Translations under genes and position numbers: made by a program
Part shown: piece after piece, positions 1-64,000 of the stretch
Position numbering within the stretch: position 1 is the first letter of the stretch
How the letters are laid out: each line of letters opens with the position of its first letter
Assembly: GCF_000993805.1 (NCBI RefSeq)
Contig: NZ_CP009961.1
Span: 862,714-926,713, forward strand
DNA length: 64,000 nt
Source of the DNA: Thermofilum uzonense
GTDB lineage: Archaea; Thermoproteota; Thermoprotei; Thermofilales; Thermofilaceae
Direction of reading: 5' to 3'
The notes under the pieces: model-generated
What the model saw: only the letters and a program-made list of their open reading frames with translations
Database searches by the model: none
Told to the model about the DNA's origin: nothing

Positions 1-533
1 AGAAGGCCCATTGCGAGAGCACTAAGGAAGACGACGGCTTCATATGCTAGCCCCATAAAGGCCTCCCTTACAGCGCCCTGGATGGCGAATTTATTGTTAG
101 AGGCCCAGCCCATGAGCATTACGGAAAGCGGTATAGAGGATATCAGTGCCAGGACGGCGGGCAGAGAGTACTGAGACTTTATGGGTACGAAGCCCGGGGC
201 AGAGGGTATAAATGCGAAGGGAACTATGGCGAGTGTTAGAGCCATAACCGGTGCAACTACAAAGGGAGTCTTGTCAGCAGAGTCTGGAATTATAAATTCT
301 TGAAACATGTATCTGGCTCCGTCTGCTAACATCTGCAAAACTCCTCCCAGCCTCCTGGTAACATAAAGAGGGCCTACGCGCATCTGTACCCTGGCTGCAA
401 TCTTCCTCTCAGCCCAGATTATGATGAGTAAGACCATGAGAGCCGTTAAAAGCCCTGGAAAGACTATCGGGGCGAAGACCTGTGGGCTTAGTACTATTTT
501 CAATAACCATGTGATTATTCCTTCAATATTCAT
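1..533 (-). CDS. nuoH: Complex I subunit H (NuoH), 3' part cut off by window edge
   Basis: This is the membrane subunit that joins the peripheral arm of complex I to the proton-pumping arm and forms part of the quinone site. Reading leftward from ATG at 533, the first 177 residues are visible: a hydrophobic N-terminus, then AERKIAARVQMRVGPLY, the charged loop typical of NuoH/ND1, then further membrane segments. There is no stop before base 1, so the gene continues outside the window. It starts 5 bases after the nuoD stop, which fits the archaeal order A-B-C-D-H. A second NuoH homologue, at 6880-7848, belongs to the hydrogenase operon. Confidence 0.93.
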   Translation of the reverse strand, partial: MNIEGIITWLLKIVLSPQVFAPIVFPGLLTALMVLLIIIWAERKIAARVQMRVGPLYVTRRLGGVLQMLADGARYMFQEFIIPDSADKTPFVVAPVMALTLAIVPFAFIPSAPGFVPIKSQYSLPAVLALISSIPLSVMLMGWASNNKFAIQGAVREAFMGLAYEAVVFLSALAMGL

Positions 534-538
534 AACCC

Positions 539-1756
539 TCACCTATCACCCTCCGGCGGGAAGTAGTCGAGACTACCATAAATGGCTGGGAAATCCATAA
601 ACCTGTGACCGGGCATAAGGTAGCGGAAGAGGATCACGTTGCGGAAACTGGGTGTCACTACTCTTAGCCTGTAAGGTTTAGTGCTGCCCGCACCGGTAAC
701 GTGATAGAATATTTCGCCGTGCCCCATTTCGACCCTGCTTACGGCGTCCCCTTCGGGGAGTTTGAGAGAGGCAAAGATTCCGGGAAACTTGACTTGGCCT
801 GTCTGTGCAACCTGCTGTCTTATGGCTGGTGGGAGCAGACGCGTATACTTCTCAGCAAAGATAGGGCCTTGTGGGAGCTTCTTAATTACTTGTCTTATAA
901 GGCTCATGCTCTGCCTTATCTCCTCTACCCTGACCTGCATCCTGGCAAGGCAATCGCCGTCTTCACGCATAGGAATTTCAAACTCAAGGTCAGGGTAAGC
1001 TGCGTATCCCTCGGCAAGACGTGCATCGTACTTTACACCGCTTGCGCGGAGGTTTGGACCTACTATGCCAAGCCTGCTAGCCTCGCTCTTCTTTAAGACC
1101 CCTACCCCCTCGTACCTGGATCTGACCTGAGGGTTATCGAGGAAAATCTCCATGTAGTCTTTTAGTCTTCTCTCCATGTACCTTATAGCCTTCTCAGCCC
1201 TCTCGGGAAACGCCTGAGGCATGTCGCGCCTTACCCCTCCTGGAACGCTGTACGTATGGGTTAGTCGAGCGCCCGTGAGATCTTCCGCGAGCTGTATCCA
1301 CACCTCACGGTCGCCGAAGGCCCACATGAACATCGTTGAATGATTTAGCATTATGCCGGCGATTCCTAAGCCGTAGAGGTGGCTTGAGATCCTGTTAATC
1401 TCGGACAGGAGTACACGCAAGTATTGGGCCCTTGGTGGCGCCTCTACGTCGAGAAGTTTTTCCAATGCGAGAACTAGGCCTAATGTGACGTTGTGGCTGT
1501 CTATTATTGTCATTCTCTCTAGAAGAGGTATAGCTTTTATGACCTCTCTACCTTCAGCCAGTTTTTCCATTGTTCTGTGTACGTAGCCTATGTCCGGATC
1601 CACACTTACGATTATATCTCCTTCGAGGCGGACTATGAAGCGCATGTGCCCTGAGGAGGGATGCTGAGGACCTATGAAGAGCTCATAGATGGACTCGTCT
1701 CCCTCCTTGGCGATGAGCCTACTGTAAACAACGCCGTTTTCACTCGAGGTCGACAT
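539..1756 (-). CDS. nuoD: Complex I subunit D (NuoD, 49 kDa type)
   Basis: Peripheral-arm subunit that lines the quinone-binding cavity together with NuoB. The protein has about 405 residues and shows GPQHPSSGHMRF near the start, YVHRTMEKLAEGR, and the PPRAQYLRVLLSEINRISSHL block. The positions that hold nickel-binding cysteines in the related hydrogenases carry none: IDSHN replaces the CGIC motif, and the C-terminus ends in SLDYFPPEGDR. It is therefore a complex I subunit and not a hydrogenase. I chose ATG at 1756 because GAGGAGGG lies just upstream and the family's conserved start follows; a longer open frame to 1855 runs inside nuoC. It overlaps the end of nuoC by 17 bases. Confidence 0.95.
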   Translation of the reverse strand: MSTSSENGVVYSRLIAKEGDESIYELFIGPQHPSSGHMRFIVRLEGDIIVSVDPDIGYVHRTMEKLAEGREVIKAIPLLERMTIIDSHNVTLGLVLALEKLLDVEAPPRAQYLRVLLSEINRISSHLYGLGIAGIMLNHSTMFMWAFGDREVWIQLAEDLTGARLTHTYSVPGGVRRDMPQAFPERAEKAIRYMERRLKDYMEIFLDNPQVRSRYEGVGVLKKSEASRLGIVGPNLRASGVKYDARLAEGYAAYPDLEFEIPMREDGDCLARMQVRVEEIRQSMSLIRQVIKKLPQGPIFAEKYTRLLPPAIRQQVAQTGQVKFPGIFASLKLPEGDAVSRVEMGHGEIFYHVTGAGSTKPYRLRVVTPSFRNVILFRYLMPGHRFMDFPAIYGSLDYFPPEGDR

Positions 1757-2219
1757 AGATACCCTCCTCTTGCACCTTATAATCCTTGCGGAGCGGGGGT
1801 ATTTCGGACCACCACGGGGGTAGTAGCAGGTGTCTGAGATCAGGGTTTCCCTCAAATACTACCCCTAGCATCTCCCAGGTCTCACGCTCCAGTAGTATCG
1901 CGTTGGGCCAAACATCTATAAGGCTCTCTAGTCTAGGATTATCACGTGGGACTCTTACACGTATTTCTAAGAGCAACGATCTTAGATCATCATTATAGCT
2001 TTCAGCGTGATAGACTACTTCGATCGTGTTGTTCTGCGGCCAGTCTATACCCTCGATGGAGACCAAGTGGTCAAATCCAAGACTGAGGGCTTCTTCGGCT
2101 ACCTTCCGGAGACTCTCAGGGAGGGCTATGACTCTTACCCTCCTGTCGAGGACAGAGACCTGTACCCCCAGGCGGGTGAAGGTTTCCTCTAAGACCTTAA
2201 CCTTCTCTCCTCCACTCAC
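1740..2219 (-). CDS. nuoC: Complex I subunit C (NuoC, 30 kDa type)
   Basis: Peripheral-arm scaffold subunit of complex I, 159 residues. The family signature is clear: ERETWEMLGVVFEGNPDLR followed by LLPPWW and PPLRKDYKV. The start is GTG at 2219, with AGGAAGG a few bases upstream inside the end of nuoB. It overlaps nuoB by 23 bases and nuoD by 17 bases, so the three genes are probably translationally coupled. Here C and D are separate proteins, whereas in the neighbouring hydrogenase operon they are fused. No cofactor-binding residues are expected or seen. Confidence 0.94.
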   Translation of the reverse strand: MSGGEKVKVLEETFTRLGVQVSVLDRRVRVIALPESLRKVAEEALSLGFDHLVSIEGIDWPQNNTIEVVYHAESYNDDLRSLLLEIRVRVPRDNPRLESLIDVWPNAILLERETWEMLGVVFEGNPDLRHLLLPPWWSEIPPLRKDYKVQEEGIYVDLE

Positions 2220-2715
2220 CCTTCCTCACCTTTTCCTGTAACATGATCACCGCCCGGGCAACTGCCTCTGGCCTAGGCGGGCAGCCAGGTATATAGAGCT
2301 CAACTGGGAGGATGTCTTTTGGCCTTACAATATTGTAGCTGTTGTAGAATAGGCCTCCATCTATAGCGCAGGCTCCCATGGCTATCACGAACTTGGGTGA
2401 GGGCATCTGGTCATAGACTATCTTGGCGGCCTCACCCATCTTCTTTGTAAGCGTCCCCTCTACAACAAGTAGATTTGTCTGCCTGGGAGAGTTAAACGGT
2501 AGAAAACCAAAACGCTCCGCGTCAAACCTAGGGGCAGAGGCTGCTGCGAATTCTGCTCCACAGCACGAGGTCGTAAAGTGCACGGGCCAGAGGCTGAAGG
2601 AAATAGCCCAGTCCCGCAGAGAACGGATGGGGGTCTTCTCGACAAGCCATTGAGCTGCACGGCGAGCTGTATGGTCAAGGTTCCCGATTAATAGCATGCT
2701 GAAGGGACAGGACAT
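2197..2715 (-). CDS. nuoB: Complex I subunit B (NuoB, 20 kDa type, [4Fe-4S] N2)
   Basis: Carries the terminal iron-sulfur cluster that passes electrons to quinone. The 172-residue protein shows the adjacent cysteine pair in HFTTSCCGAEF, a third cysteine in MGACAIDGG and the fourth in PGCPPRPEA, the full NuoB set. It starts at ATG 2715, ten bases after the nuoA stop, with AGGTG upstream; a second ATG at 2697 is possible but less well placed. The adjacent cysteine pair separates it from the hydrogenase small subunit at 10148, which has CNGC instead. Neighbours are nuoA and nuoC of the same operon. Confidence 0.95.
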   Translation of the reverse strand: MSCPFSMLLIGNLDHTARRAAQWLVEKTPIRSLRDWAISFSLWPVHFTTSCCGAEFAAASAPRFDAERFGFLPFNSPRQTNLLVVEGTLTKKMGEAAKIVYDQMPSPKFVIAMGACAIDGGLFYNSYNIVRPKDILPVELYIPGCPPRPEAVARAVIMLQEKVRKGEWRREG

Positions 2716-2724
2716 GAATTACAC

Positions 2725-3066
2725 CTAGATTCGCCATAAACTTATCTCATCCGCCAGCTTGAGCCCCCACCAAACAACCGGGATGACTGCCAGTAGCATG
2801 GCCCCTACTATTACCAATCCTTGTTGAAGATTAGAGAATGGGAGAATATAGAGGAGAATTATTAGGGGTTCTATACCAAGATAGAGAATTAGATACCCGT
2901 AGTACTGGAAGGGGATACGTTTCTTAGCCTCACCCTTTGGAGGATTACCTGCCTCGTAGCGTAACCTTTTAAAGGGTCTCGCAGGACCTCGCTCGAGGAG
3001 AAGCGCTAAGAGTATAACGAGAAGTCCCGCTAATATCCCCAGGATGACGACTAGGAGCAGTGTCAA
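2725..3066 (-). CDS. nuoA: Complex I subunit A (NuoA)
   Basis: Small membrane subunit of complex I next to NuoH and the quinone channel. It has 113 residues and three predicted membrane helices (about 2-25, 55-77 and 84-106). The conserved loop between helices 1 and 2 reads YEAGNPPKGEAKKRIPFQYYGY, where the usual Cys is replaced by Ala. The only plausible start is TTG at 3066, since no ATG precedes the first helix. It is the first gene of the complex I operon, 123 bases downstream of the hydrogenase operon's last gene, with a TATA-like element at 3111-3120. Confidence 0.88.
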   Translation of the reverse strand: MTLLLVVILGILAGLLVILLALLLERGPARPFKRLRYEAGNPPKGEAKKRIPFQYYGYLILYLGIEPLIILLYILPFSNLQQGLVIVGAMLLAVIPVVWWGLKLADEISLWRI

Positions 3067-3110
3067 GGCGGGGCCCAGAGCTGTTCACCAGTATATTCTT
3101 CCGAGAAATT

Positions 3111-3120
3111 ACTATAAATA
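3111..3120 (-). promoter_or_regulatory. TATA-like box upstream of nuoA
   Basis: On the minus strand this reads TATTTATAGT within AT-rich DNA between the hydrogenase operon and nuoA. A start of transcription about 26 bases downstream, near 3090, would leave a leader of some 24 bases before the TTG of nuoA. It suggests the complex I operon can be transcribed separately from the hydrogenase operon upstream. Confidence 0.45.
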
Positions 3121-3189
3121 TTATGCTTGTTGAATATATCAAGCGCGAATTTTACATTTTTGTAAAAATTACCAAAAAATTTTAGAAAG

Positions 3190-4482
3190 CTAAAGACCAA
3201 AATAGGATACTATCGTCGGACAGAAAATGAATGCGACAAGGCTGAAGAGCACTAATAGGAAACTTGTAAGCAATGCAACTCTGTGTCTTAGATGCACAGC
3301 ATCGTTGGAGCCGCTGGCAAGGGTGTAGAAGATGCGGAAGTAATAGGCGAAAGATATTATGATTGAAAACATGAAGCCAAGCCCTACCAGAACATTGAAT
3401 TGGAAGAGCCCGACACCCATGTAGAGCTCACTCCAAAATGTTAATAGTGGAGGAGCTCCTGTGAGTCCCAGAGAGGCTAGAATAACCGTGAACTTTAGCA
3501 CGTTGTTCTTCGAGGCCACTCCATAGAGCTTTGAGAGATGGCGTGTTCCATATTCGGCTAGCAAAACACCGGAAACTATGAAGAGGGCTGATTTTAGGAG
3601 ACCGTGCGCGAATACATGTAGGAATGCGTAGACCGTCGCCAGGTTGTTGCCGGTAGCCCATGCCAGCAAGATATAGTTTACATTTGCAAAGCTGCTGAAT
3701 GCCAGTAGACGCTTGAGGTCATCCTGCTTGTATGCGGAAAGATTTCCTATGAACGCACCTATTAGTGCGAGAGGTAGTACTATGTAGCGTATTAATTCTT
3801 CGCCGAATACCAGTCTATAGACTAGGATTGCTGCTGACTCGATAACCACACCTGACAATACTGCGCTTGCAGTGCTTGGCGCAGCCATGTGGGCGTCCGG
3901 GAGCCAAAAGTGTAACGGGAATAAGGCGGCCTCGGTCCCGAAACCTAGAAGGAGGAAAATCTTGGCTAATATGCTAGATGAGGGAACAGAGTGTATTGAA
4001 GTTGACCCAGTTTCTATGAATACAAGAATTATCCCTATTAGCGCTAGAGCCGTTCCAGCTCCGCATAGCATTAGGTATTTAAATGCGGCTTCAGCGCCCT
4101 CCTTATTCCTATGGTATGCTGTCAGGGAGACAACCGCAGTGCTCAGGATTTCCCACTCAAGGAAGACTTTTACTAAATCTTTCGTGTGAGTTATCAGTAT
4201 AGAGGAAACGCATAGGACAAGAATTAACAGGTTATGAGTCGATACGTCCTCTTCGATGAGAGAATACCCAGTCACAACTGCCGCGATTCCTATAAGCGAG
4301 GAAGTAAGACCTATGAGTCCTACTGGACTTCTCTCGGAGAGTGATAGGTACAGTACGATTAAGAGTAGGATTGCCGCCATTGTCGTGGAAACCGGTTTTC
4401 TAAATCTCTGTGGTAGTAGCCTGACCACCAGGTATAGTAGAACGCCACATAGGCCGATATTGATCAATGCTTCCTCGAGCAA
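3190..4482 (-). CDS. NuoN/NuoM-type antiporter-like subunit of group 4 hydrogenase
   Basis: Proton- or sodium-translocating membrane subunit of the MrpD/NuoM/NuoN family, 430 residues with about 13-14 predicted helices. Family marks are the helix-5 glutamate in FLEWEILSTAVVSL, the FPLHFWLPDAHMAAPSTASA block at about residue 190, the lysine-bearing YKQDDLKRLLAFSS, and HVFAHGLLKSALF. The start is TTG at 4482, with GGGGGTGATG upstream overlapping the end of the L subunit; the stop of that gene is only one base away. It is the last gene of the hydrogenase operon. Whether it corresponds to N or M cannot be fixed by eye. Confidence 0.88.
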   Translation of the reverse strand: MLEEALINIGLCGVLLYLVVRLLPQRFRKPVSTTMAAILLLIVLYLSLSERSPVGLIGLTSSLIGIAAVVTGYSLIEEDVSTHNLLILVLCVSSILITHTKDLVKVFLEWEILSTAVVSLTAYHRNKEGAEAAFKYLMLCGAGTALALIGIILVFIETGSTSIHSVPSSSILAKIFLLLGFGTEAALFPLHFWLPDAHMAAPSTASAVLSGVVIESAAILVYRLVFGEELIRYIVLPLALIGAFIGNLSAYKQDDLKRLLAFSSFANVNYILLAWATGNNLATVYAFLHVFAHGLLKSALFIVSGVLLAEYGTRHLSKLYGVASKNNVLKFTVILASLGLTGAPPLLTFWSELYMGVGLFQFNVLVGLGFMFSIIISFAYYFRIFYTLASGSNDAVHLRHRVALLTSFLLVLFSLVAFIFCPTIVSYFGL

Positions 4483-4483
4483 T

Positions 4484-6154
4484 CTACATCACCCCCATAA
4501 CTATAAGTAGGATAACGAGCAAGAGCCCGATTAGCCACAGCGTGTTGATGGAGGGTATACCTGTTTGTAGCTTGCGGGAAAGGTCCGATGCTAAATTGAT
4601 TGCTTTAGATGCTATAATGCTGTAGGCTTCGTCTATGTAAAAGCCCTTATCGGCAATCTGTGCGAGAGGCTTATAGACTGACCTGACATACACGCACGTG
4701 TAAGAGTCCTTCCCCCAGAGGTAATAAGCTATTAGAATACCTAATCCCAATCCTAACAGGGCGCTGGGGTCTAGCTCGGCAAACTCAGCCGCTACACCTA
4801 GCATTCGGGAGGCTTGAGTTAAAATCAATATACCTGTGAAGGTGAGAATAGATAGGACTATGATGGGAACTATCATAGCCGGGTTGTGCTCCTGCATCTT
4901 CTTACGGGGAGAGCCTTTGAAGAGCCTAAAGTAAAGCCTGAATATATATAGAGAGGAGAGAAGAGAGATCGTGAACGCTAGCAGATAACCGAGTCCCTCC
5001 TTAAAGTTATGCTCTATCGCCATAAGTATGAGGTCTTTTGTAAAGTATCCTGGGAGAGGGGGAACGCCTGCCAAACTAAGCGAGCCTATAAGGAAGCCTA
5101 TCCCTGTAACTCTGAGCCCCGACGACCATAGTCCTCCCAGCTCGTCTAGACTACGGGTTTTAGCTTCGTGTATTATGAGTCCTGCACAAAGGAATAATAG
5201 GGCTTTGAAGAGTGAGTGCGATAACAAGTGTAGTTGAGCCGCGCCCCATGCTCCAAGACCTAAGCCTAAGAACATGAGTGCTAGGTGATTTATAGTGCTG
5301 TATGCTAAGACCCTTTTTATGTCAGAGGCTCCGAGGGCTGCTAGCGCTGAGAGGAAAATTGTGATGATTGCGAGGCAAACTACTATCTCTAGAGCCTTAC
5401 TGCTGAGGGTTATGAGAGGGTAGAAGCGTGACAACAAGTATACTCCAGCCTTTACCATTGTCGCCGCATGTATAAGGGCGCTAACAGATGTGGGTCCTTC
5501 CATCGCGTCGGGTAGCCAGACGAAAAGGGGGAACTGTGCAGATTTTCCTATAGCGGCTAGAAGCAGCAAAATCGCAAGGGGTGTTATAAGGTCTCCTAGT
5601 TCGGTTGCAGAGTCTAGGATTAAAGGTATATTTGATGTCCCAATGCGTGATAAAAGTAGGGCAATTGCAGCTATGAATCCTATATCGCCTATTCTTGTAA
5701 CAGTAAAAGCTTTCAGTCCAGCTTTCCGCGCCTCAGGCTTATCCCACCAGAAGGATATTAGCAGAGCACTGCAAACGCCGACAAGCTCCCAGGAAACGTA
5801 TAGGATTAGCAGGTTTGTTGTTAGAACGAGTAGGCTCATAGAAGCTATGAAGAATAACATCAGTGAGTAGTAGCGTCGGTATGATGGGTCGTGGTTCATG
5901 TATCCCACGCTGTAAATAACGATTAGAGAGCCTAGAACATTCACAACTCCCAGCATAAGCTTAGACAAAGCGTCGCTGTAGAGTGTAACCCCTATCTGGG
6001 TTGTTTTCTCGGGAATCAGGATATATGCTATTGACAGAAGAGCGGCAGTTAGAGAAGCTATGACGCTTAAGCCCTCCACAAGCCTTCTTTGTTTAAGAAC
6101 TGTGATTGTAGCGCTTGCGATAAACAATTCTAGTAGTAAAAGCTCAGGAATCAT
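4484..6154 (-). CDS. NuoL-type antiporter-like subunit of group 4 hydrogenase
   Basis: Large ion-translocating membrane subunit, 556 residues. The proton-antiporter N domain is visible in YMNHDPSYRRYYSLMLFF, then LYVSWELVGVCSALLISFWW with the conserved glutamate, then TRIGDIGFIAA. The central block has FPLFVWLPDAMEGPTSVSALIHAATMV and KRVLAYSTINHLALM. A C-terminal helix bundle is present, but no obvious long lateral helix can be judged by eye. It starts at ATG 6154 behind GAGGTGG, and its stop is two bases from the start of the next antiporter-like gene. Together with that gene it gives the complex two pumping-type subunits. Confidence 0.9.
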   Translation of the reverse strand: MIPELLLLELFIASATITVLKQRRLVEGLSVIASLTAALLSIAYILIPEKTTQIGVTLYSDALSKLMLGVVNVLGSLIVIYSVGYMNHDPSYRRYYSLMLFFIASMSLLVLTTNLLILYVSWELVGVCSALLISFWWDKPEARKAGLKAFTVTRIGDIGFIAAIALLLSRIGTSNIPLILDSATELGDLITPLAILLLLAAIGKSAQFPLFVWLPDAMEGPTSVSALIHAATMVKAGVYLLSRFYPLITLSSKALEIVVCLAIITIFLSALAALGASDIKRVLAYSTINHLALMFLGLGLGAWGAAQLHLLSHSLFKALLFLCAGLIIHEAKTRSLDELGGLWSSGLRVTGIGFLIGSLSLAGVPPLPGYFTKDLILMAIEHNFKEGLGYLLAFTISLLSSLYIFRLYFRLFKGSPRKKMQEHNPAMIVPIIVLSILTFTGILILTQASRMLGVAAEFAELDPSALLGLGLGILIAYYLWGKDSYTCVYVRSVYKPLAQIADKGFYIDEAYSIIASKAINLASDLSRKLQTGIPSINTLWLIGLLLVILLIVMGVM

Positions 6155-6155
6155 A

Positions 6156-6452
6156 CTACCACCTCAAATCAGATACCTCTTGGGGGTTAATCCTCCTGAA
6201 ACGTTCCCATACTAGAAGAGCTATCGCGATCCCAAGCGCTTCTGTTGTAGCTGTAGCTGAAGCTATGAGAAGGAACATGTCATCGGCGCTGGCTCCACCC
6301 GTTCTAAACGCGAGAGAGAGGAGGAGTAGGCTCGCTAGGGTCATCGCCTGTAAGCCCATGATCACCTTCACCATGTTTCTGGTGGCGGCTATGGAGGCTA
6401 AACCAGCTATGAGAAGCGTTAGAGCCGAACACACTACCACTAAATCCATCAT
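6156..6452 (-). CDS. NuoK-type membrane subunit of group 4 hydrogenase
   Basis: Small three-helix membrane protein of 98 residues, homologous to NuoK/MrpC. It has the family pattern of a membrane glutamate near TATTEALGIAIALLVWERFRR and RNMVKVIMGLQAM in the second helix. In complex I this subunit contributes to the chain of charged residues crossing the membrane. There are two in-frame ATG codons, at 6452 and 6449; GAGGGG lies just upstream. It overlaps the stop of the J subunit by 4 bases and is followed one base pair later by the L subunit stop-start junction. Confidence 0.88.
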   Translation of the reverse strand: MMDLVVVCSALTLLIAGLASIAATRNMVKVIMGLQAMTLASLLLLSLAFRTGGASADDMFLLIASATATTEALGIAIALLVWERFRRINPQEVSDLRW

Positions 6453-6883
6453 CCCCCCTCACCTTTCACAATGTGTAAACCACCAATGAGAACAGTTACG
6501 AGTAGGATTGTTAGAAGAGAATAATCATTTATGTCAGCAATTCTTGTAACCTGTGATACTTCGAACTTTATCTTTCCTGTCCCGACAAGTATGTATATTG
6601 ATAGGAGGGTTAGGAGCATCAGGGAAACGGCCAAGGCATATGTAACGTCTACTCTTACTTCCTCCCTGGTTACAAGCATCATCCAAGCGATCATCAGAGC
6701 TATTAAACCTCCTGCGAACAGCGTGGCGACAAGGATTGCCGGCGTCCAACCAGCGGTCTCAGACAGTGCTATTGATATCATTATAGTACCGGTAGCCATC
6801 GCGATTAGACTTGCAATTATTCGGCGTGAATAGAGACCCCAGACTATCAAGACAACACCAATAAGAGACAAATATTCAATCAT
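6449..6883 (-). CDS. NuoJ-type membrane subunit of group 4 hydrogenase
   Basis: Five-helix membrane protein of 144 residues in the NuoJ position. Similarity is mainly in hydrophobic layout and order (H-J-K-L), with ETAGWTPAILVATLFAGGLIAL as the most NuoJ-like part. I placed the start at ATG 6883, where ATGA overlaps the stop of the H subunit and AGGTGG lies six bases upstream; a GTG three codons earlier is also open. Simpler group 4 hydrogenases of the Ech type lack J and K subunits, so its presence makes this complex unusually complex I-like. Confidence 0.8.
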   Translation of the reverse strand: MIEYLSLIGVVLIVWGLYSRRIIASLIAMATGTIMISIALSETAGWTPAILVATLFAGGLIALMIAWMMLVTREEVRVDVTYALAVSLMLLTLLSIYILVGTGKIKFEVSQVTRIADINDYSLLTILLVTVLIGGLHIVKGEGG

Positions 6884-7848
6884 ACAAGCCACCTGAAAAG
6901 GAAAGCTATAAGAAGTTGAATGAAAACAAGGGGGTAAAGTATACCCCAGAAAACTCTCGCAAGACCACTCACCTTAAACCTAGCCATTGATGCGCTTATG
7001 AAAGTTAAGAGGAAACTGAGAGCTAGGGCTTTGAATCCAAACCAAAGGAAACCTGCTAGGGGCCCAATTTTTTCGTATCCAGGACCCAGAGGTCCTCCAA
7101 GGTAAAAGCTGGTCAACAGCGATATTCCCCAAGTCATGCTCAGATCGTTGAAGAGCCTGAGATAAGCTAGGCTTCTCCCGGAGTATTCTGTCAACCAGCC
7201 CGCTACAACCTCCTGCTTCGCGTGGGGGAGATCAAAGGGTCTCTTCTCTAGTTTAGCGAGTAAGGCAAATAATGATGTTATAAAGCCAATCGGTTGATAA
7301 AGAACCAAGGGGCCATGCTGGGCCTGGTATTCTATTAGGTCTTTGAAGCTTAGAGATGATGCTTGCAACGCTACGGACGCTAGGCTCAAAGCAAAGATGC
7401 TCTCATACATAGTGTACTGCAAGAGAAGCCTTCCTACACCTATTGCTGTGTAGGGTGTGAGTGCCGCATAACCCGCTAGTGCCACCGTTAGGGCTGTTAG
7501 GGCTAACAATAAGAATACGAGGAGTACATCTCCTTGAAAAGATAAGGGCATCTGGGTCGTAGCTACCGGGATATAACACATGGCGAAAACAGGTATTGAA
7601 ATGGCTAATACGGGTGCTACTCGGTAAAGCAATATGTCACAATTCCGGGGTACGATCTCTTCCTTTACAAGCAGCTTTATAAAATCAACCAGTGGTTGCA
7701 AAAGCCCTTTAGGTCCTGTGTAGAGGGGTCCTACTCGCCCTTGAATCTTCGCTGTTATCTTTCTCTCAATGTATTCAAACCAGAAAGCCATAGCCACGCT
7801 GAACAATAGACCTGGAAAGATTAGAGATTGGAATAATATGTCAATCAT
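6880..7848 (-). CDS. NuoH-type membrane anchor of group 4 hydrogenase
   Basis: Membrane subunit that links the hydrogenase core to the ion-pumping arm, 322 residues with about eight helices. It shows WFEYIERKITAKIQGRVGP near residue 25, matching the charged loop of NuoH/HycD/EchB, and KLEKRPFDLPHAKQEVVAG at about residue 190, the conserved cytoplasmic loop with Glu residues. It starts at ATG 7848 with GGTGAG upstream, eight bases after the stop of the ferredoxin subunit. It is a paralogue of the truncated nuoH at the left edge; the two differ in loop sequence, so this is not a recent duplication. Confidence 0.92.
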   Translation of the reverse strand: MIDILFQSLIFPGLLFSVAMAFWFEYIERKITAKIQGRVGPLYTGPKGLLQPLVDFIKLLVKEEIVPRNCDILLYRVAPVLAISIPVFAMCYIPVATTQMPLSFQGDVLLVFLLLALTALTVALAGYAALTPYTAIGVGRLLLQYTMYESIFALSLASVALQASSLSFKDLIEYQAQHGPLVLYQPIGFITSLFALLAKLEKRPFDLPHAKQEVVAGWLTEYSGRSLAYLRLFNDLSMTWGISLLTSFYLGGPLGPGYEKIGPLAGFLWFGFKALALSFLLTFISASMARFKVSGLARVFWGILYPLVFIQLLIAFLFRWLV

Positions 7849-7855
7849 GTCATGC

Positions 7856-8551
7856 TCACCGCAACCTCCTTAGTAGTTCGATTCCTTCGACCATAAGGGC
7901 CGCTAAGGTGATTAGTACTAGGAGAAGAACATATAGAGCTGGACGCAGTAGTATGAGGAATACAGCGATCTCGGTGATCAGGAAAAACAGTACAAATGAA
8001 AACAATCCTGGAATATAATATCTTTCAAGATGTGTGGTTTGAGGTGTCCCCCCAGTAAACGGATCAAAAGCCTTGTCGGTGTGTTCTCCCTTAGGAGATA
8101 AAAGGCCAGAGATTAAATACACACTCAAGCTTACAAGGAAAATAAATGCAAACGCTAGGATGGCCCCCACTCTTGGATCTGTTGAAAGTGGCAGGAGAGC
8201 TACCTCAAAAGCATATTCTATGGTAAAACTTTTTTCCATTCGAATGGCACGCGCGGGGCACACATCAGAACACAAGCCGCAGTAAATGCACCTTAAATAG
8301 TCAAATCTTGGAGCCTTCTTGTCTATTTCCCTTCCCCCAACAATTTGCTTTCCTACAGTTATCATGGTTATAGCTCCAGGTGGACAAGACCTACCGCATA
8401 ACCCGCATCCAAGACACTTCTCTATATTTAAGACGGGGCGCCCTCGAGACATGCTGTTTTGAGCAGCTTCATCAATAGCTAGAGTTCTTGGTCTTCCGAG
8501 AAGGTTCGCAAACGACATACACAGCAACTTTACAAAACCACTTTTCACCAT
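7856..8551 (-). CDS. Ferredoxin-type subunit I fused to a NuoA-like membrane domain
   Basis: The N-terminal third is a NuoI-like 2[4Fe-4S] subunit: cysteines 46, 49, 52, 56 and 88, 91, 94, 98 form two CxxCxxCxxxCP motifs that would carry electrons to the small subunit. From about residue 128 the protein changes character. It has a membrane helix (130-150), a loop with DKAFDPFTGG, and two further helices (180-200, 203-223). This order and the FDPF loop match NuoA. No separate NuoA gene exists in this operon, so I infer an I-A fusion. The start is ATG 8551 behind GAGAGGTG, overlapping the large-subunit gene by 7 bases. The Fe-S part is certain; the NuoA assignment is my reading. Confidence 0.85.
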   Translation of the reverse strand: MVKSGFVKLLCMSFANLLGRPRTLAIDEAAQNSMSRGRPVLNIEKCLGCGLCGRSCPPGAITMITVGKQIVGGREIDKKAPRFDYLRCIYCGLCSDVCPARAIRMEKSFTIEYAFEVALLPLSTDPRVGAILAFAFIFLVSLSVYLISGLLSPKGEHTDKAFDPFTGGTPQTTHLERYYIPGLFSFVLFFLITEIAVFLILLRPALYVLLLVLITLAALMVEGIELLRRLR

Positions 8552-10173
8552 GAACTCGCACCTCTCTTCTTAGTGAAATCTTCTAGAGACAATACCTTGA
8601 CCGTCCCGTCCGATTGGTTATAGACTTGCACGCGATCCATGCAGCTGAAACAGGGGTCGATACTGGTCACTATAAGTGGGAGATCTGAGAGAGCGGCTCC
8701 TTCAAGGAGGATGGCGGCAAGTTGTATGTTTGGGAGAGTCGGTGTCCTAATTTTGACACGATAGGGGCTATGAGTATTATTTGATATCACGTAATAAAAA
8801 AGCTCGCCTCTTGGGGCCTCTGTCCGTGCATAGGATTCCCCTGCAGGAACAGTACCCATGAAATACTTGGAGGGTACAGGGTTTCCGCTTGGAGTTTTTT
8901 CTGTTATTTGCGAAATAATGCGTGCTGATTCAATAAGTTCTTTAAGACGACATAATACCAGACTATAGACATCGCCTCTATCTGAGGTTATAGTCTCAAA
9001 TTCCAGGTCTCCATAGGCTCCATATGGTTCTATTTTTCGAATATCGTAGGGGTCGCCCGCGGCTCGCCTAACGGGACCAACGGTCACATATTTGCGCGCC
9101 TGGTCTAGTGTGTATACGCCAATGTTTCGTGTTCTCTCTACGAAGAGATCGCTAGACATAGCGGTTTCGATAACATTTTCTATTTGCTTTGAAAACTCGC
9201 CGACTTTAAGGGACATCTTCTTCAGTTTTGCGTCATCTATGTCTTTACGAACCCCTCCTATGGTTACAAACGACTTGTGTACTCTGTTACCGGTAGCCTC
9301 TTCTAGCAAATCTAGAATAGTCTCACGTAGGCTCCACACCCACATAAACATGGTCTCAAACCCCATCCAGTAGCCTACAAGCCCAAGCCACAACGAGTGT
9401 GAGTGTATCCTTTCCAACTCGGCTATCAGTGTTCGAAGATAGAGAGCCCGCTTAGGTATATCTATGCTGAGTAGTTTTTCGACCGCCTCTACAAAGGTCC
9501 ATGCATGATGTGTGCTGCAAATCCCACAAACCCTTTCTAAAAGGAATATGTCGCGGAGATACGTTCTTCCCTCAGCTGCTTTCTCTACCCCCCTGTGTAC
9601 GAAGCCTATCCTCAGGTAAGCTTTCCGTATAGTCTCACCCTCTACAATTAAGCTGAAACGCTCCGGCTCCTTTAACGCAGGGTGATATGGACCCAGCGGG
9701 AGAACCACGTTCTCAGGGGATAAAGGTGCCAAGGGTGTAAATTGTACTGGGCCGCAACTTTGTGTTTTCGCGATTTTTTCTTTGATTGATTCACTTTTCA
9801 CCTCCTTAAGGAGAGGGGGTGGAGCGTCCTGTGGGTAACAGTCTGGTAGTATGAATCGTTGCTGGCTGGTATTATGCAACCCTTCTACTTTAAGGCCGAA
9901 GAGTTCTTCAGACTCTCTCTCATAATATGCTGCTCCAGGGACTATTGATGTGAGAGTTGGAACAACGGGTGCTTGTTTTGATACTTCTACTGATAAATGA
10001 ACGATTGACCCATTAAGGCTTGAGAAATGATATATCACCTCTATTTTATCTCCTCTATCGACGGCTGTAATAGCTACTAGGTGGGTGAAGCCGGAGCTTG
10101 TTAGTTTTTCCACCTCCTTTAGTAAATCGTCTAGGCTAACCCTATTCTTACTCTGGACTCGTGTTCCCCCCAT
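8545..10173 (-). CDS. Group 4 [NiFe] hydrogenase large subunit, NuoC-NuoD fusion
   Basis: Catalytic subunit for H2 production or oxidation, 542 residues. Residues 1 to about 125 are NuoC-like (YYERESEELFGLKVEG), and the rest is NuoD/HycE-like. Two nickel-binding cysteine pairs are present: RVCGICSTHHAW (Cys 216 and 219) and DPCFSCMDR (Cys 508 and 511). These define a [NiFe] active site and exclude a plain complex I NuoD. A 28-residue tail follows Arg514, as in HycE, where a maturation protease cleaves after the equivalent Arg. It overlaps the small-subunit gene by 26 bases. No hyp maturation genes lie in the window. Confidence 0.95.
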   Translation of the reverse strand: MGGTRVQSKNRVSLDDLLKEVEKLTSSGFTHLVAITAVDRGDKIEVIYHFSSLNGSIVHLSVEVSKQAPVVPTLTSIVPGAAYYERESEELFGLKVEGLHNTSQQRFILPDCYPQDAPPPLLKEVKSESIKEKIAKTQSCGPVQFTPLAPLSPENVVLPLGPYHPALKEPERFSLIVEGETIRKAYLRIGFVHRGVEKAAEGRTYLRDIFLLERVCGICSTHHAWTFVEAVEKLLSIDIPKRALYLRTLIAELERIHSHSLWLGLVGYWMGFETMFMWVWSLRETILDLLEEATGNRVHKSFVTIGGVRKDIDDAKLKKMSLKVGEFSKQIENVIETAMSSDLFVERTRNIGVYTLDQARKYVTVGPVRRAAGDPYDIRKIEPYGAYGDLEFETITSDRGDVYSLVLCRLKELIESARIISQITEKTPSGNPVPSKYFMGTVPAGESYARTEAPRGELFYYVISNNTHSPYRVKIRTPTLPNIQLAAILLEGAALSDLPLIVTSIDPCFSCMDRVQVYNQSDGTVKVLSLEDFTKKRGASSW

Positions 10174-10588
10174 GATTAGACACCCCCACGACCTTAGATA
10201 GCGCTTTTAAAAGCGCGCGTGGACTGGCAGGACACCCCGGGATCTTGACGTCCACGGGGACTACCTCACCTGCTCCTCCCAGAACATTATAACAGTCGGC
10301 AAAAACACCTCCAGAACAAGCACATGTACCTAGGGCTACAACATATTTGGGATAAGGAATTTGATCATATATAGAGCGTAAAGCCGGCACGACTTGAGAT
10401 GTAACGGGGCCAGTAACAACAAGTACGTCAGCGTGGCGGGGGCTAGGAACTAGTTGTACCCCAAGACGCTCGGGATCGTATCTAGAGGTGAGAAATGCCA
10501 CAAGCTCTATATCGCATCCATTGCACCCACCTGAGTTGAAATGATAAAGCCAGAGGCTTTTCCTCTGCAGGAGCGATAGCTTCACCAT
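10148..10588 (-). CDS. Group 4 [NiFe] hydrogenase small subunit (NuoB-like)
   Basis: Iron-sulfur subunit adjacent to the nickel site, 146 residues. The signature HFNSGGCNGCDIELVAF is characteristic of group 4 hydrogenase small subunits (EchC/HycG/HyfI), with further cysteines in GTCACSGGVF and PGCPASPRAL. Complex I NuoB has an adjacent Cys pair instead, as in the gene at 2197. ATG at 10588 is preferred; an upstream TTG at 10612 is open but would add eight residues inside a very AT-rich promoter. It is the first gene of the eight-gene hydrogenase operon. Confidence 0.94.
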   Translation of the reverse strand: MVKLSLLQRKSLWLYHFNSGGCNGCDIELVAFLTSRYDPERLGVQLVPSPRHADVLVVTGPVTSQVVPALRSIYDQIPYPKYVVALGTCACSGGVFADCYNVLGGAGEVVPVDVKIPGCPASPRALLKALSKVVGVSNHGGNTSPE

Positions 10589-10872
10589 TATATACCCTAT
10601 TATACTTATCAAAATTTTTACATATAAAGAGAATTTAATAACTCCAGTTAATATTTTTTAAAGTATAGGAGAATAATTATTGTCATTGGACAAAATAAAT
10701 AATAATTTTTTAAAATAATAGGAGAGATACTCTTATTAACTATTAGATCTAATTCTCTCATAAAAATAAATACTCAGATCGTACTAGTAGATCCTTATAG
10801 GCTGATTCTAAAAGACAAATAGTCTACAAAAAACTATATAATTGACTTTCACGAGAATATCTAGGGTAGAAC
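10589..10872. promoter_or_regulatory. AT-rich divergent promoter region, hydrogenase operon and AbrB-PhoU gene
   Basis: About 284 bases without a gene, strongly AT-rich. On the plus strand a TATA-like actatataat lies at 10833-10842, some 26 bases before a likely transcript start for the AbrB-PhoU gene. On the minus strand there are several TATA-like stretches just before the small-subunit ATG. A perfect 12-base palindrome, attagatctaat, sits at 10742-10753 and could be an operator shared by both directions. I see no RNA gene here. Confidence 0.5.
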
Positions 10873-11889
10873 ATGTCGGCTCAAAGAGTTGTCAGGCGTG
10901 TACAAGTAACTGGGGGATCCACGTTCATAATCTCCATACCCAAGGAGTGGGCTTCAAGCGTTGGCATAGACAGAGGCAGTATGGTTACACTCTCGCTGGA
11001 GCACGATGGGAGCATACGGGTCATACCCAGTGGGAAGAAGCTACAGTCTACGAATGTAGCCGAGATATTTGTGAAAAAGGAGATCTCTGAAGGAGCTGTT
11101 TTAAGGGAAATAATGTCAAAGTACCTTGTAGGCTATAAAACGATTCATGTGAGATTCCAGCAAGACAATCCCATCTTAAGGGGAAAGCTCAAGGAGATAG
11201 CGGTAAAGAAGCTTATAGGGGCCGAGGTCTTGCACGAAGACTCACGAGAAATGACAATACAGGTTCTCGTTAATGTGGGGGACTTTCCCCTCATAAACAT
11301 CATTCAAAAAATGGGGGATACTGATAAGAGCATGTTACTAGATGCTATCGAGCTCTTCAGGAAGGGGCTTAAGGATAAAACTTATATTGGAGAGCTTGCA
11401 ATGCGTGATGACATAGTGGATAAACTCTACCTTTATGGGCTCCGTCAACTAAACACCGCGTTGAAGGGCTACGTGAGTCTGGAGGAGATCGGTCTCTCAA
11501 GAAGCGAGGAGATCCTGTCTTACGGTATGGTTCTGAAGAATATGGAGAGGATAGGCGATCACGCCGCAACTATAGCGACCCATCTGCAAGAGATTCCCAT
11601 TGACTTTAAGGGTGTAAAGGACATATTTGCCTTTGGTGAAGCTGTAACCGAATTTTTCATGCAGAGTGTAAAGACTTTCCTTGACCGAAACAAGAAACAG
11701 GCAAACGATCTCCTAGACGCTAAGATTGAAGAGATAAAGGAAATGGAGAGGAAGCTCTCAAACATTTATACAGTTGAGGACGCTAGGGTTCTCACGACGA
11801 TAAGAACTATTGTTGGAAGCTATAGACGGGTAGCCGACTACTCCACGGATATACTTGAAGCAACCATAGACCTTCACGACATTAGATAG
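10873..11889 (+). CDS. AbrB-domain/PhoU-domain regulator
   Basis: Predicted cytoplasmic regulator of 338 residues. Residues 1-50 form a SpoVT/AbrB-type swapped-hairpin DNA-binding domain (VQVTGGSTFIISIPKEW, then VGIDRGSMVTLSL). Residues from about 110 to the end are helical, with two PhoU-type three-helix repeats, for example SRSEEILSYGMVLKNMERIGD and EAVTEFFMQSVKTF. PhoU proteins sense or relay phosphate status to Pst transporters. Archaeal AbrB-PhoU proteins are usually found near pst genes; here pstSCAB is 12.5 kb away and a second such regulator lies at 13512. It starts at ATG 10873 with a short leader. The actual target is unknown. Confidence 0.88.
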   Translation: MSAQRVVRRVQVTGGSTFIISIPKEWASSVGIDRGSMVTLSLEHDGSIRVIPSGKKLQSTNVAEIFVKKEISEGAVLREIMSKYLVGYKTIHVRFQQDNPILRGKLKEIAVKKLIGAEVLHEDSREMTIQVLVNVGDFPLINIIQKMGDTDKSMLLDAIELFRKGLKDKTYIGELAMRDDIVDKLYLYGLRQLNTALKGYVSLEEIGLSRSEEILSYGMVLKNMERIGDHAATIATHLQEIPIDFKGVKDIFAFGEAVTEFFMQSVKTFLDRNKKQANDLLDAKIEEIKEMERKLSNIYTVEDARVLTTIRTIVGSYRRVADYSTDILEATIDLHDIR

Positions 11890-12174
11890 AGGGAAACCAG
11901 GAAAAATTCAAAACAAATTGGATGGGAAAAACATAGAGATAATTTCATAAACCAAAAGCTAGTCTTAAAAAACCTTAATCTTTCAGATCATACGAATTCT
12001 GCAATATACATGCATAGTCCAGGAATTTTATCTCTCATGAAAATTTCAGCTCGGTTTTCAACACATAAGTAACCACTCAGACAAGGCAAACCGCTGTTCT
12101 ACGCATTAATAGACAGCAACTTACTTGAGGTTTAACACAAGGTTTTTATACAGCTTTAATGCATATTTTTGATC
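11890..12174. other. Non-coding AT-rich gap of about 285 bases
   Basis: Between the AbrB-PhoU stop and the ParB-like gene. I see no reading frame with coding character, no tRNA-like fold and no repeat. Near its right end TTTTTATA at 12143-12150 lies 25-28 bases before ATG 12175, a likely promoter for a leaderless transcript. Confidence 0.6.
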
Positions 12175-12633
12175 ATGATCTATCTTAAAATTACATTGAT
12201 GAATATTTCAGAGCTAAAACCCCATGAAAAATACATAGAGGAACGAGTACTTTTCCTGTTAGAAGATATGATGAGGACTGGTATCCTAAGAAAACCGGTG
12301 GTCGCAGAAAATAAACACAATGTTTTGCTGGACGGTCATCATCGATTTGAAGCATTTAAGAGATTAGGACTCCAGTATATCCCTGCCGCTGTAGTAGACT
12401 ACCAGGATCCTAGAATTGTCGTTAAAAGCTGGGAAAATGGGTACATTTTTGATAAAGACCAAGTGCTTAGGAGAGCCCTTAAAGGAGAATTATTCCCTCC
12501 ACGCACAACGAGACACGTGGTTCAACTTGACGGGAGAGAGCTTCACATCTCCGAGATTCTTCCCGATGTCAACTTACCCTTGAAGAGCTTTAAAACTATG
12601 CCTCTCAGTATTGGGGAGAGGCTTGAATTCTAG
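12175..12633 (+). CDS. ParB/Srx-fold protein, free serine kinase (SerK)-like
   Basis: A 152-residue protein whose core reads VLLDGHHRFEAFKRLGLQYIPAAVVDY, the DGHHR-type motif of the ParB/sulfiredoxin superfamily. Archaeal SerK, an ADP-dependent kinase that phosphorylates free L-serine, has the same fold and a similar motif, and PPRTTRH further on is also SerK-like. The usual SerK is longer (about 240 residues), so this may be a shortened relative or another ParB-fold enzyme or regulator. ATG 12175 is chosen over TTG 12169 because the TATA-like element is correctly spaced for a leaderless start. Its last 60 bases overlap the convergent gene at 12574. Confidence 0.65.
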   Translation: MIYLKITLMNISELKPHEKYIEERVLFLLEDMMRTGILRKPVVAENKHNVLLDGHHRFEAFKRLGLQYIPAAVVDYQDPRIVVKSWENGYIFDKDQVLRRALKGELFPPRTTRHVVQLDGRELHISEILPDVNLPLKSFKTMPLSIGERLEF

Positions 12634-13020
12634 AATCTCTGAGTAATCGCAGTTGCTACACACTTCGAATCCGGAGACGTCGAAAAAACCAGAGACCTCA
12701 AGCCTGATATATTCTTGATCTATTATGGGAAGCCTTAGTATCAGCTTTCTGGATGCATCGGAGGGTACCAGGTGTAGTATAAGCCACCTTCCACCATCAG
12801 GCCTGCTGCCTTCAAGCCCACTAGGCCCGGACTTACCGATTATGGATAGTGTTCTTGAAAAAGTAATGCTTTTATCGCCATCAAAGCCCCCTTCATCGTT
12901 GCGGATGCCCAGGTTCATCTGTACCTTTCCATCCACAACGATGGTAAAGAAGCCTCTGTAGACCCTTCTACCTTTCTTTACACGCTTGTGAAGTTCTCCT
13001 GATATACTGACACGAGTCAA
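12574..13020 (-). CDS. Hypothetical protein
   Basis: I do not recognise this 148-residue protein. The sequence looks beta-rich and soluble (GFFTIVVDGKVQMNLGIRN; LILRLPIIDQEYIRLEVSG), with two cysteines close together, VCSNC, near residue 121, too few for a zinc site on their own. The only start available is TTG 13020; a TATA-like ATTTATAG on the minus strand near 13055-13062 fits it. Its final 20 codons overlap the convergent SerK-like gene, so one of the two stops may be misplaced or the ends are truly shared. Confidence 0.6.
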   Translation of the reverse strand: MTRVSISGELHKRVKKGRRVYRGFFTIVVDGKVQMNLGIRNDEGGFDGDKSITFSRTLSIIGKSGPSGLEGSRPDGGRWLILHLVPSDASRKLILRLPIIDQEYIRLEVSGFFDVSGFEVCSNCDYSEILEFKPLPNTERHSFKALQG

Positions 13021-13151
13021 GGGTATGCTCGGTTTCGCCTTTGGGTTGAGTCGGCTATAAATGTTTCGTAGGACGTTTTAAATTTTCAGCTTGGCTTTGA
13101 AGAACCGTAGATAAATAACATATATAATAAAGGTTTTGCGGTTGGGGAATC

Positions 13152-13484
13152 ATGGATATCAGGACATCTCAGGTGGAGACTAGAGGCTTCAGGATTTCTA
13201 TAGAGGAGAATGGTCGCGAACTAGGACATTGCTTTATTTATCTGATCAAGAATGATCTTCACGACAGACCTTATGCGTTACTAGAAGATGTCTATGTGAA
13301 TGAGAGTAATAGGGGGCAAGGAATCGGAAAGCTTTTAGTGAAAAAGGCTATCGACCTTGCGCGAGAATTAAACTGCTATAAAATAATCGCTACCAGTCGC
13401 TTTGGACGGGGTGAGCTCCACCAGTGGTATCAGAAGCTGGGTTTCAAGCTTTACGGCTACGAGTTCAGGATAGATTTTGAGTAG
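13152..13484 (+). CDS. GNAT-family N-acetyltransferase
   Basis: Compact acetyl-CoA-dependent N-acetyltransferase of 110 residues. Motif A, the acetyl-CoA loop, is clear: VYVNESNRGQGIGKLLVKKA at about residue 55, preceded by the beta strand ALLEDV and followed by YKIIATSRFG and the late motif WYQKLGFKLYGYEF. The substrate cannot be told. ATG 13152 is preceded at about 27 bases by tatataataa (13121-13130), a typical TATA position for a leaderless mRNA. It is monocistronic, facing the AbrB-PhoU gene at 13512. Confidence 0.88.
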   Translation: MDIRTSQVETRGFRISIEENGRELGHCFIYLIKNDLHDRPYALLEDVYVNESNRGQGIGKLLVKKAIDLARELNCYKIIATSRFGRGELHQWYQKLGFKLYGYEFRIDFE

Positions 13485-13511
13485 CCAGTTCATTTTTTCT
13501 CATGTACTTTC

Positions 13512-14465
13512 TCATCTTTTTCTCGACGAAAATTCGCTGAAGACCTCTAGCTCCACTCTGGACTCGAGCATGTCAAGTATGAGTGAAATTATGTTTCCTA
13601 AAAGATGATCTATAAGGCTTGAAGACTCGAACTTCTCGAAATACTCTCGGTACGTTTTCGTGATGACAAGTTTTGACTCCTCGTCGCCGGTCTTGAAAGC
13701 CTTTATCCCTGCTTCGAACGCCTCGCGGATTACTCGGATATCCTCCTCTGATAACTCAACTATATGAGCTATCCTTGCTATGTTCACTATAACGTCTCCC
13801 ACTCGTTCAAGAGTCTTGCCGTAGTTGAAGATTGGAAGGAGCAAGGTCTTATTAGGAATGCCCACTTTGGCCAGATACCATGAGTATAATATCGAGAGGT
13901 TGACTTGCCTGCTTAAGAGAAAATAAAACTTGTCCACCTCTTCGTCTCTCTCTAGTATGTCTTTCAGGTACGACATGTCCCCCGTGCGCACGAACTCTTC
14001 GAGGTCCTTTATACTGTTAAGGATGAGTACTTCCATTCTGTTCAAAACCTTAGGAACCTCTGTTGATGCTGTGTTCGCCAGCATCTGGAGAAGGATGTAG
14101 TCGGAGCCCTCCTCGAAGACTTCTAACCCTACTAGGCGTTTTAGAGTTTTCCTGATCGTTTCGCGTAAGCTTAGGGGAACTCTTCCCGAGGTGGATACAA
14201 CTTTAATCGATGAATAGCCTGCCTGATACAAAGCTATTATCATTCTCTCGACGGTGTCCTCGTCCCCCTGTGCGGCTTCCAGAACTTTGGTCTCCTCTAT
14301 GAACTCCTCTCGACGCATTATCGGCGAAATAAGCAAGTAGTTGTCGTACTCTTCCAGAAATAGAGTATCTCCCTCGCGTAGACTGTTTTTCTCAACCCAT
14401 TCCCGTGGAAGTGTGACTGCGAGGCTTGTTTTTCCCAGCTTTAAAAGTTTTCTTGTCGTAGACAT
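13512..14465 (-). CDS. AbrB-domain/PhoU-domain regulator (second copy)
   Basis: A 317-residue paralogue of the protein at 10873. The N-terminal 50 residues are AbrB-like (RKLLKLGKTSLAVTLPREWV, then LREGDTLFLEEYDNYLLI). The remainder is helical with PhoU-like repeats, for example NYGKTLERVGDVIVNIARIAH. It probably binds DNA or a partner in response to phosphate status. ATG 14465 lies 24 bases downstream of the centre of ATTTATATAAAC (14483-14494, minus strand), so a leaderless transcript is likely. It is divergent from guaB, with which it shares an 80-base promoter region. The two AbrB-PhoU copies are diverged. Confidence 0.85.
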   Translation of the reverse strand: MSTTRKLLKLGKTSLAVTLPREWVEKNSLREGDTLFLEEYDNYLLISPIMRREEFIEETKVLEAAQGDEDTVERMIIALYQAGYSSIKVVSTSGRVPLSLRETIRKTLKRLVGLEVFEEGSDYILLQMLANTASTEVPKVLNRMEVLILNSIKDLEEFVRTGDMSYLKDILERDEEVDKFYFLLSRQVNLSILYSWYLAKVGIPNKTLLLPIFNYGKTLERVGDVIVNIARIAHIVELSEEDIRVIREAFEAGIKAFKTGDEESKLVITKTYREYFEKFESSSLIDHLLGNIISLILDMLESRVELEVFSEFSSRKR

Positions 14466-14482
14466 AATACAGGTATATACTT

Positions 14483-14523
14483 GTTTATATAAATTAGTTT
14501 TGTATTAAAACAAGTCTTATAGG
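14483..14523. promoter_or_regulatory. Divergent TATA boxes for AbrB-PhoU gene and guaB
   Basis: Two TATA-like elements face apart. ATTTATATAAAC on the minus strand (14483-14494) is centred 24 bases before the ATG at 14465. GTCTTATAGG on the plus strand (14514-14523) is centred 27 bases before the ATG at 14546. Both spacings match leaderless transcripts. Confidence 0.55.
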
Positions 14524-14545
14524 CTAAGCCAAGCGTTTCACGAAT

Positions 14546-15595
14546 ATGGGGAGATTTGTAGAGAAACTAAAAACAGCTGAAACAGCTCTAAGCTTCGATG
14601 ACATTCTCATACTGCCCAGATACTCTGATGTAAGTATAAGTGAAATAGATGTCTCGACAAAGCTGGCCCCTAAACTGGACCTCTCTCTACCTCTGTTAAG
14701 CTCCCCAATGGACACTGTTACAGGCCGCGAGATGGCGCTGACACTGGGAGAGATCGGTGGTCTGGGAGTCCTGCCGAGAAATCTCCCAATTGACGAGGCA
14801 GTAGGGATAGTTCGAGAAGCATCAGTTAAAAAAATTCCCGTGGCTGCTGCGGTTGGACCATTTGACGATGAAAGGGTAGGCAGGCTTTTGGATGCCGGTG
14901 TCTCTATGATAGTTATAGATACAGCTCATGGCCATAGCAAGAATGTCCTGGAGGCTACGCGAAGGTACTCATCGATGGGCGCTGTCGTGATGGCTGGGAA
15001 CATAGTCACAGGTGAAGCCGCGGAGGACTTAATTTCGGCTGGGGCTGTCTCGCTTAGAGTTGGGGTAGGGCCCGGCCACGCATGTACAACTAGAGAGGTG
15101 GCAGGGGTCGGATGCCCACAACTTACGGCCATCGCAAGCGTAGCCGATGTCGCTAGAGCTTACGGTGTTAGCGTTGTAGCTGACGGGGGGATTGAGAAGC
15201 CTGCTGACGCAGTTAAGGCCCTAGCGGCTGGAGCAGATGCTCTAATGCTAGGCTATCTTTTCGCTGGAACCGATGAGGCTTCGGGGGCTCTCGTCGCCAA
15301 AGAGGGTCGTTGCTTTAAAGTGTACAGGGGTATGGGTAGTAGGGGAGCTTTAGCTAGTGGCTCAGCGAGATATGGAGAGTTTAAACGCGTACCTGAGGGT
15401 GTCGAGGGACTTGTTGAGTGTCGTGGAAGTGTAAGAAATGTTGTTGAGTGGATAATAGGCGGGATTAAGCAAGGGATGGGTTATGTTGGAGCTAGGAACA
15501 TACGTGAGCTACAGGAGAAGAGTATCTTCGTGAAACTAACGCCCTCAGGTGTACGGGAAAGTGGTCCTAGAGGACTATATGAGGTGAGGTATTGA
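14546..15595 (+). CDS. guaB: IMP dehydrogenase, catalytic domain only
   Basis: Oxidises IMP to XMP with NAD+, the first committed step to GMP. The 349-residue barrel shows LSFDDILILPRYSDVS, the substrate loop GVGPGHACTTREVAGVG with the catalytic Cys, DGGIEKPADAVKALAAGAD, and the flap YRGMGSRGALA followed by ARYGEF and VPEGVEG. Most IMPDHs carry two CBS domains between strands and reach about 480 residues; here they are absent. The YRGMGS and RYGEF features favour IMPDH over GMP reductase. It heads an operon with the amidohydrolase and guaA, whose start codons overlap the preceding stops. Starting at ATG 14546 it appears leaderless. Confidence 0.92.
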   Translation: MGRFVEKLKTAETALSFDDILILPRYSDVSISEIDVSTKLAPKLDLSLPLLSSPMDTVTGREMALTLGEIGGLGVLPRNLPIDEAVGIVREASVKKIPVAAAVGPFDDERVGRLLDAGVSMIVIDTAHGHSKNVLEATRRYSSMGAVVMAGNIVTGEAAEDLISAGAVSLRVGVGPGHACTTREVAGVGCPQLTAIASVADVARAYGVSVVADGGIEKPADAVKALAAGADALMLGYLFAGTDEASGALVAKEGRCFKVYRGMGSRGALASGSARYGEFKRVPEGVEGLVECRGSVRNVVEWIIGGIKQGMGYVGARNIRELQEKSIFVKLTPSGVRESGPRGLYEVRY

Positions 15596-16689
15596 TGGGT
15601 GTTATTGAGGTCTCAGAGCTTCTCGACCACGGAGTGCTCCGGAGGAATGTCAAGATTCCCTACAACGGGAGTGAAGATTTGTACTTTGTGTCTGCGATTG
15701 CACCAGGTTTTAGTGACGCGCATGCTCATCCACAGGTCATTGACGTCGGTGAGAAGGGGGGGTGGAGGCATTCCTATGAGTGGCTCGAGAATAGAAAGCT
15801 GAGGGTTAACGAGGCTGGTATTAGAAGGGACAAGGAGCTTTCCTCTCTTCTCACAAAGGCTACTCTTCTAAAATCCTTGATGGAGGGGGCTACGCTTATA
15901 GCGGTAACGGGAAGTCTTGAAGGGAATATCTCCGCTATACTATCGCTTCCAGCTACGCCACGAGTGGTCGTCCTCCCAACGGTAATGGATCGGGAGGGCT
16001 GGAGTACTCCGGAGAGAGTTTATGCAGAACACGTGAAATACCTTTCAAGGTGGGATGGATACTTCAATATGGGCTTCTTCGTACACTCGCTTCGAAAGAC
16101 GGGCAAATCTTTTCTTGTCGCCTCGTATAAGACGGCTATCAAGCTTGGTGTTCCTTTCGCTATTCACTTATCAGAGGGCGTGGACGAGACTGAAAGTTTC
16201 ATAGAGGTGATAGGTGAGCCTGCAGGGAACGTGGTAGCCGTCCATTGCCTTGAAGGCGCCGAGAAGTGTAAGAGGTTCGGGTTTAAGGTTGTTCATTGTC
16301 CAACTTCTAACCTCTACCTTTACGAGCGAACCCTGAGAGGTCTCGGACTTTTCGACGCTTTGGGTAGTGATTGGCCGCTTGTAACTGGAACTATAGCTAA
16401 GACTTACAGGGATGCTGTGGCTGTCCACGGTGCTAGCTACGAGTTACTGCAGAAAGCCACGCTCGGGGGATACAGGGTCTTCGGAATGAAGACTTCGGGA
16501 GATATTGTTGCCTTCGATGAGAACCTCGACAAGGTGATGAGGGGCGAATTGAAACCCAGGGCTGTAGTCGTTAACGGTAGGCTTGTTGTTTATGAGAATG
16601 TTATGATTGACTTGAACTTATCGAGTCAAGATATTGAAAAGGTTAAAGAACAGGCTGTGAGGCTTGCCTTTGAGCAGTATGGAATCTAG
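15595..16689 (+). CDS. Deaminase-type amidohydrolase within the gua operon
   Basis: Metal-dependent hydrolase of 364 residues. Ligands of a mononuclear deaminase site are visible: PGFSDAHAHP (HxH), FAIHLSEGVDE (His plus the HxxE general base), AVHCLEG (His) and LGSDWP (Asp), with VVHCPTSNLYL typical of the ATZ/TRZ and cytosine/adenosine deaminase branch. Its stop-start overlap with guaB (TGATG, sharing one base) and with guaA points to a purine role, such as deaminating an adenine or guanine compound. That role is inference; substrate cannot be read from sequence. ATG 15595 is preferred over the TTG three bases earlier. Confidence 0.82.
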   Translation: MGVIEVSELLDHGVLRRNVKIPYNGSEDLYFVSAIAPGFSDAHAHPQVIDVGEKGGWRHSYEWLENRKLRVNEAGIRRDKELSSLLTKATLLKSLMEGATLIAVTGSLEGNISAILSLPATPRVVVLPTVMDREGWSTPERVYAEHVKYLSRWDGYFNMGFFVHSLRKTGKSFLVASYKTAIKLGVPFAIHLSEGVDETESFIEVIGEPAGNVVAVHCLEGAEKCKRFGFKVVHCPTSNLYLYERTLRGLGLFDALGSDWPLVTGTIAKTYRDAVAVHGASYELLQKATLGGYRVFGMKTSGDIVAFDENLDKVMRGELKPRAVVVNGRLVVYENVMIDLNLSSQDIEKVKEQAVRLAFEQYGI

Positions 16690-18241
16690 GAAGAGCGTTG
16701 TAGTCCTGGACTTTGGGGGCCAGTACGCACATCTTATCGCACGCCGTATCAGAGAACTCAACTTCTATTCTAAGCTTCTGCCCTACGACATATCTCTAGA
16801 GGATTTACAAAGGTCAAATCCTGCTGCTGTAGTATTCTCAGGGGGGCCTGCAAGTGTACTTGAGAAAGACGCTCCCAGGCCGAGAGAAGAAGTTGTCTCG
16901 TTTCTGTTAAGGAATAAGATCCCAATCTTAGGTGTATGTTATGGACACCAGCTTATAGCTAGCTTTTTTGGGGGAAGAATTGCCCGCAAAGAGAAGGGGG
17001 AATACGGCTCCAGTGTCCTGAGGGTAGTAGAGAAGAACGAACTTTTCCTCGATACCCCCAGCATACAGCGTGTCTGGATGTCTCATCGGGACTCCGTGGT
17101 AGAGCTTCCTTCTGATCTTGTAGTCCTTGCATCTACCGATTACTCGGAGGTAGCAGCTTATAAACATCGAACGCTACCCGCTTACGGTGTCCAGTTTCAC
17201 CCTGAGGTAAAGCACACGGAACATGGAAAAACTATCCTCTCAAACTTTCTTAGAAGAGTTGTTGGTCTTACACCGAACTGGTTTATCGAAGACGAAGCCA
17301 TGCATATCATTGAAGAGATGAGAAAAAACATTAAGGGGAAAGTGCTCCTAGCCGTAAGTGGGGGTGTTGACTCCTTAACAACAGCCCTCATGCTTCAAAA
17401 AGCCATTGGAGGCGAGAATCTATACCTAATCCACGTTAACACCGGCTTACTCCGAGAGAATGAAAGCGAACGTGTCCTCGAAATCCTCAAGAAACTCGGC
17501 TTCACAAACGTTCACTATGTTGACGCCAGCAAGCTATTCCTAGAGAGACTCAGAGGAGTTACTGATCCGGAGGAGAAGCGGAGGATAATCGCCAAGACAT
17601 TTGCAGAGGTCTTCAAGGATAAAGCCCTACAGCTCAGCCATACTGTGGGCGGTTTCAAATACCTAGCACAGGGAACCATTTATCCAGATCGTGTGGAGAG
17701 TGGGGCTACCGGCAAAGCTACAGCCAAGATAAAGAGTCACCATAACGTTGTGATGGAGGCTATCCCTGGGCTGGAGCTCGTGGAACCATTGGCGGAATTC
17801 TATAAGGATGAGGTTAGGCGTATAGCTGAAATCCTCGGATTGCCAGAAGAACTTGTGAAGCAGCACCCGTTCCCGGGGCCTGGTTTAGCCGTGAGGGTTT
17901 TAGGAGAGGTTACAGAGGAAAAGCTCAAAATCCTACGAAAGGCTACTATGATAGTTGAGGAAGAGTTTAGAAAAGCAGGTCTCTATGAGAAAGTGTGGCA
18001 GGCTTTCCCCGTACTACTCCCTGTGAAATCCGTAGGCGTGAAAGGCGACGTTAGAAGCTACGAGTATGTGCTCGCCCTCCGCGTGGTCGAAAGCGAGGAC
18101 GCGATGACGGCTAGCTTTGTAAAGCTTCCCTGGGATTTTCTTGAAAAGCTGGCCGAGCGCCTTGTAAATGAGGTTGATGGGGTTAATAGGGTTTTATATG
18201 ACATCACTCATAAACCGCCTGCGACTATTGAGTTCGAGTAG
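16679..18241 (+). CDS. guaA: GMP synthase (glutamine-hydrolysing), single chain
   Basis: Converts XMP to GMP with ATP and glutamine. The 520-residue protein has an N-terminal class I glutaminase with LGVCYGHQLIASFFGG (nucleophile Cys) and VQFHPEVKHTEHG (His/Glu). The ATP pyrophosphatase domain follows, with the PP-loop AVSGGVDSLTTA at about residue 225, and the dimerisation domain ends in KPPATIEFE. Many euryarchaea split these into two proteins; here they are joined. The start is ATG 16679, overlapping the amidohydrolase by 11 bases. It completes IMP to GMP in one operon. Confidence 0.96.
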   Translation: MESRKSVVVLDFGGQYAHLIARRIRELNFYSKLLPYDISLEDLQRSNPAAVVFSGGPASVLEKDAPRPREEVVSFLLRNKIPILGVCYGHQLIASFFGGRIARKEKGEYGSSVLRVVEKNELFLDTPSIQRVWMSHRDSVVELPSDLVVLASTDYSEVAAYKHRTLPAYGVQFHPEVKHTEHGKTILSNFLRRVVGLTPNWFIEDEAMHIIEEMRKNIKGKVLLAVSGGVDSLTTALMLQKAIGGENLYLIHVNTGLLRENESERVLEILKKLGFTNVHYVDASKLFLERLRGVTDPEEKRRIIAKTFAEVFKDKALQLSHTVGGFKYLAQGTIYPDRVESGATGKATAKIKSHHNVVMEAIPGLELVEPLAEFYKDEVRRIAEILGLPEELVKQHPFPGPGLAVRVLGEVTEEKLKILRKATMIVEEEFRKAGLYEKVWQAFPVLLPVKSVGVKGDVRSYEYVLALRVVESEDAMTASFVKLPWDFLEKLAERLVNEVDGVNRVLYDITHKPPATIEFE

Positions 18242-18255
18242 ACCTTATAATGGTG

Positions 18256-18310
18256 TGTCAGCCTTGTCACCAATCCTCACAGATCGGGATTGGAGTCACT
18301 CATCATCCAT
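18256..18310 (-). ncRNA. Candidate box C/D guide RNA
   Basis: In the 100-base gap between guaA and the radical SAM gene, the minus strand has box C ATGATGA (18300-18306) and box D CTGA (18258-18261), 38 bases apart, the size of an archaeal C/D sRNA. A degenerate D'/C' pair (CTGT, TGAGGAT) lies in the middle at about 18273-18282. A TATA-like AATTATAG at 18330-18337 is about 26 bases upstream of box C, where an independent transcript would start. The interior also forms a 7-bp hairpin (18270-18276 with 18287-18293), so a terminator is the alternative reading. Confidence 0.45.
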
Positions 18311-18341
18311 TTATTTGATAAGCGGGACCCTATAATTGTTA

Positions 18342-19889
18342 TCATGAAGCCACGAGATTCTTGGTAACGGTAGAAGAGGGTAAGAGGGCCTCAGGTCCCT
18401 TCTCGTCAAGTACGCGCACGAGCTCACGCACCCTTGCCTTGACATACATTAGAAAAGCCTTGAAGAGTATTCTTACAGGAAGATACTTTGGCGAGCGCAG
18501 GTACATGTTGAAGGCTATGTCTTCTCCCCAACGTAGAGAGTGGTTTAGGGCACGCCACATGACCTCTAGGTGGGCCTCAGTGATCCTATCCCTTATGAAC
18601 CCCTCCCTATCTTTCAGGTATCCTAGCGGGACAAAAAACATGGGCACTATAAGGCTCCGGTAGTCCTTTATGTTATCGATTAGCTCGCTAGTCTCTATAA
18701 GATCCTCCTCCGTCTCTCCAGGAACCCCCAGTATAAGTGTTAAGGCTGGAACTATCCTATTGTCGTGCATTATAGCTAGGGCGTCCCCTACAACCTCATG
18801 CCATTTTTCAATGGGGTAGGGTGCCGCTTTCCCGGGCATGATTATCCTGGCCAAGCGTCGACTCCCAGTTTCAAGCCCCACTTGCACACCTAGCCAGTCC
18901 TGGTGCTCGTCGTACAATATTTCTGTAAGATTAGTGATTAGCCTGTACTTCTCCTCCGCGTACTTTACGCCTGCAAGCGTCACATGACTCCAGGCAACTG
19001 TTCTATAATACTTTTTCACAAGGGTGTGCAGTTTTAGAATGGCATCAGGGTTCGGCTCGATTCCCTTCGCCCCATATAATAGGACGTCCTCTGAGTGAAG
19101 TACACCCGAGCGTATCCCTGCTTTCACATTTACTTGAAGCTCTTTTTCGATCTTCTCCAACGGGTAGTACCTAACAGGTCTAAGGGTTACTGGGCAGAAC
19201 CTACACCTTCTAGGACAACCCCTCATTATCTCGACAAAGCCGTTAACACTTGCACCCTTTATCTCCGGAATCTCATCTATACTGGGAGCGTCCTCTGGAC
19301 CCACGTAGAGGTATGCTGGGAGCTCCTCGCCTTCAAGAGCCTTCCGGGTTATGTCTACAATTACTCTTTCCGCCTCCCCATCTATGACCGTGTCCACCCC
19401 GAACTCGCGCCAGTACTCTGTTCTCCATAGCCACTGCCAGGCTGCTGGGCCACCCGCTATTATTTTTAAGCCGTTGCGCTTAGCCTCCCTTATGCTCTTT
19501 TGCCTCATAAGCCTCTTGAAACTCCTTGAATTAACAGGCTCTTCACCCGTTATTGCCCACCACTCAACACTCGGAGAGTTCATCGCAAAGTAATCGTGAT
19601 GCCCCACCATGAGGAGCCTAGCGCTCTTAAGATACTTGTCCAGGTGGTCAGGATCTATGATGGCAGCATTGAAGCCCGCCTCTTGAAGCTTTGCCTCTAT
19701 TTTCCTAAGACCATAGGGCGCCTCGATGGGTCGTCCAAGTCTGTCCACTTTAGGCTTTGGCGCGCTTAGCCACATCCAGGCCCGCTCCGGTAGTCCCACA
19801 GGCGGAGCTGTGGTAAAGAAGCCTAGAAACTCCTTCCTGTGATGGTTTGTCATCATAGTCCTATCGGTTGTTATTACTACGTCCAGCAT
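18342..19889 (-). CDS. Radical SAM protein with N-terminal B12-binding-like domain
   Basis: Predicted radical SAM enzyme of 515 residues. The N-terminal 200 residues resemble a cobalamin-binding Rossmann domain, with YGLRKIEAKLQEAGFNAAII and IIAGGPAAWQW. The radical SAM core begins at about residue 225 with MRGCPRRCRFCPV, the CxxxCxxC cluster motif. Archaeal proteins of this layout include lipid-modifying enzymes (Tes, Grs, calditol synthase types) and several unknown families; I cannot say which this is. It overlaps the small gene upstream by 29 bases and lies in a three-gene operon with an HTH protein. The start is ATG 19889. Confidence 0.85.
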   Translation of the reverse strand: MLDVVITTDRTMMTNHHRKEFLGFFTTAPPVGLPERAWMWLSAPKPKVDRLGRPIEAPYGLRKIEAKLQEAGFNAAIIDPDHLDKYLKSARLLMVGHHDYFAMNSPSVEWWAITGEEPVNSRSFKRLMRQKSIREAKRNGLKIIAGGPAAWQWLWRTEYWREFGVDTVIDGEAERVIVDITRKALEGEELPAYLYVGPEDAPSIDEIPEIKGASVNGFVEIMRGCPRRCRFCPVTLRPVRYYPLEKIEKELQVNVKAGIRSGVLHSEDVLLYGAKGIEPNPDAILKLHTLVKKYYRTVAWSHVTLAGVKYAEEKYRLITNLTEILYDEHQDWLGVQVGLETGSRRLARIIMPGKAAPYPIEKWHEVVGDALAIMHDNRIVPALTLILGVPGETEEDLIETSELIDNIKDYRSLIVPMFFVPLGYLKDREGFIRDRITEAHLEVMWRALNHSLRWGEDIAFNMYLRSPKYLPVRILFKAFLMYVKARVRELVRVLDEKGPEALLPSSTVTKNLVAS

Positions 19890-20076
19890 CCCGCATCACC
19901 CGTACCTCAACGGTGAGGAAAGACGCCTCTGCCAACGCACCTCGCACAACCTCAGCGGCACCTGCAGGATCCTGTGCGGGCACGTACAATATTATCTTCC
20001 TGTAGCCGTTCCTCCTTGCCTCCCTAATTACACGATATGCCTCGCTACTAGTCCTCACCTGTGCCTCCAACTCCAT
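19861..20076 (-). CDS. Small hypothetical protein in radical SAM operon
   Basis: A 71-residue protein I do not recognise. The pattern is a short helix (SSEAYRVIREARRNGY), a strand (KIILYVPA), a helix (AAEVVRGALAEA) and a strand (FLTVEVRVM), a compact alpha/beta fold. It starts at ATG 20076, overlapping the HTH gene by 29 bases and the radical SAM gene by 29 bases. Such tight coupling supports a real gene whose product may work with the radical SAM enzyme, for example as a small partner or carrier. Confidence 0.65.
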   Translation of the reverse strand: MELEAQVRTSSEAYRVIREARRNGYRKIILYVPAQDPAGAAEVVRGALAEASFLTVEVRVMRDAGRSNNNR

Positions 20077-20494
20077 GGAGGCTCGCCTCGAAGGTGCTTA
20101 TAACACTAGATATCTCAGAGTCTAAAAGGCTCAGGCTGTCACCGTGTTGTGGAAAGCGCCTTGAAAGTTCTCGGATTCTATCCCGAGCAGATCTCAGCAT
20201 CATGAGGTGGGACTCTGCCACTAGCCGAGGAAGCGTTAGTGAGGGAGAGTAGTGATTTCTTCTACCACTTTTCACCTTATGGACTAGCCTGTGACTCTCA
20301 AGCACTTTTAGGGCAGCGGATACTGCAGATTTACTGTAACCCGTCATACTTTGAATTTCACTACAATTGAGAGGCCTCCTAACAGCATATAGTAGGGCCA
20401 GTATTAAGGCACTGGACCTAGGCAAGTTTAACGGTGCAAAAGTTGTCGAAAGGATGGAAAGGATCTCCATGAGAAATGTTAGCTGCATATTCAT
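20048..20494 (-). CDS. Winged-helix transcriptional regulator
   Basis: A 148-residue DNA-binding protein. The helix-turn-helix is LNCSEIQSMTGYSKSAVSAALKVLESHRLV at about residues 42-71 (recognition helix KSAVSAALKVLE), and HKVKSGRRNHYSP is the wing. A C-terminal helical tail may dimerise. The fold resembles GbsR/MarR-type regulators. ATG 20494 is preferred over TTG 20530, because AT-rich DNA about 26 bases upstream fits a promoter. As first gene of the operon with the small protein and the radical SAM enzyme, it probably regulates them. Confidence 0.8.
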   Translation of the reverse strand: MNMQLTFLMEILSILSTTFAPLNLPRSSALILALLYAVRRPLNCSEIQSMTGYSKSAVSAALKVLESHRLVHKVKSGRRNHYSPSLTLPRLVAESHLMMLRSARDRIRELSRRFPQHGDSLSLLDSEISSVISTFEASLHGVGGTGED

Positions 20495-20570
20495 GAGAAC
20501 CACTAATTCCACAGAAATCTGGAAATACAAAAAATTTTGTTTTTAATGAAGGTTATTTATTAGGAAAGAG

Positions 20571-21344
20571 CTATAGGTGTCTAAGGTGCTCTACATCACC
20601 CGCATAAAATACGTGAAGCTTACCATCGGACTCGACTAGCAGTGCTCCTTCCTCGTTTATGTCTAATGCCTTCCCGACGATTTCTACTCCCTCCTCAATT
20701 TCCACTCTTACATCGCGACCAAGAGTAGCTGAGAGGGATCTCCACTCGTCTAGAACCCTAGCCCCTTCACCATCACTTATAAGGCTGATTGCGCGGTAAA
20801 GCTCGCTTAAAATCTCCACTAATAGCTTGTCAGGGTCTACCCATCTGGCAAGATACTCCTTAAGCGAGACAGCACGTGATATAAGATCATGTGGAACTTC
20901 ATTGTTAACATTGACTCCAATACCCAGGATGACGAGGAACCCGGAATCAAGAGTTTCAGCCTCCAATAGTATGCCCCCAACCTTCCTGTCATCCAGGAGT
21001 ATATCATTGGGCCACTTAACAAGAGCCCTCAGCCCCGTTACCGATTGAATTGCTCTAGCTACAGAGGCTCCGGCTGCGAGACTTAGTATTCCAAGGTTCG
21101 CTGTTCCATGCTTAAAAGCAAGGCTAAACCAAAGACCACCATTAGGAGCATGCCACGGCCTACCTAGCCTGCCTCTAGCACTCGTAATTTCCCTACATAC
21201 AACGAGCACAGGTTGTGAACTGTTAAAGAGACCCTTGGCCAGCTCCTGTGAGGACTCTTCGCATCTCTGGAACAAAAACATTTTAAGACCAGGCCACACG
21301 TTTACCAGCAACTCTGGCAGAGATCTCTCTAAATTGTTAAGCAT
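20571..21344 (-). CDS. birA: Biotin-[acetyl-CoA carboxylase] ligase
   Basis: Attaches biotin to the carrier protein of biotin-dependent carboxylases via biotinyl-AMP. The catalytic domain is recognisable by SARGRLGRPWHAPNGGLWFS (the GRGRxGRxW region), VKWPNDILLDDRKVGGILLE and ILGIGVNVNNEVP. The C-terminal small domain has GRDVRVEIEEG and GKALDINEEGALLVE. There is no N-terminal HTH, so it is a ligase without repressor function. ATG 21344 is chosen; an upstream TTG at 21422 would add 26 cysteine-rich residues without family match, and ATG at about 21281 is another option. Confidence 0.9.
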   Translation of the reverse strand: MLNNLERSLPELLVNVWPGLKMFLFQRCEESSQELAKGLFNSSQPVLVVCREITSARGRLGRPWHAPNGGLWFSLAFKHGTANLGILSLAAGASVARAIQSVTGLRALVKWPNDILLDDRKVGGILLEAETLDSGFLVILGIGVNVNNEVPHDLISRAVSLKEYLARWVDPDKLLVEILSELYRAISLISDGEGARVLDEWRSLSATLGRDVRVEIEEGVEIVGKALDINEEGALLVESDGKLHVFYAGDVEHLRHL

Positions 21345-21527
21345 AGCATCACGACCCTTGTTCACGCGTACAATACAACACACCAAAAAACATTGCTTTT
21401 CACAGTGAATAAGATCTCTCAAATCCCGTGAGTACTACAAGCCTCTAGCGAGAATGCTCAGATTCATGAGAACTCTGGACGCGATCACGTTATAGGTCGC
21501 TAAGAGAAAATCGAAGACTTTGAGGAA

Positions 21528-22466
21528 TTACAAAGCGTTGTTGGAATTCTGTCCGTTGCTCTTAAGCCTTATTAGTTCACTTATTCCTTTTTCTAGGTCT
21601 ATGGTCGGCTGGTAGCCGAGCACACTCTTGGCCTTTGTTATGTCTGCATAGCTGTATCTTATGTCCCCGGGTCTCGGCGGGTAGTGCTCTACCCTGCAGT
21701 CAGGACATGTTAGTTTTTTTATGAGCTGTGCCAGTTCGAGTATGGAGACAGGCTTCCCGTACGCAATATTGAACTTCTCCCCGTAAGCTTCCTTCTCTAA
21801 TGCCAGTTCTACGGCTTGGGCGACATCGTAGACGTGTACAAAGTCTCTGGTCTGGAGACCGTCGCCGTATATTATGAGCCTTTGGGATTCAAGTGCTTGT
21901 TCTATGAACCTTGAGATTACTCCTGCGTATGCGCTTGATTGTCCTGGACCATAAACATTGAATAGGCGTAGGACCGTGTATCGAAGCCCTTGTCTTGCGA
22001 GAAGTTCTAGTATTTGCTCGCCGAAGAGCTTGCTTAGACCATAAGGAGAGATAGGTTTTGTAGGGTGTGCTTCGTCTATCGGGAGTTTGACAGGCTCGCC
22101 GTAGACTGCAGCCGAACTAATGTATATCATGCTGGCACCCGCTTCAAGACATACTTTTGCGACTGCGAGAGAGCCCATCACGTTGTTGTCGATGTATACT
22201 TCGGGGTTCTTCATCGATTCCTCAACACTGATGTAAGCTGCAGCATGAACCACGATGTCTCCTTTCGAGACAAGTTTCTTTAGAAGAGCTACGTTCCTTA
22301 TGTCCCCTCTGATTAAGGGGACATCTGAGGAAGAAAGCCTCTGGAGAGCGAACGTTGTTGAACGTTCCAGAGAGTCTAGGACAATCACGTCGTACCCTTT
22401 CCCTTTCAGGATAAGAGCTACGTTATGTCCGATGAAGCCGGCACCACCGGTTATCAATACTTGCAT
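21528..22466 (-). CDS. NAD-dependent nucleotide-sugar epimerase (GalE-like)
   Basis: Extended short-chain dehydrogenase of 312 residues acting on a UDP- or other nucleotide sugar, probably UDP-glucose 4-epimerase type. The NAD loop is MQVLITGGAGFIGHNVA, and the YxxxK catalytic pair is in ISPYGLSKLFGEQ with the Ser in YISSAAVYGEP. Other marks are RLFNVYGPGQ and YGDGLQTRDFVHVYDVAQA. It probably supplies sugars for glycoprotein or lipid glycans. The start is ATG 22466, with AT-rich TATA-like DNA at 22498-22510 on the minus strand. The exact sugar cannot be judged. Confidence 0.9.
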   Translation of the reverse strand: MQVLITGGAGFIGHNVALILKGKGYDVIVLDSLERSTTFALQRLSSSDVPLIRGDIRNVALLKKLVSKGDIVVHAAAYISVEESMKNPEVYIDNNVMGSLAVAKVCLEAGASMIYISSAAVYGEPVKLPIDEAHPTKPISPYGLSKLFGEQILELLARQGLRYTVLRLFNVYGPGQSSAYAGVISRFIEQALESQRLIIYGDGLQTRDFVHVYDVAQAVELALEKEAYGEKFNIAYGKPVSILELAQLIKKLTCPDCRVEHYPPRPGDIRYSYADITKAKSVLGYQPTIDLEKGISELIRLKSNGQNSNNAL

Positions 22467-22525
22467 AACTTGCCGTGTTCTAAATCTGAAGACTTTACTA
22501 TTATATTAGTTTTGTATTTTTCAAG

Positions 22526-23305
22526 TCAGTGCTCCTCCTCGCTGATAACTCTCTTAATCTTCTTTGCGACACTGTCGGGTAGCGCTTCATCTTCTACTCT
22601 GCGCGTGAGAGGACGCGTCAGCGTTAGCCCCTGGCCATCGACTATGGATATTTCCCAGGCTCTTAGATCATGAGGGGTCTGTCGCATCTTCTCTACGATC
22701 AGGTAGCGTGTCAGTGTGCCGTTTATGATACGCCTCTTGAAGTGAATTATACCGTCTGCTATGTGTTCTAGACCCCATCCAAAGGCTCCTCCTGTAGTAA
22801 TGGCGTACTGTGATGTCGCGTAGACCGTGTAGTCCCATTTTGCCAAAACCCTCTTCACGAGGTAGCTTTCCTCGCGAGCCTTTACAGGTGCTCGGAGCCA
22901 GAAGGCACTCATAGAGTCGATTACCAGCCGCCTGGCCTGGGATCCCAGGAGCTTCTTAGCTTGTATCACCTTGTCAAGCATTTCCTCGACCGTTACCAGG
23001 TTTAAGGTCCACTCGTCACTGGTGGCTCTCATCAAGGCGTCTATTATTATGAGTCTGTTCTCCCGTAACGCCTTGTCGAAGTTCATGTTGAACTGCGAGG
23101 CCTGTCTTACTATGCTCTCCCTGCTCTCCTCGGTGGTTACATAGACAGCTTTCTCGCCTTTTAACAGGCCAGCGTTGATGAAGTGGAGACAGGCTATTGT
23201 CTTGCCTGTTCCAGGCATCCCGACTAGCGCAACGAAGAAGCCCTCGGGTATGCCACCAGCTAGAAGAGAGTCAAGTGATGATATGCCTGTGGAGAGCCTC
23301 TCCAA
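22526..23305 (-). CDS. Single-domain KaiC-like RecA-superfamily ATPase
   Basis: Predicted ATPase of 259 residues in the archaeal KaiC-domain family. It has GISSLDSLLAGGIPEGFF, Walker A VGMPGTGKTIAC, EESRESIVRQASQFNMNF, the Walker B segment ARRLVIDSMSAFWL, and GLEHIADGIIHFKR near the end. Such proteins (Rad55-like or aRadC-like in some archaea) have mostly unknown roles in DNA repair or signalling. The only usable start is TTG 23305, since an in-frame stop lies three codons upstream. A TATA-like element around 23337-23344 fits a short leader. It is divergent from pstS. Confidence 0.85.
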   Translation of the reverse strand: MERLSTGISSLDSLLAGGIPEGFFVALVGMPGTGKTIACLHFINAGLLKGEKAVYVTTEESRESIVRQASQFNMNFDKALRENRLIIIDALMRATSDEWTLNLVTVEEMLDKVIQAKKLLGSQARRLVIDSMSAFWLRAPVKAREESYLVKRVLAKWDYTVYATSQYAITTGGAFGWGLEHIADGIIHFKRRIINGTLTRYLIVEKMRQTPHDLRAWEISIVDGQGLTLTRPLTRRVEDEALPDSVAKKIKRVISEEEH

Positions 23306-23413
23306 ATCGCTTCATGTATCGAATAGGGTTAGATGGATAAAATGTTAACTTTCAAGAAGAGGAAGCGGGGAAGTCTCTCTAAATTCTATATAGTTTGAGC
23401 CGAAAATAGATAG

Positions 23414-23423
23414 TTTTATATAT
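23414..23423 (+). promoter_or_regulatory. TATA box of the pst operon
   Basis: The sequence ttttatatat is centred 34 bases before the pstS ATG, giving a leader of roughly 8 bases. It is the clearest promoter element in the divergent region between the KaiC-like gene and pstS. I do not see an obvious inverted-repeat operator here. Confidence 0.5.
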
Positions 23424-23452
23424 TAGTGCCCGTTTCTTTGTAACGAACAAAA

Positions 23453-24586
23453 ATGGCCGAAAAAGTATTCAAGGATAGAAAGATGCTAGGCATAGTTGCT
23501 GCAGTGATTATTCTGATAGGCATCTTGGCTTTCATACTCACTGGAAGTAGCCAGAGCCAGGAGCCTGCTATAACTGAGAATGTTCTCCTGGTTGGAAGCG
23601 GTGCCACCTTCCCACAACCCCAGATAAATGCATGGATCCAGGCATTCACAAAGAAGTATCCAAACGTCAAAATAGAGTATGGTGGTGGTGGCAGTGGAAA
23701 GGGTCAGACTGACCTGTTACAGGGAGTCGTAGACTTCGCGGGAAGCGATGTTCCAATGAAGACTGAGAATTGGGAGCAGGCCAAGGCGAAGTATGGAAAG
23801 GTGTATCAGATACCATGGATTTCGGGAGGAGTTGCCTTTGTCTATAATATACCTGAAGTAGGAAGTAAAAGGTTAAAGCTTTCTCGTGAGGCCTTAGTAG
23901 GAATACTCCTTGGAAAGATAGAATACTGGGACGACCCCGTAATAAAGAAGGATAACCCAGATCTAAACCTCCCCCATCAGAAGATTATATTTGTGCATAG
24001 GAGCGAGGCTAGCGGAACGACTAATATAGTTACGGCCTATCTGTCCCTTATCTCACCTGAATGGAAGGAAAAAGTGGGCAGTGGCTTGACCGTTAAGTGG
24101 CCGCTAGACGCCGTGGGTAGAGGCGTCGGAGCACAGGGCAACCCTGGCGTGGCACAAAACGTAAAGGCAACCCCGTACTCCCTTGGCTACGTTGAGCAGG
24201 CTTACACGAAAGGACTTCAAGTCGCCTTGATCGAAAACGGTGTAGGTGAATACGTCGACCTCACGCCTGAATCTGTGTCAAAGGCGCTCTCAGGGCTCAC
24301 TATACAATTCGATCCAGCCGAGGATATAAGCAAGATAGACCTGCTATCCAAAACACTTAACGTGAAGGCGTCAGGTGCTTACCCAATTGTTTCGATGAGC
24401 TATGTCATAGTCAAAGACCCCGCACAATATCCGACAGCGAAGGCGAGGGCCCTTGGCGCCTTCCTGAAGTATGTCTTCACTGAGGGCCAGCAAACTAGCA
24501 GTATAATTGAAGGATACGCGCCTGTAGGGGGAAGCTTTGTAAAGGCCGGATTAAAGGTAGCCGAAGAGCTATTAGCTCGCAAGTAA
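23453..24586 (+). CDS. pstS: Phosphate ABC transporter, substrate-binding protein
   Basis: Membrane-anchored extracellular phosphate receptor of 377 residues. Residues 12-30 form an N-terminal hydrophobic anchor (GIVAAVIILIGILAFIL). The mature part has GSGATFPQPQINAW, YGGGGSGKGQTDLLQGVVDFAGSD and VHRSEASGTTNIVTAYLS, the phosphate-ligand segments of PstS. It starts at ATG 23453. It is the first gene of pstSCAB and is separated from pstC by a T-rich stretch that may reduce read-through. The two AbrB-PhoU proteins elsewhere in the window are plausible regulators. Confidence 0.95.
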   Translation: MAEKVFKDRKMLGIVAAVIILIGILAFILTGSSQSQEPAITENVLLVGSGATFPQPQINAWIQAFTKKYPNVKIEYGGGGSGKGQTDLLQGVVDFAGSDVPMKTENWEQAKAKYGKVYQIPWISGGVAFVYNIPEVGSKRLKLSREALVGILLGKIEYWDDPVIKKDNPDLNLPHQKIIFVHRSEASGTTNIVTAYLSLISPEWKEKVGSGLTVKWPLDAVGRGVGAQGNPGVAQNVKATPYSLGYVEQAYTKGLQVALIENGVGEYVDLTPESVSKALSGLTIQFDPAEDISKIDLLSKTLNVKASGAYPIVSMSYVIVKDPAQYPTAKARALGAFLKYVFTEGQQTSSIIEGYAPVGGSFVKAGLKVAEELLARK

Positions 24587-24589
24587 AAT

Positions 24590-24627
24590 ATATAATTATT
24601 TTTTATATCTATATTTTCTCTTTTCTA
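24590..24627 (+). terminator. T-rich terminator-like stretch after pstS
   Basis: Immediately after the pstS stop the plus strand has several runs of T (TTTTTT, TTTTCTCTTTTC) without a stable hairpin, the form of archaeal intrinsic terminators. Partial termination would favour production of the abundant binding protein over the permease subunits. A TATA-like ttttatatc follows at 24639-24648. Confidence 0.4.
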
Positions 24628-24675
24628 ATGACGATAGTTTTATATCACTATATACGGGTTATAGGTCAGAGGAAG

Positions 24676-25563
24676 ATGAACATACACGATGACCTGAATT
24701 TGCTCTCACTTCCATTCTTAGTGATAGTGCTAGCCATCGTGGTTGGAGTATTCCTAGTACTTTTAGCGAACTCTATGACAACCTTCACTAGGGAGGGTAT
24801 AAATTTCCTGATCGGCTCCAACTGGTCCCCCTCATCTGAAACATATCAAATCCTACCAGCTCTAACCGGGACCTTCTACACCTCTGTGATAGCCGTGCTT
24901 TTAGCTCTTCCCATCTCTCTTGGCCTTGTGGCCTTCACTTACGAATATATGCCTATAACTATACGAGAAACAATAAAAAGCGCCCTCTACTACGCAGCAG
25001 CCATACCCACGGTCGTTTACGGTATATGGGGTCTCGAGTTCGTCGTGCCCGCTGTCAGGAAGTTCATTGAGTTTTGGGGTTTAACGGCTTCACCGACTGG
25101 ACAGTCCATACTGGCCGGCGCGATAGTGCTAGCCTTTATGAACATCCCATACATGTCTTTGATTATAAGCGAAGTATACGGTAAAATCCCGTTCACCTAC
25201 ATCGAGGCCATGCACAGCCTTGGCGCTCTCGGCTATGAGAGGCTTCGGATTAAGTATGGGATGGTCAAGGGAGCCGTCCTAGGAGCCTCGCTGCTTGTCT
25301 TTGGAAAGTGTGTGGGTGAGACCACGGCAGTATCAATGGTAGTGGGGAACTCATTTAACCTTGCGCTTTCCCCTCTCATGCCGGGCATCACGATCTCTAG
25401 CCTGATAGTGAACTACGTCTCAGAGACGTCACTCTATAACTACATGACGGGCGCGCTCTTCGCCGCAGCACTCGTTATGCTCGTTTCTAGTAGCTTGTTC
25501 ATACTCCTGGGGATGTGGGTTGCCAGGAGACTCGTGATAGGTGGTGGTGAGTGGGGAGGATAA
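24676..25563 (+). CDS. pstC: Phosphate ABC transporter, permease PstC
   Basis: Inner permease subunit with about six helices, 295 residues from ATG 24676. Family marks are LPALTGTFYTSVIAVLLALPISLG, IPTVVYGIWGLEFVVP and the cytoplasmic EAA loop around YIEAMHSLGALGYERLRIKYG. I prefer ATG 24676, which has AGAGG six bases upstream; the ATG at 24628 would add 16 residues without family support. It overlaps pstA by 13 bases. Together with PstA it forms the channel for phosphate delivered by PstS. Confidence 0.94.
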   Translation: MNIHDDLNLLSLPFLVIVLAIVVGVFLVLLANSMTTFTREGINFLIGSNWSPSSETYQILPALTGTFYTSVIAVLLALPISLGLVAFTYEYMPITIRETIKSALYYAAAIPTVVYGIWGLEFVVPAVRKFIEFWGLTASPTGQSILAGAIVLAFMNIPYMSLIISEVYGKIPFTYIEAMHSLGALGYERLRIKYGMVKGAVLGASLLVFGKCVGETTAVSMVVGNSFNLALSPLMPGITISSLIVNYVSETSLYNYMTGALFAAALVMLVSSSLFILLGMWVARRLVIGGGEWGG

Positions 25564-26396
25564 GATATATTCTCGATAAAGTCTTCCTATTGCTGGTCAC
25601 TCTAGGGACAGCCATGCCTGTTCTTGCTACAGGGCTAATAGCTGGAAGCTCCATTTATTGGAGTTTTAAAGCTCTACTATCGGAGGGGATGGGCTTATTC
25701 ATTAAGCCACCGGGTATGCCGGGGGGCTCCGAGATAGGAGGGCTTGGACCCGTGATTCTAAATACTATTTTCATAACAGGGCTAGCCATCACGTTCGCGG
25801 CACCGCTAGGTGTGGTTGTCGGAGTCTACTTGAGCGAGAACCGTAACGGAAAGCTCTCTAAAATTGTGAGCCAAGCGGTCCAGATGATATCTGAGATGCC
25901 TACGATAGTTATAGGGCTCTTCGTATTCAGTGTCGTATGTCTCCCGCTCGGCGGTTACTCAATGCTGGCTGGCGCTGTAAGCCTAGCTATAGCAGCACTA
26001 CCATATATCGTGACACAGGTGCGTGAAACCCTTATGTCTATTCCTTCGACTTACCGGGAAGCAGCCTACTCGCTTGGTCTACCGAGATGGAAAACCGTTT
26101 GGTTCTTATTAGTGCCTATGAGTAAGAGTGGGGTCGCCTCCGCGATAATGCTTGGCTATATGAAAGCTCTAGGGGAGACCGCACCCGTTCTTCTAACTGC
26201 GGGCTTCGCCCTCTACGGCTTCTACGGGCTACTGGGACCCTCGAATACCGTTTCTCTCTTGATTTATAAGTTCGCTCAGACACCCTATGACAATTATAGG
26301 ATTTTAGCTTGGACTGCATCCGCTATCCTACTACTAGGCTCTCTCTCCCTTTCCTACTTAGTTAGAAGGGTTGTTGGTGAGGTGAGATACGCATGA
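25551..26396 (+). CDS. pstA: Phosphate ABC transporter, permease PstA
   Basis: Second permease subunit, 281 residues with about six helices. It shows LGPVILNTIFITGLAITFAAP, GVYLSENRNGKLSK, SEMPTIVIGLFVF and the EAA loop STYREAAYSLGLPRWKT, matching PstA. The start is GTG 25551, within the end of pstC and behind GGTGGTGAG. It overlaps pstB by 4 bases (ATGA), so the last three genes are translationally coupled. PstA pairs with PstC in the membrane. Confidence 0.94.
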   Translation: MGRIRYILDKVFLLLVTLGTAMPVLATGLIAGSSIYWSFKALLSEGMGLFIKPPGMPGGSEIGGLGPVILNTIFITGLAITFAAPLGVVVGVYLSENRNGKLSKIVSQAVQMISEMPTIVIGLFVFSVVCLPLGGYSMLAGAVSLAIAALPYIVTQVRETLMSIPSTYREAAYSLGLPRWKTVWFLLVPMSKSGVASAIMLGYMKALGETAPVLLTAGFALYGFYGLLGPSNTVSLLIYKFAQTPYDNYRILAWTASAILLLGSLSLSYLVRRVVGEVRYA

Positions 26397-27172
26397 GTAG
26401 TGTTGCAGTTAGGCTTTCGAACTTGAACGTGTGGTTTGGTGAGAGACAAGTCTTGTTCAACGTTAATCTGAGTGTTCCCTTGAACACCGTGTACGCTATT
26501 ATGGGGCCATCAGGTAGCGGTAAGTCAACTATACTCCGAGTGATAAACAAGCTTATACTGCTTAGACCTGAAAGCAGAGTCGAAGGAAGGGTTGAGGTGA
26601 TGGGCCTAGACATTTACGGTGACTCGGTCAGGCCTGACCAGCTCGCGAGGCTTACGGGAATGGTTTTCCAGACACCAAACCCCTTCCCACACCTCAGCAT
26701 CTACGATAACGTGGCTATCGGTCCAAGGCTACACAATACAGTTAAGAAATCTGAACTCGATAGCCTGGTTAGGTGGGCTCTCGAGAAGTCTGCTTTATGG
26801 GACGAAGTAAAGGACCGCCTCCGAGATCCAGCATCCACGCTTAGTGGAGGGCAACAGCAGCGCCTCTGCATAGCGAGAGCTCTCGCTTTGAAGCCCAGGA
26901 TACTACTGATGGATGAACCGACGGCAAACTTGGATCCAGTAAACGCTGCTAAAATCGAGGAGGTTATAAGGGAGCTTTCACGTGATGTCACAGTGATCAT
27001 CGTAACACATGACCCTGGCCAGGCGAGACGGGTTGCTAACCGTGCCGCCATATTATTCATGGGGAGGCTTGTAAGAGAGGGGCCGCTCCACTCGGTATTG
27101 CATGACTCGTATAGCCAGCTTATCCAAAGGCTGACTGAAGAATACGCTGTACAGAGAGGAGTGAGTGATTAG
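26393..27172 (+). CDS. pstB: Phosphate ABC transporter, ATPase PstB
   Basis: ATP-hydrolysing subunit of the phosphate importer, 259 residues. Walker A is MGPSGSGKSTILR, the Q-loop VFQTPNPFPHLSIYDNVAIG with the PNPFP typical of PstB, the signature LSGGQQQRLCIARALA, Walker B ILLMDEPTANLD and the switch histidine VTHDPGQARRVA. All catalytic residues are intact. It starts at ATG 26393. Its last four bases overlap the convergent moeA-type gene. No phoU gene follows directly, as is common in bacteria; the AbrB-PhoU genes may take that role. Confidence 0.95.
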   Translation: MSSVAVRLSNLNVWFGERQVLFNVNLSVPLNTVYAIMGPSGSGKSTILRVINKLILLRPESRVEGRVEVMGLDIYGDSVRPDQLARLTGMVFQTPNPFPHLSIYDNVAIGPRLHNTVKKSELDSLVRWALEKSALWDEVKDRLRDPASTLSGGQQQRLCIARALALKPRILLMDEPTANLDPVNAAKIEEVIRELSRDVTVIIVTHDPGQARRVANRAAILFMGRLVREGPLHSVLHDSYSQLIQRLTEEYAVQRGVSD

Positions 27173-29127
27173 AATTCGTATTCTTTACCTGTCTCTCCAT
27201 CCACGCGGTAGCCGGGGAACTTTTCGATGTCCTCGCCCTTGAGGCTTTTTACTCTCTCGAGAAGCCTAGCTACCTTGGGTTTTTGAAGGGATTCCTTGCT
27301 GACAATTAAATCGTATCTCTCCCACGCGAGACTTGTGAAGCCTAAGCCATATTTTATTGCGAAGTATCTCAAAGCAACACCAACATCAGCCACGCCGCTA
27401 GCCACGATGTGGGCTACTGCTTCATGCGTTTTAACCTCGAACGTGTAGCCCTTTAGCTGTGCTTTAAGCTTGGAGGATGTTATACCCCTCCGCGCGGCCT
27501 CATCTTCGAGGAGTTTATCGATGAGAACCCTGGTCCCGCTGCCAGGATTCCTGTTGACAAAGCTTAAGCCCTTGTCGATCACCTCGGAAATGGACTGAAC
27601 GGGTTCTTTTTCCTTCCGGTAAACGAGGCCCTGCTCTCTGAGATATCCCCTTATGAGGATGACTTTGTCAATGCCATAGCTTTTTACGTATGGAATGTTG
27701 TATTCGTTGGTGGCGGGGTCTAAGAGGTGGCTCCCCGCTATGTCCGCTATACCGCTCTTTACGGCTTGCAAGCCACCCGTACTCCCTACATTGACGAGCC
27801 TAACAGATGCCCCTAATGTCTCGCTTACAACCTCTTGGAGAAGAGGATCGTGGCTACCGATAATGTTTACCTCTGGGCGCCTCGAGAACGGGTTTAAAAG
27901 TACCTCAACCATAGATCCCGCGGGCAGATATTCCTGGTCTTCGCGGAGTACTGCGAAGCCATCAAAGAGAGAAATTAAGGAGACCCTCCCACTATGTCCG
28001 GGAAGAGGGAAAACCTTCATTCCGGAATACTTCTGGACAAGTATGACGGGTATAAATGACCTTATCCCTGGCTCGTTTCTCAGAGGCAATGCCAGCTCGG
28101 CCCTCACAGCCTCGATCGAATGTTCTCGTAATCCTTGGAGCTTAGACACGATTGGGATAAGGTACAAGTAGACTGTTTGCATACACGACATTGGAAAGCC
28201 CGGCAGGCCTAGGAGGATCTTGTCTCCGTGGAGAGCAACAACCAAAGGCCTCCCTGGCTTTTCCCTGACACCATGAATGATGATCCCTGGTTTTAGCCTC
28301 GACATTGCCCGGTAGGTGTAGTCCTCTAGACCCGCACTTGTACCACCTATTGTTACAACTACGTCGTTCTCCTCCAGTGCCCTGTCTATGTACTCGCCTA
28401 TCTGAGAGGGATCGTCGAGCGCCCTCTCGTATATCTTTGGCTTTGCACCGAGAAGCTTCATGAAGGCATAAATCATGTGCGAGTTGGAGTCGTAGATCTG
28501 GCCGTACTCGAGTCTCTCGCCCGGGTATTTTATCTCGTTGCCAGTGGGTATTATGCCTACACGAGCCTGCCTGTAAACCCAGACTGTTTTAAGCCCCGTA
28601 GCTGCAAGTGACGAAACCAGGAGAGGCGTAACGAGTTCACCCTTCCAGGCTACAACTTCCCCCCTAGCAATGTCTGAGCCAGCCGTGTCGACGTTTTCCC
28701 CATGGCTTACGCTCCTGTAAAAGGTAACCTTATCCCCCGAGGCATGCGTGTACTCCACGGGAACCACAGCGTCTGCCGGATATGGTACAATCGCGCCAGT
28801 TGAGACCTCAACGGTTTCACCCGAACTTATGTGGGGTACTCGAGTCTCCCCTGTCGAAAGCTTCCCCACAAGCTTCAGGGTCTTTGGCCTATCCTCGTAA
28901 ACCCCGACCAGATCACTGCTTAAAACAGCATACCCGTCGACTAACGCGCGAGTGTAGGGCGGATAGTCTATAAGGGAGTAAACGTTGCGGCTTAGAACAC
29001 GCCCGACAGACTCCTCCAGGGGAACCTCTTCTTCTCCTAGGGGTTCTAGACGACGATAAGACTCTATTATCTTTAAAACCTCGTCGACCCCCACCAGGTT
29101 CCTGTATATTTTTCTCTCACTTGTCAC
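27169..29127 (-). CDS. MoeA fused to a periplasmic-binding-like domain
   Basis: Molybdopterin molybdenumtransferase-type protein of 652 residues. Residues 1 to about 400 are MoeA: LVDGYAVLSSD, GAIVPYPADAVVPVEYT, TGNEI and TIGGTSAGLEDYTY followed by LGLPGFPMSCMQ. From about residue 425 (VNIIGSHDPLLQEVVSETLG) to the end is a LysR-substrate/PBP-like domain, with NRNPGSGTRVLIDKLLEDE and HEAVAHIVASGVADVGVAL. In archaea this fusion is common and is thought to sense or load molybdate or tungstate. GTG 29127 overlaps the upstream moeA stop by 4 bases, so the two are coupled. Confidence 0.92.
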   Translation of the reverse strand: MTSERKIYRNLVGVDEVLKIIESYRRLEPLGEEEVPLEESVGRVLSRNVYSLIDYPPYTRALVDGYAVLSSDLVGVYEDRPKTLKLVGKLSTGETRVPHISSGETVEVSTGAIVPYPADAVVPVEYTHASGDKVTFYRSVSHGENVDTAGSDIARGEVVAWKGELVTPLLVSSLAATGLKTVWVYRQARVGIIPTGNEIKYPGERLEYGQIYDSNSHMIYAFMKLLGAKPKIYERALDDPSQIGEYIDRALEENDVVVTIGGTSAGLEDYTYRAMSRLKPGIIIHGVREKPGRPLVVALHGDKILLGLPGFPMSCMQTVYLYLIPIVSKLQGLREHSIEAVRAELALPLRNEPGIRSFIPVILVQKYSGMKVFPLPGHSGRVSLISLFDGFAVLREDQEYLPAGSMVEVLLNPFSRRPEVNIIGSHDPLLQEVVSETLGASVRLVNVGSTGGLQAVKSGIADIAGSHLLDPATNEYNIPYVKSYGIDKVILIRGYLREQGLVYRKEKEPVQSISEVIDKGLSFVNRNPGSGTRVLIDKLLEDEAARRGITSSKLKAQLKGYTFEVKTHEAVAHIVASGVADVGVALRYFAIKYGLGFTSLAWERYDLIVSKESLQKPKVARLLERVKSLKGEDIEKFPGYRVDGETGKEYEF

Positions 29128-30332
29128 TCATCAACACCCTTGTAGAGATGTACCTTGACGATTTCCCCTTCCTCGTACCCCTCCACCCCCTCCGGTACTA
29201 TAACGAAGCCGTTGCCCCTAATAAGACTTGCCAGCGAGCCAGAGCCCCCCAGCATCACTGGTTCAGCACAGAGCTCCTCGCCACACTTGTAGACTCTGAC
29301 TCTAGCAAATCCAATCACGCCCATCTTAACGGTTACTCTACGCGTGAGGCGAGCCTTAACTACTGGATATTCCGGTAGCCTGAGGCCCGCTGCCCTAAAC
29401 AGGGGTTTAAGGACGACTTCGAGTGTTGAGAGTGCTGCAACTGGTAGACCACTCATAGCTATGAATGGTCTACCATCCTTTATGGCTAGGCAAGCTGTTT
29501 TCCCAGGTTGAACCGCGAAACCGTGTACCATATACTCGGGCCTCATTTTCTCCAGAGCCCTCACAGTGAAATCATGGCCACCCATAGATGTGCCTCCAAG
29601 CATGATGTTGAGATACGACTCTCCTCCCTTCAACCATTCAAGTATGTCGCCCTCCTCGTCACGCGAGAAATCCACTTCCAATACCTTGAAGCCGTGTTGT
29701 TCAAGCCAGGCTTTCACAAACATATGCGTGAAGGGCCTGAAGAAAGACCCGCTTACTATCTCGTCGCCGACGTTTAAAATCCTTGCAGTGGCTTCGAAAA
29801 CCCGAAGATGTTCTCTACCCTCGAGAATTAACGCCGCTATTGCAGGAGGTGTTACAATCTCTCCTCTCTTTATTATGGGTAAACCTGCATCGTACTCCTC
29901 TCCGGGCAATGAGACGTTCTCGTATGGCGCCACGCGCTTCAAGATGAAGACCTTACCTTTGTCCTCAAAGGCATCCTCGACCGGAATTACCGCGTCGGCA
30001 CCCTCAGGTAGTAGAGCGCCGGTCTCTATCCTTACAGCCTGGCCAGGTTGTAGGACGAAGTCCACACCTCCTAGAGGTCTTAGAAGTTCTGGTCTCAAAT
30101 CTAATGGTACGGGAGCACTAGGGGAAGCTGCTTCAACGTCGACTGCCCTCACTGCGTAGCCGTCAACGACACTCTTACCACGAGGAGGAAGCCTGAACGT
30201 CGAGTAGACGCTCTCAGCTGAATACCTTCCAAGGGACTGCTCTACGCCTATCGCTACTTCAGGAGGGGGGCGGAGAAGAGGGAGAGCATCCTTGATAACT
30301 TTGGCTACACTGTGTAGCTCTCTCAAACTCAT
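29124..30332 (-). CDS. moeA: Molybdopterin molybdenumtransferase MoeA
   Basis: Inserts molybdenum or tungsten into adenylylated molybdopterin, 402 residues. Family marks are SVVDGYAVRAVDV, TGALLPEGADAVIPVEDAFE, GDEIVSG, MLGGTSMGGHDFTVRAL and AMSGLPVAALSTLEVV, followed by the C-terminal domain IV. Archaea often encode two MoeA proteins; here they lie in tandem, the second with a binding-protein-like tail, possibly for Mo and W respectively (inference). The start is ATG 30332, two codons after the acylphosphatase stop, with GGTGG upstream. Tungsten or molybdenum oxidoreductases should exist elsewhere in the genome. Confidence 0.93.
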   Translation of the reverse strand: MSLRELHSVAKVIKDALPLLRPPPEVAIGVEQSLGRYSAESVYSTFRLPPRGKSVVDGYAVRAVDVEAASPSAPVPLDLRPELLRPLGGVDFVLQPGQAVRIETGALLPEGADAVIPVEDAFEDKGKVFILKRVAPYENVSLPGEEYDAGLPIIKRGEIVTPPAIAALILEGREHLRVFEATARILNVGDEIVSGSFFRPFTHMFVKAWLEQHGFKVLEVDFSRDEEGDILEWLKGGESYLNIMLGGTSMGGHDFTVRALEKMRPEYMVHGFAVQPGKTACLAIKDGRPFIAMSGLPVAALSTLEVVLKPLFRAAGLRLPEYPVVKARLTRRVTVKMGVIGFARVRVYKCGEELCAEPVMLGGSGSLASLIRGNGFVIVPEGVEGYEEGEIVKVHLYKGVDE

Positions 30333-30605
30333 TCACCACCTTATATAGAAGTCCTTGAATTCTCCCTTGTATTGTTCCCAGTCAACCTTTACTTCTTCAA
30401 CTCTAGCAAACCTTGGACCCCTGTGAGCCCACTCTATAATCTTTAATACCTTGTCCTCCTCGCCCTCGACTACCGCCTCCACCCTCCCGTCAGGAAGGTT
30501 TCTAACCCACCCTGTAACGCCAAGCTGTCTGGCGACCTCCTGCATCGAAGCCCTATAGAAGACTCCTTGCACGTGACCTGAGATTAACAGGTGCGCCCTC
30601 ACCAT
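30333..30605 (-). CDS. acyP: Acylphosphatase
   Basis: Small hydrolase of acyl phosphates such as carbamoyl phosphate, 90 residues. The full family signature is present: [23 protein letters not shown] with the phosphate-binding Arg, and [17 protein letters not shown] with the catalytic Asn. I set the start at ATG 30605; an upstream TTG at 30701 would add 32 residues with no family match. It precedes moeA by a TGAATG junction and probably shares its transcript. Confidence 0.95.
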
Positions 30606-30697
30606 TTTTGCCAAGAAACAACACCTAATAATCAATGAGGATATAGGAATTTTAACTTTTACCGGGATTACTGAAATACGATAATATCGATTTAGGG

Positions 30698-31594
30698 TCA
30701 AGAGGTTAGGAGAACGGCTGGCTTCCAGGAGATACGCGAGGTAATCACCCTAGCGTTGAGCCTTTCAAGTATTTCCACAACCTTGTCAGCCTTGTTCTCG
30801 GGGACCACGGTAAAGACCGTGTCGCCCACCATTGCTTGACCCGCGTGTGGAAAACCCTGGTCTTCTAAGACCTGGTAAGCCCTAGCCACTTTTTCTGTGG
30901 CAAGCCTCGTCTCAATGGAGAACTTCTTAGAAATATCGAGCATTTTCTCAACTGTTGGCTCGCGTGCAAGCTCCTCTACAAGTCTCCTGCCCAGCCTGTT
31001 TATCTCGTTTAAACTTGTGGACCTCAAGACCGTGCTCTTCTTTATGGGCCCGAAGAATCCAACCACAGCAACGTAGTCTTGGCCTATGGGTATCCTTTCT
31101 ACCTTGTCGTAGCCAGGTGGCCCTGGCTCAAGAACAATGCAGGCTCCGCCTAATGCTAGGCCCGAGATCGTTCCTAAGCCAGTACCTGCTAAGACCTCGA
31201 CCTTATGGGCTATGCGTGCAATTGAAGTATAGGTAATTTTTAAGTCGAGAAGTCTTGACGCAGCAAGCGCTACTGCAAGCGAGCTCGCCCCGCTGGTTCC
31301 TAGCCCTCCTCCGATTGGAACCTCGACCCATTGTTTGATTATGAAGCCACCCGTATACTTGGCCTGCTTAGCAACTTCTTCTGCTGCCATCCTCGCAACA
31401 ATGTAATCGCCTCTAATATCATTGAGATAGGTTTCATAGACTCCCTCCTCTGAGAGGCATACCTCTACCATTACACCCTTTTCGAGGGCTAAACCAGCAC
31501 CCCTAGCCCCGGAACGCATCGGGTCTCCTTCGACAACCACTGCCTCGAAAATAGCGGAGAGCCCTGCAGGACTCCAAGCCTTGGTGCATCTCAT
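30698..31594 (-). CDS. Pantoate kinase (GHMP family)
   Basis: Archaeal enzyme that phosphorylates pantoate, the first of two steps replacing bacterial PanC and CoaA in coenzyme A synthesis. The 298-residue protein has [10 protein letters not shown] near the start, [13 protein letters not shown], the GHMP phosphate loop [19 protein letters not shown] and [18 protein letters not shown], matching pantoate kinase and not other GHMP kinases. It starts at ATG 31594, two bases after the stop of an ECF S-component gene, with which it forms an operon. Phosphopantothenate synthetase, the partner enzyme, is not in the window. Confidence 0.85.
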
Positions 31595-31596
31595 GT

Positions 31597-32325
31597 CTAA
31601 CCACTCTTAGCCAGGCCTAGTTTTTCGAGAAGGTGTATCACAGGAGGCGCCAGTAGGACAATAAAGGGTACCTCCGTGATATATGTCCACAAAAACCATA
31701 CAAGGGCTGCCCATAGAGGAAGACCCTTCTCACCGGTAGGCAGTAGAAAGAACTGACTATAAAGCCAGACGCCTATCCCTATAACGGCCGAGCCTAGTAT
31801 TAGCCCTGTGGACCCGGCAAATGCTACTCTAGAAGCCTCCCCCTTATAAATGAGCATGAAGGCAAGCGTCAAGGCTATTGTAAACACTATCGCCAGTGTT
31901 GCCGAGAAAACAAAACCTTTGTCTAGAACTCCCAGAGAAGATACCAGGTAAAGAGATGCGGAAACTGCTAAAATCTCAATCAGTGTAAGGGTTAGTGCAT
32001 TTCTAGTATTCCTAACATAACGATAGACGACGCCAACCGTGTAAAAGCCTAGAAAGTTGGCTGGTACACCCACGGTTAAGCTGAGAAGAGGGTTTCCATG
32101 AATCATCATGTCGCTTATAAATATCCCTATTGCGGCCCCTAGACCACCGATGAGAGGCGAGAAGGCGATTGCGAATACAGCCGGAACAAAGACGCTTGGC
32201 CAGAATCTCACCGTGCCCAAGGCCGGTGCAAATACTCCAAGATAAGTCAGATAGCCAAGTACCGCGTACAAGGTGGCGTTGACAGCGATCAACGAGACTT
32301 GGAGAGACCTTGGAAGATTTTTCAC
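31597..32325 (-). CDS. ECF-type transporter substrate-binding (S) component
   Basis: Integral membrane protein of 242 residues with six to seven helices. The stretch RFWPSVFVPAVFAIAFSPL followed by IGGLGAAIGIFISDMMIHG and VGVPANFLGF resembles vitamin-binding S-components of energy-coupling-factor transporters. It starts at GTG 32325. Being two bases upstream of pantoate kinase on the same strand suggests a substrate in the coenzyme A pathway, such as pantothenate or pantoate; this is inference. No dedicated ATPase or T subunit is adjacent, as expected for group II ECF systems that share a common module. Confidence 0.7.
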   Translation of the reverse strand: MKNLPRSLQVSLIAVNATLYAVLGYLTYLGVFAPALGTVRFWPSVFVPAVFAIAFSPLIGGLGAAIGIFISDMMIHGNPLLSLTVGVPANFLGFYTVGVVYRYVRNTRNALTLTLIEILAVSASLYLVSSLGVLDKGFVFSATLAIVFTIALTLAFMLIYKGEASRVAFAGSTGLILGSAVIGIGVWLYSQFFLLPTGEKGLPLWAALVWFLWTYITEVPFIVLLAPPVIHLLEKLGLAKSG

Positions 32326-32360
32326 AATGAAGGGAAGAGCTGCGGGCTTATCAACGTTAA

Positions 32361-32376
32361 GTTTAACATGCTAAAC
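32361..32376. promoter_or_regulatory. Palindrome between divergent ECF and DUF998 genes
   Basis: The 16-base stretch gtttaacatgctaaac is palindromic at 14 positions (arms GTTTA/TAAAC around CATG). It lies in the 56-base gap between two divergent genes and overlaps the likely TATA regions of both, the usual place for a repressor operator. The protein that would bind is unknown. Confidence 0.45.
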
Positions 32377-32381
32377 ATTTT

Positions 32382-32975
32382 ATGTTACACGCGAGCATGA
32401 AAACCATCAAAATGTATCTATTGGCTGCAGGGCCTCTAGCCTTCGTCGCGTTTACCCTGGGCGTTCTCGTTTCAGCCAGCGAGAACACATGGTGGAGCTT
32501 AATCAGAAACGCGTTCAGTGATCTAGGTGGACCCAGGGCAACTGATCCCTGGATATTCAACTGGACCCTCATCATCTCGGGAATTTTATACATACTGTAC
32601 TCTATGGGAGTCTTGGCCTACAGCAGATCACGCCTAGACTCTTTTTCCGCTGGACTGCTCTTCACAGCAGGCATATTCCTCGCGCTGATAGGAGTATATC
32701 CGAGCGGTACAAGGCCTCACACATTTGTCTCGACGTGGTTCTACATTCAAAGCTTACTTGGAATCTCTGTCCTTGGTTTAAGCTTCCTTTTACAGCGTAA
32801 GAGACAGACAGGAATCATCCTACTGGGTTTAGGGGTATCAGCGATCCCCCTCGCATACCTTGTGCATGTGACTGTTGGTTGGCCGAGCGTAGCGATACTC
32901 GAGCTAGCTGGGGCTATCTTCATCCTAGCCGCTGCAATAACGCATATGGTATCAGTAATCCTATCGAAGGAGTAA
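32382..32975 (+). CDS. DUF998-family membrane protein
   Basis: Integral membrane protein of 197 residues with six helices. The DUF998 pattern is visible in NAFSDLGGPRATDPWIFNW after the first helix and GVYPSGTRPHTFVSTWF in the middle. The function of the family is not known. ATG 32382 or ATG 32397 could be the start; the second is better spaced for a leaderless mRNA from AT-rich DNA at about 32370. It is divergent from the ECF S-component and shares the palindromic region at 32361-32376. Confidence 0.75.
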   Translation: MLHASMKTIKMYLLAAGPLAFVAFTLGVLVSASENTWWSLIRNAFSDLGGPRATDPWIFNWTLIISGILYILYSMGVLAYSRSRLDSFSAGLLFTAGIFLALIGVYPSGTRPHTFVSTWFYIQSLLGISVLGLSFLLQRKRQTGIILLGLGVSAIPLAYLVHVTVGWPSVAILELAGAIFILAAAITHMVSVILSKE

Positions 32976-33052
32976 GAACCCTGGTTATCTGATAAAGATT
33001 TTTTGTCTTTTAGTCGAATATAGACAACGGTGGGAAAATCAGGTCTACAACA

Positions 33053-34318
33053 CTAGAGTAGCTCCAACACCCTGGGCAACATACTCCATCCATGCTCAAA
33101 TATTCCTAGGGTGCCTCTAGCACACTCCCTCTCTGTGAAGCGTGAAAGCTTATCGTTCTCCAGGAGAGGGTGATAGTACAAAATCGGGACAGGATCGTCT
33201 GTGTGTGCCCTCCGCGTATAAGGAGTCGCATGGTCCGCCGTAACTAGGACCGCGACATCCTTGTTCTCTATCTCGGCTAGGAGAGGTTCAACATAGTACT
33301 TGTCGATCGCCTCGATGCTAGCCACCTTAGCCTTGAAATCCCCGTCATGACCCGGCTCATCAGGACCCTTGAGGTGAACATAGACCACATCATTCCTGGC
33401 AAGAAGCTTCAAAGTTGCCTCAAGCCTTATCCTGTAATCCGACTCTTTATCGTTTGTTGGAGGAGAGACAGGCTCAACATCCATCTTGAGGACTCGTGCA
33501 ATGCCTATTTCGACAGGCATCTCTGCCACTGCGCCGAAACGCCGGCCGAACTTCTCACCTATAGGCTGCAGCCTCGGTAGACGGCCTCCGGAGTCCCTCA
33601 AGAGTATAGCGTTTGCAGGGGGTTTACCCTCTCTCATTCTCGCATGGTTCACGGGATGATCCTTAAGGATAGAAATAGCCATCTCTGTAAACCTGTTGAC
33701 GAGCTCTGCAGTCAATCTTGCCTCCTCCGTGTCCTCTAGAGGGTCTGCTTTCGCAACAAAGGGCTGAAACGTGGCCCTAGCTACAGATACATATCCATGC
33801 TTAGCGTAGGCTGGATCCGTGTTGTCAACAGCATCACTGAGCCTGTGCGTAATACTGCCTATAATAACTACGGCCCTATGCCCCACGGTTGCTACAACCC
33901 TCGCGTAGCCGTGATGCACGCCGAGATCAAGCCCGTCCAGTGCTTTTGCAAGCTCGTGTGCCTCCTCGCCTGTGAGATTCCGGCCACACCTCCTATCTAT
34001 AATTCTTCGAGTTTCCGGATCAATTGTAGCGAAGTTTGCACGGAAGGCAACCTCGTATCCTTCTCTGAGAGAAAGACCTGCGCCGACGGCCTCGAGCGGT
34101 CCTCGACCCGTGTATTCTTCGTGAGGGTTGTAGCCGAGGATTGAGATTACCGCTGCATCACTCTCGGGGGCGATGCCCCTCCCTATCGTGTACATCAGGC
34201 CACCTTTAGCCTCCTTTGCAAGTTTATCTAGCGCCGGATGCTTAGCCACTTCAAGAGAGGTCGGGCCGTCTTCAGGCTTGTCGGCAACACCATCCAGTAC
34301 AAGGTATATTAGCTTCAT
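33053..34318 (-). CDS. apgM: Cofactor-independent phosphoglycerate mutase, archaeal type
   Basis: Interconverts 2- and 3-phosphoglycerate in glycolysis and gluconeogenesis. The 421-residue protein has the alkaline-phosphatase-superfamily metal site: LIYLVLDGVADKP at the start, the catalytic Ser in PESDAAVISILGYNP, HLKGPDEPGHDGD, and VTADHATPYTRRAHTDDPVP. GRGPLEAVGAGL is typical of ApgM. It starts at ATG 34318 and appears monocistronic; the next gene upstream on this strand ends at 34360. Confidence 0.95.
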   Translation of the reverse strand: MKLIYLVLDGVADKPEDGPTSLEVAKHPALDKLAKEAKGGLMYTIGRGIAPESDAAVISILGYNPHEEYTGRGPLEAVGAGLSLREGYEVAFRANFATIDPETRRIIDRRCGRNLTGEEAHELAKALDGLDLGVHHGYARVVATVGHRAVVIIGSITHRLSDAVDNTDPAYAKHGYVSVARATFQPFVAKADPLEDTEEARLTAELVNRFTEMAISILKDHPVNHARMREGKPPANAILLRDSGGRLPRLQPIGEKFGRRFGAVAEMPVEIGIARVLKMDVEPVSPPTNDKESDYRIRLEATLKLLARNDVVYVHLKGPDEPGHDGDFKAKVASIEAIDKYYVEPLLAEIENKDVAVLVTADHATPYTRRAHTDDPVPILYYHPLLENDKLSRFTERECARGTLGIFEHGWSMLPRVLELL

Positions 34319-34359
34319 ATGATGCTAAATCATCATCCGGATTATTAATCCAATTGGTG

Positions 34360-34647
34360 TTAAGGCTTGTTAGTTACTTTTTCTGTCTGTTCAATGTAGC
34401 GAAGCCAGCCTTCCAAAACCCCAGGATCCACCTCCTCTCGGTAGCCAGGCCTAAGAATAACCACCTTATCTATATCGATCTTTTCGCCGAGAACTCTCCC
34501 AGATATTGTTATCTCTGAGTACTCGCCGAGAACCTCTTCTAGGATAACCGAGGAGAACTTTAGTGTCAGCCTGCCGCCGGATTCCTCAACACTGTATAAA
34601 CCACTTTTAGATGTGAAAGAAAGAAGCTTTTCCTTCGTTATAATCAT
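34360..34647 (-). CDS. Hypothetical protein
   Basis: A 95-residue protein I do not recognise. The N-terminal half is beta-rich (GLYSVEESGGRLTLKFSSV, EITISGRVLGEKI), followed by a helix (PGVLEGWLRYIEQTEKV). No metal-binding or catalytic motif is visible. It starts at ATG 34647, is divergent from nadE with only 21 bases between, and lies 41 bases upstream of apgM on the same strand, so it may be co-transcribed with that gene. Confidence 0.65.
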   Translation of the reverse strand: MIITKEKLLSFTSKSGLYSVEESGGRLTLKFSSVILEEVLGEYSEITISGRVLGEKIDIDKVVILRPGYREEVDPGVLEGWLRYIEQTEKVTNKP

Positions 34648-34668
34648 TGATATCTATGAAAGGGATAT

Positions 34669-35499
34669 ATGGAGGACGGTATTAAGGTTTTCGAGAGATT
34701 TGTGCTGCCCCGAATAGACCTCGAGCTGGCGAGAAAGTCCATCGTCGAGGGACTGAAAAACTATGTTTTTCAGGTAGCTGGTAAGAAAGGCGGCGTCATA
34801 GGTGTGAGCGGTGGAGTCGACAGTGCCGTGGCGGCCCTACTTGCAGCGGAGGCTTTAGGGAGTGAAAACCTGCACCCGGTTATTCTTCCCAGCTTGGCCA
34901 CTCCTAAGGAGGATGTTGAGGATGCCTTCTTGGTTGCGGAAAAAGCGGGCGTTACACGGGAAAAAGTGGAGGTTATAGAAATCGAGCCTATACTTAGATG
35001 TTTCGACAAAGCGTTGGGCCCGATGACGCATATGGAGAGGGGTAACCTAGCGGCTCGCGTCAGGATGTCGATCCTGCACCAGCGCGCATACAAGTACAAC
35101 AGTATAGTTATAGGTACAGGTGATAAGAGTGAGCTCCTAATAGGCTACTTCACAAAGTATGGCGATGGAGGCGTGGATGTACTGCCGATCGGCGGTCTAT
35201 ACAAGACATACGTTAGGCAAATGGCTCTGCACCTGGGTCTCCCCGAGAGAATAGCGTTTAAGCCGAGTAGCCCTAGATTATGGCCGGATCACGAGGCTGA
35301 GAAGGAGATTGGATTAAGCTACGAGATTATCGACGAGATACTATTCGGGTTGTTCGATAAAAGGCTAAAACCCGAGGAGGTTAGCAAGCAAACCGGCATC
35401 AGTATGGAGATTATACAGCGTGTAATAAACATGCACCTGAAAACCGATCATAAGCGTAGGCCTCCACCCGTTATCGAGCCGGTGATCCGTTACCTGTAA
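34669..35499 (+). CDS. nadE: NH3-dependent NAD synthetase
   Basis: Final step of NAD synthesis: amidates deamido-NAD with ammonia and ATP. The 276-residue protein has the PP-loop VIGVSGGVDSAVAALLAAEA at about residue 43, NLAARVRMSILHQRAYKYN and GTGDKSELLIGYFTKYGDGG, all typical of the ammonia-using type without a glutaminase domain. It starts at ATG 34669; TTATAAT at 34638-34644 is about 27 bases upstream, suggesting a leaderless transcript. Its last 29 bases overlap the convergent MFS gene. Confidence 0.95.
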   Translation: MEDGIKVFERFVLPRIDLELARKSIVEGLKNYVFQVAGKKGGVIGVSGGVDSAVAALLAAEALGSENLHPVILPSLATPKEDVEDAFLVAEKAGVTREKVEVIEIEPILRCFDKALGPMTHMERGNLAARVRMSILHQRAYKYNSIVIGTGDKSELLIGYFTKYGDGGVDVLPIGGLYKTYVRQMALHLGLPERIAFKPSSPRLWPDHEAEKEIGLSYEIIDEILFGLFDKRLKPEEVSKQTGISMEIIQRVINMHLKTDHKRRPPPVIEPVIRYL

Positions 35500-36733
35500 G
35501 CTGCTGATCTATGACCAGGGTTACGGACTTAAAGAGCACGATGAGTAAGGGTGTGAGGAGCACCCTGAGAATAAGGCCGGCCACGAATGGTGTGTGAGGA
35601 CTTAGAGCGTTGTACATCCAGCCCCCTATTATTGCTCCAATGCTCCAGGCTATCACCGGGGGGATGCCCATGAGCGCGTATACACGTCCTCTATGCTCCT
35701 TGGGAACCAGGTCTGCTCTGAGCGTCGAGTAGGCTATACCGTAGAGGGGGCCGCCGAGAGAACCCATCAGCGAAGAAAAGGCCAAGAGTGGCATCGTGTA
35801 ACTTGTGTGGGGCGGGGTTAAGACGAAGACAAGAAGGCTCAAGGTTCCTAAGATGTGCCCCCATAGAATCGAGAAGCCTCTCCCCTGCTTGTCAGCTATG
35901 TATCCTGCTGGAAGGGTAAACAGGAGTCCTGTAACTCCTCCTAGAGTGGCTAAGAGTCCTAGTCCAGTTTTATCCACGCCCAGGTAATAATACATGTAAT
36001 AGTTTCCTAGGAATGTTACACCTCCCAGAAAGTTTAGAATGACGTCGACTAGTATTAAGTTGGTTATGTGCTGCTTCATTACAGCGAGAGCTTTCCTGTA
36101 AGCTTCCACGAAGCCTCCATGATTATCGCTTGTGGGGAGGGTTTCCTCCATGTATCGTAGACGCATCCAAGTTATGAAGAAGCCGACTATGGCGCTAAGC
36201 AGGAAACTAAGCCTAACACCATCGACTATCCCTAGAGCGTTTACGGCTGCGGCGCCGCCCAAGGGGGCTACAGAGGAGGCTAGTCCGCTCAGGAAGTTTA
36301 CAAAAGCATAGGTTCGCCCCCTTGTCTGGAGCATAACAGAGTCAGCTTGTATTCCTTCAAGGGCAGGCTGGTAGAAAAGTGATAGGCTGTTGAGCCCTGT
36401 TAAGATAGCGTAGGAGCGCCAGTCGGGGGCAAAGACCATTAAAAGGTAGATAAGGGAAACGAGTAGAGTCCCGATGATTATTATTTTTTTCCTGCCGTGC
36501 CTGTCCGCTATATATCCTCCAATTACCCTGGAGGCAGCATTAGCAAGCTGCTGGAAAGACTGTACTATCGAGATATCCTCTGTTGTTGCGCCAAGCCGGC
36601 TTACATAGAGCTGTATATATGGGCCTGACATTGCTTGAACAGGCGACCATAATAGCCATCCCGCTGCAAGCACTTTTATGTTCCTGGGGAGGCCCTTAAC
36701 CTTCGAGAAGACTTCCCGGAACTCTCTCATCAT
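35471..36733 (-). CDS. Major facilitator superfamily transporter
   Basis: Twelve-helix transporter of 420 residues. The MFS signature between helices 2 and 3 is GGYIADRHGRKKIIIIG, repeated in the second half as AGYIADKQGRG between helices 8 and 9, showing the two six-helix halves. The substrate cannot be inferred. ATG 36733 (or the adjacent 36730) lies behind CGAGG. Its end overlaps nadE by 29 bases in convergent orientation. No neighbouring pathway gene suggests a role. Confidence 0.88.
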   Translation of the reverse strand: MMREFREVFSKVKGLPRNIKVLAAGWLLWSPVQAMSGPYIQLYVSRLGATTEDISIVQSFQQLANAASRVIGGYIADRHGRKKIIIIGTLLVSLIYLLMVFAPDWRSYAILTGLNSLSLFYQPALEGIQADSVMLQTRGRTYAFVNFLSGLASSVAPLGGAAAVNALGIVDGVRLSFLLSAIVGFFITWMRLRYMEETLPTSDNHGGFVEAYRKALAVMKQHITNLILVDVILNFLGGVTFLGNYYMYYYLGVDKTGLGLLATLGGVTGLLFTLPAGYIADKQGRGFSILWGHILGTLSLLVFVLTPPHTSYTMPLLAFSSLMGSLGGPLYGIAYSTLRADLVPKEHRGRVYALMGIPPVIAWSIGAIIGGWMYNALSPHTPFVAGLILRVLLTPLLIVLFKSVTLVIDQQLTGNGSPAR

Positions 36734-36801
36734 ATATACCTCGAGAAATCATAGACACCTAGTCTTAAATTTTATTTAAGTGTACTTGATAAAAACAATG
36801 G

Positions 36802-37467
36802 TTGGAAGTGAAGAGACCCGTGCTCTTGACAATCATTGCAGGGATAATCCTTGCAGGAGTAATCTACTACATCTACACTTCGAGTTTTGAGGACGCAAAG
36901 GTCCTTTTATCGCATGCAAAGAGCTCCATTTTGAGCTGGAAGGGCTGGGGCTTCGAGGAACGCATTAATTGCTCGGACACTTACGTCTTCGTTAAGGGTA
37001 ATGTGAGCTTGGCTACACATGAAATCTCGACAAGCATATCCGTGGTGCCTAAGCAGGGGAGCCCCGAGGCCTACCTCTTCTACTCGAATAAGAGCACCTC
37101 GCTTGTAAATCTTGAGGGGGCGTGGATCTCGAGGGGGAGAGGATGGGATGTAGAGGACCTACTAGTATTAAGGCTTCTCGACGTGGCCATGAACTCGACC
37201 GAGATATATATTAGAGGGATTCCTGAAGGAAAAGTCATCTTATTCAATTCCACTTGCGGCAAAACATGCTTGGATGTTTTCACCCTTACGGCAGCTCTAA
37301 CCGAGACGAAGATTTCTAGCCCCTCTGTTGTCTCGGGCAGGATAAAGTTGACCTTGAATGGGCAGCCTGAAAGCCTGGTGGTCGTCTTTAAGGGTGAAAA
37401 AGGGGTATGCAGGTTGGAGTATGACCTTATCCCGTATAATGAACAGCCATTAATCATCAAGCCGTAA
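36802..37467 (+). CDS. Membrane-anchored extracytoplasmic protein, unknown
   Basis: I do not recognise this 221-residue protein. Residues 6-25 are a membrane anchor (VLLTIIAGIILAGVIYYIY), and the rest looks like a folded external domain rich in beta strands. It has five N-glycosylation sequons (NCS, NVS, NKS, NST, NST) and four cysteines including a TCGKTC pair, which suggest a disulfide-stabilised glycoprotein outside the cell. The start is TTG 36802 or GTG 36808. It precedes the heme O synthase-like gene by 62 bases on the same strand. Confidence 0.7.
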   Translation: MEVKRPVLLTIIAGIILAGVIYYIYTSSFEDAKVLLSHAKSSILSWKGWGFEERINCSDTYVFVKGNVSLATHEISTSISVVPKQGSPEAYLFYSNKSTSLVNLEGAWISRGRGWDVEDLLVLRLLDVAMNSTEIYIRGIPEGKVILFNSTCGKTCLDVFTLTAALTETKISSPSVVSGRIKLTLNGQPESLVVVFKGEKGVCRLEYDLIPYNEQPLIIKP

Positions 37468-37529
37468 AGCCTAATTATAGCGGATTGTAGACTAAAAATT
37501 TAATATTCTCCAGGTGAGATTCTCACGCT

Positions 37530-38384
37530 ATGAATCTAACGTTTAAAGAGTTGCTGTTCGACTTCTTCAAACTTAAACAAAGTTTGCTATTGATTTGGAC
37601 CGGATTCTTCGCCTTCCTGGCGGCAAGCAACGTGAAGCCTAACCCTTCTCATCTCGTCCTGACCCTCCTCTCTATGTTTTTTACAATGTCGGGCACAGTT
37701 GGGCTTAACATGGTATTGGATGCTGATATAGATTCCTTAATGTTTCGGACTCATAGGAGACCTATTCCCTCAGGTAGACTGAGCAAGCAGGAGGGGGCTC
37801 TTCTAAGCCTTCTCGCGGTTGCTATTGGTCTCGTTCTAGGTGTAATGGTCAACTTTTGGGTGTTCTTAGCGGGACTTTTAGGCTTCACTATAGATATAAT
37901 CTTGTATACATACCTCCTGAAAAGAAGGAGCCCCTGGAGCACTGTCTTCGGCGGCTTTGCGGGTGGTATGCCAGCTCTGGGGGGATGGGTAGGAGCTACA
38001 GGAAGCCTAGACATGCATGGTGTCCTCCTCATGCTCCTTGTAGCCGTTTGGAGCAACCTTCACATATGGACTCTCGCAACGTACTATGTCGAGGATTATA
38101 GGAGAGCAAGCGTCCCGATGCTTCCCGTAGTAATGGGCGAGAGAGCCGGGGTTTTAGGCTCCATTACATCAGCTATCATAGTGGGTCTGATCGTATATTC
38201 CCTTTATACTCTAGGCGTCTTAACAACATATGGGTTCCTCCTATCTATAGTTCCGCTTGTGATCGTGCTCTTTTATCTAACGAAGGGATTAATGACAAAA
38301 GAATACAAGACCTGGTCTTACAAGGCTTTCAAAATTGCCAATATGTTCATGGCTATAGTGTTTCTAGCGTTAATATTGCGATAA
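37530..38384 (+). CDS. UbiA-family prenyltransferase, heme O synthase-like
   Basis: Membrane prenyltransferase of 284 residues with about eight helices. The first aspartate motif is NMVLDADIDSLMFRTHRRPIP, whose DADIDSLMxRTxxRP form is characteristic of protoheme IX farnesyltransferase (CtaB/CyoE). YTYLLKRRSPWSTVFGGFAGG followed by MPALGGW is also CtaB-like. It would make heme O for a terminal oxidase, which is not encoded in this window. The start is ATG 37530. It converges on the MenA-like gene, with 25 bases between the stops. Confidence 0.85.
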   Translation: MNLTFKELLFDFFKLKQSLLLIWTGFFAFLAASNVKPNPSHLVLTLLSMFFTMSGTVGLNMVLDADIDSLMFRTHRRPIPSGRLSKQEGALLSLLAVAIGLVLGVMVNFWVFLAGLLGFTIDIILYTYLLKRRSPWSTVFGGFAGGMPALGGWVGATGSLDMHGVLLMLLVAVWSNLHIWTLATYYVEDYRRASVPMLPVVMGERAGVLGSITSAIIVGLIVYSLYTLGVLTTYGFLLSIVPLVIVLFYLTKGLMTKEYKTWSYKAFKIANMFMAIVFLALILR

Positions 38385-38409
38385 GGATTCATGCCTTCAT
38401 TGCCTCCGG

Positions 38410-39306
38410 TTAGAATCTAATAACAAGGCCGAGAGCCAAGCCCAAAATATACCATATAGCGAAGTCTTGTACCAGCTTTGCCGTCATAGGGTCTGCTGTG
38501 GCAGGAATCTCTTTTTGGAACATCTTCACAAGTCTGAAAGCACTCGGGAGTGTTAAGATGGGGAGAAGCGCGGTTAAGGGTACTAGTCGAAGAGCCGTCA
38601 ACACGACAAGAACCATATATGCTAGATACACTTCAAAGTAGGCGAAGAATCTTAACCCCTTTTCACGGCCGAGCAGAACTTCAAGGGTTGTGGCCCCCCG
38701 GCTTTTGTCGAACTCTATGTCCCTCAGGTTGTTTGCGGTAAGAACAGCAGCCACTAGCAAGCCTATTGGTATGCTTGCGAGGACCGGTTGTAGGTCGAGA
38801 AGGCCCGTCTGAACATAATAGGTTCCAAGCCACATGAGTGGCCCCCAGCTCAGAAAGACTGAGAGTTCTCCAAGAGCCTTGTACTTCAAGCCCAACAATC
38901 CGGAGTATCCTATCACGAAGAACACGCCGGAGAGTGCAAGGAGGATTACTATGAGGGTTCTATAGATTGCAAGTATAAAGGCGAAAAAGAGCCCGGCGGC
39001 TAAAAGTGTGAGAGCAAAATTCCTGAGCTTTTCTGGGGTTGTCAAGCCGGTTATAAGGGGGTGGGGGCGATACTGGGTTGTAGGCGCTCCTGGGATGTCA
39101 ACGCCTCGTTTCGTGTCGTAGTAGTCGTTCAGCACGTTTGCCGAGGCATGTAGCAAAGTTACCCCTAGAAGTGTCGCTATGAAAAATGGAAGGTTTAGGA
39201 TACCTGTCAGGAAGTAGGTGTAGACCGTAGCGGCTGTGATAGAGGAAGCCGTCATGACAAATGACCAGGGTCGGGTCGCTATGAACCAGGCTCTAAGGTT
39301 CTTCAT
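38410..39306 (-). CDS. UbiA-family prenyltransferase, MenA-like
   Basis: Membrane prenyltransferase of 298 residues, probably attaching the isoprenoid tail to a naphthoquinone precursor. It has ATRPWSFVMTASSI at the N-terminus, the aspartate motif NVLNDYYDTKRGVD, YRPHPLITG, and the second motif NNLRDIEFDKSRGATTL, matching 1,4-dihydroxy-2-naphthoate prenyltransferase (MenA). The product could be the quinone used by the complex I at the left edge. The start is ATG 39306. It is divergent from the CbiM operon. Confidence 0.88.
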   Translation of the reverse strand: MKNLRAWFIATRPWSFVMTASSITAATVYTYFLTGILNLPFFIATLLGVTLLHASANVLNDYYDTKRGVDIPGAPTTQYRPHPLITGLTTPEKLRNFALTLLAAGLFFAFILAIYRTLIVILLALSGVFFVIGYSGLLGLKYKALGELSVFLSWGPLMWLGTYYVQTGLLDLQPVLASIPIGLLVAAVLTANNLRDIEFDKSRGATTLEVLLGREKGLRFFAYFEVYLAYMVLVVLTALRLVPLTALLPILTLPSAFRLVKMFQKEIPATADPMTAKLVQDFAIWYILGLALGLVIRF

Positions 39307-39385
39307 ACGACATATTCTTCCCGAAAAAACTTATATTTTCATCTATTAGATTATTGTATTACCAAAACATATTATAATGAGTTAA

Positions 39386-39415
39386 GCATAAATAATCGGA
39401 TATAGGATGTTATGC
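39386..39415. promoter_or_regulatory. Inverted repeat in the cbiM promoter
   Basis: The hexamers gcataa (39386-39391) and ttatgc (39410-39415) form a perfect inverted repeat with an 18-base spacer, bracketing the likely transcript start just before the cbiM ATG at 39423. The layout recalls NikR operators (GTATGA-N16-TCATAC), though sequence and spacing differ. A metal-responsive operator is plausible. Confidence 0.4.
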
Positions 39416-39422
39416 GATAAAC

Positions 39423-40037
39423 ATGCACATCCCCGACGGATACCTTGACCCCTTAACGTGCGCGGTCACCTATCTTATTTCTCTGGCCGTAGGCTTCTAT
39501 GCGTTTAAAAAGGCCAAGCATGCTCCCGAGGAGACTAAAGCCCTACTACCTGTTCTTGCTGCAGCGATCTTCGTCGCCCAGATGCTGAACTGGCCTATAC
39601 CTGGAGGCACATCATTGCATCTTGTAGGCGGGGCTCTTGCCTCAATCCTCGTGGGGCCCTGGCTAGCTTACCTCGCAATGGCTCTTGTACTGTTGACACA
39701 GGCGCTAATATTCCACGATGGGGGTATCACAACCCTCGGAGCAAACATTCTCAACATGGGGGTGGTAGCCGTGTTCACAGGTTATTTTGTCTACAGGCTT
39801 GCCCCGGAGAAATATAAGGTCATAGCGAGCTTTCTGGCGGGCTGGCTTAGCATAACTTTAGCAGGAATTGTATGCGGGGTCGAGCTGGGGTTATCCTCGA
39901 GCTTTCTTTATGGGCTAGGAATCACTGTTCCAGTGATGGGTGGATGGCACGCTGTTCTAGGTGTTGTTGAGGGGGCTATAACCGCTGGTGTATACGCCTA
40001 TCTAAAAGCCAGGCATCCCACCCTTATCAAGGGGTGA
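39423..40037 (+). CDS. cbiM: Cobalt/nickel ECF transporter, CbiM substrate component
   Basis: Metal-binding membrane subunit of a group I ECF importer, 204 residues and about seven helices. It begins MHIPDGYLDP, the hallmark of CbiM/NikM in which the N-terminal Met and His2 bind Co2+ or Ni2+. GGTSLHLVGGALASILVGPW and FHDGGITTLGANILNMG are also typical. The start must be ATG 39423, since the metal site needs this N-terminus. Cobalt and nickel types cannot be told apart by eye; the group 4 hydrogenase in the window would need nickel, and the B12-type radical SAM protein cobalt. Confidence 0.94.
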   Translation: MHIPDGYLDPLTCAVTYLISLAVGFYAFKKAKHAPEETKALLPVLAAAIFVAQMLNWPIPGGTSLHLVGGALASILVGPWLAYLAMALVLLTQALIFHDGGITTLGANILNMGVVAVFTGYFVYRLAPEKYKVIASFLAGWLSITLAGIVCGVELGLSSSFLYGLGITVPVMGGWHAVLGVVEGAITAGVYAYLKARHPTLIKG

Positions 40038-40345
40038 TTAACTTGAGTATGAGAGAGTATTTCATAAAATATAAGAAGGCTTTTACCCTTATCGGCCTGC
40101 TACTCGTCATTAGTCCAATTTTCGGAGTGTATTTGGCAAGCCTAATCGGGTATCACGAGCCCCTCGACATCGCCGCTAGTATGCTTGGCCTGAACGAGAC
40201 TACAGAGGAGATAAACTGGACACCCTTGCTCGACTACACCGTGCCCGGTCTCCCTGACTGGCTAGGATATATCGTTTCCGGTGTCATAGGCGTGCTTGTC
40301 GTTCTTGTCTTAGCATTTGTTTTCCTTAAGCTGACGAGGTTGTAG
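40034..40345 (+). CDS. CbiN/PDGLE-type component of the metal ECF transporter
   Basis: Small membrane protein of 103 residues with two helices (about 16-36 and 77-100) and an external loop between them. YHEPLDIAASMLGL matches the PDGLE/CbiN-type accessory subunit that activates CbiM for metal loading. GTG 40034 overlaps the cbiM stop (GTGA); ATG 40049 is an alternative start. It lies between cbiM and cbiQ in a four-gene operon. Confidence 0.85.
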   Translation: MINLSMREYFIKYKKAFTLIGLLLVISPIFGVYLASLIGYHEPLDIAASMLGLNETTEEINWTPLLDYTVPGLPDWLGYIVSGVIGVLVVLVLAFVFLKLTRL

Positions 40346-40347
40346 GG

Positions 40348-41076
40348 TTGAAAGCTAAAGATATTGTTTTTTCCCTGACCGCAAGGATTCTCGAAGAGCT
40401 TTCAAGCAGTGAGACATCTTTGAGCTACAGCAGTTTAGTTCTCATTGCAGGCTTACTGCTCACCGCTGTGTCCTCCTTTTCAAACTCCTTGCTGGCGCTT
40501 GCCGCGGTAGTGGTTTTTAGCGGTGTTCTAGCCTTTGCGTCTAGGAAGGAGAAAAGTTGGCTTATAGTCACAGTAATCTCGGCCTTATTCTCCTTTATTG
40601 TTTCCTTTCCAGTCTACGTAAGTCCACAGCTTAACTTCAAAGGCTCTGTTGACGCAGCAACCTTCATAGCTAGGGCTACCGCATCGGCTTCAGTCTTCAC
40701 CGCTTTTTACAGCTACATGGGGTGGCGTGGACTCTTAAACGGGCTGAGGGGCTTGAAAGCTCTAGGAGATATGGGTGAACATGTAGCCTTTACGTTAAGG
40801 TTCATACCGCTCTTCGCTTTTAAGGCTGACAAGATGCTTGTTGCACGTGAAGCCAGAGTATTCACGGTGAATAGAGAGCCGACGTGGAGGATCTCACTTA
40901 GCATTGTGGGAGACATTTTGGCTGCAAGCTTTATTAAGGCGTATTGGGCCAGACTGGCGTTTACCGCAAGGAACTTTGGAGAGTTGAGAGTAAAGCGAGG
41001 ATCATACAGAGCAGATTTAGGGGAAATTACGATCGTCATTTTAGCAGCTATATTAATCGTCGCCTGCTTGGTGTAA
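40348..41076 (+). CDS. cbiQ: Cobalt/nickel ECF transporter, CbiQ transmembrane component
   Basis: Transmembrane coupling subunit of 242 residues. It has several helices in the N-terminal half, then the coupling region with FTLRFIPLFAFKADKMLVARE and AARSF-like segments such as YWARLAFTARNFGE, which contact the ATPase. It starts at TTG 40348, directly after the PDGLE gene, and ends three bases before cbiO. It links the metal-binding CbiM/N part to the CbiO motor. Confidence 0.88.
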   Translation: MKAKDIVFSLTARILEELSSSETSLSYSSLVLIAGLLLTAVSSFSNSLLALAAVVVFSGVLAFASRKEKSWLIVTVISALFSFIVSFPVYVSPQLNFKGSVDAATFIARATASASVFTAFYSYMGWRGLLNGLRGLKALGDMGEHVAFTLRFIPLFAFKADKMLVAREARVFTVNREPTWRISLSIVGDILAASFIKAYWARLAFTARNFGELRVKRGSYRADLGEITIVILAAILIVACLV

Positions 41077-41079
41077 ATC

Positions 41080-41796
41080 GTGTTTGGCTGCGAGGATCTC
41101 TGGGTGTCACTACCCACAACCGGTGAAGTTTTGAAAGGAGTAAGCCTTGTAGTCAACAAGGGGGAGATAGTAGCTCTTCTCGGGCCAAACGGTAGCGGGA
41201 AAACAACCCTCATACTCGCCCTAGCCGGGCTTCTAAACGCTAGATCGGGAAAGGTAACCCTTGAAGGCGTGGAGCTTCGGCTTCAGCTGCCAGAGGCGAG
41301 GAGAAGAATAGGGGTTTTGTTCCAGGATCCTGACGATCAATTGTTTAACCCTACAGTGATGGACGAGTTAATGTTCACGCTCGACCAGCTAGGATTGCCG
41401 CCCCAAGATAAGGAGAGGAGAGTAAAGGAAGTAGCCTCCCTGCTCAACATCGAGCATATACTTCACAGGCCAGTGTATAGTCTAAGCTTTGGAGAGAAGA
41501 GGCGTGTTGCTCTTGCATCGATACTGGTTTACGATCCAGAGTACCTCCTCCTAGATGAGCCCACAGCCAACATTGACCCGGGCAACCTTAATATTATGCT
41601 GAAAGTGGTCTGCTCTCTGAGGAAAGCCGGCAAGGGTATACTCCTCGCTACCCAGGCTGTTGATCTAGTCAACAGGCTAGCGAGTAGAGTCTACGTGATG
41701 AACGAGGGTAGGATCATATGGTCCGGAGGGCCCGAAATCCCGGAAGAAGTGCTTGTAAGGGCTGGATTGAAAACCGGGCAAGTGGCATGCCAATAA
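41080..41796 (+). CDS. cbiO: Cobalt/nickel ECF transporter ATPase CbiO, H-loop His replaced
   Basis: ATP-binding motor of the metal importer, 238 residues from GTG 41080. Walker A LLGPNGSGKTTLI, Q-loop LFQDPDDQLFNPTV, signature LSFGEKRRVAL and Walker B LLLDEPTANIDP are intact. The switch region, normally STHDVDL with a catalytic His, reads ATQAVDL, so the His is Gln. This residue normally positions the gamma-phosphate for hydrolysis. The protein may hydrolyse ATP slowly or pair with another ATPase. It ends the cbiM operon. Confidence 0.92.
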   Translation: MFGCEDLWVSLPTTGEVLKGVSLVVNKGEIVALLGPNGSGKTTLILALAGLLNARSGKVTLEGVELRLQLPEARRRIGVLFQDPDDQLFNPTVMDELMFTLDQLGLPPQDKERRVKEVASLLNIEHILHRPVYSLSFGEKRRVALASILVYDPEYLLLDEPTANIDPGNLNIMLKVVCSLRKAGKGILLATQAVDLVNRLASRVYVMNEGRIIWSGGPEIPEEVLVRAGLKTGQVACQ

Positions 41797-41828
41797 AAAG
41801 GCTCAGCTCCACTTAAGTGAAAGCTTGT

Positions 41829-41840
41829 AAATATATATCT
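41829..41840 (+). promoter_or_regulatory. TATA box of the C69 peptidase gene
   Basis: The AT-rich aaatatatatct is centred about 25 bases before the GTG at 41859. The spacing indicates a leaderless mRNA beginning at the start codon, which supports the chosen start and the exposed N-terminal cysteine after Met removal. Confidence 0.55.
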
Positions 41841-41858
41841 CTTAAGCCTTAGCACAGT

Positions 41859-43172
41859 GTGTGCGATACTATTGTCGCCCTAAAAGATTCTACTGCTTAC
41901 AAGGTTACTATTTTTGCAAAGAATAGCGATAGGGAGCCCAACGAGGCCCAGTACATAGAGATTATACCCAGGCAAAGACACGAAGAGGATTACGTCAAGT
42001 GCACTTATATCTCCGTTCCGCAGGTCAATGAGACATATGCTGTCTTTCTCTCTCGCCCCTGGTGGATGTGGGGTGCTGAGATGGGAGTAAACGAGTTCGG
42101 GGTTGCTATCGGGAACGAGGCCGTCTTCACAAAGGTTCCCTATAGCAAGGAAGGACTCACAGGAATGGACTTAGTGCGTCTAGGATTAGAAAGGGCTAAG
42201 ACGGCGGGAGAAGCTCTCGAAGTCATAACGGGGCTCATCGAGGAGTACGGTCAGGGCGGAAACTGCAGCCGAGAAGGCAAGCTCTACTATCACAACTCGT
42301 TCATAATATCTGACCCTAATGAGGCTTGGGTTCTCGAGACTGCGGGAAAATACTGGGTTGCAGAGAGAGTAAAGGATGTAAGAAGCATATCTAACGCTCT
42401 CTCAATAAGTAAAGGCTGGGACAGGTGCAGCAGTAGCTTAACCCAGTACGTGGAAAAGCTGGGACGTCAGGAGAGCTTTGACTTTGCTAAGCATTTCTCG
42501 GACTTATTCTTTACCACGGTTGCTAGAGGGAGGGAAAGGCATAGATTTACCCAGAGCTATCTCGAAGCGCATAAGGGCTCAATCGACTTCGTAGGAGTAA
42601 GCCGTCTTTTGAGAAGCCACACCGTAAACGCAAACTATTCACCGATACGAGGATCGATGCGGGATATATGCATGCATGCCGGGGGACCTACAAGGCCAAG
42701 CCAGACCGCGAACTCGATGATAGCACTTCTCTACGAGAAGACGCCAATCATATTCGTCACGGGAACATCCTCACCATGCATATCGCTCTATAAGCCTGTC
42801 TTCCTTGAGGCTGGTCTCCCCGACCTTGGTCCTAGGCCGGAGAATCGCTACAACCCTGAGGCTTACTGGTGGATACACGAGAGGTTGCACAGGAAGTTGC
42901 TTGCATCGTACCCGGATTACGCAAAGGATATCAGAAGTGAAATAGAAGCTTTTGAGAGGGAGCTCTTCCAAAGGGCTATGAGGCTACGCGAGGAGTATCT
43001 TTACGGCAAGACTACTCGAGAAGACTTATTCAGGCTAACGCAGGAGGCGTTCACTACAGGTAGAATAATCGATGAAAAGTGGACTAAATCTGTTCGGGCG
43101 AGACGTAGCTTCAACTTGCTGTTTGAGTTTTACTGGAGTAGAGCAAACAAAAGAGCCGGGATTCCCACATAA
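41859..43172 (+). CDS. C69-family dipeptidase (Ntn hydrolase)
   Basis: Predicted peptidase or aminoacylase of 437 residues in the C69/U34 family. The start GTG 41859 places Cys at position 2 (MCDTIVALKDST); removal of Met would expose it as the N-terminal nucleophile. Downstream are FAKNSDREPNEAQ with the conserved Asn and Asp, GMDLVRLGLERAKTAGEAL, and SFIISDPNEAWVLETAGKYW, typical of the family. It lacks a signal peptide, so it acts in the cytoplasm, probably on dipeptides. It is monocistronic, 62 bases after cbiO. Confidence 0.9.
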   Translation: MCDTIVALKDSTAYKVTIFAKNSDREPNEAQYIEIIPRQRHEEDYVKCTYISVPQVNETYAVFLSRPWWMWGAEMGVNEFGVAIGNEAVFTKVPYSKEGLTGMDLVRLGLERAKTAGEALEVITGLIEEYGQGGNCSREGKLYYHNSFIISDPNEAWVLETAGKYWVAERVKDVRSISNALSISKGWDRCSSSLTQYVEKLGRQESFDFAKHFSDLFFTTVARGRERHRFTQSYLEAHKGSIDFVGVSRLLRSHTVNANYSPIRGSMRDICMHAGGPTRPSQTANSMIALLYEKTPIIFVTGTSSPCISLYKPVFLEAGLPDLGPRPENRYNPEAYWWIHERLHRKLLASYPDYAKDIRSEIEAFERELFQRAMRLREEYLYGKTTREDLFRLTQEAFTTGRIIDEKWTKSVRARRSFNLLFEFYWSRANKRAGIPT

Positions 43173-43248
43173 CTCTCAGCGAAAATGACTGCGGAGCACT
43201 CGAAACAAAAATATATTATATCTTTTTGAATAGGACTCAAGAGCCCTT

Positions 43249-43506
43249 ATGTGCGTTATCTCGCGCACACTTGTATGTGCCTCTTCCAAAACCTACGTTT
43301 TCAACGTGAAAGAAGACTGCATCGACAAAATAGTCGGCCTCATCGAGAAAGAGGGGAAGGTTACAGCAAGGTTTGGCCCCCTAGTTAAAGGGGTATACAG
43401 AGACGCTATCGTCACCATCGTTAAGCCGGACAAGGTTCAAGTCATCCTCCAATTTAGCAAGGTGACGATAGACGAGTTCGAGCAACTCCTCAGAAACCTC
43501 CAATAA
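43249..43506 (+). CDS. Hypothetical small protein
   Basis: An 85-residue protein I do not recognise. It has alternating strands and helices (KTYVFNVKEDCIDKIVGLIEK; DAIVTIVKPDKVQVILQFS) and three cysteines near the N-terminus. ATG 43249 has an AT-rich tract (atatattatatct at about 43210-43222) some 33 bases upstream. It ends just before the DUF488-like remnant, and its frame is the same as that of the second half of that gene, which raises a chance of a shared or disrupted open frame. Confidence 0.6.
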   Translation: MCVISRTLVCASSKTYVFNVKEDCIDKIVGLIEKEGKVTARFGPLVKGVYRDAIVTIVKPDKVQVILQFSKVTIDEFEQLLRNLQ

Positions 43507-43507
43507 C

Positions 43508-43935
43508 ATAGTTTATACAATTGGTTATGGGGGCCGAGACATAAGTGAGTTATTATCCATTCTCGTTGAATTTCACGTAGAGGTTGTAGTTGATGTACGT
43601 AGATGGCCAGAGTCCAGCAGAATCCCCCTGTTCACTAGGGATAACTTGAGAAAAACGCTTGAGAAACATGGGATAAAATATGTATGGCTTGGAGACACGC
43701 TGGGGGGATACAGGAGGGGGGCTACGAGTCATATATGGAGACTGAAGAGTACCGTAGGGGCCTGTCCAGACTCGAGGAAATCGCCAGGAGTCACATTGTA
43801 GCGGTGCTGTGTGCTGAGCGCCTATGGTTCAGGTGTCATAGGAGATTTATTGCAGAATCACTGGTAAGGGACGGCTTTAAGATTCTCCATATTGTTGAGA
43901 AGGGTGTAGTGTATGAGCACTGGAGGAGGGTTTAG
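43508..43935 (+). pseudogene. DUF488-family gene with a frameshift and no normal start
   Basis: Two frames together encode a DUF488 protein. The first half, from about 43511, reads VYTIGYGGRDISELLSILVE, then VVVDVRRWPESSR and YVWLGDTLGGYRRG. The second half continues in the -1 frame with GYESYMETEEYRRGLSRLEE, VLCAERLWFRCHRRF and ILHIVEKGVVYEHW. The switch coincides with six G bases at 43716-43721 (another G6 run lies at 43702-43707). One more G would restore the frame. No ATG, GTG or TTG exists in the first frame; ATA 43508 is where a start would be expected. It could be a pseudogene, a sequencing error or a slippery site. It overlaps the next gene by 23 bases. Confidence 0.75.
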
Positions 43936-44974
43936 GCGAGTCGCAATAGTTGGGGCTGGCCCTGCGGGAGCCTACCTTGCCAGGCTATTAGTTGACGACG
44001 GCTTCGAGGTTAAGGTTTTTGAGGGGGCTCCAAGGCTTGCCTCAAAGCCCTGTGGGGGCGGCTTACCATTTAGTGTTGAGAGGGTTTTGAGGGTTCCCGA
44101 GGAAAGTGTGCTTGTTAAGGTTAAGGGGTACAAGGTTTACGTTGGTGCAAAAGTTTCCAAGGAGAGTCATGGGAAGTTTTACGGGTATATTGTGGATAAG
44201 GAGTCTTTGCTTAAATATCTCTTAGAGGGCGTCGAGGTTGTCAGGAAGTGGACCTCGCCTGAGAAACTTCAAGACTTCGACTTAATCGTTGATGCTAGGG
44301 GGCATCCGGTTTATAGTGGAAAGAAGGCTCTCGCTCTGCAGGTTGAGGGTATGTCAGAGGAGATTGTCGAGGACGAGATTCAGATTTACTTTTTCCCCGA
44401 AATTGTTGGATATGCTTGGGTCTTCCCTACTGGTGATAAGAGAGTTAAGGCTGGTTTTGGTGGGCTAGCTGAGCATGATGTGCTTCAAAGGCTTCTAAAC
44501 GATTTGATCAGACGTATAAGACTGAGAGAGATAACGGGTGTCAAGGGTAGCCCTATAGCTTCAGGCGGGCTCCTAGGCCATTATAGTGATGGCGTTTACA
44601 GGATAGGAGAAGCTTTGGGTGCAGTGATGCCTCTATCAGGGGAGGGCATAAGGCCTTCGATGATAACTGCTGTAGCTCTGCACAGAGACCTCACGGGCCA
44701 GGCCAGCTTTAACAGGACTATCTCTAGCTTCGGTCTGGACCTCAACCTCAAGGTACAGCTCGGAATACTTAGATTTCTCGAGGAAAGCCCTCCCAGTGAG
44801 AGAGCAGCCCTCCTTGAGAGAGCCCCTCAGGAAATCTTAGAGCGGGTGACAGCTGGAACAGTGACGCTATCCTTTCTAGTAGAGGCTGCAGCCAGGTGGC
44901 CGGGATTCTTTTCAAAAATTGCGGGAAAAGTAACGGGACTTAATATTAAACAATTAACGGGAAAGTCGGATTAA
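43913..44974 (+). CDS. Geranylgeranyl reductase-family FAD oxidoreductase
   Basis: Flavoprotein of 353 residues. The FAD loop is VAIVGAGPAGAYLARLLVDDG, followed by the substrate-side signature SKPCGGGLPFSVERV, typical of the geranylgeranyl reductase family that saturates isoprenoid chains of archaeal lipids or quinone tails. A second flavin contact is YRIGEALGAVMPLSGEGIRPSM. The start is ATG 43913 inside the end of the DUF488 remnant. It could act on archaeal lipids or the MenA product; that is inference. Confidence 0.87.
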   Translation: MSTGGGFRRVAIVGAGPAGAYLARLLVDDGFEVKVFEGAPRLASKPCGGGLPFSVERVLRVPEESVLVKVKGYKVYVGAKVSKESHGKFYGYIVDKESLLKYLLEGVEVVRKWTSPEKLQDFDLIVDARGHPVYSGKKALALQVEGMSEEIVEDEIQIYFFPEIVGYAWVFPTGDKRVKAGFGGLAEHDVLQRLLNDLIRRIRLREITGVKGSPIASGGLLGHYSDGVYRIGEALGAVMPLSGEGIRPSMITAVALHRDLTGQASFNRTISSFGLDLNLKVQLGILRFLEESPPSERAALLERAPQEILERVTAGTVTLSFLVEAAARWPGFFSKIAGKVTGLNIKQLTGKSD

Positions 44975-44989
44975 ACAAGGGGAAAAATG

Positions 44990-45655
44990 CTAGGTAGGTG
45001 TTGCTACGACAGCAAAAACGCCGCATGATGAGCAATATTCCCCAATATAGAGCCTAGGGGGTTTGCTTGGAGTTGTTAATGGTTCATAGTCTAGCGTGAA
45101 TGCCCTCTCATAAACCTTATATCCCGCAGTTTTCAGATACTCCTCGACTTCGCTCAAGGTATATAACCTGGCCATCGAGATCACGGGGTCTGTTCCCTTT
45201 TCAGCAATTTCTGCATACATCCTGCCCCAAGGACTATTCTTTTCAATAGACAACAGTACTAGCCTGCCGTTAGGCTTTAGGAGACCTTTAACAGCTACCA
45301 TCATTTCCAAAGGGGTCTCTAAAAACTCCAAAACAGTCACAGCGTAAATGAAGTCGAGAGAACCAACCCTTAACGGGGGATGCTCGCCGACAGCAAGCAC
45401 GGAATGCTGACACCTAGACTTGGCCAACACGAGCATCTCAGAGGTAGGATCAAGGCATACTATCTCCCGGTTAAGGGCTAGTTTTTCGGCAAAGACTCCA
45501 GTGCCAGAGCCGAGGTCTAACCCGACCCCGCTTGGGAGAAGGAGATTGAGAAGGTTTGCCTCTGATTCGAGAACAGCTCGACCATATGGCGTTTTATACC
45601 AGGAGTCGTATTCAACTGAGTATCTGGAGAAGACCTCTATAACCTCTAGGCTCAC
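44990..45655 (-). CDS. Class I SAM-dependent methyltransferase
   Basis: Methyltransferase of 221 residues. Motif I is GLDLGSGTGVFAEKLA at about residue 45, followed by VCLDPTSEMLVLAK, the motif II/III region LDFIYAVTVLEFLETP and the post-motif LLKPNGRLVLLSI, similar to UbiE-type enzymes. Near the end CSSCGVF is a small cysteine pair. The substrate is unknown. It starts at GTG 45655 and is convergent with the geranylgeranyl reductase-like gene, 15 bases away. Confidence 0.85.
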   Translation of the reverse strand: MSLEVIEVFSRYSVEYDSWYKTPYGRAVLESEANLLNLLLPSGVGLDLGSGTGVFAEKLALNREIVCLDPTSEMLVLAKSRCQHSVLAVGEHPPLRVGSLDFIYAVTVLEFLETPLEMMVAVKGLLKPNGRLVLLSIEKNSPWGRMYAEIAEKGTDPVISMARLYTLSEVEEYLKTAGYKVYERAFTLDYEPLTTPSKPPRLYIGEYCSSCGVFAVVATPT

Positions 45656-45800
45656 GTGTAAACCTTATACTCTCTTGCTCAAAAACTTCACCTTCTGACA
45701 GAATAGGAGAACATATTGTGTATGCTGAAGACGTTTCTATCCAGTTAAATATAACGAACTCTAAAAAACGTAGCTTTAGTTGAGGGCTAAAAGAGTCAAA

Positions 45801-45826
45801 ATTCTATATTAGAAGAATTCTATATT
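45801..45826. repeat. Short direct repeat downstream of alaX
   Basis: The decamer attctatatt occurs at 45801-45810 and again at 45817-45826, just beyond the alaX stop on the minus strand. It is AT-rich and short, probably part of a 3' untranslated or termination region. Confidence 0.4.
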
Positions 45827-45829
45827 TGA

Positions 45830-46552
45830 TCAGGGTGTGAGAGTGTAGTAGATTCTCTTTCTCTTTGCACCCTTGCTTTCCGTCTTTTGTAGAACAATCT
45901 CTCCGACTTCGCAAGTGTTCTTGACGTGCGGTCCACCGTCCGCCTGTATGTCAACACCCGGAATCTCAACAATTCTGATTTCCTCTACTTCTGGAGGGAG
46001 GCGGCCGGCTAGCTTTACGATGCCCGGGATTTTGAGAGCCTCATCCCGCTTGAGCCAGTATACCTTAACCTCGAGGCAGCTCTTTAGAATCTTGTTTGTC
46101 TCGGAAATAGCCTCGCTCAGTGCCGCTTTCCAGTCATCGACTCCCGTCAAGTCGAAATCATCCCGTGCGCCTTCCGGTTGGATGTGGCCTCCCGTTACGA
46201 GTGCACCGTATTTTTTGTAGAGAATTGCGGCTAAGACGTGGCTGGCTGTGTGTAAGCGCATCATCCTGTAACGTCGATCCCAGTTTATTATCCCCTTTAC
46301 CTTTGTTCCGGTTGTGAGGACTGTAGGTGATGATAGGATGTGGGCCACGTCATTGGGCTCCTCGACAGCCCTAATGACCTCCAACTTGGTTCCGTCGGGG
46401 AGAATAAGCCAACCTGTATCCGTGTCTAGTCCCCCGCTTGGACCAGGGTGAAAAGCTGTTTGGTCGAGGTATACTTTCTCGCCTTCTACGCGCGTTATTG
46501 TTGCTTCGAACTCACGTAGGTAGCTGTCGATCTGGTATAGGAGCTTTGTCAT
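45830..46552 (-). CDS. alaX: Alanyl-tRNA editing protein AlaX
   Basis: Trans-editing enzyme that hydrolyses Ser (or Gly) wrongly attached to tRNA-Ala, 240 residues. It has LDQTAFHPGPSGGLDTDTGWL, the zinc ligands in RLHTASHVLAAIL (HxxxH), and HVKNTCEVGEI with the later Cys and His. The longer form with a downstream domain fits AlaX-M or -L; no full alanyl-tRNA synthetase domain is present. ATG 46552 is preferred, 28 bases from a TATA-containing palindrome (46573-46587); the longer frame to 46624 adds 24 residues lacking homology. Confidence 0.92.
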   Translation of the reverse strand: MTKLLYQIDSYLREFEATITRVEGEKVYLDQTAFHPGPSGGLDTDTGWLILPDGTKLEVIRAVEEPNDVAHILSSPTVLTTGTKVKGIINWDRRYRMMRLHTASHVLAAILYKKYGALVTGGHIQPEGARDDFDLTGVDDWKAALSEAISETNKILKSCLEVKVYWLKRDEALKIPGIVKLAGRLPPEVEEIRIVEIPGVDIQADGGPHVKNTCEVGEIVLQKTESKGAKRKRIYYTLTP

Positions 46553-46572
46553 AGATTTCCAGTTATGGTTAG

Positions 46573-46587
46573 AACATATTATATGTT
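46573..46587. promoter_or_regulatory. Palindromic TATA region upstream of alaX
   Basis: The 15 bases aacatattatatgtt form a perfect palindrome around a central T, containing the minus-strand TATA element ATATAATATG. The centre is 28 bases before the alaX ATG, fitting a leaderless transcript. Symmetry could be chance or an operator. Confidence 0.45.
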
Positions 46588-46674
46588 TTCTTATCAGTCC
46601 GCGGCAATCCGGATCACAGGTCACCGGGGGGCAAGCTTAGTCATCATTCCTTCTTTTAGAGGGGCTTCCTGGTA

Positions 46675-48069
46675 TTAAGTTTTTTCCTGAGCACCGATAT
46701 TAGACAAGGCCAGTCTAACCAGCTCTACAAGCTTCACTGGATCGTCACCTAGTATTACGAGAGAAGGCTCAAGGTTCGGCAGGTTTCGGTAGTAGAGAGC
46801 TAAAGCCTTCGATCCCTCATGTAAGGCCTGCTCTATGGGACACTCTGATGGAACTGCTTTGACCTCGAGTGGGTTTAGACCTATCCGCTCTAGCCCCTTG
46901 AGGAGCACTGGTTCTGGCTTGAGGTTTATAGCCGCCCTGAGGTCAGGGTTGTTTCTAGTGGCTTGGAGGATTACCCGTGCAAGGTGCCTTGAGGATCCAT
47001 AAGATGGCTTGCCGCAGATCCTTGCTCCCTTTGACGTTCTCACTATCCTGCCGTCTAGAGCGACGACATCCTCTGTTCGGGAAGCGCCTCGCCTGGCATA
47101 AGCAATGTTGGCGCCTACCTCGGGTATGAATCTCTCTATATCTTTAATCTTAATCAACATGGTTGCTGCGAGCAGGACTTGTGCCAGCTCAGGGTCTCCA
47201 GGCGTGTAGGGGTTGTAAAGTTCTATGAGAGGAGTACTCAGTGGCTCAGAGTACAGTTTAGACTTGTACTCGACTCCTTCCCCCTTACCAACTATGACAG
47301 CTAGGGAGGTGCACTGTACTCCTTCGTCTCGACAGACCGCTTCGAGCTCCTGGGGCGAGGAGGTCACTGCTAGAAGTGCACCGTATGTTGGTGCGGTGAG
47401 GGGGTCAAAGTCTCTTGGTAGATCCTTATTGGTGGGCATACTTGGGGCTGTAACTTTTATGATGAAGCCATAATGTTTGCTAAGCTCTAGTAAGGCTCCG
47501 AGTACGCCGCCTTCCGAGACGTCGTGGAGAAGCTTGACCTGTTCAAATCGCATTAGCTTCAATGCATTCGGGAGAGGGGTCATTTCTTCAAGCGGGATGC
47601 TTTTTCCTAGGAGCCAGGCTGACTCTGCTCCTATTGTGCCTATAAGGTATACCTTGTCACCCGGTGATGGGTTAAGCCTTGGTCTGACCCGTTTACCAAT
47701 TATTGTTGAGACGGCTAAGGGGTACTCGATGCCCTCGTAGCGCGCTGTATGCCCGCCTCTTAACTCTACTTGATACTTCCTGCATTCGGCGACGAAGCTC
47801 TTCACCACCTCTTCCATTTCTTCGTCGGTGGTTGAGGGTGGGCCTAAAACGTTGAGTGTCGCATACATGGGTTTGGCAAAGGCAACGGCGACATTCGAGG
47901 CAGTGTAGTGAAAGGCAAAGAATCCGAGCGTTTTCAAGGGGACTCCTATAGCTGGATTTGTTGAAACAACCTCTTCTTCACTGAGAGGGTTAGCGTCTAG
48001 CTCTGCTCTAAGCCCTACGGTTTCAAGAATTCTACGAAGGTTATCAATAGAAACTTTTCCGAGCTTCAT
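46675..48069 (-). CDS. AIR synthase-like domain fused to ThiN
   Basis: A 464-residue fusion. Residues 1 to about 270 belong to the AIR synthase/PurM-like family (PAIGVPLKTLGFFAFHYTASNVAVAF, then ELRGGHTARYEGIEYPLAVST and LLHDVSEGGVLGALLE). From about 290 the sequence changes to the ThiN domain: GANIAYARRGASRTEDVVAL, DGRIV, YGSSRHLARVILQAT and NPDLRAAINLKPEP, with the conserved Arg and His. ThiN replaces ThiE in archaea, forming thiamine phosphate from the pyrimidine and thiazole parts. The N-terminal part may act like ThiL or another kinase; its reaction is inferred. It is not HypE, since no C-terminal Cys is present. Confidence 0.8.
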   Translation of the reverse strand: MKLGKVSIDNLRRILETVGLRAELDANPLSEEEVVSTNPAIGVPLKTLGFFAFHYTASNVAVAFAKPMYATLNVLGPPSTTDEEMEEVVKSFVAECRKYQVELRGGHTARYEGIEYPLAVSTIIGKRVRPRLNPSPGDKVYLIGTIGAESAWLLGKSIPLEEMTPLPNALKLMRFEQVKLLHDVSEGGVLGALLELSKHYGFIIKVTAPSMPTNKDLPRDFDPLTAPTYGALLAVTSSPQELEAVCRDEGVQCTSLAVIVGKGEGVEYKSKLYSEPLSTPLIELYNPYTPGDPELAQVLLAATMLIKIKDIERFIPEVGANIAYARRGASRTEDVVALDGRIVRTSKGARICGKPSYGSSRHLARVILQATRNNPDLRAAINLKPEPVLLKGLERIGLNPLEVKAVPSECPIEQALHEGSKALALYYRNLPNLEPSLVILGDDPVKLVELVRLALSNIGAQEKT

Positions 48070-48110
48070 CGAGAAAATACTCGGAAACGTCGTATTTCAA
48101 GCTTGGCCCA

Positions 48111-48410
48111 CTACTGGTGCCATGGAAAGGGATAACCTTGCTCCTTCAACTTCTTTAATTCTTCAGCAAGTTTTCTCTCGATCTCCTCCACCTTTACTGT
48201 GGGCGGTGATAACAGGAGAGATAAGCCTATAACAAGAGTTACAAGCAAAAAGGATCCCATCGTGACCGCGGCTGTTAATTTGAGGACAAGCATGCTTATA
48301 GCTTCACCGGCAAAGAACAGGGAGTAGATAAAGATAGTCCCCGTAAACAACGAGAAAAGCGTTAATATGAATCCTACAAGCCTGTCCTTGTCCACTAGTT
48401 GCCACCCCAT
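48111..48410 (-). CDS. Small membrane protein, unknown
   Basis: A 99-residue protein with two predicted helices (about 11-35 and 42-68) and a charged, coiled C-terminus VEEIERKLAEELKKLKEQG. I do not recognise a family. ATG 48410 overlaps the end of the phospholipase-D-type gene by 16 bases, so both are probably translated from one mRNA and may form a membrane complex. Confidence 0.7.
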   Translation of the reverse strand: MGWQLVDKDRLVGFILTLFSLFTGTIFIYSLFFAGEAISMLVLKLTAAVTMGSFLLVTLVIGLSLLLSPPTVKVEEIERKLAEELKKLKEQGYPFPWHQ

Positions 48411-48970
48411 ATCTGCATAAAGTACTCTGTTTCCGCGTTAGCTATCTCGGGGCTGTCGATGAGTACACTGGCCTCGTGGTTACGCATCATGGCCATATAG
48501 CTCCAGTTATGGGATCCCACTATGACAAACCTTCCATCAACTATGATTAGCTTCGCGTGAGTCGTCTTGGCTCGTGTATCAAACCTTACCGGGACTCCGT
48601 TTGCGAGCAGCCTCCTGTATGTGAGTTCATTGTCATCGATGGTGTTTTCGAGAACCACCTTTACGTCGACGCCCTTCTTTGACTTGCCGATGAGGATCTC
48701 GACTATTCGGGAAATCTCATCGGTATCGCTCTTAAACTCGAACATCGCTACATATATAGACCTGTTAGCAGAGGAGAGGAGGGAGAGGAGCTTTGGATAA
48801 TAGTCCCTGTCGTTTATAATTTCAACCTTGATCCCGGAAGGCGCCGTTGCAGGCGGCTGTTCAATGGTGATCGTTCTTCCTCTACTACCGAGGTAGTAGC
48901 CTCCAAGAAAGGATATACCGACTAATAGAACTACGAGGAGAAGGATTGATCCTATAGACCCTCTACGCAT
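48395..48970 (-). CDS. Membrane-anchored phospholipase D-type nuclease
   Basis: A 191-residue protein with an N-terminal anchor (residues 8-27) and one phospholipase D domain. The HKD motif is TTHAKLIIVDGRFVIVGSHN: His-x-Lys followed by Asp and a later GSxN. A single HKD motif is typical of Nuc-like endonucleases and helicase-associated nucleases that act as dimers. IDSPEIANAETEYFMQIW follows. The catalytic domain should lie outside the cytoplasm, judged by the anchor orientation (basic MRR start). Its co-encoded partner at 48111 is a membrane protein. It could degrade external DNA for nutrients or defence; inference. Confidence 0.85.
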   Translation of the reverse strand: MRRGSIGSILLLVVLLVGISFLGGYYLGSRGRTITIEQPPATAPSGIKVEIINDRDYYPKLLSLLSSANRSIYVAMFEFKSDTDEISRIVEILIGKSKKGVDVKVVLENTIDDNELTYRRLLANGVPVRFDTRAKTTHAKLIIVDGRFVIVGSHNWSYMAMMRNHEASVLIDSPEIANAETEYFMQIWGGN

Positions 48971-49100
48971 CTAGACACCCGACATGAATATAGCGAGATG
49001 TTTTATAATTATTTTCCTAAGGTCTAAGAGTTGAATCCAGCCTGCTATAAGATCTGGGTTTTCAGTGTTCTCAAAGAGTTGGTGGCTCCTGGAAAAAGTA

Positions 49101-49883
49101 CTATAAATCGATCTTTATCGACTTGTTTTTCAACTTCTCGGCTAGTTTCGTTAGAATCTCTTGGTGTACCTCATGGATCGTCCTAGAAGCATCAATAACG
49201 ATGAAGAGTGAATTATATTCCCGAGCCAATTCTAGATATCTTTCCCTGACCTTCTGCATGAAGCTTGGATCCTCAAACCTCGTTGTTTCTCCTCTGGCTT
49301 CCAAGCGTTTGACAGCAAGCTCGAGAGGAAGGTCTAGAAGTACAACTATGTCAGGCAGCCTTATAGAGCGGTTGATTGCCATTATGAAGTCTGCGGGTAG
49401 ACCACGAACAACCTGATAGGCGAGGCTTGCGAAGACTGACCTATCAGAAACCACAATTTTTCCTGATTCAAGAGCCGGGAGTACAACTTCCTTTTGAAGT
49501 ATTATTCTGTCGGCTGCAAAAAGATAAGCCTCGGCATCAGGGTCAAGGTCATGCTTGTAAAGGAAGTCCTTTATGGCTTTGACCCAAGGTTCTCTTACGA
49601 GGACCACTTCGAAATTTCTGTTTGAGAGGTACTCGTAGAGCATTACAGCCTGTGTAGTCTTACCGCTCCCGTCTATCCCTTCGAAGACTATGTATACTCC
49701 TCCCGGCGTAACTTTACGCTTTGGGAGATCCAGGGTTTTTCTCTCAGACATTATAAAGCCGTGTTTGGGACAATAATACTCAATTACAATCTCACCGGTA
49801 AGCGTAAGGTTACGAACAACCTTAGGTGTTACGTAGTCCTGGCATTGAGGGCAGAAGACTTTTTTCCTGGAGTATCCGGACAT
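49101..49883 (-). CDS. tmk: Thymidylate kinase with N-terminal zinc ribbon
   Basis: Phosphorylates dTMP to dTDP. Residues from about 60 on are a complete thymidylate kinase: P-loop VFEGIDGSGKTTQAVML, VVLVREPW, the DR motif VVSDRSVFASLAYQ, LLDLPLELAVKRLEARG. The first 55 residues are unusual: CPQC at 11-14 and CPKH at about 38-41 form a zinc-ribbon-like knuckle (three Cys plus one His). Normal archaeal kinases lack it and are about 200 residues; this one has 260. It starts at ATG 49883. The extension may bind nucleic acid or a partner; that is inference. Confidence 0.9.
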   Translation of the reverse strand: MSGYSRKKVFCPQCQDYVTPKVVRNLTLTGEIVIEYYCPKHGFIMSERKTLDLPKRKVTPGGVYIVFEGIDGSGKTTQAVMLYEYLSNRNFEVVLVREPWVKAIKDFLYKHDLDPDAEAYLFAADRIILQKEVVLPALESGKIVVSDRSVFASLAYQVVRGLPADFIMAINRSIRLPDIVVLLDLPLELAVKRLEARGETTRFEDPSFMQKVRERYLELAREYNSLFIVIDASRTIHEVHQEILTKLAEKLKNKSIKIDL

Positions 49884-49964
49884 AACTCTTTGATAGCTAT
49901 CTACATTTTAAAGTCATTTTCGCAGCCTTCAAGCATAATAACAATGATACGTTGTAGAATAATA

Positions 49965-49974
49965 TTTTTATACT
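49965..49974 (+). promoter_or_regulatory. TATA box of the recombination-type operon
   Basis: The run tttttatact at 49966-49975 is centred about 25 bases upstream of GTG 49994. It indicates a leaderless mRNA starting at the first gene of the winged-helix / RecA-like / RadA-paralogue / nuclease operon. No palindrome resembling the radA promoter's is seen here. Confidence 0.5.
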
Positions 49975-49993
49975 CGATTAGAACGATCATATT

Positions 49994-50371
49994 GTGGATG
50001 AATTCGAGAGGATAATTTTTTGGGTTTGGAGGATAGGGGATAGCGAAAAGACACTTGTCGAATTGTCGAGAAATGCGGCTACTGCAAAGGAGGCACTCGA
50101 GCTCTTAAAAAAATACTCGCTGGTAGTCGTACGTAAAAAGGGTCGAATATACCTTGTCTCCCTATCAGAAAAAGGTCTGAACGTCTATAGAAAGCTTGGG
50201 GAGCTTAGGGAATTCCTGGGAATACCTGTGCCATCTGAGAGGCGAGAACAGCCAGCTATAACTGAGAGTCAAGGAGCTTTAACTGGCCTGGAGAGTGTTC
50301 CCACTTTCGTGGCAGATAACCCATGGCTGAAGGTTCTAGCCCAGAGGGGGAGAGAGAGGGTTGGTTTATGA
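49994..50371 (+). CDS. Winged-helix protein, first gene of RadA-paralogue operon
   Basis: A 125-residue protein with an N-terminal winged helix of about 70 residues: the segments KTLVELSRNAATAKEALELL and YSLVVVRKKGRIYLVSLSEKG look like the helices and wing. The C-terminal 50 residues are polar and probably disordered, ending in a helix. GTG 49994 is preceded by a TATA element. Its stop overlaps the next start by four bases (ATGA). It may regulate the operon or bind DNA as part of a complex; no family name can be given. Confidence 0.7.
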   Translation: MDEFERIIFWVWRIGDSEKTLVELSRNAATAKEALELLKKYSLVVVRKKGRIYLVSLSEKGLNVYRKLGELREFLGIPVPSERREQPAITESQGALTGLESVPTFVADNPWLKVLAQRGRERVGL

Positions 50372-50922
50372 ATGGTCTTATAGTTGTTGGTAGGGAGGAG
50401 TTTTCGCGGGTTCACCTGAAGGTTTTCAGGGAGGAGGAGGTGCGTGCTATTTTTGGAGAGATGTCTGAGGAGCTTTTAAAGCTTAGCAGGGATACGCTTG
50501 TATTGTTTCAACCTCTCTCAGTATCTGTAGAGTTCTGTGGTAGAAAAGTGAGCCTACCATTTGGCGTCAGCCTAGCGAGTGGCGTCGAGCTCGAGATTCC
50601 AGGCTGCATATATGTCCCTGCCCTCCTTGACGGAGAATTTCTAGAATTCCTGCTGTTCGACCTGCCTCGGAAGCTAGATGAGAACAGGAAGCCTGTAGTG
50701 GTCGAGGACGTTGATCAGCGCTTCACCAGGGACGTTCGTGAAGGGATACTCTATGCACTTGATATTCTGGACCGCATCTCATCAACTTATAGGATCCCGG
50801 TCGTTGTGTATGGGACTACCTCTCTAGCTAGTTCCTGGCGTTTTACGAGGAGGCTTTACTGTGACAAGAGTGGGACATGCTTCCTTGACGGCGAGCTGTT
50901 CTGTGGTGAGGAGGGTGCATAG
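50368..50922 (+). CDS. RecA-fold-like protein lacking a Walker A motif
   Basis: A 184-residue protein I do not recognise by family. Its C-terminal half parallels the neighbouring RadA paralogue: PVVVEDVDQRFTR matches a Walker B strand (LIIVDSVIALYRA), LYALDILDRISSTYRIPVVV matches the following helix and strand, and WRFTRRL...CFLDGELF matches HRFLLKKTGDAFLLEVLD. No Walker A phosphate loop is visible. It therefore may be an ATP-inactive RecA-fold partner, like Rad55-type paralogues that bind a recombinase. ATG 50368 lies in a four-base overlap with the preceding stop; the overlap downstream is about 20 bases. Confidence 0.6.
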   Translation: MNGLIVVGREEFSRVHLKVFREEEVRAIFGEMSEELLKLSRDTLVLFQPLSVSVEFCGRKVSLPFGVSLASGVELEIPGCIYVPALLDGEFLEFLLFDLPRKLDENRKPVVVEDVDQRFTRDVREGILYALDILDRISSTYRIPVVVYGTTSLASSWRFTRRLYCDKSGTCFLDGELFCGEEGA

Positions 50923-51862
50923 TATAGACGAGCTCGCAAAAGAGGAGAATATAGGCAGAGTCACTATTTCGAGGCTTAAAGCTGCTGGTATCGAGAACCT
51001 CGAAGATCTTGTCCTCTATAATCCTGAGGAGCTGGAGGAATTGACGGGGATAGACTTCGAGAGAGCCTTAAGAGTTATACGGACCGCCAGAAGGATAGTG
51101 GGCTGGGAGGCACGGGCTATCCCTGGGAAGGAATATGCTTCATTGCTGAAGAAGAGAGAGGCCCTCACTACCGGTGTTAGCTCCATCGATGCACTGACTG
51201 GTGGCGGGTTAGCAGTATATGACATTCACGAATTTGCCGGAGAGTTTGGCTCGGGCAAGACACAGCTCTGCCATCAGCTCGCGGTTACTGTTCAGCTGCC
51301 ACCTTCGAGAGGTGGTCTAGGAGGAGGCGTGGTATACATCGACACGGAGGGGACTTTTAGCCCTGAAAGAATTGAGTCTATCTCTGCCAGGTTTGGTGTA
51401 GAGGATCCCTTGGCTAATATTTACGTGTTTAGACCTTTGAGCGTAGACGAGTTGGAAGAGTTTGTTGTGAGGGAGCTTTCCCGGCTTGTAAAAGGTGGAT
51501 CTAGGCTCATCATAGTGGACTCTGTTATAGCGCTGTATAGAGCTCAGTTCAGGGGTAGGGAGTGGCTGGCCATGAGGCAACAGAGGATAAATTATATGCT
51601 GGACTGGGTTAAGAGGCTGTCTAGACTCTACAGTCTCGTCGCGGTTATCACGAATCAGGTCGTGAGTGTGCCTAGCGCTTGGGGCGTCGCTGTAAAGCTC
51701 CCGGCCGGAGGCAACATTATAGCCCATGCAAGTACGCACCGCTTCCTTTTGAAGAAAACGGGCGATGCATTCCTCCTCGAGGTCTTGGACAGCCCGCGCG
51801 TTGCCCGTGGCGCGAGTGTAGAGTTTAGAATCGAGGAGGACGGGCTCCACGATGCCAGGTAG
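50903..51862 (+). CDS. RadA paralogue (RecA-superfamily recombinase-like ATPase)
   Basis: Second RadA-like protein of the window, about 319 residues. It keeps the N-terminal helix-hairpin-helix domain (GRVTISRLKAAGIENLEDLV), which archaeal RadB lacks, plus Walker [29 protein letters not shown], Walker B LIIVDSVIALY and the loop 2 region VKLPAGGNIIAHASTHRF. The RadA polymerisation motif FxxA, FITA in the canonical protein, is replaced by GKEYASLL here, so self-assembly may be impaired. The start is uncertain among GTG codons at 50861, 50903 and 50915. Its end overlaps the nuclease gene by 11 bases. Confidence 0.88.
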   Translation: MVRRVHSIDELAKEENIGRVTISRLKAAGIENLEDLVLYNPEELEELTGIDFERALRVIRTARRIVGWEARAIPGKEYASLLKKREALTTGVSSIDALTGGGLAVYDIHEFAGEFGSGKTQLCHQLAVTVQLPPSRGGLGGGVVYIDTEGTFSPERIESISARFGVEDPLANIYVFRPLSVDELEEFVVRELSRLVKGGSRLIIVDSVIALYRAQFRGREWLAMRQQRINYMLDWVKRLSRLYSLVAVITNQVVSVPSAWGVAVKLPAGGNIIAHASTHRFLLKKTGDAFLLEVLDSPRVARGASVEFRIEEDGLHDAR

Positions 51863-52373
51863 CTTTTTAGGAGCTCAGCTGAGATCCTGTCTTGAGCGTT
51901 TTGAACACGCAATGTCTTCACGGAAGGAGGCCTTCACTGTTACGGAGGTGGCTAAACCTTTTGGGAGAGGGAGGGGTAGAGGGCTTCAAGCAGGTGTTAT
52001 TCTTCATAGGAAGTTCTGGGGTGACTTGAGCCTTATATTGCAGGAGGACAAGGCTTCGACACCCTTCCCAGTGGCTTGGAGGTTCCGGTTTGGCTGGCTT
52101 CTCGGTGTGGTTGACCAGGTTCTATTTGTAGACGGCTTGCCTGTAGAGGTTGCCGAGCTGAAGAGTTATGACGGCTTCAAGAGCTATGAGAAAGTACAAG
52201 CTTCACTCTACGGCCTCCTAGTTATGCTTAACTTTCAATACCGTCCAAGAGTCTCGATCATAGGCATGAACGAGAAGCTGGAGATAAACAACTGGGAGGA
52301 TTTGGCAGTGAATGCATTGGAGAGTTTTGTTAGGAGTAATGTTTTGCTTAAAAACGTTTCTAGGAAAACATAA
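51852..52373 (+). CDS. PD-(D/E)XK nuclease, RecB/Cas4-like without Fe-S cysteines
   Basis: A 173-residue nuclease-like protein. The RecB-family motifs occur in order: GVILHRKFW (motif I His), LLGVVDQVLF (Asp), VEVAELKSYDG (ExK) and VQASLYGLLVM (QxxxY). This arrangement matches Cas4/Dna2/RecB nucleases, but only one cysteine exists, so no Fe-S cluster is expected. No CRISPR array or other cas gene is near. ATG 51852 overlaps the RadA paralogue, indicating joint action in DNA end processing or recombination. Confidence 0.75.
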   Translation: MPGSFLGAQLRSCLERFEHAMSSRKEAFTVTEVAKPFGRGRGRGLQAGVILHRKFWGDLSLILQEDKASTPFPVAWRFRFGWLLGVVDQVLFVDGLPVEVAELKSYDGFKSYEKVQASLYGLLVMLNFQYRPRVSIIGMNEKLEINNWEDLAVNALESFVRSNVLLKNVSRKT

Positions 52374-52407
52374 CTAGGGTATTAAAGACCTCTTTCTCGG
52401 TGATAAC

Positions 52408-53421
52408 GTGAAACCTCTCGGTGTTGCTGTTGCAGGACTGGGTCGTATCGGTGTCGTTCATACTGAGATACTGTCGTACAGGGTTGAAGGGGCTCGTCTC
52501 GTTGCAGTAACAGATGTTGTTGAAAAACTTGCTAGAACGACGGGCGAGAAGTTTAAGGTTAAGTATTACACAGATTATGACAAGCTTTTAAGTGATCCGG
52601 AGGTAGAGGCCGTCTTCGTGGCCACACCCACATATCTGCACCATGACATGATTGTTAAGGCCTTTGAGGCCGGGAAACACGTGTTTACCGAGAAGCCGAT
52701 CACAGTTACTGTCGAGGAGGCTGTGAATGTCGTTAGGAAGGCGGAGAAGCATGGCTTGAAGCTGATGGTAGGCTATATGAGAAGATTCGACGATGCCTAC
52801 ATGGAGGCTATGAAGAGGATTAGGGAGGGCTCTATAGGCAAACCTGTAGCCTTCCTTAATATTGCTAGGGATCCTGGTGCTCCCCCAGGCTGGGCGCAGG
52901 ACCCGAAGTTGAGTGGCGGGATATTCCTGGACATGTTGAGCCATGACTTTGACATGGCGCGCTATCTTATCGGAAGCGAGGTGAAAAGATTACATGTCAT
53001 GGGCTCAGCTGTCCTATATGATGAGATAAAGGCTAAGGGCGACTTAGACCTTGTAAACATAAGCTTCGAGTTCGAAAACGGCGTCTACGGGGTTCTTCAC
53101 GGTAGCCGTAAAAGCGTGTTTGGCTACGACTTGAGGACTGAGGTTCTTGGAACGGATGGAACTATTTACGTCGGTAATAGCGTTGACCCTAACCTCGCCT
53201 TAGGTACAAAGAGTGGGGTTTTATTCCGTGGAGTGCAATGGTTCTGGTCTCGCTTTTATGAGGCGTATGTACGCGAGGATCAGGCGTTTGTTAAAGCTGT
53301 CTTGGAGGATAAGACTCCCCCCATTACGGGGTTGGATGGTCTTAGAGTTGTTGAAATCGCCGAGGCGTGCTGGCAGAGCTTAAGAGAGGGTAAACCGGTG
53401 AGCGTAACTAGGAGTATCTAG
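52408..53421 (+). CDS. Gfo/Idh/MocA-family oxidoreductase
   Basis: NAD(P)-dependent sugar or cyclitol dehydrogenase of 337 residues. The Rossmann loop is VAVAGLGRIGVVHTEIL, with VFVATPTYLHHD and the catalytic-region EKPITVTVEEA. GGIFLDMLSHDFDMARYLIG is the conserved substrate-side motif of the family. It resembles inositol 2-dehydrogenase (IolG) most, but the substrate is not certain. GTG 52408 lies about 25 bases from attaaag, fitting a leaderless mRNA. Its last four bases overlap the convergent helicase gene. Confidence 0.88.
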   Translation: MKPLGVAVAGLGRIGVVHTEILSYRVEGARLVAVTDVVEKLARTTGEKFKVKYYTDYDKLLSDPEVEAVFVATPTYLHHDMIVKAFEAGKHVFTEKPITVTVEEAVNVVRKAEKHGLKLMVGYMRRFDDAYMEAMKRIREGSIGKPVAFLNIARDPGAPPGWAQDPKLSGGIFLDMLSHDFDMARYLIGSEVKRLHVMGSAVLYDEIKAKGDLDLVNISFEFENGVYGVLHGSRKSVFGYDLRTEVLGTDGTIYVGNSVDPNLALGTKSGVLFRGVQWFWSRFYEAYVREDQAFVKAVLEDKTPPITGLDGLRVVEIAEACWQSLREGKPVSVTRSI

Positions 53422-56243
53422 TCCTCCCAATATTGGCGTGTCCTCGTATAGTTGGCCTCCGCTTGCAAAATGTTCTTTACAAGGGTTTCTATATCACGGC
53501 TTTTCGATAGAATGTTACGCGCTGTTGTTGGTCCTATACCGTGACCCGCCATTGCGAGTACCGCTGGGTAACCGTAAGACATGAATAGAGATGCAGACTG
53601 CCTGACCTTCTCGACGAATTTCTCCTCTTCCTTTGAAAGCTTCTCACCTTTCCTCCACTTCCTTAAGATCGGAAGGTTTTCCGAGTCATATGGCCTGAGA
53701 ATTGCTATGGCTCGCGAGCCACACCTGGGACACTCCCTTATACTTTTTGCCTCGCCCGCCCTGAGCTCGCTTGTCCACTCGCCACAGTGTAAACAGTAGA
53801 GTAGAACACGTGTGTTCTCTAACCTCTTCAATACCGCATCGAGGACTGCGGTAATGGGTAGTCCCGAAGCTAGAATACCTGTCCTGACAAAGGGCTTCTC
53901 GAAGATTAGCTGGGCCAATGGGCTTAGTTCTTGAACCTGATGGACAGTCACCCTTTTGGCGCCAGTTTTTATCTGCTCTACTAGTTTAGCAACGACATCC
54001 ACATTGTAGTATTCTACAAGGGAGGAATCTACGGCCTCCTTGTCGACAGGTGTGCCCTTTAGTTTCCTCTTAAGTAGAGAGAGGTAGCCCGCCTCAATTC
54101 TACCCTTGCTTTTATCTATGACCCCCATCCGCGTAGCGACTTGGAGTAGCTCTAGCATGTAGGCGTTACTTTCCCTAATGGCCTCCTCAGCCCTCTCCAA
54201 TGCCCAATCAATACCCTCCAGCAAGGCATTGCGAAGTTTTTCAGGTCCTAGTTCCGCGTCTGCATAGATGAGTATCCTATAGGGATCCGAGTAGTATCTT
54301 ACTGTTACACCGTAGAATCCTCTCAGGGCAAAGGCCAGTAGCAATGCTAGGAGGTTATTTCCCTTAGTGCCAAGGAAAGTATGATAGACAGCAAGGGTTT
54401 TACCGTTCTTCCTTGTAAACTCCACGACGAGACTCCTGTCGGAAGGCATGAAGCCTAACTGAAGCTGCTTCCTTACGATCTCCTCCAGTTTCTCGGCCGT
54501 CTTAGGAGGTATCATGTACGACTCATAGAGTTTAATACTCTCCTCCCGGTCTATACTCTCAGCAATCCTACGGTACAGGGCTCCAAGCTCCCTAGCCGCA
54601 CGCCACTCGACGGGCAGGGTTTGTCCTGTCCAAACAGGAGGCTCGCCAAGGTCACCGGTATGCTCGGTTACGTAGACTTTGTTGCGCTCGATGCTGATCT
54701 CCTCTATGGTCCAGGCTCGACCGCCAAGTATGATGACTTTTCCCCTGTCTATCAGCGAGGCGAAGGAGTAGTCTAGGTGACCGATCTTTCTCCTAGACGC
54801 GATGTCCTCCACGTCGAACGATGGGTTATCAGGTATCATTGAGGCGGAGTTAAAGTAGTAGCTTATCGTCCTTCTACCCATTCTTACCACATCGTCCAAT
54901 AGTCGAACAATCCCTATTGAATCCAGGAATCTTAGTAGTTCAACAAGCTTAGAGAAGTTCAGATCATGGTAGGGGTAGGCCCTTGTGATTATTGCGTAAA
55001 GCCTCTCAAGTGACAGCTCACGATAATCTATGAGTAAGCCTGCGATCTGGTGTGCAAGTACGTCTAGCGGCTCGTGGAACAAGTCTAGGCTCTCGAGTAT
55101 ACCGCTCACAGCTCTCCTAGCTAGTACGGCTGACTCGATAGCATCCTCTATGCCCAGGGGGACTATCAACCCTTGAGAAACCTCGTTTAACCTGTGCTTG
55201 GACCTGCCAATCCTTTGCACGAGTTTTATGGATTGACGTGGGGACCCGAATTGTATGACGAGCCTTGCGTAACCGACGTCTATTCCCAGCTCGAGACTTG
55301 AAGTCGCAACAATCGCTTTTATCTTCCCCTCCTTAAAGAGAGCTTCTGCCTCCTCTCTTTCTTCACGTGAGAGGCTCCCGTGGTGTACCCTTATGTTCAG
55401 GTTGAAGTCATGCGAAAGAATTCTACCTATAAGCTCTGCAGTATCACGCGTATTCGTGAATATTATAACGCCTCCCTTTGAGACCTCTTCGACTAGAAGC
55501 TTGACACGGGCGTACAGCTCTGGTGGAAGATATTCATGCTGGGCCTTGTCGTTTTCCGGAATATCCGCTAATGTTATCCTGTACTGTTTTCTTTCTGCCC
55601 ACTCTATGACCGCGCCTCCTCTCCCCCCGCTTATGAAGTTCAGGGCGATCATGGGGTCTCGTAGCGTCGCGGATAATCCTATTACTTTCAAATGCTTGGA
55701 TAGTAGGCGAAGCCTTTCCAGGGCAAGCGTGAGCTGAACCCCTCTCTTGTCATCTATCAGCTCGTGAAGCTCATCCACCACGACCCAACGAGTGTTTTTA
55801 AGGTGCTCTCTGAACCTCTTGTCGACGAGGATAAACTGGAGGGTTTCAGGCGTCGTTATGAGGAGGTGTGGTGGGCTCTCTGCTATCCTCCTACGCTGAC
55901 GCATCGGTGTGTCTCCATGACGAATTTCGGCTGAAAAACCTATTGAGAGAAAAATATTGCGCATCCTTACAAATATGTCACGGTTTAAGGCCCTCAACGG
56001 AGTGACGTAGAGAGCGTAGATCGGCTGTCCTCCTTCCTCTATAATCCCCCTGAGCACGGGTAGAATCGATGCCTCTGTTTTTCCCGATCCAGTCGGAGCT
56101 ATGATTAAGAGATTTGAGTACGCTCTAAACTTGAGCGCTTGTAGCTGGATATAGTTCAGGCTGCGATAGCCTTCACTCTCCAATACATCTATCAACTTGT
56201 TAGGCAGCAGATCCCCGATCTGTCTCAGCGATAATTCCCTCAT
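53418..56243 (-). CDS. lhr: Lhr-type DNA/RNA helicase (aLhr2-like)
   Basis: Superfamily 2 helicase of 941 residues. Motifs in order: APTGSGKTEASILPVL (I), LYVTPLRALNRD (Ia), VVVDELHELIDDKRG (II, DExH), IGLSATLRDP (III), GVIIFTNTRDTAE (IV), IVATSSLELGIDVG (V) and VQRIGRSKHRL (VI). A winged helix and Lhr core follow. The C-terminus has CLHCGEW...CPRCGSRA, a four-Cys zinc ribbon, then a short HhH-like end (GIGPTTARNIL). The zinc ribbon and length suggest the archaeal aLhr2 group. It starts at ATG 56243. It may unwind RNA/DNA hybrids or recombination intermediates. Confidence 0.93.
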   Translation of the reverse strand: MRELSLRQIGDLLPNKLIDVLESEGYRSLNYIQLQALKFRAYSNLLIIAPTGSGKTEASILPVLRGIIEEGGQPIYALYVTPLRALNRDIFVRMRNIFLSIGFSAEIRHGDTPMRQRRRIAESPPHLLITTPETLQFILVDKRFREHLKNTRWVVVDELHELIDDKRGVQLTLALERLRLLSKHLKVIGLSATLRDPMIALNFISGGRGGAVIEWAERKQYRITLADIPENDKAQHEYLPPELYARVKLLVEEVSKGGVIIFTNTRDTAELIGRILSHDFNLNIRVHHGSLSREEREEAEALFKEGKIKAIVATSSLELGIDVGYARLVIQFGSPRQSIKLVQRIGRSKHRLNEVSQGLIVPLGIEDAIESAVLARRAVSGILESLDLFHEPLDVLAHQIAGLLIDYRELSLERLYAIITRAYPYHDLNFSKLVELLRFLDSIGIVRLLDDVVRMGRRTISYYFNSASMIPDNPSFDVEDIASRRKIGHLDYSFASLIDRGKVIILGGRAWTIEEISIERNKVYVTEHTGDLGEPPVWTGQTLPVEWRAARELGALYRRIAESIDREESIKLYESYMIPPKTAEKLEEIVRKQLQLGFMPSDRSLVVEFTRKNGKTLAVYHTFLGTKGNNLLALLLAFALRGFYGVTVRYYSDPYRILIYADAELGPEKLRNALLEGIDWALERAEEAIRESNAYMLELLQVATRMGVIDKSKGRIEAGYLSLLKRKLKGTPVDKEAVDSSLVEYYNVDVVAKLVEQIKTGAKRVTVHQVQELSPLAQLIFEKPFVRTGILASGLPITAVLDAVLKRLENTRVLLYCLHCGEWTSELRAGEAKSIRECPRCGSRAIAILRPYDSENLPILRKWRKGEKLSKEEEKFVEKVRQSASLFMSYGYPAVLAMAGHGIGPTTARNILSKSRDIETLVKNILQAEANYTRTRQYWED

Positions 56244-56366
56244 TACAGTACAGGCCTAGATTGGAGTGATATTTCGCTGTAAAAAATTTTCACTAGGGGA
56301 ATAACATGTTCAAGGGACGGAAAAACAATTTTATACTCCTATCCAGGTAATACATGCGAAAAAGAG

Positions 56367-57107
56367 GTGGAGGAGTACAGTAAGCTCAAGGAATCCCTGA
56401 TAAACCTTGTTAAGAACAAGGGGGTGGTTACAGCTCAAGAGATAATTTCCTGGGCGAATGAGAATGACGTCGGAGTATTCACGCTATACCTGCTAATCCA
56501 GGACCTCTTAGAAACAGGAGAAATTAAAGGTGAGGGGGAAAAATTCCTAATTGAAACCAACATTAATCTCGAAATACCTTCCCGGTTAGTCTGTCCCAAA
56601 AAGGAGGTCAGGATAACTAAACCTCCTCAGCATAAGCAAAAGACAAAGCAAAGGCCTAGAAGACACTCTTCTCAAACCCTAATGCCGTATATTCAACAAA
56701 AGGAGGGTACCGGGGAGGCGAGCCAACCACCTAGAAAAGAAACTCAGGCAACTAATGACGCCGCAAAGACATCAACTAGTAGTGCGAGTGTGCCGATAAA
56801 GAAAGACATTATTTTAACAAGGGAAATAACGGACAACCCGGAGCTAGGTAATCTGCTTAGCGACCAAGACTTTGCAAAAGCTATACGGTACCTTGGAAGA
56901 TATTGGAGTGTTGGAAAACTTCGATTCCTTATAGATATGAGCAATGAGAACATACAGCCTAAAAAAGCTGAGAAAATTATCGTAGAGCTAGCTAGATTAG
57001 GGTTGGTTGAGGTCTCGGAAAACAACGTTATAAACGCTAAGGACGCACTACGAGAACTTTACAAGCAAACCCAGTCGCAAACCCCTCTCTACGATATCTT
57101 CTCGTAA
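56367..57107 (+). CDS. Two-winged-helix protein with basic linker, unknown
   Basis: A 246-residue protein. Residues 5-65 resemble a winged helix (LKESLINLVKNKGVVTAQEI followed by LYLLIQDLLETGEIKGEG), and residues 170-235 a second one (FAKAIRYLGRYWSVGKLRFL; KAEKIIVELARLGLVEVSE). Between them lies a polar, Lys/Arg/Ser/Thr-rich linker (about 85-150), probably disordered. It is likely a DNA- or RNA-binding protein. GTG 56367 is preceded by AAAGAG and tttatact. Its stop is 7 bases from the end of the convergent S25e gene. Confidence 0.65.
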   Translation: MEEYSKLKESLINLVKNKGVVTAQEIISWANENDVGVFTLYLLIQDLLETGEIKGEGEKFLIETNINLEIPSRLVCPKKEVRITKPPQHKQKTKQRPRRHSSQTLMPYIQQKEGTGEASQPPRKETQATNDAAKTSTSSASVPIKKDIILTREITDNPELGNLLSDQDFAKAIRYLGRYWSVGKLRFLIDMSNENIQPKKAEKIIVELARLGLVEVSENNVINAKDALRELYKQTQSQTPLYDIFS

Positions 57108-57113
57108 GATAAT

Positions 57114-57443
57114 CTAGGACTTTTTACTTGGCGGGGCGTAGATTGGAACCCTACTGTTCTTGTCGATGGCCACCAGTATGCCTCGTGATTCGAGTTCACG
57201 TAGGACGCGTTTAGCTCTGCTAAGCTTTAAGCCGAGACGAGAAGCGAGCACGTATGGAGTGACGTATTTCAGGCCTTTTATGTCTTTTATGAGCGCATCC
57301 ATGGATACTTCGGTAAGCTCTCCGGTTGTACCTGAGAGCTTCATTTGAGGTTTTTTACCGCCTTCTTCTTTCTTCCCCTCCGTCGCTTTCTTTGCCCTCT
57401 TCTCTAGTGAGGAGACTGTTGGTCTTTTTTTCCCGCCGCCCAA
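57114..57443 (-). CDS. rps25e: Ribosomal protein S25e
   Basis: Small-subunit ribosomal protein of 109 residues, present in eukaryotes and Thermoproteota-type archaea. The basic N-terminal tail (RPTVSSLEKRAKKATEGKKE) precedes a winged-helix core: YVTPYVLASRLGLKLSRAKR, VLRELESRGILVAID, YAPPSKK. The start is TTG 57443, with AGGTG upstream; the lack of any ATG near supports it. It lies between the two-winged-helix gene and radA and is probably its own transcription unit. Confidence 0.92.
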   Translation of the reverse strand: MGGGKKRPTVSSLEKRAKKATEGKKEEGGKKPQMKLSGTTGELTEVSMDALIKDIKGLKYVTPYVLASRLGLKLSRAKRVLRELESRGILVAIDKNSRVPIYAPPSKKS

Positions 57444-57558
57444 GGTTTACACCTAGAAAGGTAATCATATACATGGGTTTTTATTGTTTGCGGATTTAAT
57501 GGTCGAGAGCCTATCTCAAACTTCACTATTCTATCGTGTGCTATGACGTTATTTCATT

Positions 57559-58626
57559 TTAGATGTCTGTCACTCCATCCTCTGAGATCGCAAAGGCTGC
57601 TTCTTTCTCGGCGTGTTTTGGACTGTCTATTATCCTCGCGATCCTTTTGCCCTCCTTGGCTTTTCTAAACCATATCCGGTATGTGAAGCCGTGAGCCATT
57701 ATGTTTCCACCCGCGGGCTTTAATGGGTTTCCAAAGAATATGTCTGGGGCAGCCATTACCTGGTTTGTCACGACGACGGCCAGATTGTATAGGCTTGCTA
57801 GCTTGTGGAGCTGGCTGATATGCCTGTTTAGTTTTTGTTGACGGGAGGCAAGGTTCTCCCTGCCAGGGTACTCGGATCTGAAATGGTTTATCAGGCTATC
57901 TACTATGATCAGCCTGATGTTGTTCTTCTCGATATACTTCTTGGCCTCATCCACTAGGAGCATTTGGTGATCGCTGTTATACGCTCTGGCATAGATTATG
58001 TTCTCCAAGACCTTCTCAGGGTCGGCCCCTTTCGCCCTGGCTATTTGAACAACCCTCTCAGGCCTAAAGGTTCCCTCAGTGTCTATGTAGAGTGCTCTAG
58101 CCCCGAGCCCTCCCTTCTCCTTTGGCAGCTGAACCATCACACTGAGCTGGTGGCAGAGCTGGGTCTTACCGGCGCCGAACTCACCTATGAATTCTGTTAG
58201 ACTCCCAACCTCTATTCCTCCCTCAAGCAAGTCGTCTAGAGCCTTGACGCCGGTACTAATGTATTCGACATTTTTCCTTTTCTCGAAGAGCTCCTTAGCT
58301 GTAATGAACTCCTCGCCACGGCTTACCAGCCTTTGAGCAGCCCTGATAATAGCCATTGCTCGATCCTCGGAGCCTAGGATTAACGCGAGCTCGTGCGCAG
58401 AGGCGAAAGCAAGATCCTTCACTGAGTAGTACCCAGCTGCTCGAAGTTTTTGAGCAGTAATACGACCAACCCCTTCGAGATCTTCAAGCCTAATCTCTCC
58501 TTCCTCAATTTCCTCGGCGGCCCCACCTGTAAACTCTTCCTCTCCGAGAATTACTCGTTCGAGCTCCTCGTCTAGACTCTCGTTTTCACTTGCCTCTGCC
58601 TCCTTCTCCTTTAGTTTCTTCGGCAT
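57559..58626 (-). CDS. radA: DNA repair and recombination protein RadA
   Basis: Archaeal RecA/Rad51 homologue that forms filaments on single-stranded DNA and drives strand exchange. The 355-residue protein has an acidic N-terminal extension of about 45 residues, an HhH domain ([20 protein letters not shown]), the polymerisation motif [10 protein letters not shown], Walker [27 protein letters not shown], Walker [12 protein letters not shown] and loop 2 [17 protein letters not shown]. All key residues are intact. It starts at ATG 58626; the promoter contains a 24-base palindrome. It is the standard RadA, compared with the paralogue at 50903. Confidence 0.96.
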
Positions 58627-58655
58627 TCTCAGGATACCTATTTCGAAATTCTTGC

Positions 58656-58679
58656 GTAAGATATTTAAAGATATCTTAC
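58656..58679. promoter_or_regulatory. 24-base palindrome over the radA TATA box
   Basis: Arms gtaagatat (58656-58664) and atatcttac (58671-58679) are perfectly complementary around ttaaag. The minus-strand TATA-like TTTAAATA lies inside (about 58661-58669), roughly 40 bases upstream of the radA ATG. A protein binding here would cover the TATA box and block or modulate radA transcription. The binding factor is unknown. Confidence 0.55.
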
Positions 58680-58777
58680 AAGTATGGTGAAAGTGAAATC
58701 TAACGTTTAATACCTGGGAGCAGGAGTATCTCTAACGTACGACAAGCTTAAGTAGCAATTTAGATGTAAAACACGAT

Positions 58778-59338
58778 ATGACTATGGAATATGCGAGAGC
58801 TCCATCTCTCGAAGAGGCTCTAAACCTGATTCTTGAAAGATTAGTAGGAATCTCCAAGAGAAAAGGATTAAGGGCTTCGAAGAGCGGAATCCAGCAAGGA
58901 ATAGGCTTCCACCTCGACACCCCATATATAATTGTTGAGGGTCTCATCCAGAGAGGTCTTATTTCCCTTACTGGGGAAAAGTTTGTCCTCACAAGTCCTG
59001 GTGAAACATTTGTGGAGTATGTTGTAGAAATTGCAAGGTTGATTAAACCTTATTCTCTTTTCCCGGAATTCGATGAAGGAAGAATTGTTGGAGCAGTCCT
59101 CTATGCGCTTTATGACTGGACAAACAAGAAGGACGCTAAACAAATTGTCGAGGATGCCCGGGAAACTCTGAGGCTTCTCAACGAGGTCAAAAAGAAGAAT
59201 AGCGATGCTTTTAAAATAATAGCCGTCACATTACCGAGACTATACTTTGAAGATGGGAAATACACCCCATTCTCGCTCATCGAAAAGATTTATCCCTCGA
59301 TAGCACATGAGGCACAAGGCGTCAAGAATACTTGTTGA
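58778..59338 (+). CDS. Hypothetical protein, helical
   Basis: A 186-residue protein I do not recognise. The N-terminal 70 residues could form a winged helix (LEEALNLILERLVGISKRKG; IIVEGLIQRGLISLTGEKF), and the rest is helical. No catalytic motif is visible. ATG 58778 has another ATG two codons later. It is divergent from radA, with the palindrome between them, so the two genes might be co-regulated. Confidence 0.6.
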   Translation: MTMEYARAPSLEEALNLILERLVGISKRKGLRASKSGIQQGIGFHLDTPYIIVEGLIQRGLISLTGEKFVLTSPGETFVEYVVEIARLIKPYSLFPEFDEGRIVGAVLYALYDWTNKKDAKQIVEDARETLRLLNEVKKKNSDAFKIIAVTLPRLYFEDGKYTPFSLIEKIYPSIAHEAQGVKNTC

Positions 59339-59419
59339 TTAAGCCCAAAAGTATGAGGCTCCTTGTGTGTAAGGCAAACATTTACCTTTATCTAAAACAT
59401 TACTCTCGAGTGAGCACCT

Positions 59420-60454
59420 GTGATTAAATTAAAACGGATAGAGTTTGATGTTCTGAAGTCTCTCCCCACCTCGAGGGATTTTACAGATATTGTGAGGAGT
59501 TCAGGGATTAGCCCATCTAGTGTTCGAGATATTCTAGAGAGGATTAGGAGGAGCTTTCTTATAAGGGGCTTCTTTCATCTTTCAGGGCTCGGATACCAGT
59601 TGTATTTAGTGAGGAAAGAGTTTGACCCGATTCTACACATAAGACTTGTGCCCTTCATTATTGAAAAAATACCTGTTTTGGTCAGTAAAAGTAGATCCTT
59701 AACATTCTATCTCGTCATGGGACCCCCTGAAGGCAGAGATGAGGTAGCTGATATATTGAAAGTTGACCCAGATACTGTAACCCCTGTGAGAAGATTTGTT
59801 TGGAGACCCGACGTTGCGCGCGGTTTAACACTCAAAGACGCCGACCTTAATCTCGACATAGATTATATAAGGGAAAACTTTGAAAAAGTGGTAGTACCCT
59901 CGTTTGAGCCCCCGATTAGACAAAGACCCGATCACATCGATTTATGGATAATAGCTGAGCTCGCCAGGAACCCATTTGTTAAACTGTCCAGCATAGCCCG
60001 AAGTATGGGAATAAAACAACAAGTTGCAAGCTATCATTACCTACAACATGTAAGGCCTTTCCACATATTTAATGCTGTCACCCCTAGGTTTTCCTCTTTG
60101 AATATTCCCGGGGTTTTTCTCGAAATTTCTGTCAAGAATGGAATGGCGGATCAACTGGCATGGGCGCTTACAAACCATCCTTATATAAGGGAAGCCTTTT
60201 CAGCATCCGACGGGAACGTGTACGCCCTCACATATCTTCAAGGACGGGAGTTATGGGATCTTTATAAATTCTTGAAAGAATCCGATTCGATAGAGGACTT
60301 AAGACTTTATGGAGTCCTTATCGATGAGATAAAGGAGTATACACCTCCTTTTGGTGAAGCCTTTAGGGAGGACCCATACAATCTTAGGCCAATGTATGAG
60401 GCGGTTCAAGTTCCCTCAAAAGCATCCGGGTGGATGCTCTACGAAATCACGTAA
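59420..60454 (+). CDS. HTH regulator with two DNA-binding regions, Lrp-like
   Basis: A 344-residue protein with a helix-turn-helix near the start (RDFTDIVRSSGISPSSVRDILERIRRSFLIRG) and a second in the middle (NPFVKLSSIARSMGIKQQVASYHYLQHVRP). The region after each HTH has alternating strands and helices like Lrp/AsnC ligand domains. It is a plausible transcriptional regulator with duplicated architecture. GTG 59420 is the start. It precedes the zinc-ribbon membrane genes by 93 bases on the same strand. Confidence 0.65.
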   Translation: MIKLKRIEFDVLKSLPTSRDFTDIVRSSGISPSSVRDILERIRRSFLIRGFFHLSGLGYQLYLVRKEFDPILHIRLVPFIIEKIPVLVSKSRSLTFYLVMGPPEGRDEVADILKVDPDTVTPVRRFVWRPDVARGLTLKDADLNLDIDYIRENFEKVVVPSFEPPIRQRPDHIDLWIIAELARNPFVKLSSIARSMGIKQQVASYHYLQHVRPFHIFNAVTPRFSSLNIPGVFLEISVKNGMADQLAWALTNHPYIREAFSASDGNVYALTYLQGRELWDLYKFLKESDSIEDLRLYGVLIDEIKEYTPPFGEAFREDPYNLRPMYEAVQVPSKASGWMLYEIT

Positions 60455-60547
60455 AGAACTATAAGGCTGTAATGGGAAAAATAATTCTGATTCTTGGAGT
60501 GATACTACGGAGAAGACTTATCAAGCAGAACCCTTTATAAACTTGTG

Positions 60548-61501
60548 ATGGAGTCATTATCTTGTAAGAGATGCGGGGCGCCTCTCTCGGTTGATCCCGA
60601 GTCTCTAATAGCCGTTTGCGATTACTGTGGGTATCCAAACATTATTGGAGGTGACTTTTCAAGCGAACATGTTAGTATAATACCGTCGAAGACAAGGGAA
60701 GTTGTTGAGAATAAATTTATTGAGGTCGTGAAGAAGGATCCCCAGCTCTCAAAGATTGAAGACATCGAGGTATTAGAGATTTCAGGAGCATATTTTCCAG
60801 CATGGTATACTACTATCATCAGGGCAAATGTAAGGGCTTCCTGGTATACCACAGTGATAGAAGAGAGAAATAACAGGGTTATTACTCGTCGCGTACTCCA
60901 ACATGAGGAACGCACTATTTCAAGGAAGATTTTCCTGCCTGCCAGGCGTCGTATTCCCTCAGAACCAGTACTTAATGCGTTAGCAAGCTACACGGTGAAA
61001 AAGGCTGAATCTATCTCACCTACACGTGAAGACTTTGACTGGGAAAAAATTAAGCTAGAATTTCTAGGTGTAGAAATTGGGAGGCAAGAAGCGCTTAGGA
61101 TACTTACGGACAAATTCATCGATTCGCTCAGAGAGGAGTATAAGAGTAGAGGAGAGCAACTGGACTTCTTCTCAGCAAGCATAGTTAAGGTTGAGGAGCC
61201 TGTGCTTCTTTACGTTCCTGTTTGGACAATTTCCTACACGGCCCACGACTCTGTTTATTTGGCGGTATTTGACGGGTATGATTTGACGTGTCTTTATCGC
61301 TCGGAACCTTTAACTTCTTTGGAGAGAATCGCAGGCTTTTCGTTAGGCCTAGCCCTGTCCTCTCTCTCCGGCCCTATTTTTGCGGCAACCGCATCGCTTA
61401 CAGGTTTTGAAACATCCCTTCTATTCCTAGGACTCTTAGCGACAGCCGGCTACACGATAACTAAGAGCGCAATGGCCTCAGCAAGGGTGGAAAATGCATG
61501 A
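60548..61501 (+). CDS. Zinc-ribbon protein with C-terminal membrane helices (first)
   Basis: A 317-residue protein. Residues 5-28 are a zinc ribbon, CKRCGAPL...CDYCGYPN. The middle has strand-rich repeats, with YFPAWYTTIIRANVRASWYTT and LLYVPVWTISYTAHDSVYLAV. The C-terminus has two membrane helices (IAGFSLGLALSSLSG, TSLLFLGLLATAGYTI). The stop overlaps the start of a second gene of the same layout by four bases. A role at the inner face of the membrane is likely; function unknown. ATG 60548 is preferred over the GTG three bases before. Confidence 0.75.
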   Translation: MESLSCKRCGAPLSVDPESLIAVCDYCGYPNIIGGDFSSEHVSIIPSKTREVVENKFIEVVKKDPQLSKIEDIEVLEISGAYFPAWYTTIIRANVRASWYTTVIEERNNRVITRRVLQHEERTISRKIFLPARRRIPSEPVLNALASYTVKKAESISPTREDFDWEKIKLEFLGVEIGRQEALRILTDKFIDSLREEYKSRGEQLDFFSASIVKVEEPVLLYVPVWTISYTAHDSVYLAVFDGYDLTCLYRSEPLTSLERIAGFSLGLALSSLSGPIFAATASLTGFETSLLFLGLLATAGYTITKSAMASARVENA

Positions 61502-62436
61502 GCGTGGCAAAAGAGCATACTGTTAGATGTCCTCACTGCGGAGCTGAGTTTCAAGTTCCTCTAAGCGCCTCGAGAGTGACTTGTCCCTACTGCTTCACCG
61601 TCTTCGACGCCAGGGAACTTACGGTTAAGGAGGAAAACCATTACTATTTCCCCTTAAGTAAGACGTTGGATCCCTTTGAGAAGCTCGTCAAGTTCATCTC
61701 GCGACAATACGCGGTTCCAATAGATCTCCCTAAGAGTTTCACTGTAGATAAGAGGGAATTGTACTGGGTACCCGTTTACTTCTTCTTTGCCGATGTCACG
61801 GCTGAGGCTAGGGGGCATAGCAACATGTATGGCGAACAAACCTCCGAGATTAGAGAGACCAGGCTTGTTTCTATTCCCGCCTCTGGAACCTGGCTTGACG
61901 AAATCCTGAACAAATATCCTTTCCCCGTCCGCGGAAAACTCCCCTTCAATCCAGAGATAACTTCTAGGGGCCTTTACTTAAATCCGGCTCTTGACGGTAA
62001 CGCTGCCCAGAAAAAAGTAGAGCAACTCGTAACCTCGAAGGTGAGGCTAGAGGCTTCAGAGAGCTTCAACACCTTGTACTCAGTTAAGATTATCGAGAAG
62101 AAAATTGAAAATCGTGGACTCATACACTATCCCATCTGGGTTTTAGGATATAACTATAATGGGAGGAGTTACCAAGCAATTGTTGACGGCGCTAGTGGAA
62201 TTGTTATACACTCCGAGTATCCCCAGACAGTGAGGGGAAGAATCTCCCTGGCTGTTTACGCCTTGCTTTCAGTTGTTATGGGCGTAGCAGGCGCTTTGCT
62301 TTACTCGTATCTAGTAGGTGAGGGCTTCCTAGCACTTCTTGGAGGGCTCGTCGTAGGCGGCGCGACGGCTTTGCCGGCTCTAACGAGGTCTGCGACTCGT
62401 GTTGCCAGGGCAAGCGAGTATATGGAGTTTCGGTGA
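61498..62436 (+). CDS. Zinc-ribbon protein with C-terminal membrane helices (second)
   Basis: A 312-residue relative of the preceding protein. The zinc ribbon CPHCGAEF...CPYCFTVF is at residues 11-34; the middle has ELYWVPVYFFFADVTAEA and LIHYPIWVLGYNYNGRSYQAI, the same alternating pattern; two C-terminal membrane helices follow (LAVYALLSVVMGVAGALLYSY and FLALLGGLVVGGA). ATG 61498 overlaps the first gene by four bases. The pair probably forms a heteromeric membrane complex. Neither resembles a known enzyme by eye. Confidence 0.75.
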   Translation: MSVAKEHTVRCPHCGAEFQVPLSASRVTCPYCFTVFDARELTVKEENHYYFPLSKTLDPFEKLVKFISRQYAVPIDLPKSFTVDKRELYWVPVYFFFADVTAEARGHSNMYGEQTSEIRETRLVSIPASGTWLDEILNKYPFPVRGKLPFNPEITSRGLYLNPALDGNAAQKKVEQLVTSKVRLEASESFNTLYSVKIIEKKIENRGLIHYPIWVLGYNYNGRSYQAIVDGASGIVIHSEYPQTVRGRISLAVYALLSVVMGVAGALLYSYLVGEGFLALLGGLVVGGATALPALTRSATRVARASEYMEFR

Positions 62437-62446
62437 AAAAAAGAAC

Positions 62447-63328
62447 ATGTATGTTAGGCCTTTTGACCCTTGGCGTAAGACAAGCCTTTGCACGTGTCCT
62501 TTCAAGTACAGCGTAAATCCTTACACTGGTTGCTTTCATGGATGCCTTTACTGTTACGCCTCCTCATACATTAAAGACTTTTTTAACCCACGGCCAAAAG
62601 AAGACTTTCTAAGAAGAGTTCAGAGAGACTTGGAGAAGATAAAAGAAGGCTCCATAATAAATATCTCGAGCAGCAGTGATCCCTATCAGCCCTTAGAAGA
62701 AAAATACAGGTATACGAGACACCTACTCGAGATGCTAAAGGATCGTTTCATTATTGAGATAGTAACGAAGTCGGATCTCGTAACCCGAGACGTCGACATA
62801 CTCTCAAGTTCAAGGTCACTGGTATCGATAACAGTGACAACTCTGGACTCAGGCATTGCTAGACTACTCGAGCCTCGCGCTCCGCCGCCTAAGAGAAGAG
62901 TGGATGCGATAGAGCGTCTCACGGAGGCGGGTGTTCCCGTTGTTGTTCGCTTAGATCCTCTCATCCCGGGTTTAAACGACGACATTGAAAACATCATAGA
63001 GGTGCTCGAAGCCGTATCGCTAGCTGGCGCAAATCACATAGTAAGCTCGACTTACAAGGTTAAACCCGATAATCTGGGACGGCTTTCCAAGGTGTTCCCA
63101 GAAGTCATCCCAAGGGTAAAGGAGCTTTATCTCGAGAAGGGTCAGAAAATTCACGGATATATCTATGCTTCTAGAAGTTATAGAGCCGAGATTCTGAAGC
63201 TCGTCAAGGTCGAAGCTGAGAAAAGAGGGATGACCTTTGCAACGTGCAGGGAAGGCTTATCAAACCTCAACACACCAGGGGTGAGTTGCGATGGTACTCA
63301 CCTAGCCCTGAGAAAAGCAATAATCTAA
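62447..63328 (+). CDS. Radical SAM protein, SplB (spore photoproduct lyase)-like
   Basis: Radical SAM protein of 293 residues. The cluster motif is NPYTGCFHGCLYCYASSYIK (CxxxCxxC), preceded by CTCPFKYSV; downstream are ISSSSDPYQPLEEKYR and ITVTTLDSGIARLLEPRAPP. These match the SplB-related group often annotated as DNA repair photolyase. Archaea lack spores, so its true reaction is open. ATG 62447 lies 10 bases after the stop of the zinc-ribbon gene; the open frame to 62399 inside that gene is unsupported. It forms an operon with the two zinc-ribbon proteins. Confidence 0.85.
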   Translation: MYVRPFDPWRKTSLCTCPFKYSVNPYTGCFHGCLYCYASSYIKDFFNPRPKEDFLRRVQRDLEKIKEGSIINISSSSDPYQPLEEKYRYTRHLLEMLKDRFIIEIVTKSDLVTRDVDILSSSRSLVSITVTTLDSGIARLLEPRAPPPKRRVDAIERLTEAGVPVVVRLDPLIPGLNDDIENIIEVLEAVSLAGANHIVSSTYKVKPDNLGRLSKVFPEVIPRVKELYLEKGQKIHGYIYASRSYRAEILKLVKVEAEKRGMTFATCREGLSNLNTPGVSCDGTHLALRKAII

Positions 63329-63398
63329 ATCTTAAAGTGTTTTTGATTCCTTAGGTTATTTGATGATGAAAAGAAGATAAATAAAAAATGTTTTTAGG

Positions 63399-63962
63399 CT
63401 AAAGGAGCTTCTTTAACTCATAGGGTTTCCATCCAAGTTTTTCTCGAAACTCATTTATGAGCTGTATAGATTTCTCTTTCTCCTCTTTGGGCATCTTCGA
63501 GGATTTAAGAACTCCCATGAAGAGGGCGTATAGCCTCGCGTTGATTGTAGCCTTGGATATGCCGAAGTCGAGGTCATCCTCTAGCTCCTTCAGGATGCCC
63601 TTAACCTCCTCAGCGGAAGAGAGGCCGGGGGGACCTATGTCTTTTACTTCTCGCCCCAGGTAAAGGTGGCCCTTTTGGACTACAACCGCTTTCCCATCCT
63701 CGATAGTAAGCCTACCTTTCATTATTCTGTCGTAGAAGACCCAAGCGTCATGAGCATGCGGAGCCATTTCCTTTAACCTGAGTAGAACAAAGCGGCGTAT
63801 CTCGCTTGTAGAGGCACCATCCTTTATCTTCTCCTCAGCTTCCTTCGTTATCTCGTGGGCAACCTCAGGAGGGGCGCCTGCAGCTATACATGCATTATAT
63901 ATTTTTTGCGGATTAAAATCCTCGACTTTACCGCTTTGCTTTACAACTTTTTTAGAAGCCAT
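63399..63962 (-). CDS. ATP-cone domain protein
   Basis: A 187-residue protein with an N-terminal ATP-cone (residues 5-95): VVKQSGKVEDFNPQKIYNAC, then ITKEAEEKIKDGASTSEIRR and FVLLRLKEMAPHAHDAWVFYDR. This nucleotide-sensing module occurs in ribonucleotide reductases and in NrdR repressors. There is no NrdR zinc ribbon and no reductase catalytic domain; the C-terminal half is helical (DDLDFGISKATINARLYAL). It may regulate deoxynucleotide supply. The start is ATG 63962, close to the right edge. Confidence 0.8.
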   Translation of the reverse strand: MASKKVVKQSGKVEDFNPQKIYNACIAAGAPPEVAHEITKEAEEKIKDGASTSEIRRFVLLRLKEMAPHAHDAWVFYDRIMKGRLTIEDGKAVVVQKGHLYLGREVKDIGPPGLSSAEEVKGILKELEDDLDFGISKATINARLYALFMGVLKSSKMPKEEKEKSIQLINEFREKLGWKPYELKKLL

Positions 63963-64000
63963 TATGATACTTGGGGTAAATGCAAGGATTTAAGCGTGAT

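Follow-up and report, generated by a model that had tools for sequence, protein, structure and literature searches.

Fusion of a ferredoxin-type subunit I with a NuoA-like domain in a group-4 [NiFe] hydrogenase operon of Thermofilum uzonense

In complex I, the iron–sulfur subunit NuoI and the membrane subunit NuoA (ND3/Nqo7) are separate proteins, whereas one gene of Thermofilum uzonense, located in the stretch of 64,000 nucleotides analyzed here (the window), had been predicted to join the two in a single chain. This locus raises the questions of whether the segment that follows the two 4Fe-4S motifs of the encoded protein (hereafter I-A) is a genuine counterpart of subunit A, whether the operon that harbors it has any other subunit A, and how such a membrane element can be attached to a peripheral iron–sulfur subunit.

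The hydrogenase operon and the ferredoxin half of I-A

The I-A gene belongs to a tight minus-strand operon of eight genes arranged in the order B, CD, I-A, H, J, K, L, N, the last of which ends at 3190 (table 1). All four [NiFe]-ligand cysteines of CD (RVCGIC and DPCFSC) were invariant in ten homologues, and NuoH-like and antiporter-like membrane subunits are present in the same operon. Since CD carries both invariant ligand motifs, the operon is, as judged from its sequences, that of an energy-converting group-4 [NiFe] hydrogenase; group 4g of HydDB is a loose, uncharacterized class (PMC5037454). Accordingly, the "quinone-channel-type" membrane domain named in the original prediction is to be understood as the ancestry of the complex and not as a quinone site, as the [NiFe]-ligand motifs mark a group-4 hydrogenase. 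Unlike complex I, this is a hydrogenase operon with [NiFe] motifs and without the NADH module. It resembles the Mbh of P. furiosus, likewise a group-4 [NiFe] hydrogenase, in which MbhN is the ferredoxin-type subunit and MbhI the counterpart of ND3/Nqo7 (PMC11228991; PMC7684303; PMC10396290). In Mbh, however, MbhI is a subunit of its own, whereas here A is fused to I and CD forms one polypeptide, and the visible T. uzonense operon is devoid of MrpE/F/G-type genes.

Table 1. Coordinates in the window of the fused gene, its parts, and the neighboring genes
Feature	Position	Strand	Evidence or remark
Fused subunit I-A, 231 aa	7856..8551	minus	ORF; full length and in frame in five other genomes, frameshifted in a sixth
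2[4Fe-4S] NuoI/MbhN-like ferredoxin domain, residues 1–106	8234..8551	minus	Pfam Fer4, NCBIfam, and PDB subunit I matches
Linker, residues 107–127	8171..8233	minus	Uncharged apolar run in every fused homologue; no internal ribosome-binding site
NuoA/ND3/MbhI-like three-helix domain, residues 128–231	7859..8170	minus	hhalign with controls; PDB profile search; stand-alone homologues 5' of B
PFTGG loop motif, residues 164–168	8048..8062	minus	Between helices 1 and 2; putative counterpart of the Y-E-C-G loop in NuoA
E194, invariant acidic residue, helix 2	7970..7972	minus	Region of the NuoA D-x-E motif
Hydrogenase subunit B (NuoB/MbhJ-like)	10148..10612	minus	PF01058; first operon gene in all fused loci
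Hydrogenase CD fusion	8545..10173	minus	Pfam; both [NiFe] motifs (ERVCGICSTHH; DPCFSC), invariant in 10 homologues
Subunit H (NuoH/MbhM-like)	6880..7848	minus	PF00146, E 1e-75
Subunit J-like membrane protein	6449..6892	minus	Position and conservation in all fused loci; weak MrpB match
Subunit K-like (NuoK/FpoK)	6156..6452	minus	NCBIfam
Subunit L-like antiporter subunit	4484..6154	minus	Exceeds the cut-off of NuoL TIGR01974
Subunit N/M-like antiporter subunit, last hydrogenase gene	3190..4482	minus	NCBIfam; conserved position
Separate NuoA (A2), first gene of the neighboring Nuo operon	2725..3066	minus	PF00507, E 1e-7; NCBIfam "NADH dehydrogenase subunit A", E 2e-30

The large subunit is itself a C-D fusion (8545–10173), so that two fusions are found among the peripheral and bridging subunits of the operon. 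Fusions reported among the core subunits of complex I comprise CD and BCD (PMC12361115). No earlier description of an I-A fusion was found in the literature searched, which consisted of open-access full texts only, and publications dealing with T. uzonense, T. adornatum, and NZ13 make no mention of the hydrogenase that bears it.

The N-terminal half was matched by Fer4 families over residues 38–104, with E down to 4e-14 (Pfam), and exhibits two CxxCxxCxxxCP motifs, C46/49/52/56 and C88/91/94/98, in which all eight cysteines are present. The best NCBIfam families for this half include NuoI, FpoI, HyfH, and the FHL iron–sulfur subunit, all of them scoring below their cut-offs, and against the NuoI subfamily TIGR01971 the protein reached 63.7 bits for a cut-off of 113. 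The ferredoxin half is, in terms of these family profiles, NuoI-like and outside NuoI proper (TIGR01971). Its PDB matches, obtained both by sequence and by predicted structure, included subunit I of complex I and HycF of the E. coli formate hydrogenlyase. Foldseek and VIA-align comparisons made with the I-A model produced matches confined to the ferredoxin half and were uninformative on the remainder of the protein.

Identity of the membrane half

Following the iron–sulfur motifs, hydrophobic helices were found at residues 126–151, 180–202, and 204–230 in the AlphaFold2 model, at moderate confidence, an arrangement that corresponds to the two 4Fe-4S motifs and three helices originally described. 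The loop announced as FDPF-containing does read FDPFTGG, but FDPF is peculiar to this sequence and the conserved motif is PF(T/S/A)GG, which, together with the Glu in helix 2 (E194), is conserved among fused and stand-alone domains. As in NuoA (ND3/Nqo7), there are three helices and a long loop between helices 1 and 2; where this loop has a YECG-type tyrosine/cysteine motif in NuoA, the A half has PF(T/S/A)GG, a putative counterpart that departs from the exact Y-E-C-G.

For the profile comparison, six fused and five stand-alone A domains served as the hhalign query and 20 NuoA sequences as the target. This yielded a score of 45.5 (probability 93%, single-pair E 2.6e-7), whereas the same profile scored at most 15.6 against 34 segments taken from the operon's other membrane subunits (K, J, H, L, and N), 12.7 against reversed NuoA, and no more than 14.8 against 40 column-shuffled NuoA alignments. 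The fusion of subunit I to a NuoA-like domain is thereby upheld, and the possibility that the helices match a different membrane family found no support among the other membrane subunits. Additionally, a profile search of the whole PDB with the A domain returned, at E ≤ 10, one chain only, which was ND3 of complex I (E 0.0037), with the PFTGG of the A half aligned to the PFECG of ND3.

Single-sequence scans against Pfam (PF00507) and NCBIfam gave no NuoA match to the C-terminal half. A bridging sequence is provided by the stand-alone A protein P0011 from the outgroup operon of G005 (L044), which carries TPYACGEDLPP and scored 23.1 bits against the PF00507 gathering cut-off of 23.3, this cut-off being a matter of search practice and not of biological definition. 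On account of the profile comparison, the ND3-only PDB match, the synteny of the stand-alone genes described below, and the P0011 bridge, the A half is to be regarded as a divergent NuoA homologue in subunit-A position, outside the recognition range of PF00507, the link being made by profiles and synteny rather than by direct family matches. AlphaFold2 models of I-A, built from shallow alignments, reached a pLDDT of 55 with alignment A5 and of 73 with alignment A6 (about 50–72 in the A half), and the A6 model is too weak in the A half to confirm fold, topology, or linker path. Both halves are homologous to their counterparts in complex I, NuoI and NuoA, and with considerable confidence we interpret I-A as the end-to-end fusion of an MbhN-like ferredoxin subunit with the MbhI/NuoA-like bridging subunit of a group-4 [NiFe] energy-converting hydrogenase.

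A precedent for an Nqo7-like bridging element joined to another subunit is found in the P. furiosus MBS (MbsH' TMH15–16; PMC7684303), although there the Nqo7-like helices end an antiporter-like subunit, whereas here they are attached to the peripheral iron–sulfur subunit. In two other loci, the antiporter-like L subunits end with KPFVSGEDL (L083, about 14312–14760) and KPFVCGEDL (L087, about 14275–14730), which resemble the helix 1–2 loop of NuoA; these L subunits possibly carry a fused A element comparable to that of MbsH'. A small ORF next to the NuoH gene of L086 (about 11290–11600), with REPFASGH and a WDIIVIF helix, is probably another unannotated stand-alone subunit A.

Single origin of the fusion and replacement of the stand-alone subunit A

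A search for related loci with a CD alignment as the query led to 11 loci; the same search with P0001 alone found none. The full-length I-A architecture was in frame in five other genomes, and a sixth other copy is frameshifted: in the draft assembly of NZ13, the frameshift lies within the A half, just after the PFTGG loop (L034 9400–10149, the same as L077 11626–12216), and may reflect decay or an assembly error. In operons with a short subunit I, a separate A gene encoding 109–123 aa is located directly upstream of B, which is the canonical position of nuoA (G335, G232, G131, G314, G005, and L079). Five of these stand-alone A proteins (G335, G232, G131, G314, and L079) carry a PF/PY-x-G/A-G loop and the Glu in helix 2, and BLAST related the fused A domain to those of G335 and G232 with E about 1e-8. 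The unfused Thermoproteota relatives (G335/L078, G232, G131, G314/L081, and L079) possess the same hydrogenase by CD, at 49–55% identity, and the same A and I domains, and they differ in keeping A and I separate, with the order A-B-CD-H-I against B-CD-IA-H in the fused loci. The A domain thus occupies in these relatives the nuoA gene position known from complex I.

Within the family of the window genome (17 genomes), the fusion was observed in six of the seven genomes of the genus Thermofilum, including that of the window, and no match was obtained in the seventh, which is 81% complete. The ten genomes from other genera of this family comprise one with the separate form, the rest giving no strong match. 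In the family of G220, the fusion occurs in 1 of 40 genomes, namely G220 itself. A tree built from five other subunits (1995 columns) recovered the fused operons as a single clade (99/99) in which G220 was nested within the Thermofilum group. The fusion has a single origin, and because of this one clade and the placement of G220 inside the Thermofilum group, the pattern is consistent with the two genes having fused once and the operon having later passed laterally into another family. A CD-only tree with distant outgroups placed the root inside the fused set, a position that was taken as a long-branch effect because the five-subunit tree unites the fused operons (99/99) and the synteny makes a separate A the ancestral state.

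The original prediction held that a separate nuoA is missing, which is true of the hydrogenase operon and not of the window, as a nuoA is found 4.8 kb further on (2725–3066), in another operon. Being close, on the same strand, and clearly a NuoA, this gene could be the real subunit A of the hydrogenase, in which case the C-terminal half of I-A, lacking a direct Pfam match, would be an unrelated three-helix anchor. This nuoA, however, lies beyond a 123-bp AT-rich gap (with a T-run and a TATA-like sequence) after the last hydrogenase gene, and it is the start of a complete second Nuo operon of the order A-B-C-D-H-I-J-K-M-L-N, directly downstream, of which A-B-C-D are in the window and H-I-J-K-M-L-N past its edge. 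Five other Thermofilum genomes likewise have the Nuo operon behind that of the hydrogenase (observed for its A, B, C, D, H, and I genes), whereas G220, a complete 1.36-Mb genome from another family, has the fused hydrogenase operon with no adjoining Nuo operon and no PF00507 gene anywhere in the genome. Moreover, NuoA/ND3 was singled out by the profile comparison of the A half, and in the unfused relatives it is a homologue of the fused domain itself that stands in the nuoA position, leaving very little probability for an unrelated anchor served by the neighboring NuoA. Because this nuoA opens a separate operon and G220 lacks any PF00507 gene, we conclude that the fused domain replaces the stand-alone A of the hydrogenase and is the only A of its operon. 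The second Nuo operon spans window positions 539–3066 and G000:C1 856000–863250 (L045 10004–17936), and genes of the NADH module (E, F, G) were not observed next to it.

Topology of the fusion and its possible part in coupling

The N-terminus of ND3/Nqo7 is located on the proton-exit side of the membrane in complex I. The same side has been reported for ND3/Nqo7/MbhI in both complex I and Mbh (PMC10396290), and this NuoA topology makes a simple end-to-end I-A fusion harder than was originally assumed. Over 11 sequences, the Lys and Arg residues numbered 53 in the helix 1–2 loop, 22 in the C-terminal tail, 4 in the helix 2–3 loop, and 0 before helix 1, a predicted charge distribution that agrees with the NuoA orientation under the positive-inside rule, with the long helix 1–2 loop inside. 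With the N-terminus of NuoA outside and the ferredoxin half inside, the linker at residues 107–127 would have to pass through the membrane. Each of the six intact fused proteins has in this linker a run of 8–16 uncharged, mostly apolar residues placed after a conserved acidic residue, which appears too short for an ordinary helix but could suffice for a crossing in extended or kinked form. We infer that the linker, of about 20 residues, spans the bilayer and thereby lets helix 1 retain the NuoA orientation. To the fuller picture we give an even chance: the linker would constitute a short, non-standard crossing by which the ferredoxin is covalently threaded to the outer end of helix 1, making A a four-crossing element that tethers electron input to the coupling loop. 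Such a four-crossing, linker-threaded topology, if true, is undescribed for complex I relatives in the literature searched.

The simplest join between an inside domain and helix 1, with no extra crossing, would presumably be an A half inserted the opposite way, with helix 1 running from inside to outside and the loop turned outward, which would reduce the domain to a plain anchor without a coupling role. The positive-inside counts over the 11 sequences, however, correspond to the NuoA orientation, and the invariant loop and Glu are common to fused and stand-alone domains; we therefore deem a reversed insertion improbable. The topological problem would also vanish if the two halves ended up as separate polypeptides, through an internal start near Met105 or through proteolysis, the fusion then existing at the gene level only. 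Met105 is kept in all fused homologues, and an ORF starting from it comprises 127 aa, near the size of the stand-alone A proteins (109–123 aa). This residue is, however, equally conserved in unfused subunit I and so belongs to the ferredoxin fold, and in none of the six genomes is it preceded by a Shine-Dalgarno-like motif, whereas GGTG or GAGG motifs precede most of the other gene starts of the operon. Among all the junction starts in these six genomes, the one such motif is located inside helix 1 of G105. Separate chains seem to us about as doubtful as a reversed insertion, and the synthesis of I-A as a single polypeptide, whose start is overlapped by the stop of CD (8545–8551), is the simplest reading of the sequence.

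For I-A as a single protein, the direction of electron flow, the pumping of ions, and the function of the loop can be proposed by analogy with characterized relatives (Mbh). Reduced ferredoxin would dock at the N-terminal half, and electrons would enter its two 4Fe-4S clusters and reach the [NiFe] site of CD by way of subunit B, with H2 as the product. The A half would anchor the peripheral arm in the membrane arm, and its helix 1–2 loop (PFTGG) would be one of the conserved loops through which the redox event is relayed to the pump subunits H, J, K, L, and N. In complex I and Mbh, this loop is directed toward the peripheral arm; in Mbh, the TM1–2 loop of MbhI contacts the hydrogenase and H-like subunits and takes part in the redox signal relay (PMC11228991; PMC7684303). 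The fusion itself would add a covalent tether and a fixed 1:1 ratio of I to A, and no new activity.

Subunit A has been under-counted, as Pfam and NCBIfam overlook the fused domain together with most of the stand-alone proteins related to it, and surveys would therefore score these hydrogenases as A-less. The I-A fusion connects both sides of the interface at which redox energy passes to the ion pump. It occurs in a simple enzyme of eight genes whose hyperthermophilic host can be cultivated, and it would offer a natural 1:1 tether for testing the movement of the A loop against that of the electron-entry arm in coupling.

Follow-up and report, generated by a model that had tools for sequence, protein, structure and literature searches.

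A conserved four-gene operon of Thermofilum uzonense encodes a RadA paralogue, a predicted RAD51-fold protein and a Cas4/RecB-superfamily nuclease

The Shu complex, composed of Csm2-Psy3-Shu1-Shu2 in yeast and SWSAP1-SWS1 in human, is one of the described systems with which the operon presented here invites comparison. Among DNA-end nucleases, Cas4 is defined by a four-cysteine Fe-S cluster. The mediators of crenarchaeal RadA are, to our knowledge, poorly known, and RadB is without an N-terminal domain. Of the archaeal RadA paralogues, two families, RadB and RadC, have been described as biochemically characterised (PMC5928155). The Shu complex is defined by the binding of a SWIM protein to RAD51 paralogues (PMC6316741).

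The window analysed here is a stretch of 64,000 nucleotides from the T. uzonense genome, which is a single contig of 1,611,988 bases. At 49994-52373 it contains four overlapping genes on the forward strand, coding in order for a winged-helix-like protein, a protein here called X, a RadA paralogue here called RadP, and a nuclease (Table 1). The original prediction had proposed four genes with overlapping ends, and the open reading frames bear this out. The winged-helix and X genes overlap by 4 nt (ATGA) and the RadP and nuclease genes by 11 nt, and both overlaps are also seen in three relatives (L028-L030). The overlap of X and RadP is 17 nt, counted from the GTG at 50906 that comparison with L029 and L030 identifies as the RadP start; the longest reading frame begins instead at 50861. 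A single TATA box had been claimed, and TTTATACT confirms it: TTTATA[CA]T occurs at about the same spacing 5' of the orthologue in each of the six relatives examined, from the same genus and the sister genus (L028-L030, L032, L033, L035). This element is probably a leaderless promoter for the operon. Divergent from the operon, at 49101-49883 on the reverse strand, is a gene for a thymidylate-kinase-like protein whose N terminus is extended by a Cys-rich (zinc-ribbon-like) segment; this neighbour is retained in several relatives.

Table 1. Features of the operon, of its surroundings and of related loci (window coordinates unless another locus is named)
Feature	Position	Strand	Basis or remark
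TATA element TTTATACT	49967..49974	+	single; 27 nt 5' of first start codon
Winged-helix-like DNA-binding protein, 125 aa	49994..50371	+	ORF; 11-member family alignment
C-terminal (NPW) tail motif VPTFVADNPWLKVLAQRGRE	50297..50356	+	alignment; P..NPW..V invariant or nearly so
Protein X, 184 aa	50368..50922	+	13-homologue alignment, AlphaFold2 model, Foldseek, hhalign
RadP, 318 aa	50906..51862	+	start from alignment with L029 and L030; Pfam Rad51; tree
HhH domain of RadP	50945..51091	+	PF14520 E 2e-6, above cut-off
Walker A (GEFGSGKT) of RadP	51239..51262	+	motif in 16/16 RadP
Predicted nuclease, RecB/Cas4/MGME1-like PD-(D/E)XK, 173 aa	51852..52373	+	alignment, model, fold search
Gene-conversion tract 1	51710..51863	+	154 bp, 2 mismatches; flanks 56% and 43%
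Gene-conversion tract 2	52066..52300	+	235 bp, 0 mismatches; flanks 43% and 40%
Element-side tracts	L010 about 9449-9602 and 9802-10036
Further NPW-tail loci	L010 10264-10635; L224 4051-4677; L225 6723-7409; L228-L231
Canonical radA	57559..58626	-	5.2 kb from operon; FxxA motif (FITA) present

In the six other genomes of the genus, and in the sister genus (L035), the genes again stand in the order winged helix-X-RadP-nuclease (L031 is cut off by a contig end within X), so that the four families are neighbours genus-wide and beyond. The operon is not a chance arrangement, because this synteny recurs in many other genomes. In L042, from family f5, winged helix, X and RadP lie together with the nuclease gene just upstream, and across the order the nuclease is no more than a few genes from RadP at 16 of the 18 places. 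However, it is a non-obligatory part of the operon, since in four genomes from two further genera, g2 and g7 (L088-L091), winged helix-X-RadP has no nuclease adjoining. The four genes had been proposed to form one functional module; their conservation as neighbours supports this, but the nuclease is an optional member, and on the elements described below it accompanies RadP where X is absent, so that joint action of all four is not a requirement. Canonical radA was correctly said to be separate, although it lies somewhat nearer than the 6 kb first given, and its linkage to the operon is kept throughout the genus at a spacing of about 2-6 kb.

RadP matches Pfam Rad51 (E 3e-60) and HHH_5 (E 2e-6), and in a 63-row unrooted tree the RadP sequences form one group apart from canonical RadA (support 90/82). 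Both results agree with the original description of a RadA paralogue with an HhH domain, distinct from canonical RadA, which coexists with RadP in T. uzonense and in nearly all genomes examined. Like canonical RadA and RAD51, RadP has an HhH domain and a RecA core, with Walker A and conserved L1 and GGN regions. It differs from them in its separate branch and in the filament-linking Phe of FxxA, which is gone in all 16 RadP sequences and kept in the three canonical RadA sequences aligned. It also falls below the cut-off of TIGR02236, the canonical RadA equivalog (248.6 against 361.15 bits). With NF003301 it scores 268.8 bits against a cut-off of 259, so annotation pipelines may well call it RadA. 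RadB and RadC (aRadC) are likewise RecA-core paralogues that coexist with canonical RadA. However, RadP has the N-terminal HhH domain and does not reach the cut-off of the RadB equivalog TIGR02237 (108.3 against 172.4 bits), and the aRadC-like gene of the genome is a separate one (L011; 38% identity), whose row, the sole such sequence in the unrooted tree, lies far off on a very long branch. That gene, at L011 3518-4787 on the reverse strand, overlaps a second, short RecA-like gene whose P-loop looks degenerate. A weak match of RadP to Mads8 covers only part of the ATPase core, and neither Pfam nor PADLOC nor PHROGs gave a named system.

Protein X has no match in Pfam or NCBIfam, and Walker A is absent from all 13 members of the family. 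The AlphaFold2 model of X has a mean pLDDT of 92, and in a Foldseek search of the PDB its top matches are RadA, RAD51 and DMC1, with probabilities of 0.97-1.00, a best E value of only about 1.5e-3, and TM scores by query of 0.53-0.62, which are moderate, for most full-length RAD51/DMC1 matches. Alignment of X with RadP by hhalign (probability 76, E 2e-5) covers the Walker B strand and the next helix and strand, and an invariant Glu of X (E113) stands at the position of the Walker B Asp of RadP. X is thus strongly predicted, as probable rather than certain, to be a subunit of RAD51 fold that no longer binds nucleotide, and the Walker A-less RecA-like protein originally proposed is most likely RAD51-like. 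X occupies the place that an AAA gene takes in the elements, behind an NPW-tailed protein; the alternative that X is a diverged AAA ATPase was rejected because Foldseek places RadA, RAD51 and DMC1 first and hhalign aligns X on the Walker B region of RadP. Among the 397 genomes sampled from the phylum and the 27 from the order, each confident match to X adjoins RadP (13 of 13 places).

In the nuclease alignment H52, D88, E102-x-K104 and Q116-xxx-Y120 are invariant across 17 members, and the RecB-type catalytic residues of the predicted nuclease are therefore intact. Its model (pLDDT 87) finds as best folds Cas4 SSO0001, EXO5, AddAB, ACE1 and MGME1. The window nuclease therefore shares with the Cas4, RecB, MGME1 and EXO5 proteins the H, D, ExK and QxxxY motifs and the predicted fold. 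It differs from Cas4 in that the cysteine cluster is absent from all 17 members, whereas some Cas4-like homologues, among them L095 and L099, have a Cys-rich segment at the C terminus, and in lying away from cas genes. On its motifs and model it is accordingly a nuclease of the Cas4/RecB superfamily but not Cas4 proper, so that the original assignment as a Cas4-like PD-(D/E)XK nuclease stands for motifs and fold but not for the cysteines. A role in CRISPR, already judged unlikely, is unsupported: the score with the TIGR00372 cas4 model is 13.8 bits against a cut-off of 65, and there is no cas-like gene among the neighbouring reading frames of the window.

The 125-residue protein probably has a winged-helix fold; a more cautious wording is needed here because its best Pfam match, the DUF6293_C winged helix, is sub-threshold (E 0.05). 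The sequence at its C terminus (P-x-F-x-x-x-N-P-W-L-x-V-L) is a tail common to several different proteins in each genome, including winged-helix, C2H2 and HTH proteins and a protein adjoining an SMC-like ATPase. The tail profile has matches in each of the 27 genomes of the order, and several of these matches are at the ends of other proteins. The tail looks like a docking peptide for a partner common to several proteins. A docking peptide specific to RadP was considered and rejected, because the tail is found order-wide, including in lone HTH proteins and beside the SMC-like ATPase.

Elsewhere in the phylum, RadP-like genes lie directly beside a SWIM-domain gene, on one side or the other, in 12 other genomes from other families (L039, L041, L092-L094, L139-L144, L154), and conserved genes without an assigned function often precede the pair. 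Most of these SWIM proteins have the CxC..CxHxxA motif, with the final Ala replaced by Ser in L139 and L142. In L092-L094, L139-L144 and L154, which represent several families of the phylum, the operon consists of genes for a membrane protein, a protein of about 300-450 residues, one of about 110 residues, the RadA paralogue and the SWIM protein; none of the first three could be assigned to a family with confidence. In the unrooted tree the SWIM-linked genes from other classes form two groups, one nearer RadP and one nearer RadA, and consequently the tree does not support a single origin for them. The likeness to the Shu complex is therefore twofold: there are subunits of RAD51-paralogue type, RadP by sequence and X, which has no Walker A, by predicted fold; and RadP-like genes of the phylum adjoin genes for SWIM proteins with the characteristic motif. 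However, the likeness does not establish orthology. The window operon has no SWIM gene and has instead a nuclease and a winged-helix protein. The T. uzonense genome has two SWIM genes elsewhere (L138 and L010), and most genomes of the Thermofilum family retain one away from the operon. The chromosomal SWIM gene at L138 3891-6416 is directly behind a homologue of family B DNA polymerase (PF00136 E 8e-33).

We propose, at roughly an even chance, that the operon is the archaeal counterpart of a RAD51-paralogue mediator complex, in which RadP and X act on RadA. The proposal is made because X adjoins RadP wherever it is found; because the genes overlap and have a common promoter; because X is RAD51-like but has no Walker A, while RadP keeps Walker A, drops the FxxA Phe and coexists with canonical RadA; because the nuclease keeps RecB-type motifs and folds like DNA-end nucleases; because RadP-like genes adjoin SWIM genes elsewhere in the phylum; and because the operon stays linked to radA within the genus. 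We infer the formation of a complex, its activity on RadA and the order of events, which would be as follows. The nuclease would trim or resect single-stranded ends. RadP, which binds ATP and has HhH but not the FxxA Phe, would pair with X in the manner of eukaryotic RAD51-paralogue heterodimers, and the pair would bind the exposed DNA and then load, cap or restrain a filament of canonical RadA, the presumed client. The winged-helix protein would tie the complex to DNA, its NPW tail reaching a partner common to other proteins. Several points stand against this proposal. Most core motifs of RadP, including L1, resemble those of a working recombinase, and RadP alone might pair strands; the fold matches of X combine weak E values with moderate TM scores; the nuclease is optional; and a SWIM gene is missing from the operon.

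The same genome has a second RadP-nuclease pair, at 1,380,635-1,382,072 (L010), with protein identities of 60% and 73% respectively and the same 11-nt overlap. X is absent, and the neighbours include ParA, ParB, VirB11-type, HerA-domain, SWIM and C2H2-AAA genes, on account of which the locus is probably an integrated element. L034 and L037 resemble it in having RadP-nuclease without X, and ParB, VirB11, HerA or C2H2-AAA genes occur across these three loci, whose gene content suggests that they are mobile elements. RadP-nuclease pairs in L036 and L038 have neighbours that include ordinary metabolic genes. Just 3' of the element nuclease gene (L010 10080-10240) are degenerate repeats resembling GCGTAATACGTCGCATTGCG. 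The element helicase (L010 2602-4252) is 99% identical to a copy at 1.20 Mb (G000:C1:1197421-1200224) that adjoins a ParA-like gene and a gene for an HTH protein with the NPW tail; this copy is probably part of a sister element.

These pairs provide the strongest rival to a mediator role, namely that RadP and the nuclease are a recombinase-exonuclease pair domesticated from mobile elements, to which winged helix and X were added as regulators. The nuclease would make single strands and RadP would pair them, as in phage Red beta/Exo and RecT/RecE, which likewise combine on mobile elements a nuclease gene in tandem with a gene of a strand-pairing family. The tandems without X, the shared overlap, the nearness of the two genes through most of the order, and the Walker A and L1 regions of RadP all fit this picture. 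But RadP is of the RadA family and not an annealase, the FxxA Phe is lost in all copies, the chromosomal locus adds a Walker-less partner and a winged helix, and the g2 and g7 genomes keep X-RadP with no nuclease neighbour. In addition, searches found no nuclease match in phage and plasmid records and, by the patterns tried, no relatives of nuclease or RadP in viral contigs. We consider this explanation rather unlikely. A viral origin is unsupported: haloviral RadA-like matches are only remotely related, and no RecB-like nuclease is annotated next to them.

The element RadP-nuclease pair of L010 is directly 3' of the HerA-domain ATPase gene (PF01935 E 8e-10). This would fit a module for DNA uptake or element transfer, in which RadP and the nuclease process DNA delivered by the HerA/VirB4-like translocases that integrated elements encode, the chromosomal operon doing likewise for imported chromosomal DNA. 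However, no translocase gene adjoins the chromosomal operon, and families F217 and F381, encoded upstream of RadP-SWIM and considered as split or degenerate HerA/CedB-like translocases, failed in profile comparison with the L010 HerA protein. Such a module is very improbable.

The chromosomal and element copies are 99-100% identical within two sharply bounded tracts, whereas their remaining DNA is 56%, 43% and 40% identical. Inside the tracts both copies resemble the chromosomal orthologues (for RadP, 39/48 with L029 and 31/47 with the element relative L038), but outside them the closest sequence to the element RadP is L038 (192/265); therefore chromosomal sequence overwrote that of the element. 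The element has undergone recent gene conversion in patches, with the chromosome as donor. Recombination in Sulfolobus similarly yields short discontinuous tracts (PMC4471258). No gene conversion was seen in a related genome, G023, which also has elements.

Conversion at this locus bears on a further reading, that the operon restrains recombination: RadP and X would inhibit RadA, the nuclease would remove intermediates or incoming ends, and elements would carry copies to protect or exchange themselves. RadB and RadC are reported to inhibit RadA reactions in vitro (PMC5928155), and element and chromosomal copies coexist. On the other hand, the architecture of RadP, with its HhH domain, is nearer to RadA than to RadB or RadC, and recombination at the operon is evidently not blocked. 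We regard this reading as improbable.

The mediator reading can be taken one step further. It is possible, and we suggest it only tentatively, that RadP is a third archaeal family of RadA paralogue besides RadB and RadC, forming Shu-like mediator complexes with a SWIM protein in several lineages and with Walker-less X and an end nuclease in Thermofilum and its relatives. In agreement with the original expectation of no described system of this composition, the operon matches no named family or system in Pfam, NCBIfam, PADLOC, PHROGs or the literature, in a search confined to this phylum and to open-access papers; within these libraries and papers, it is a conserved four-gene operon not previously described.

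The operon offers a thermostable, compact and tractable system in which to study the control of a RAD51-type filament by paralogue heterodimers, and the two recent conversion tracts document naturally occurring recombination of the chromosome with a mobile element at this locus despite strong divergence of their DNA. Because RadP-like and SWIM genes are repeatedly neighbours, the question of where the eukaryotic Shu complex arose can be put to a direct test. If RadP does form such a third family, the logic of RAD51 paralogue and SWIM protein would predate or parallel the eukaryotes, and its core would have been traded with mobile elements.
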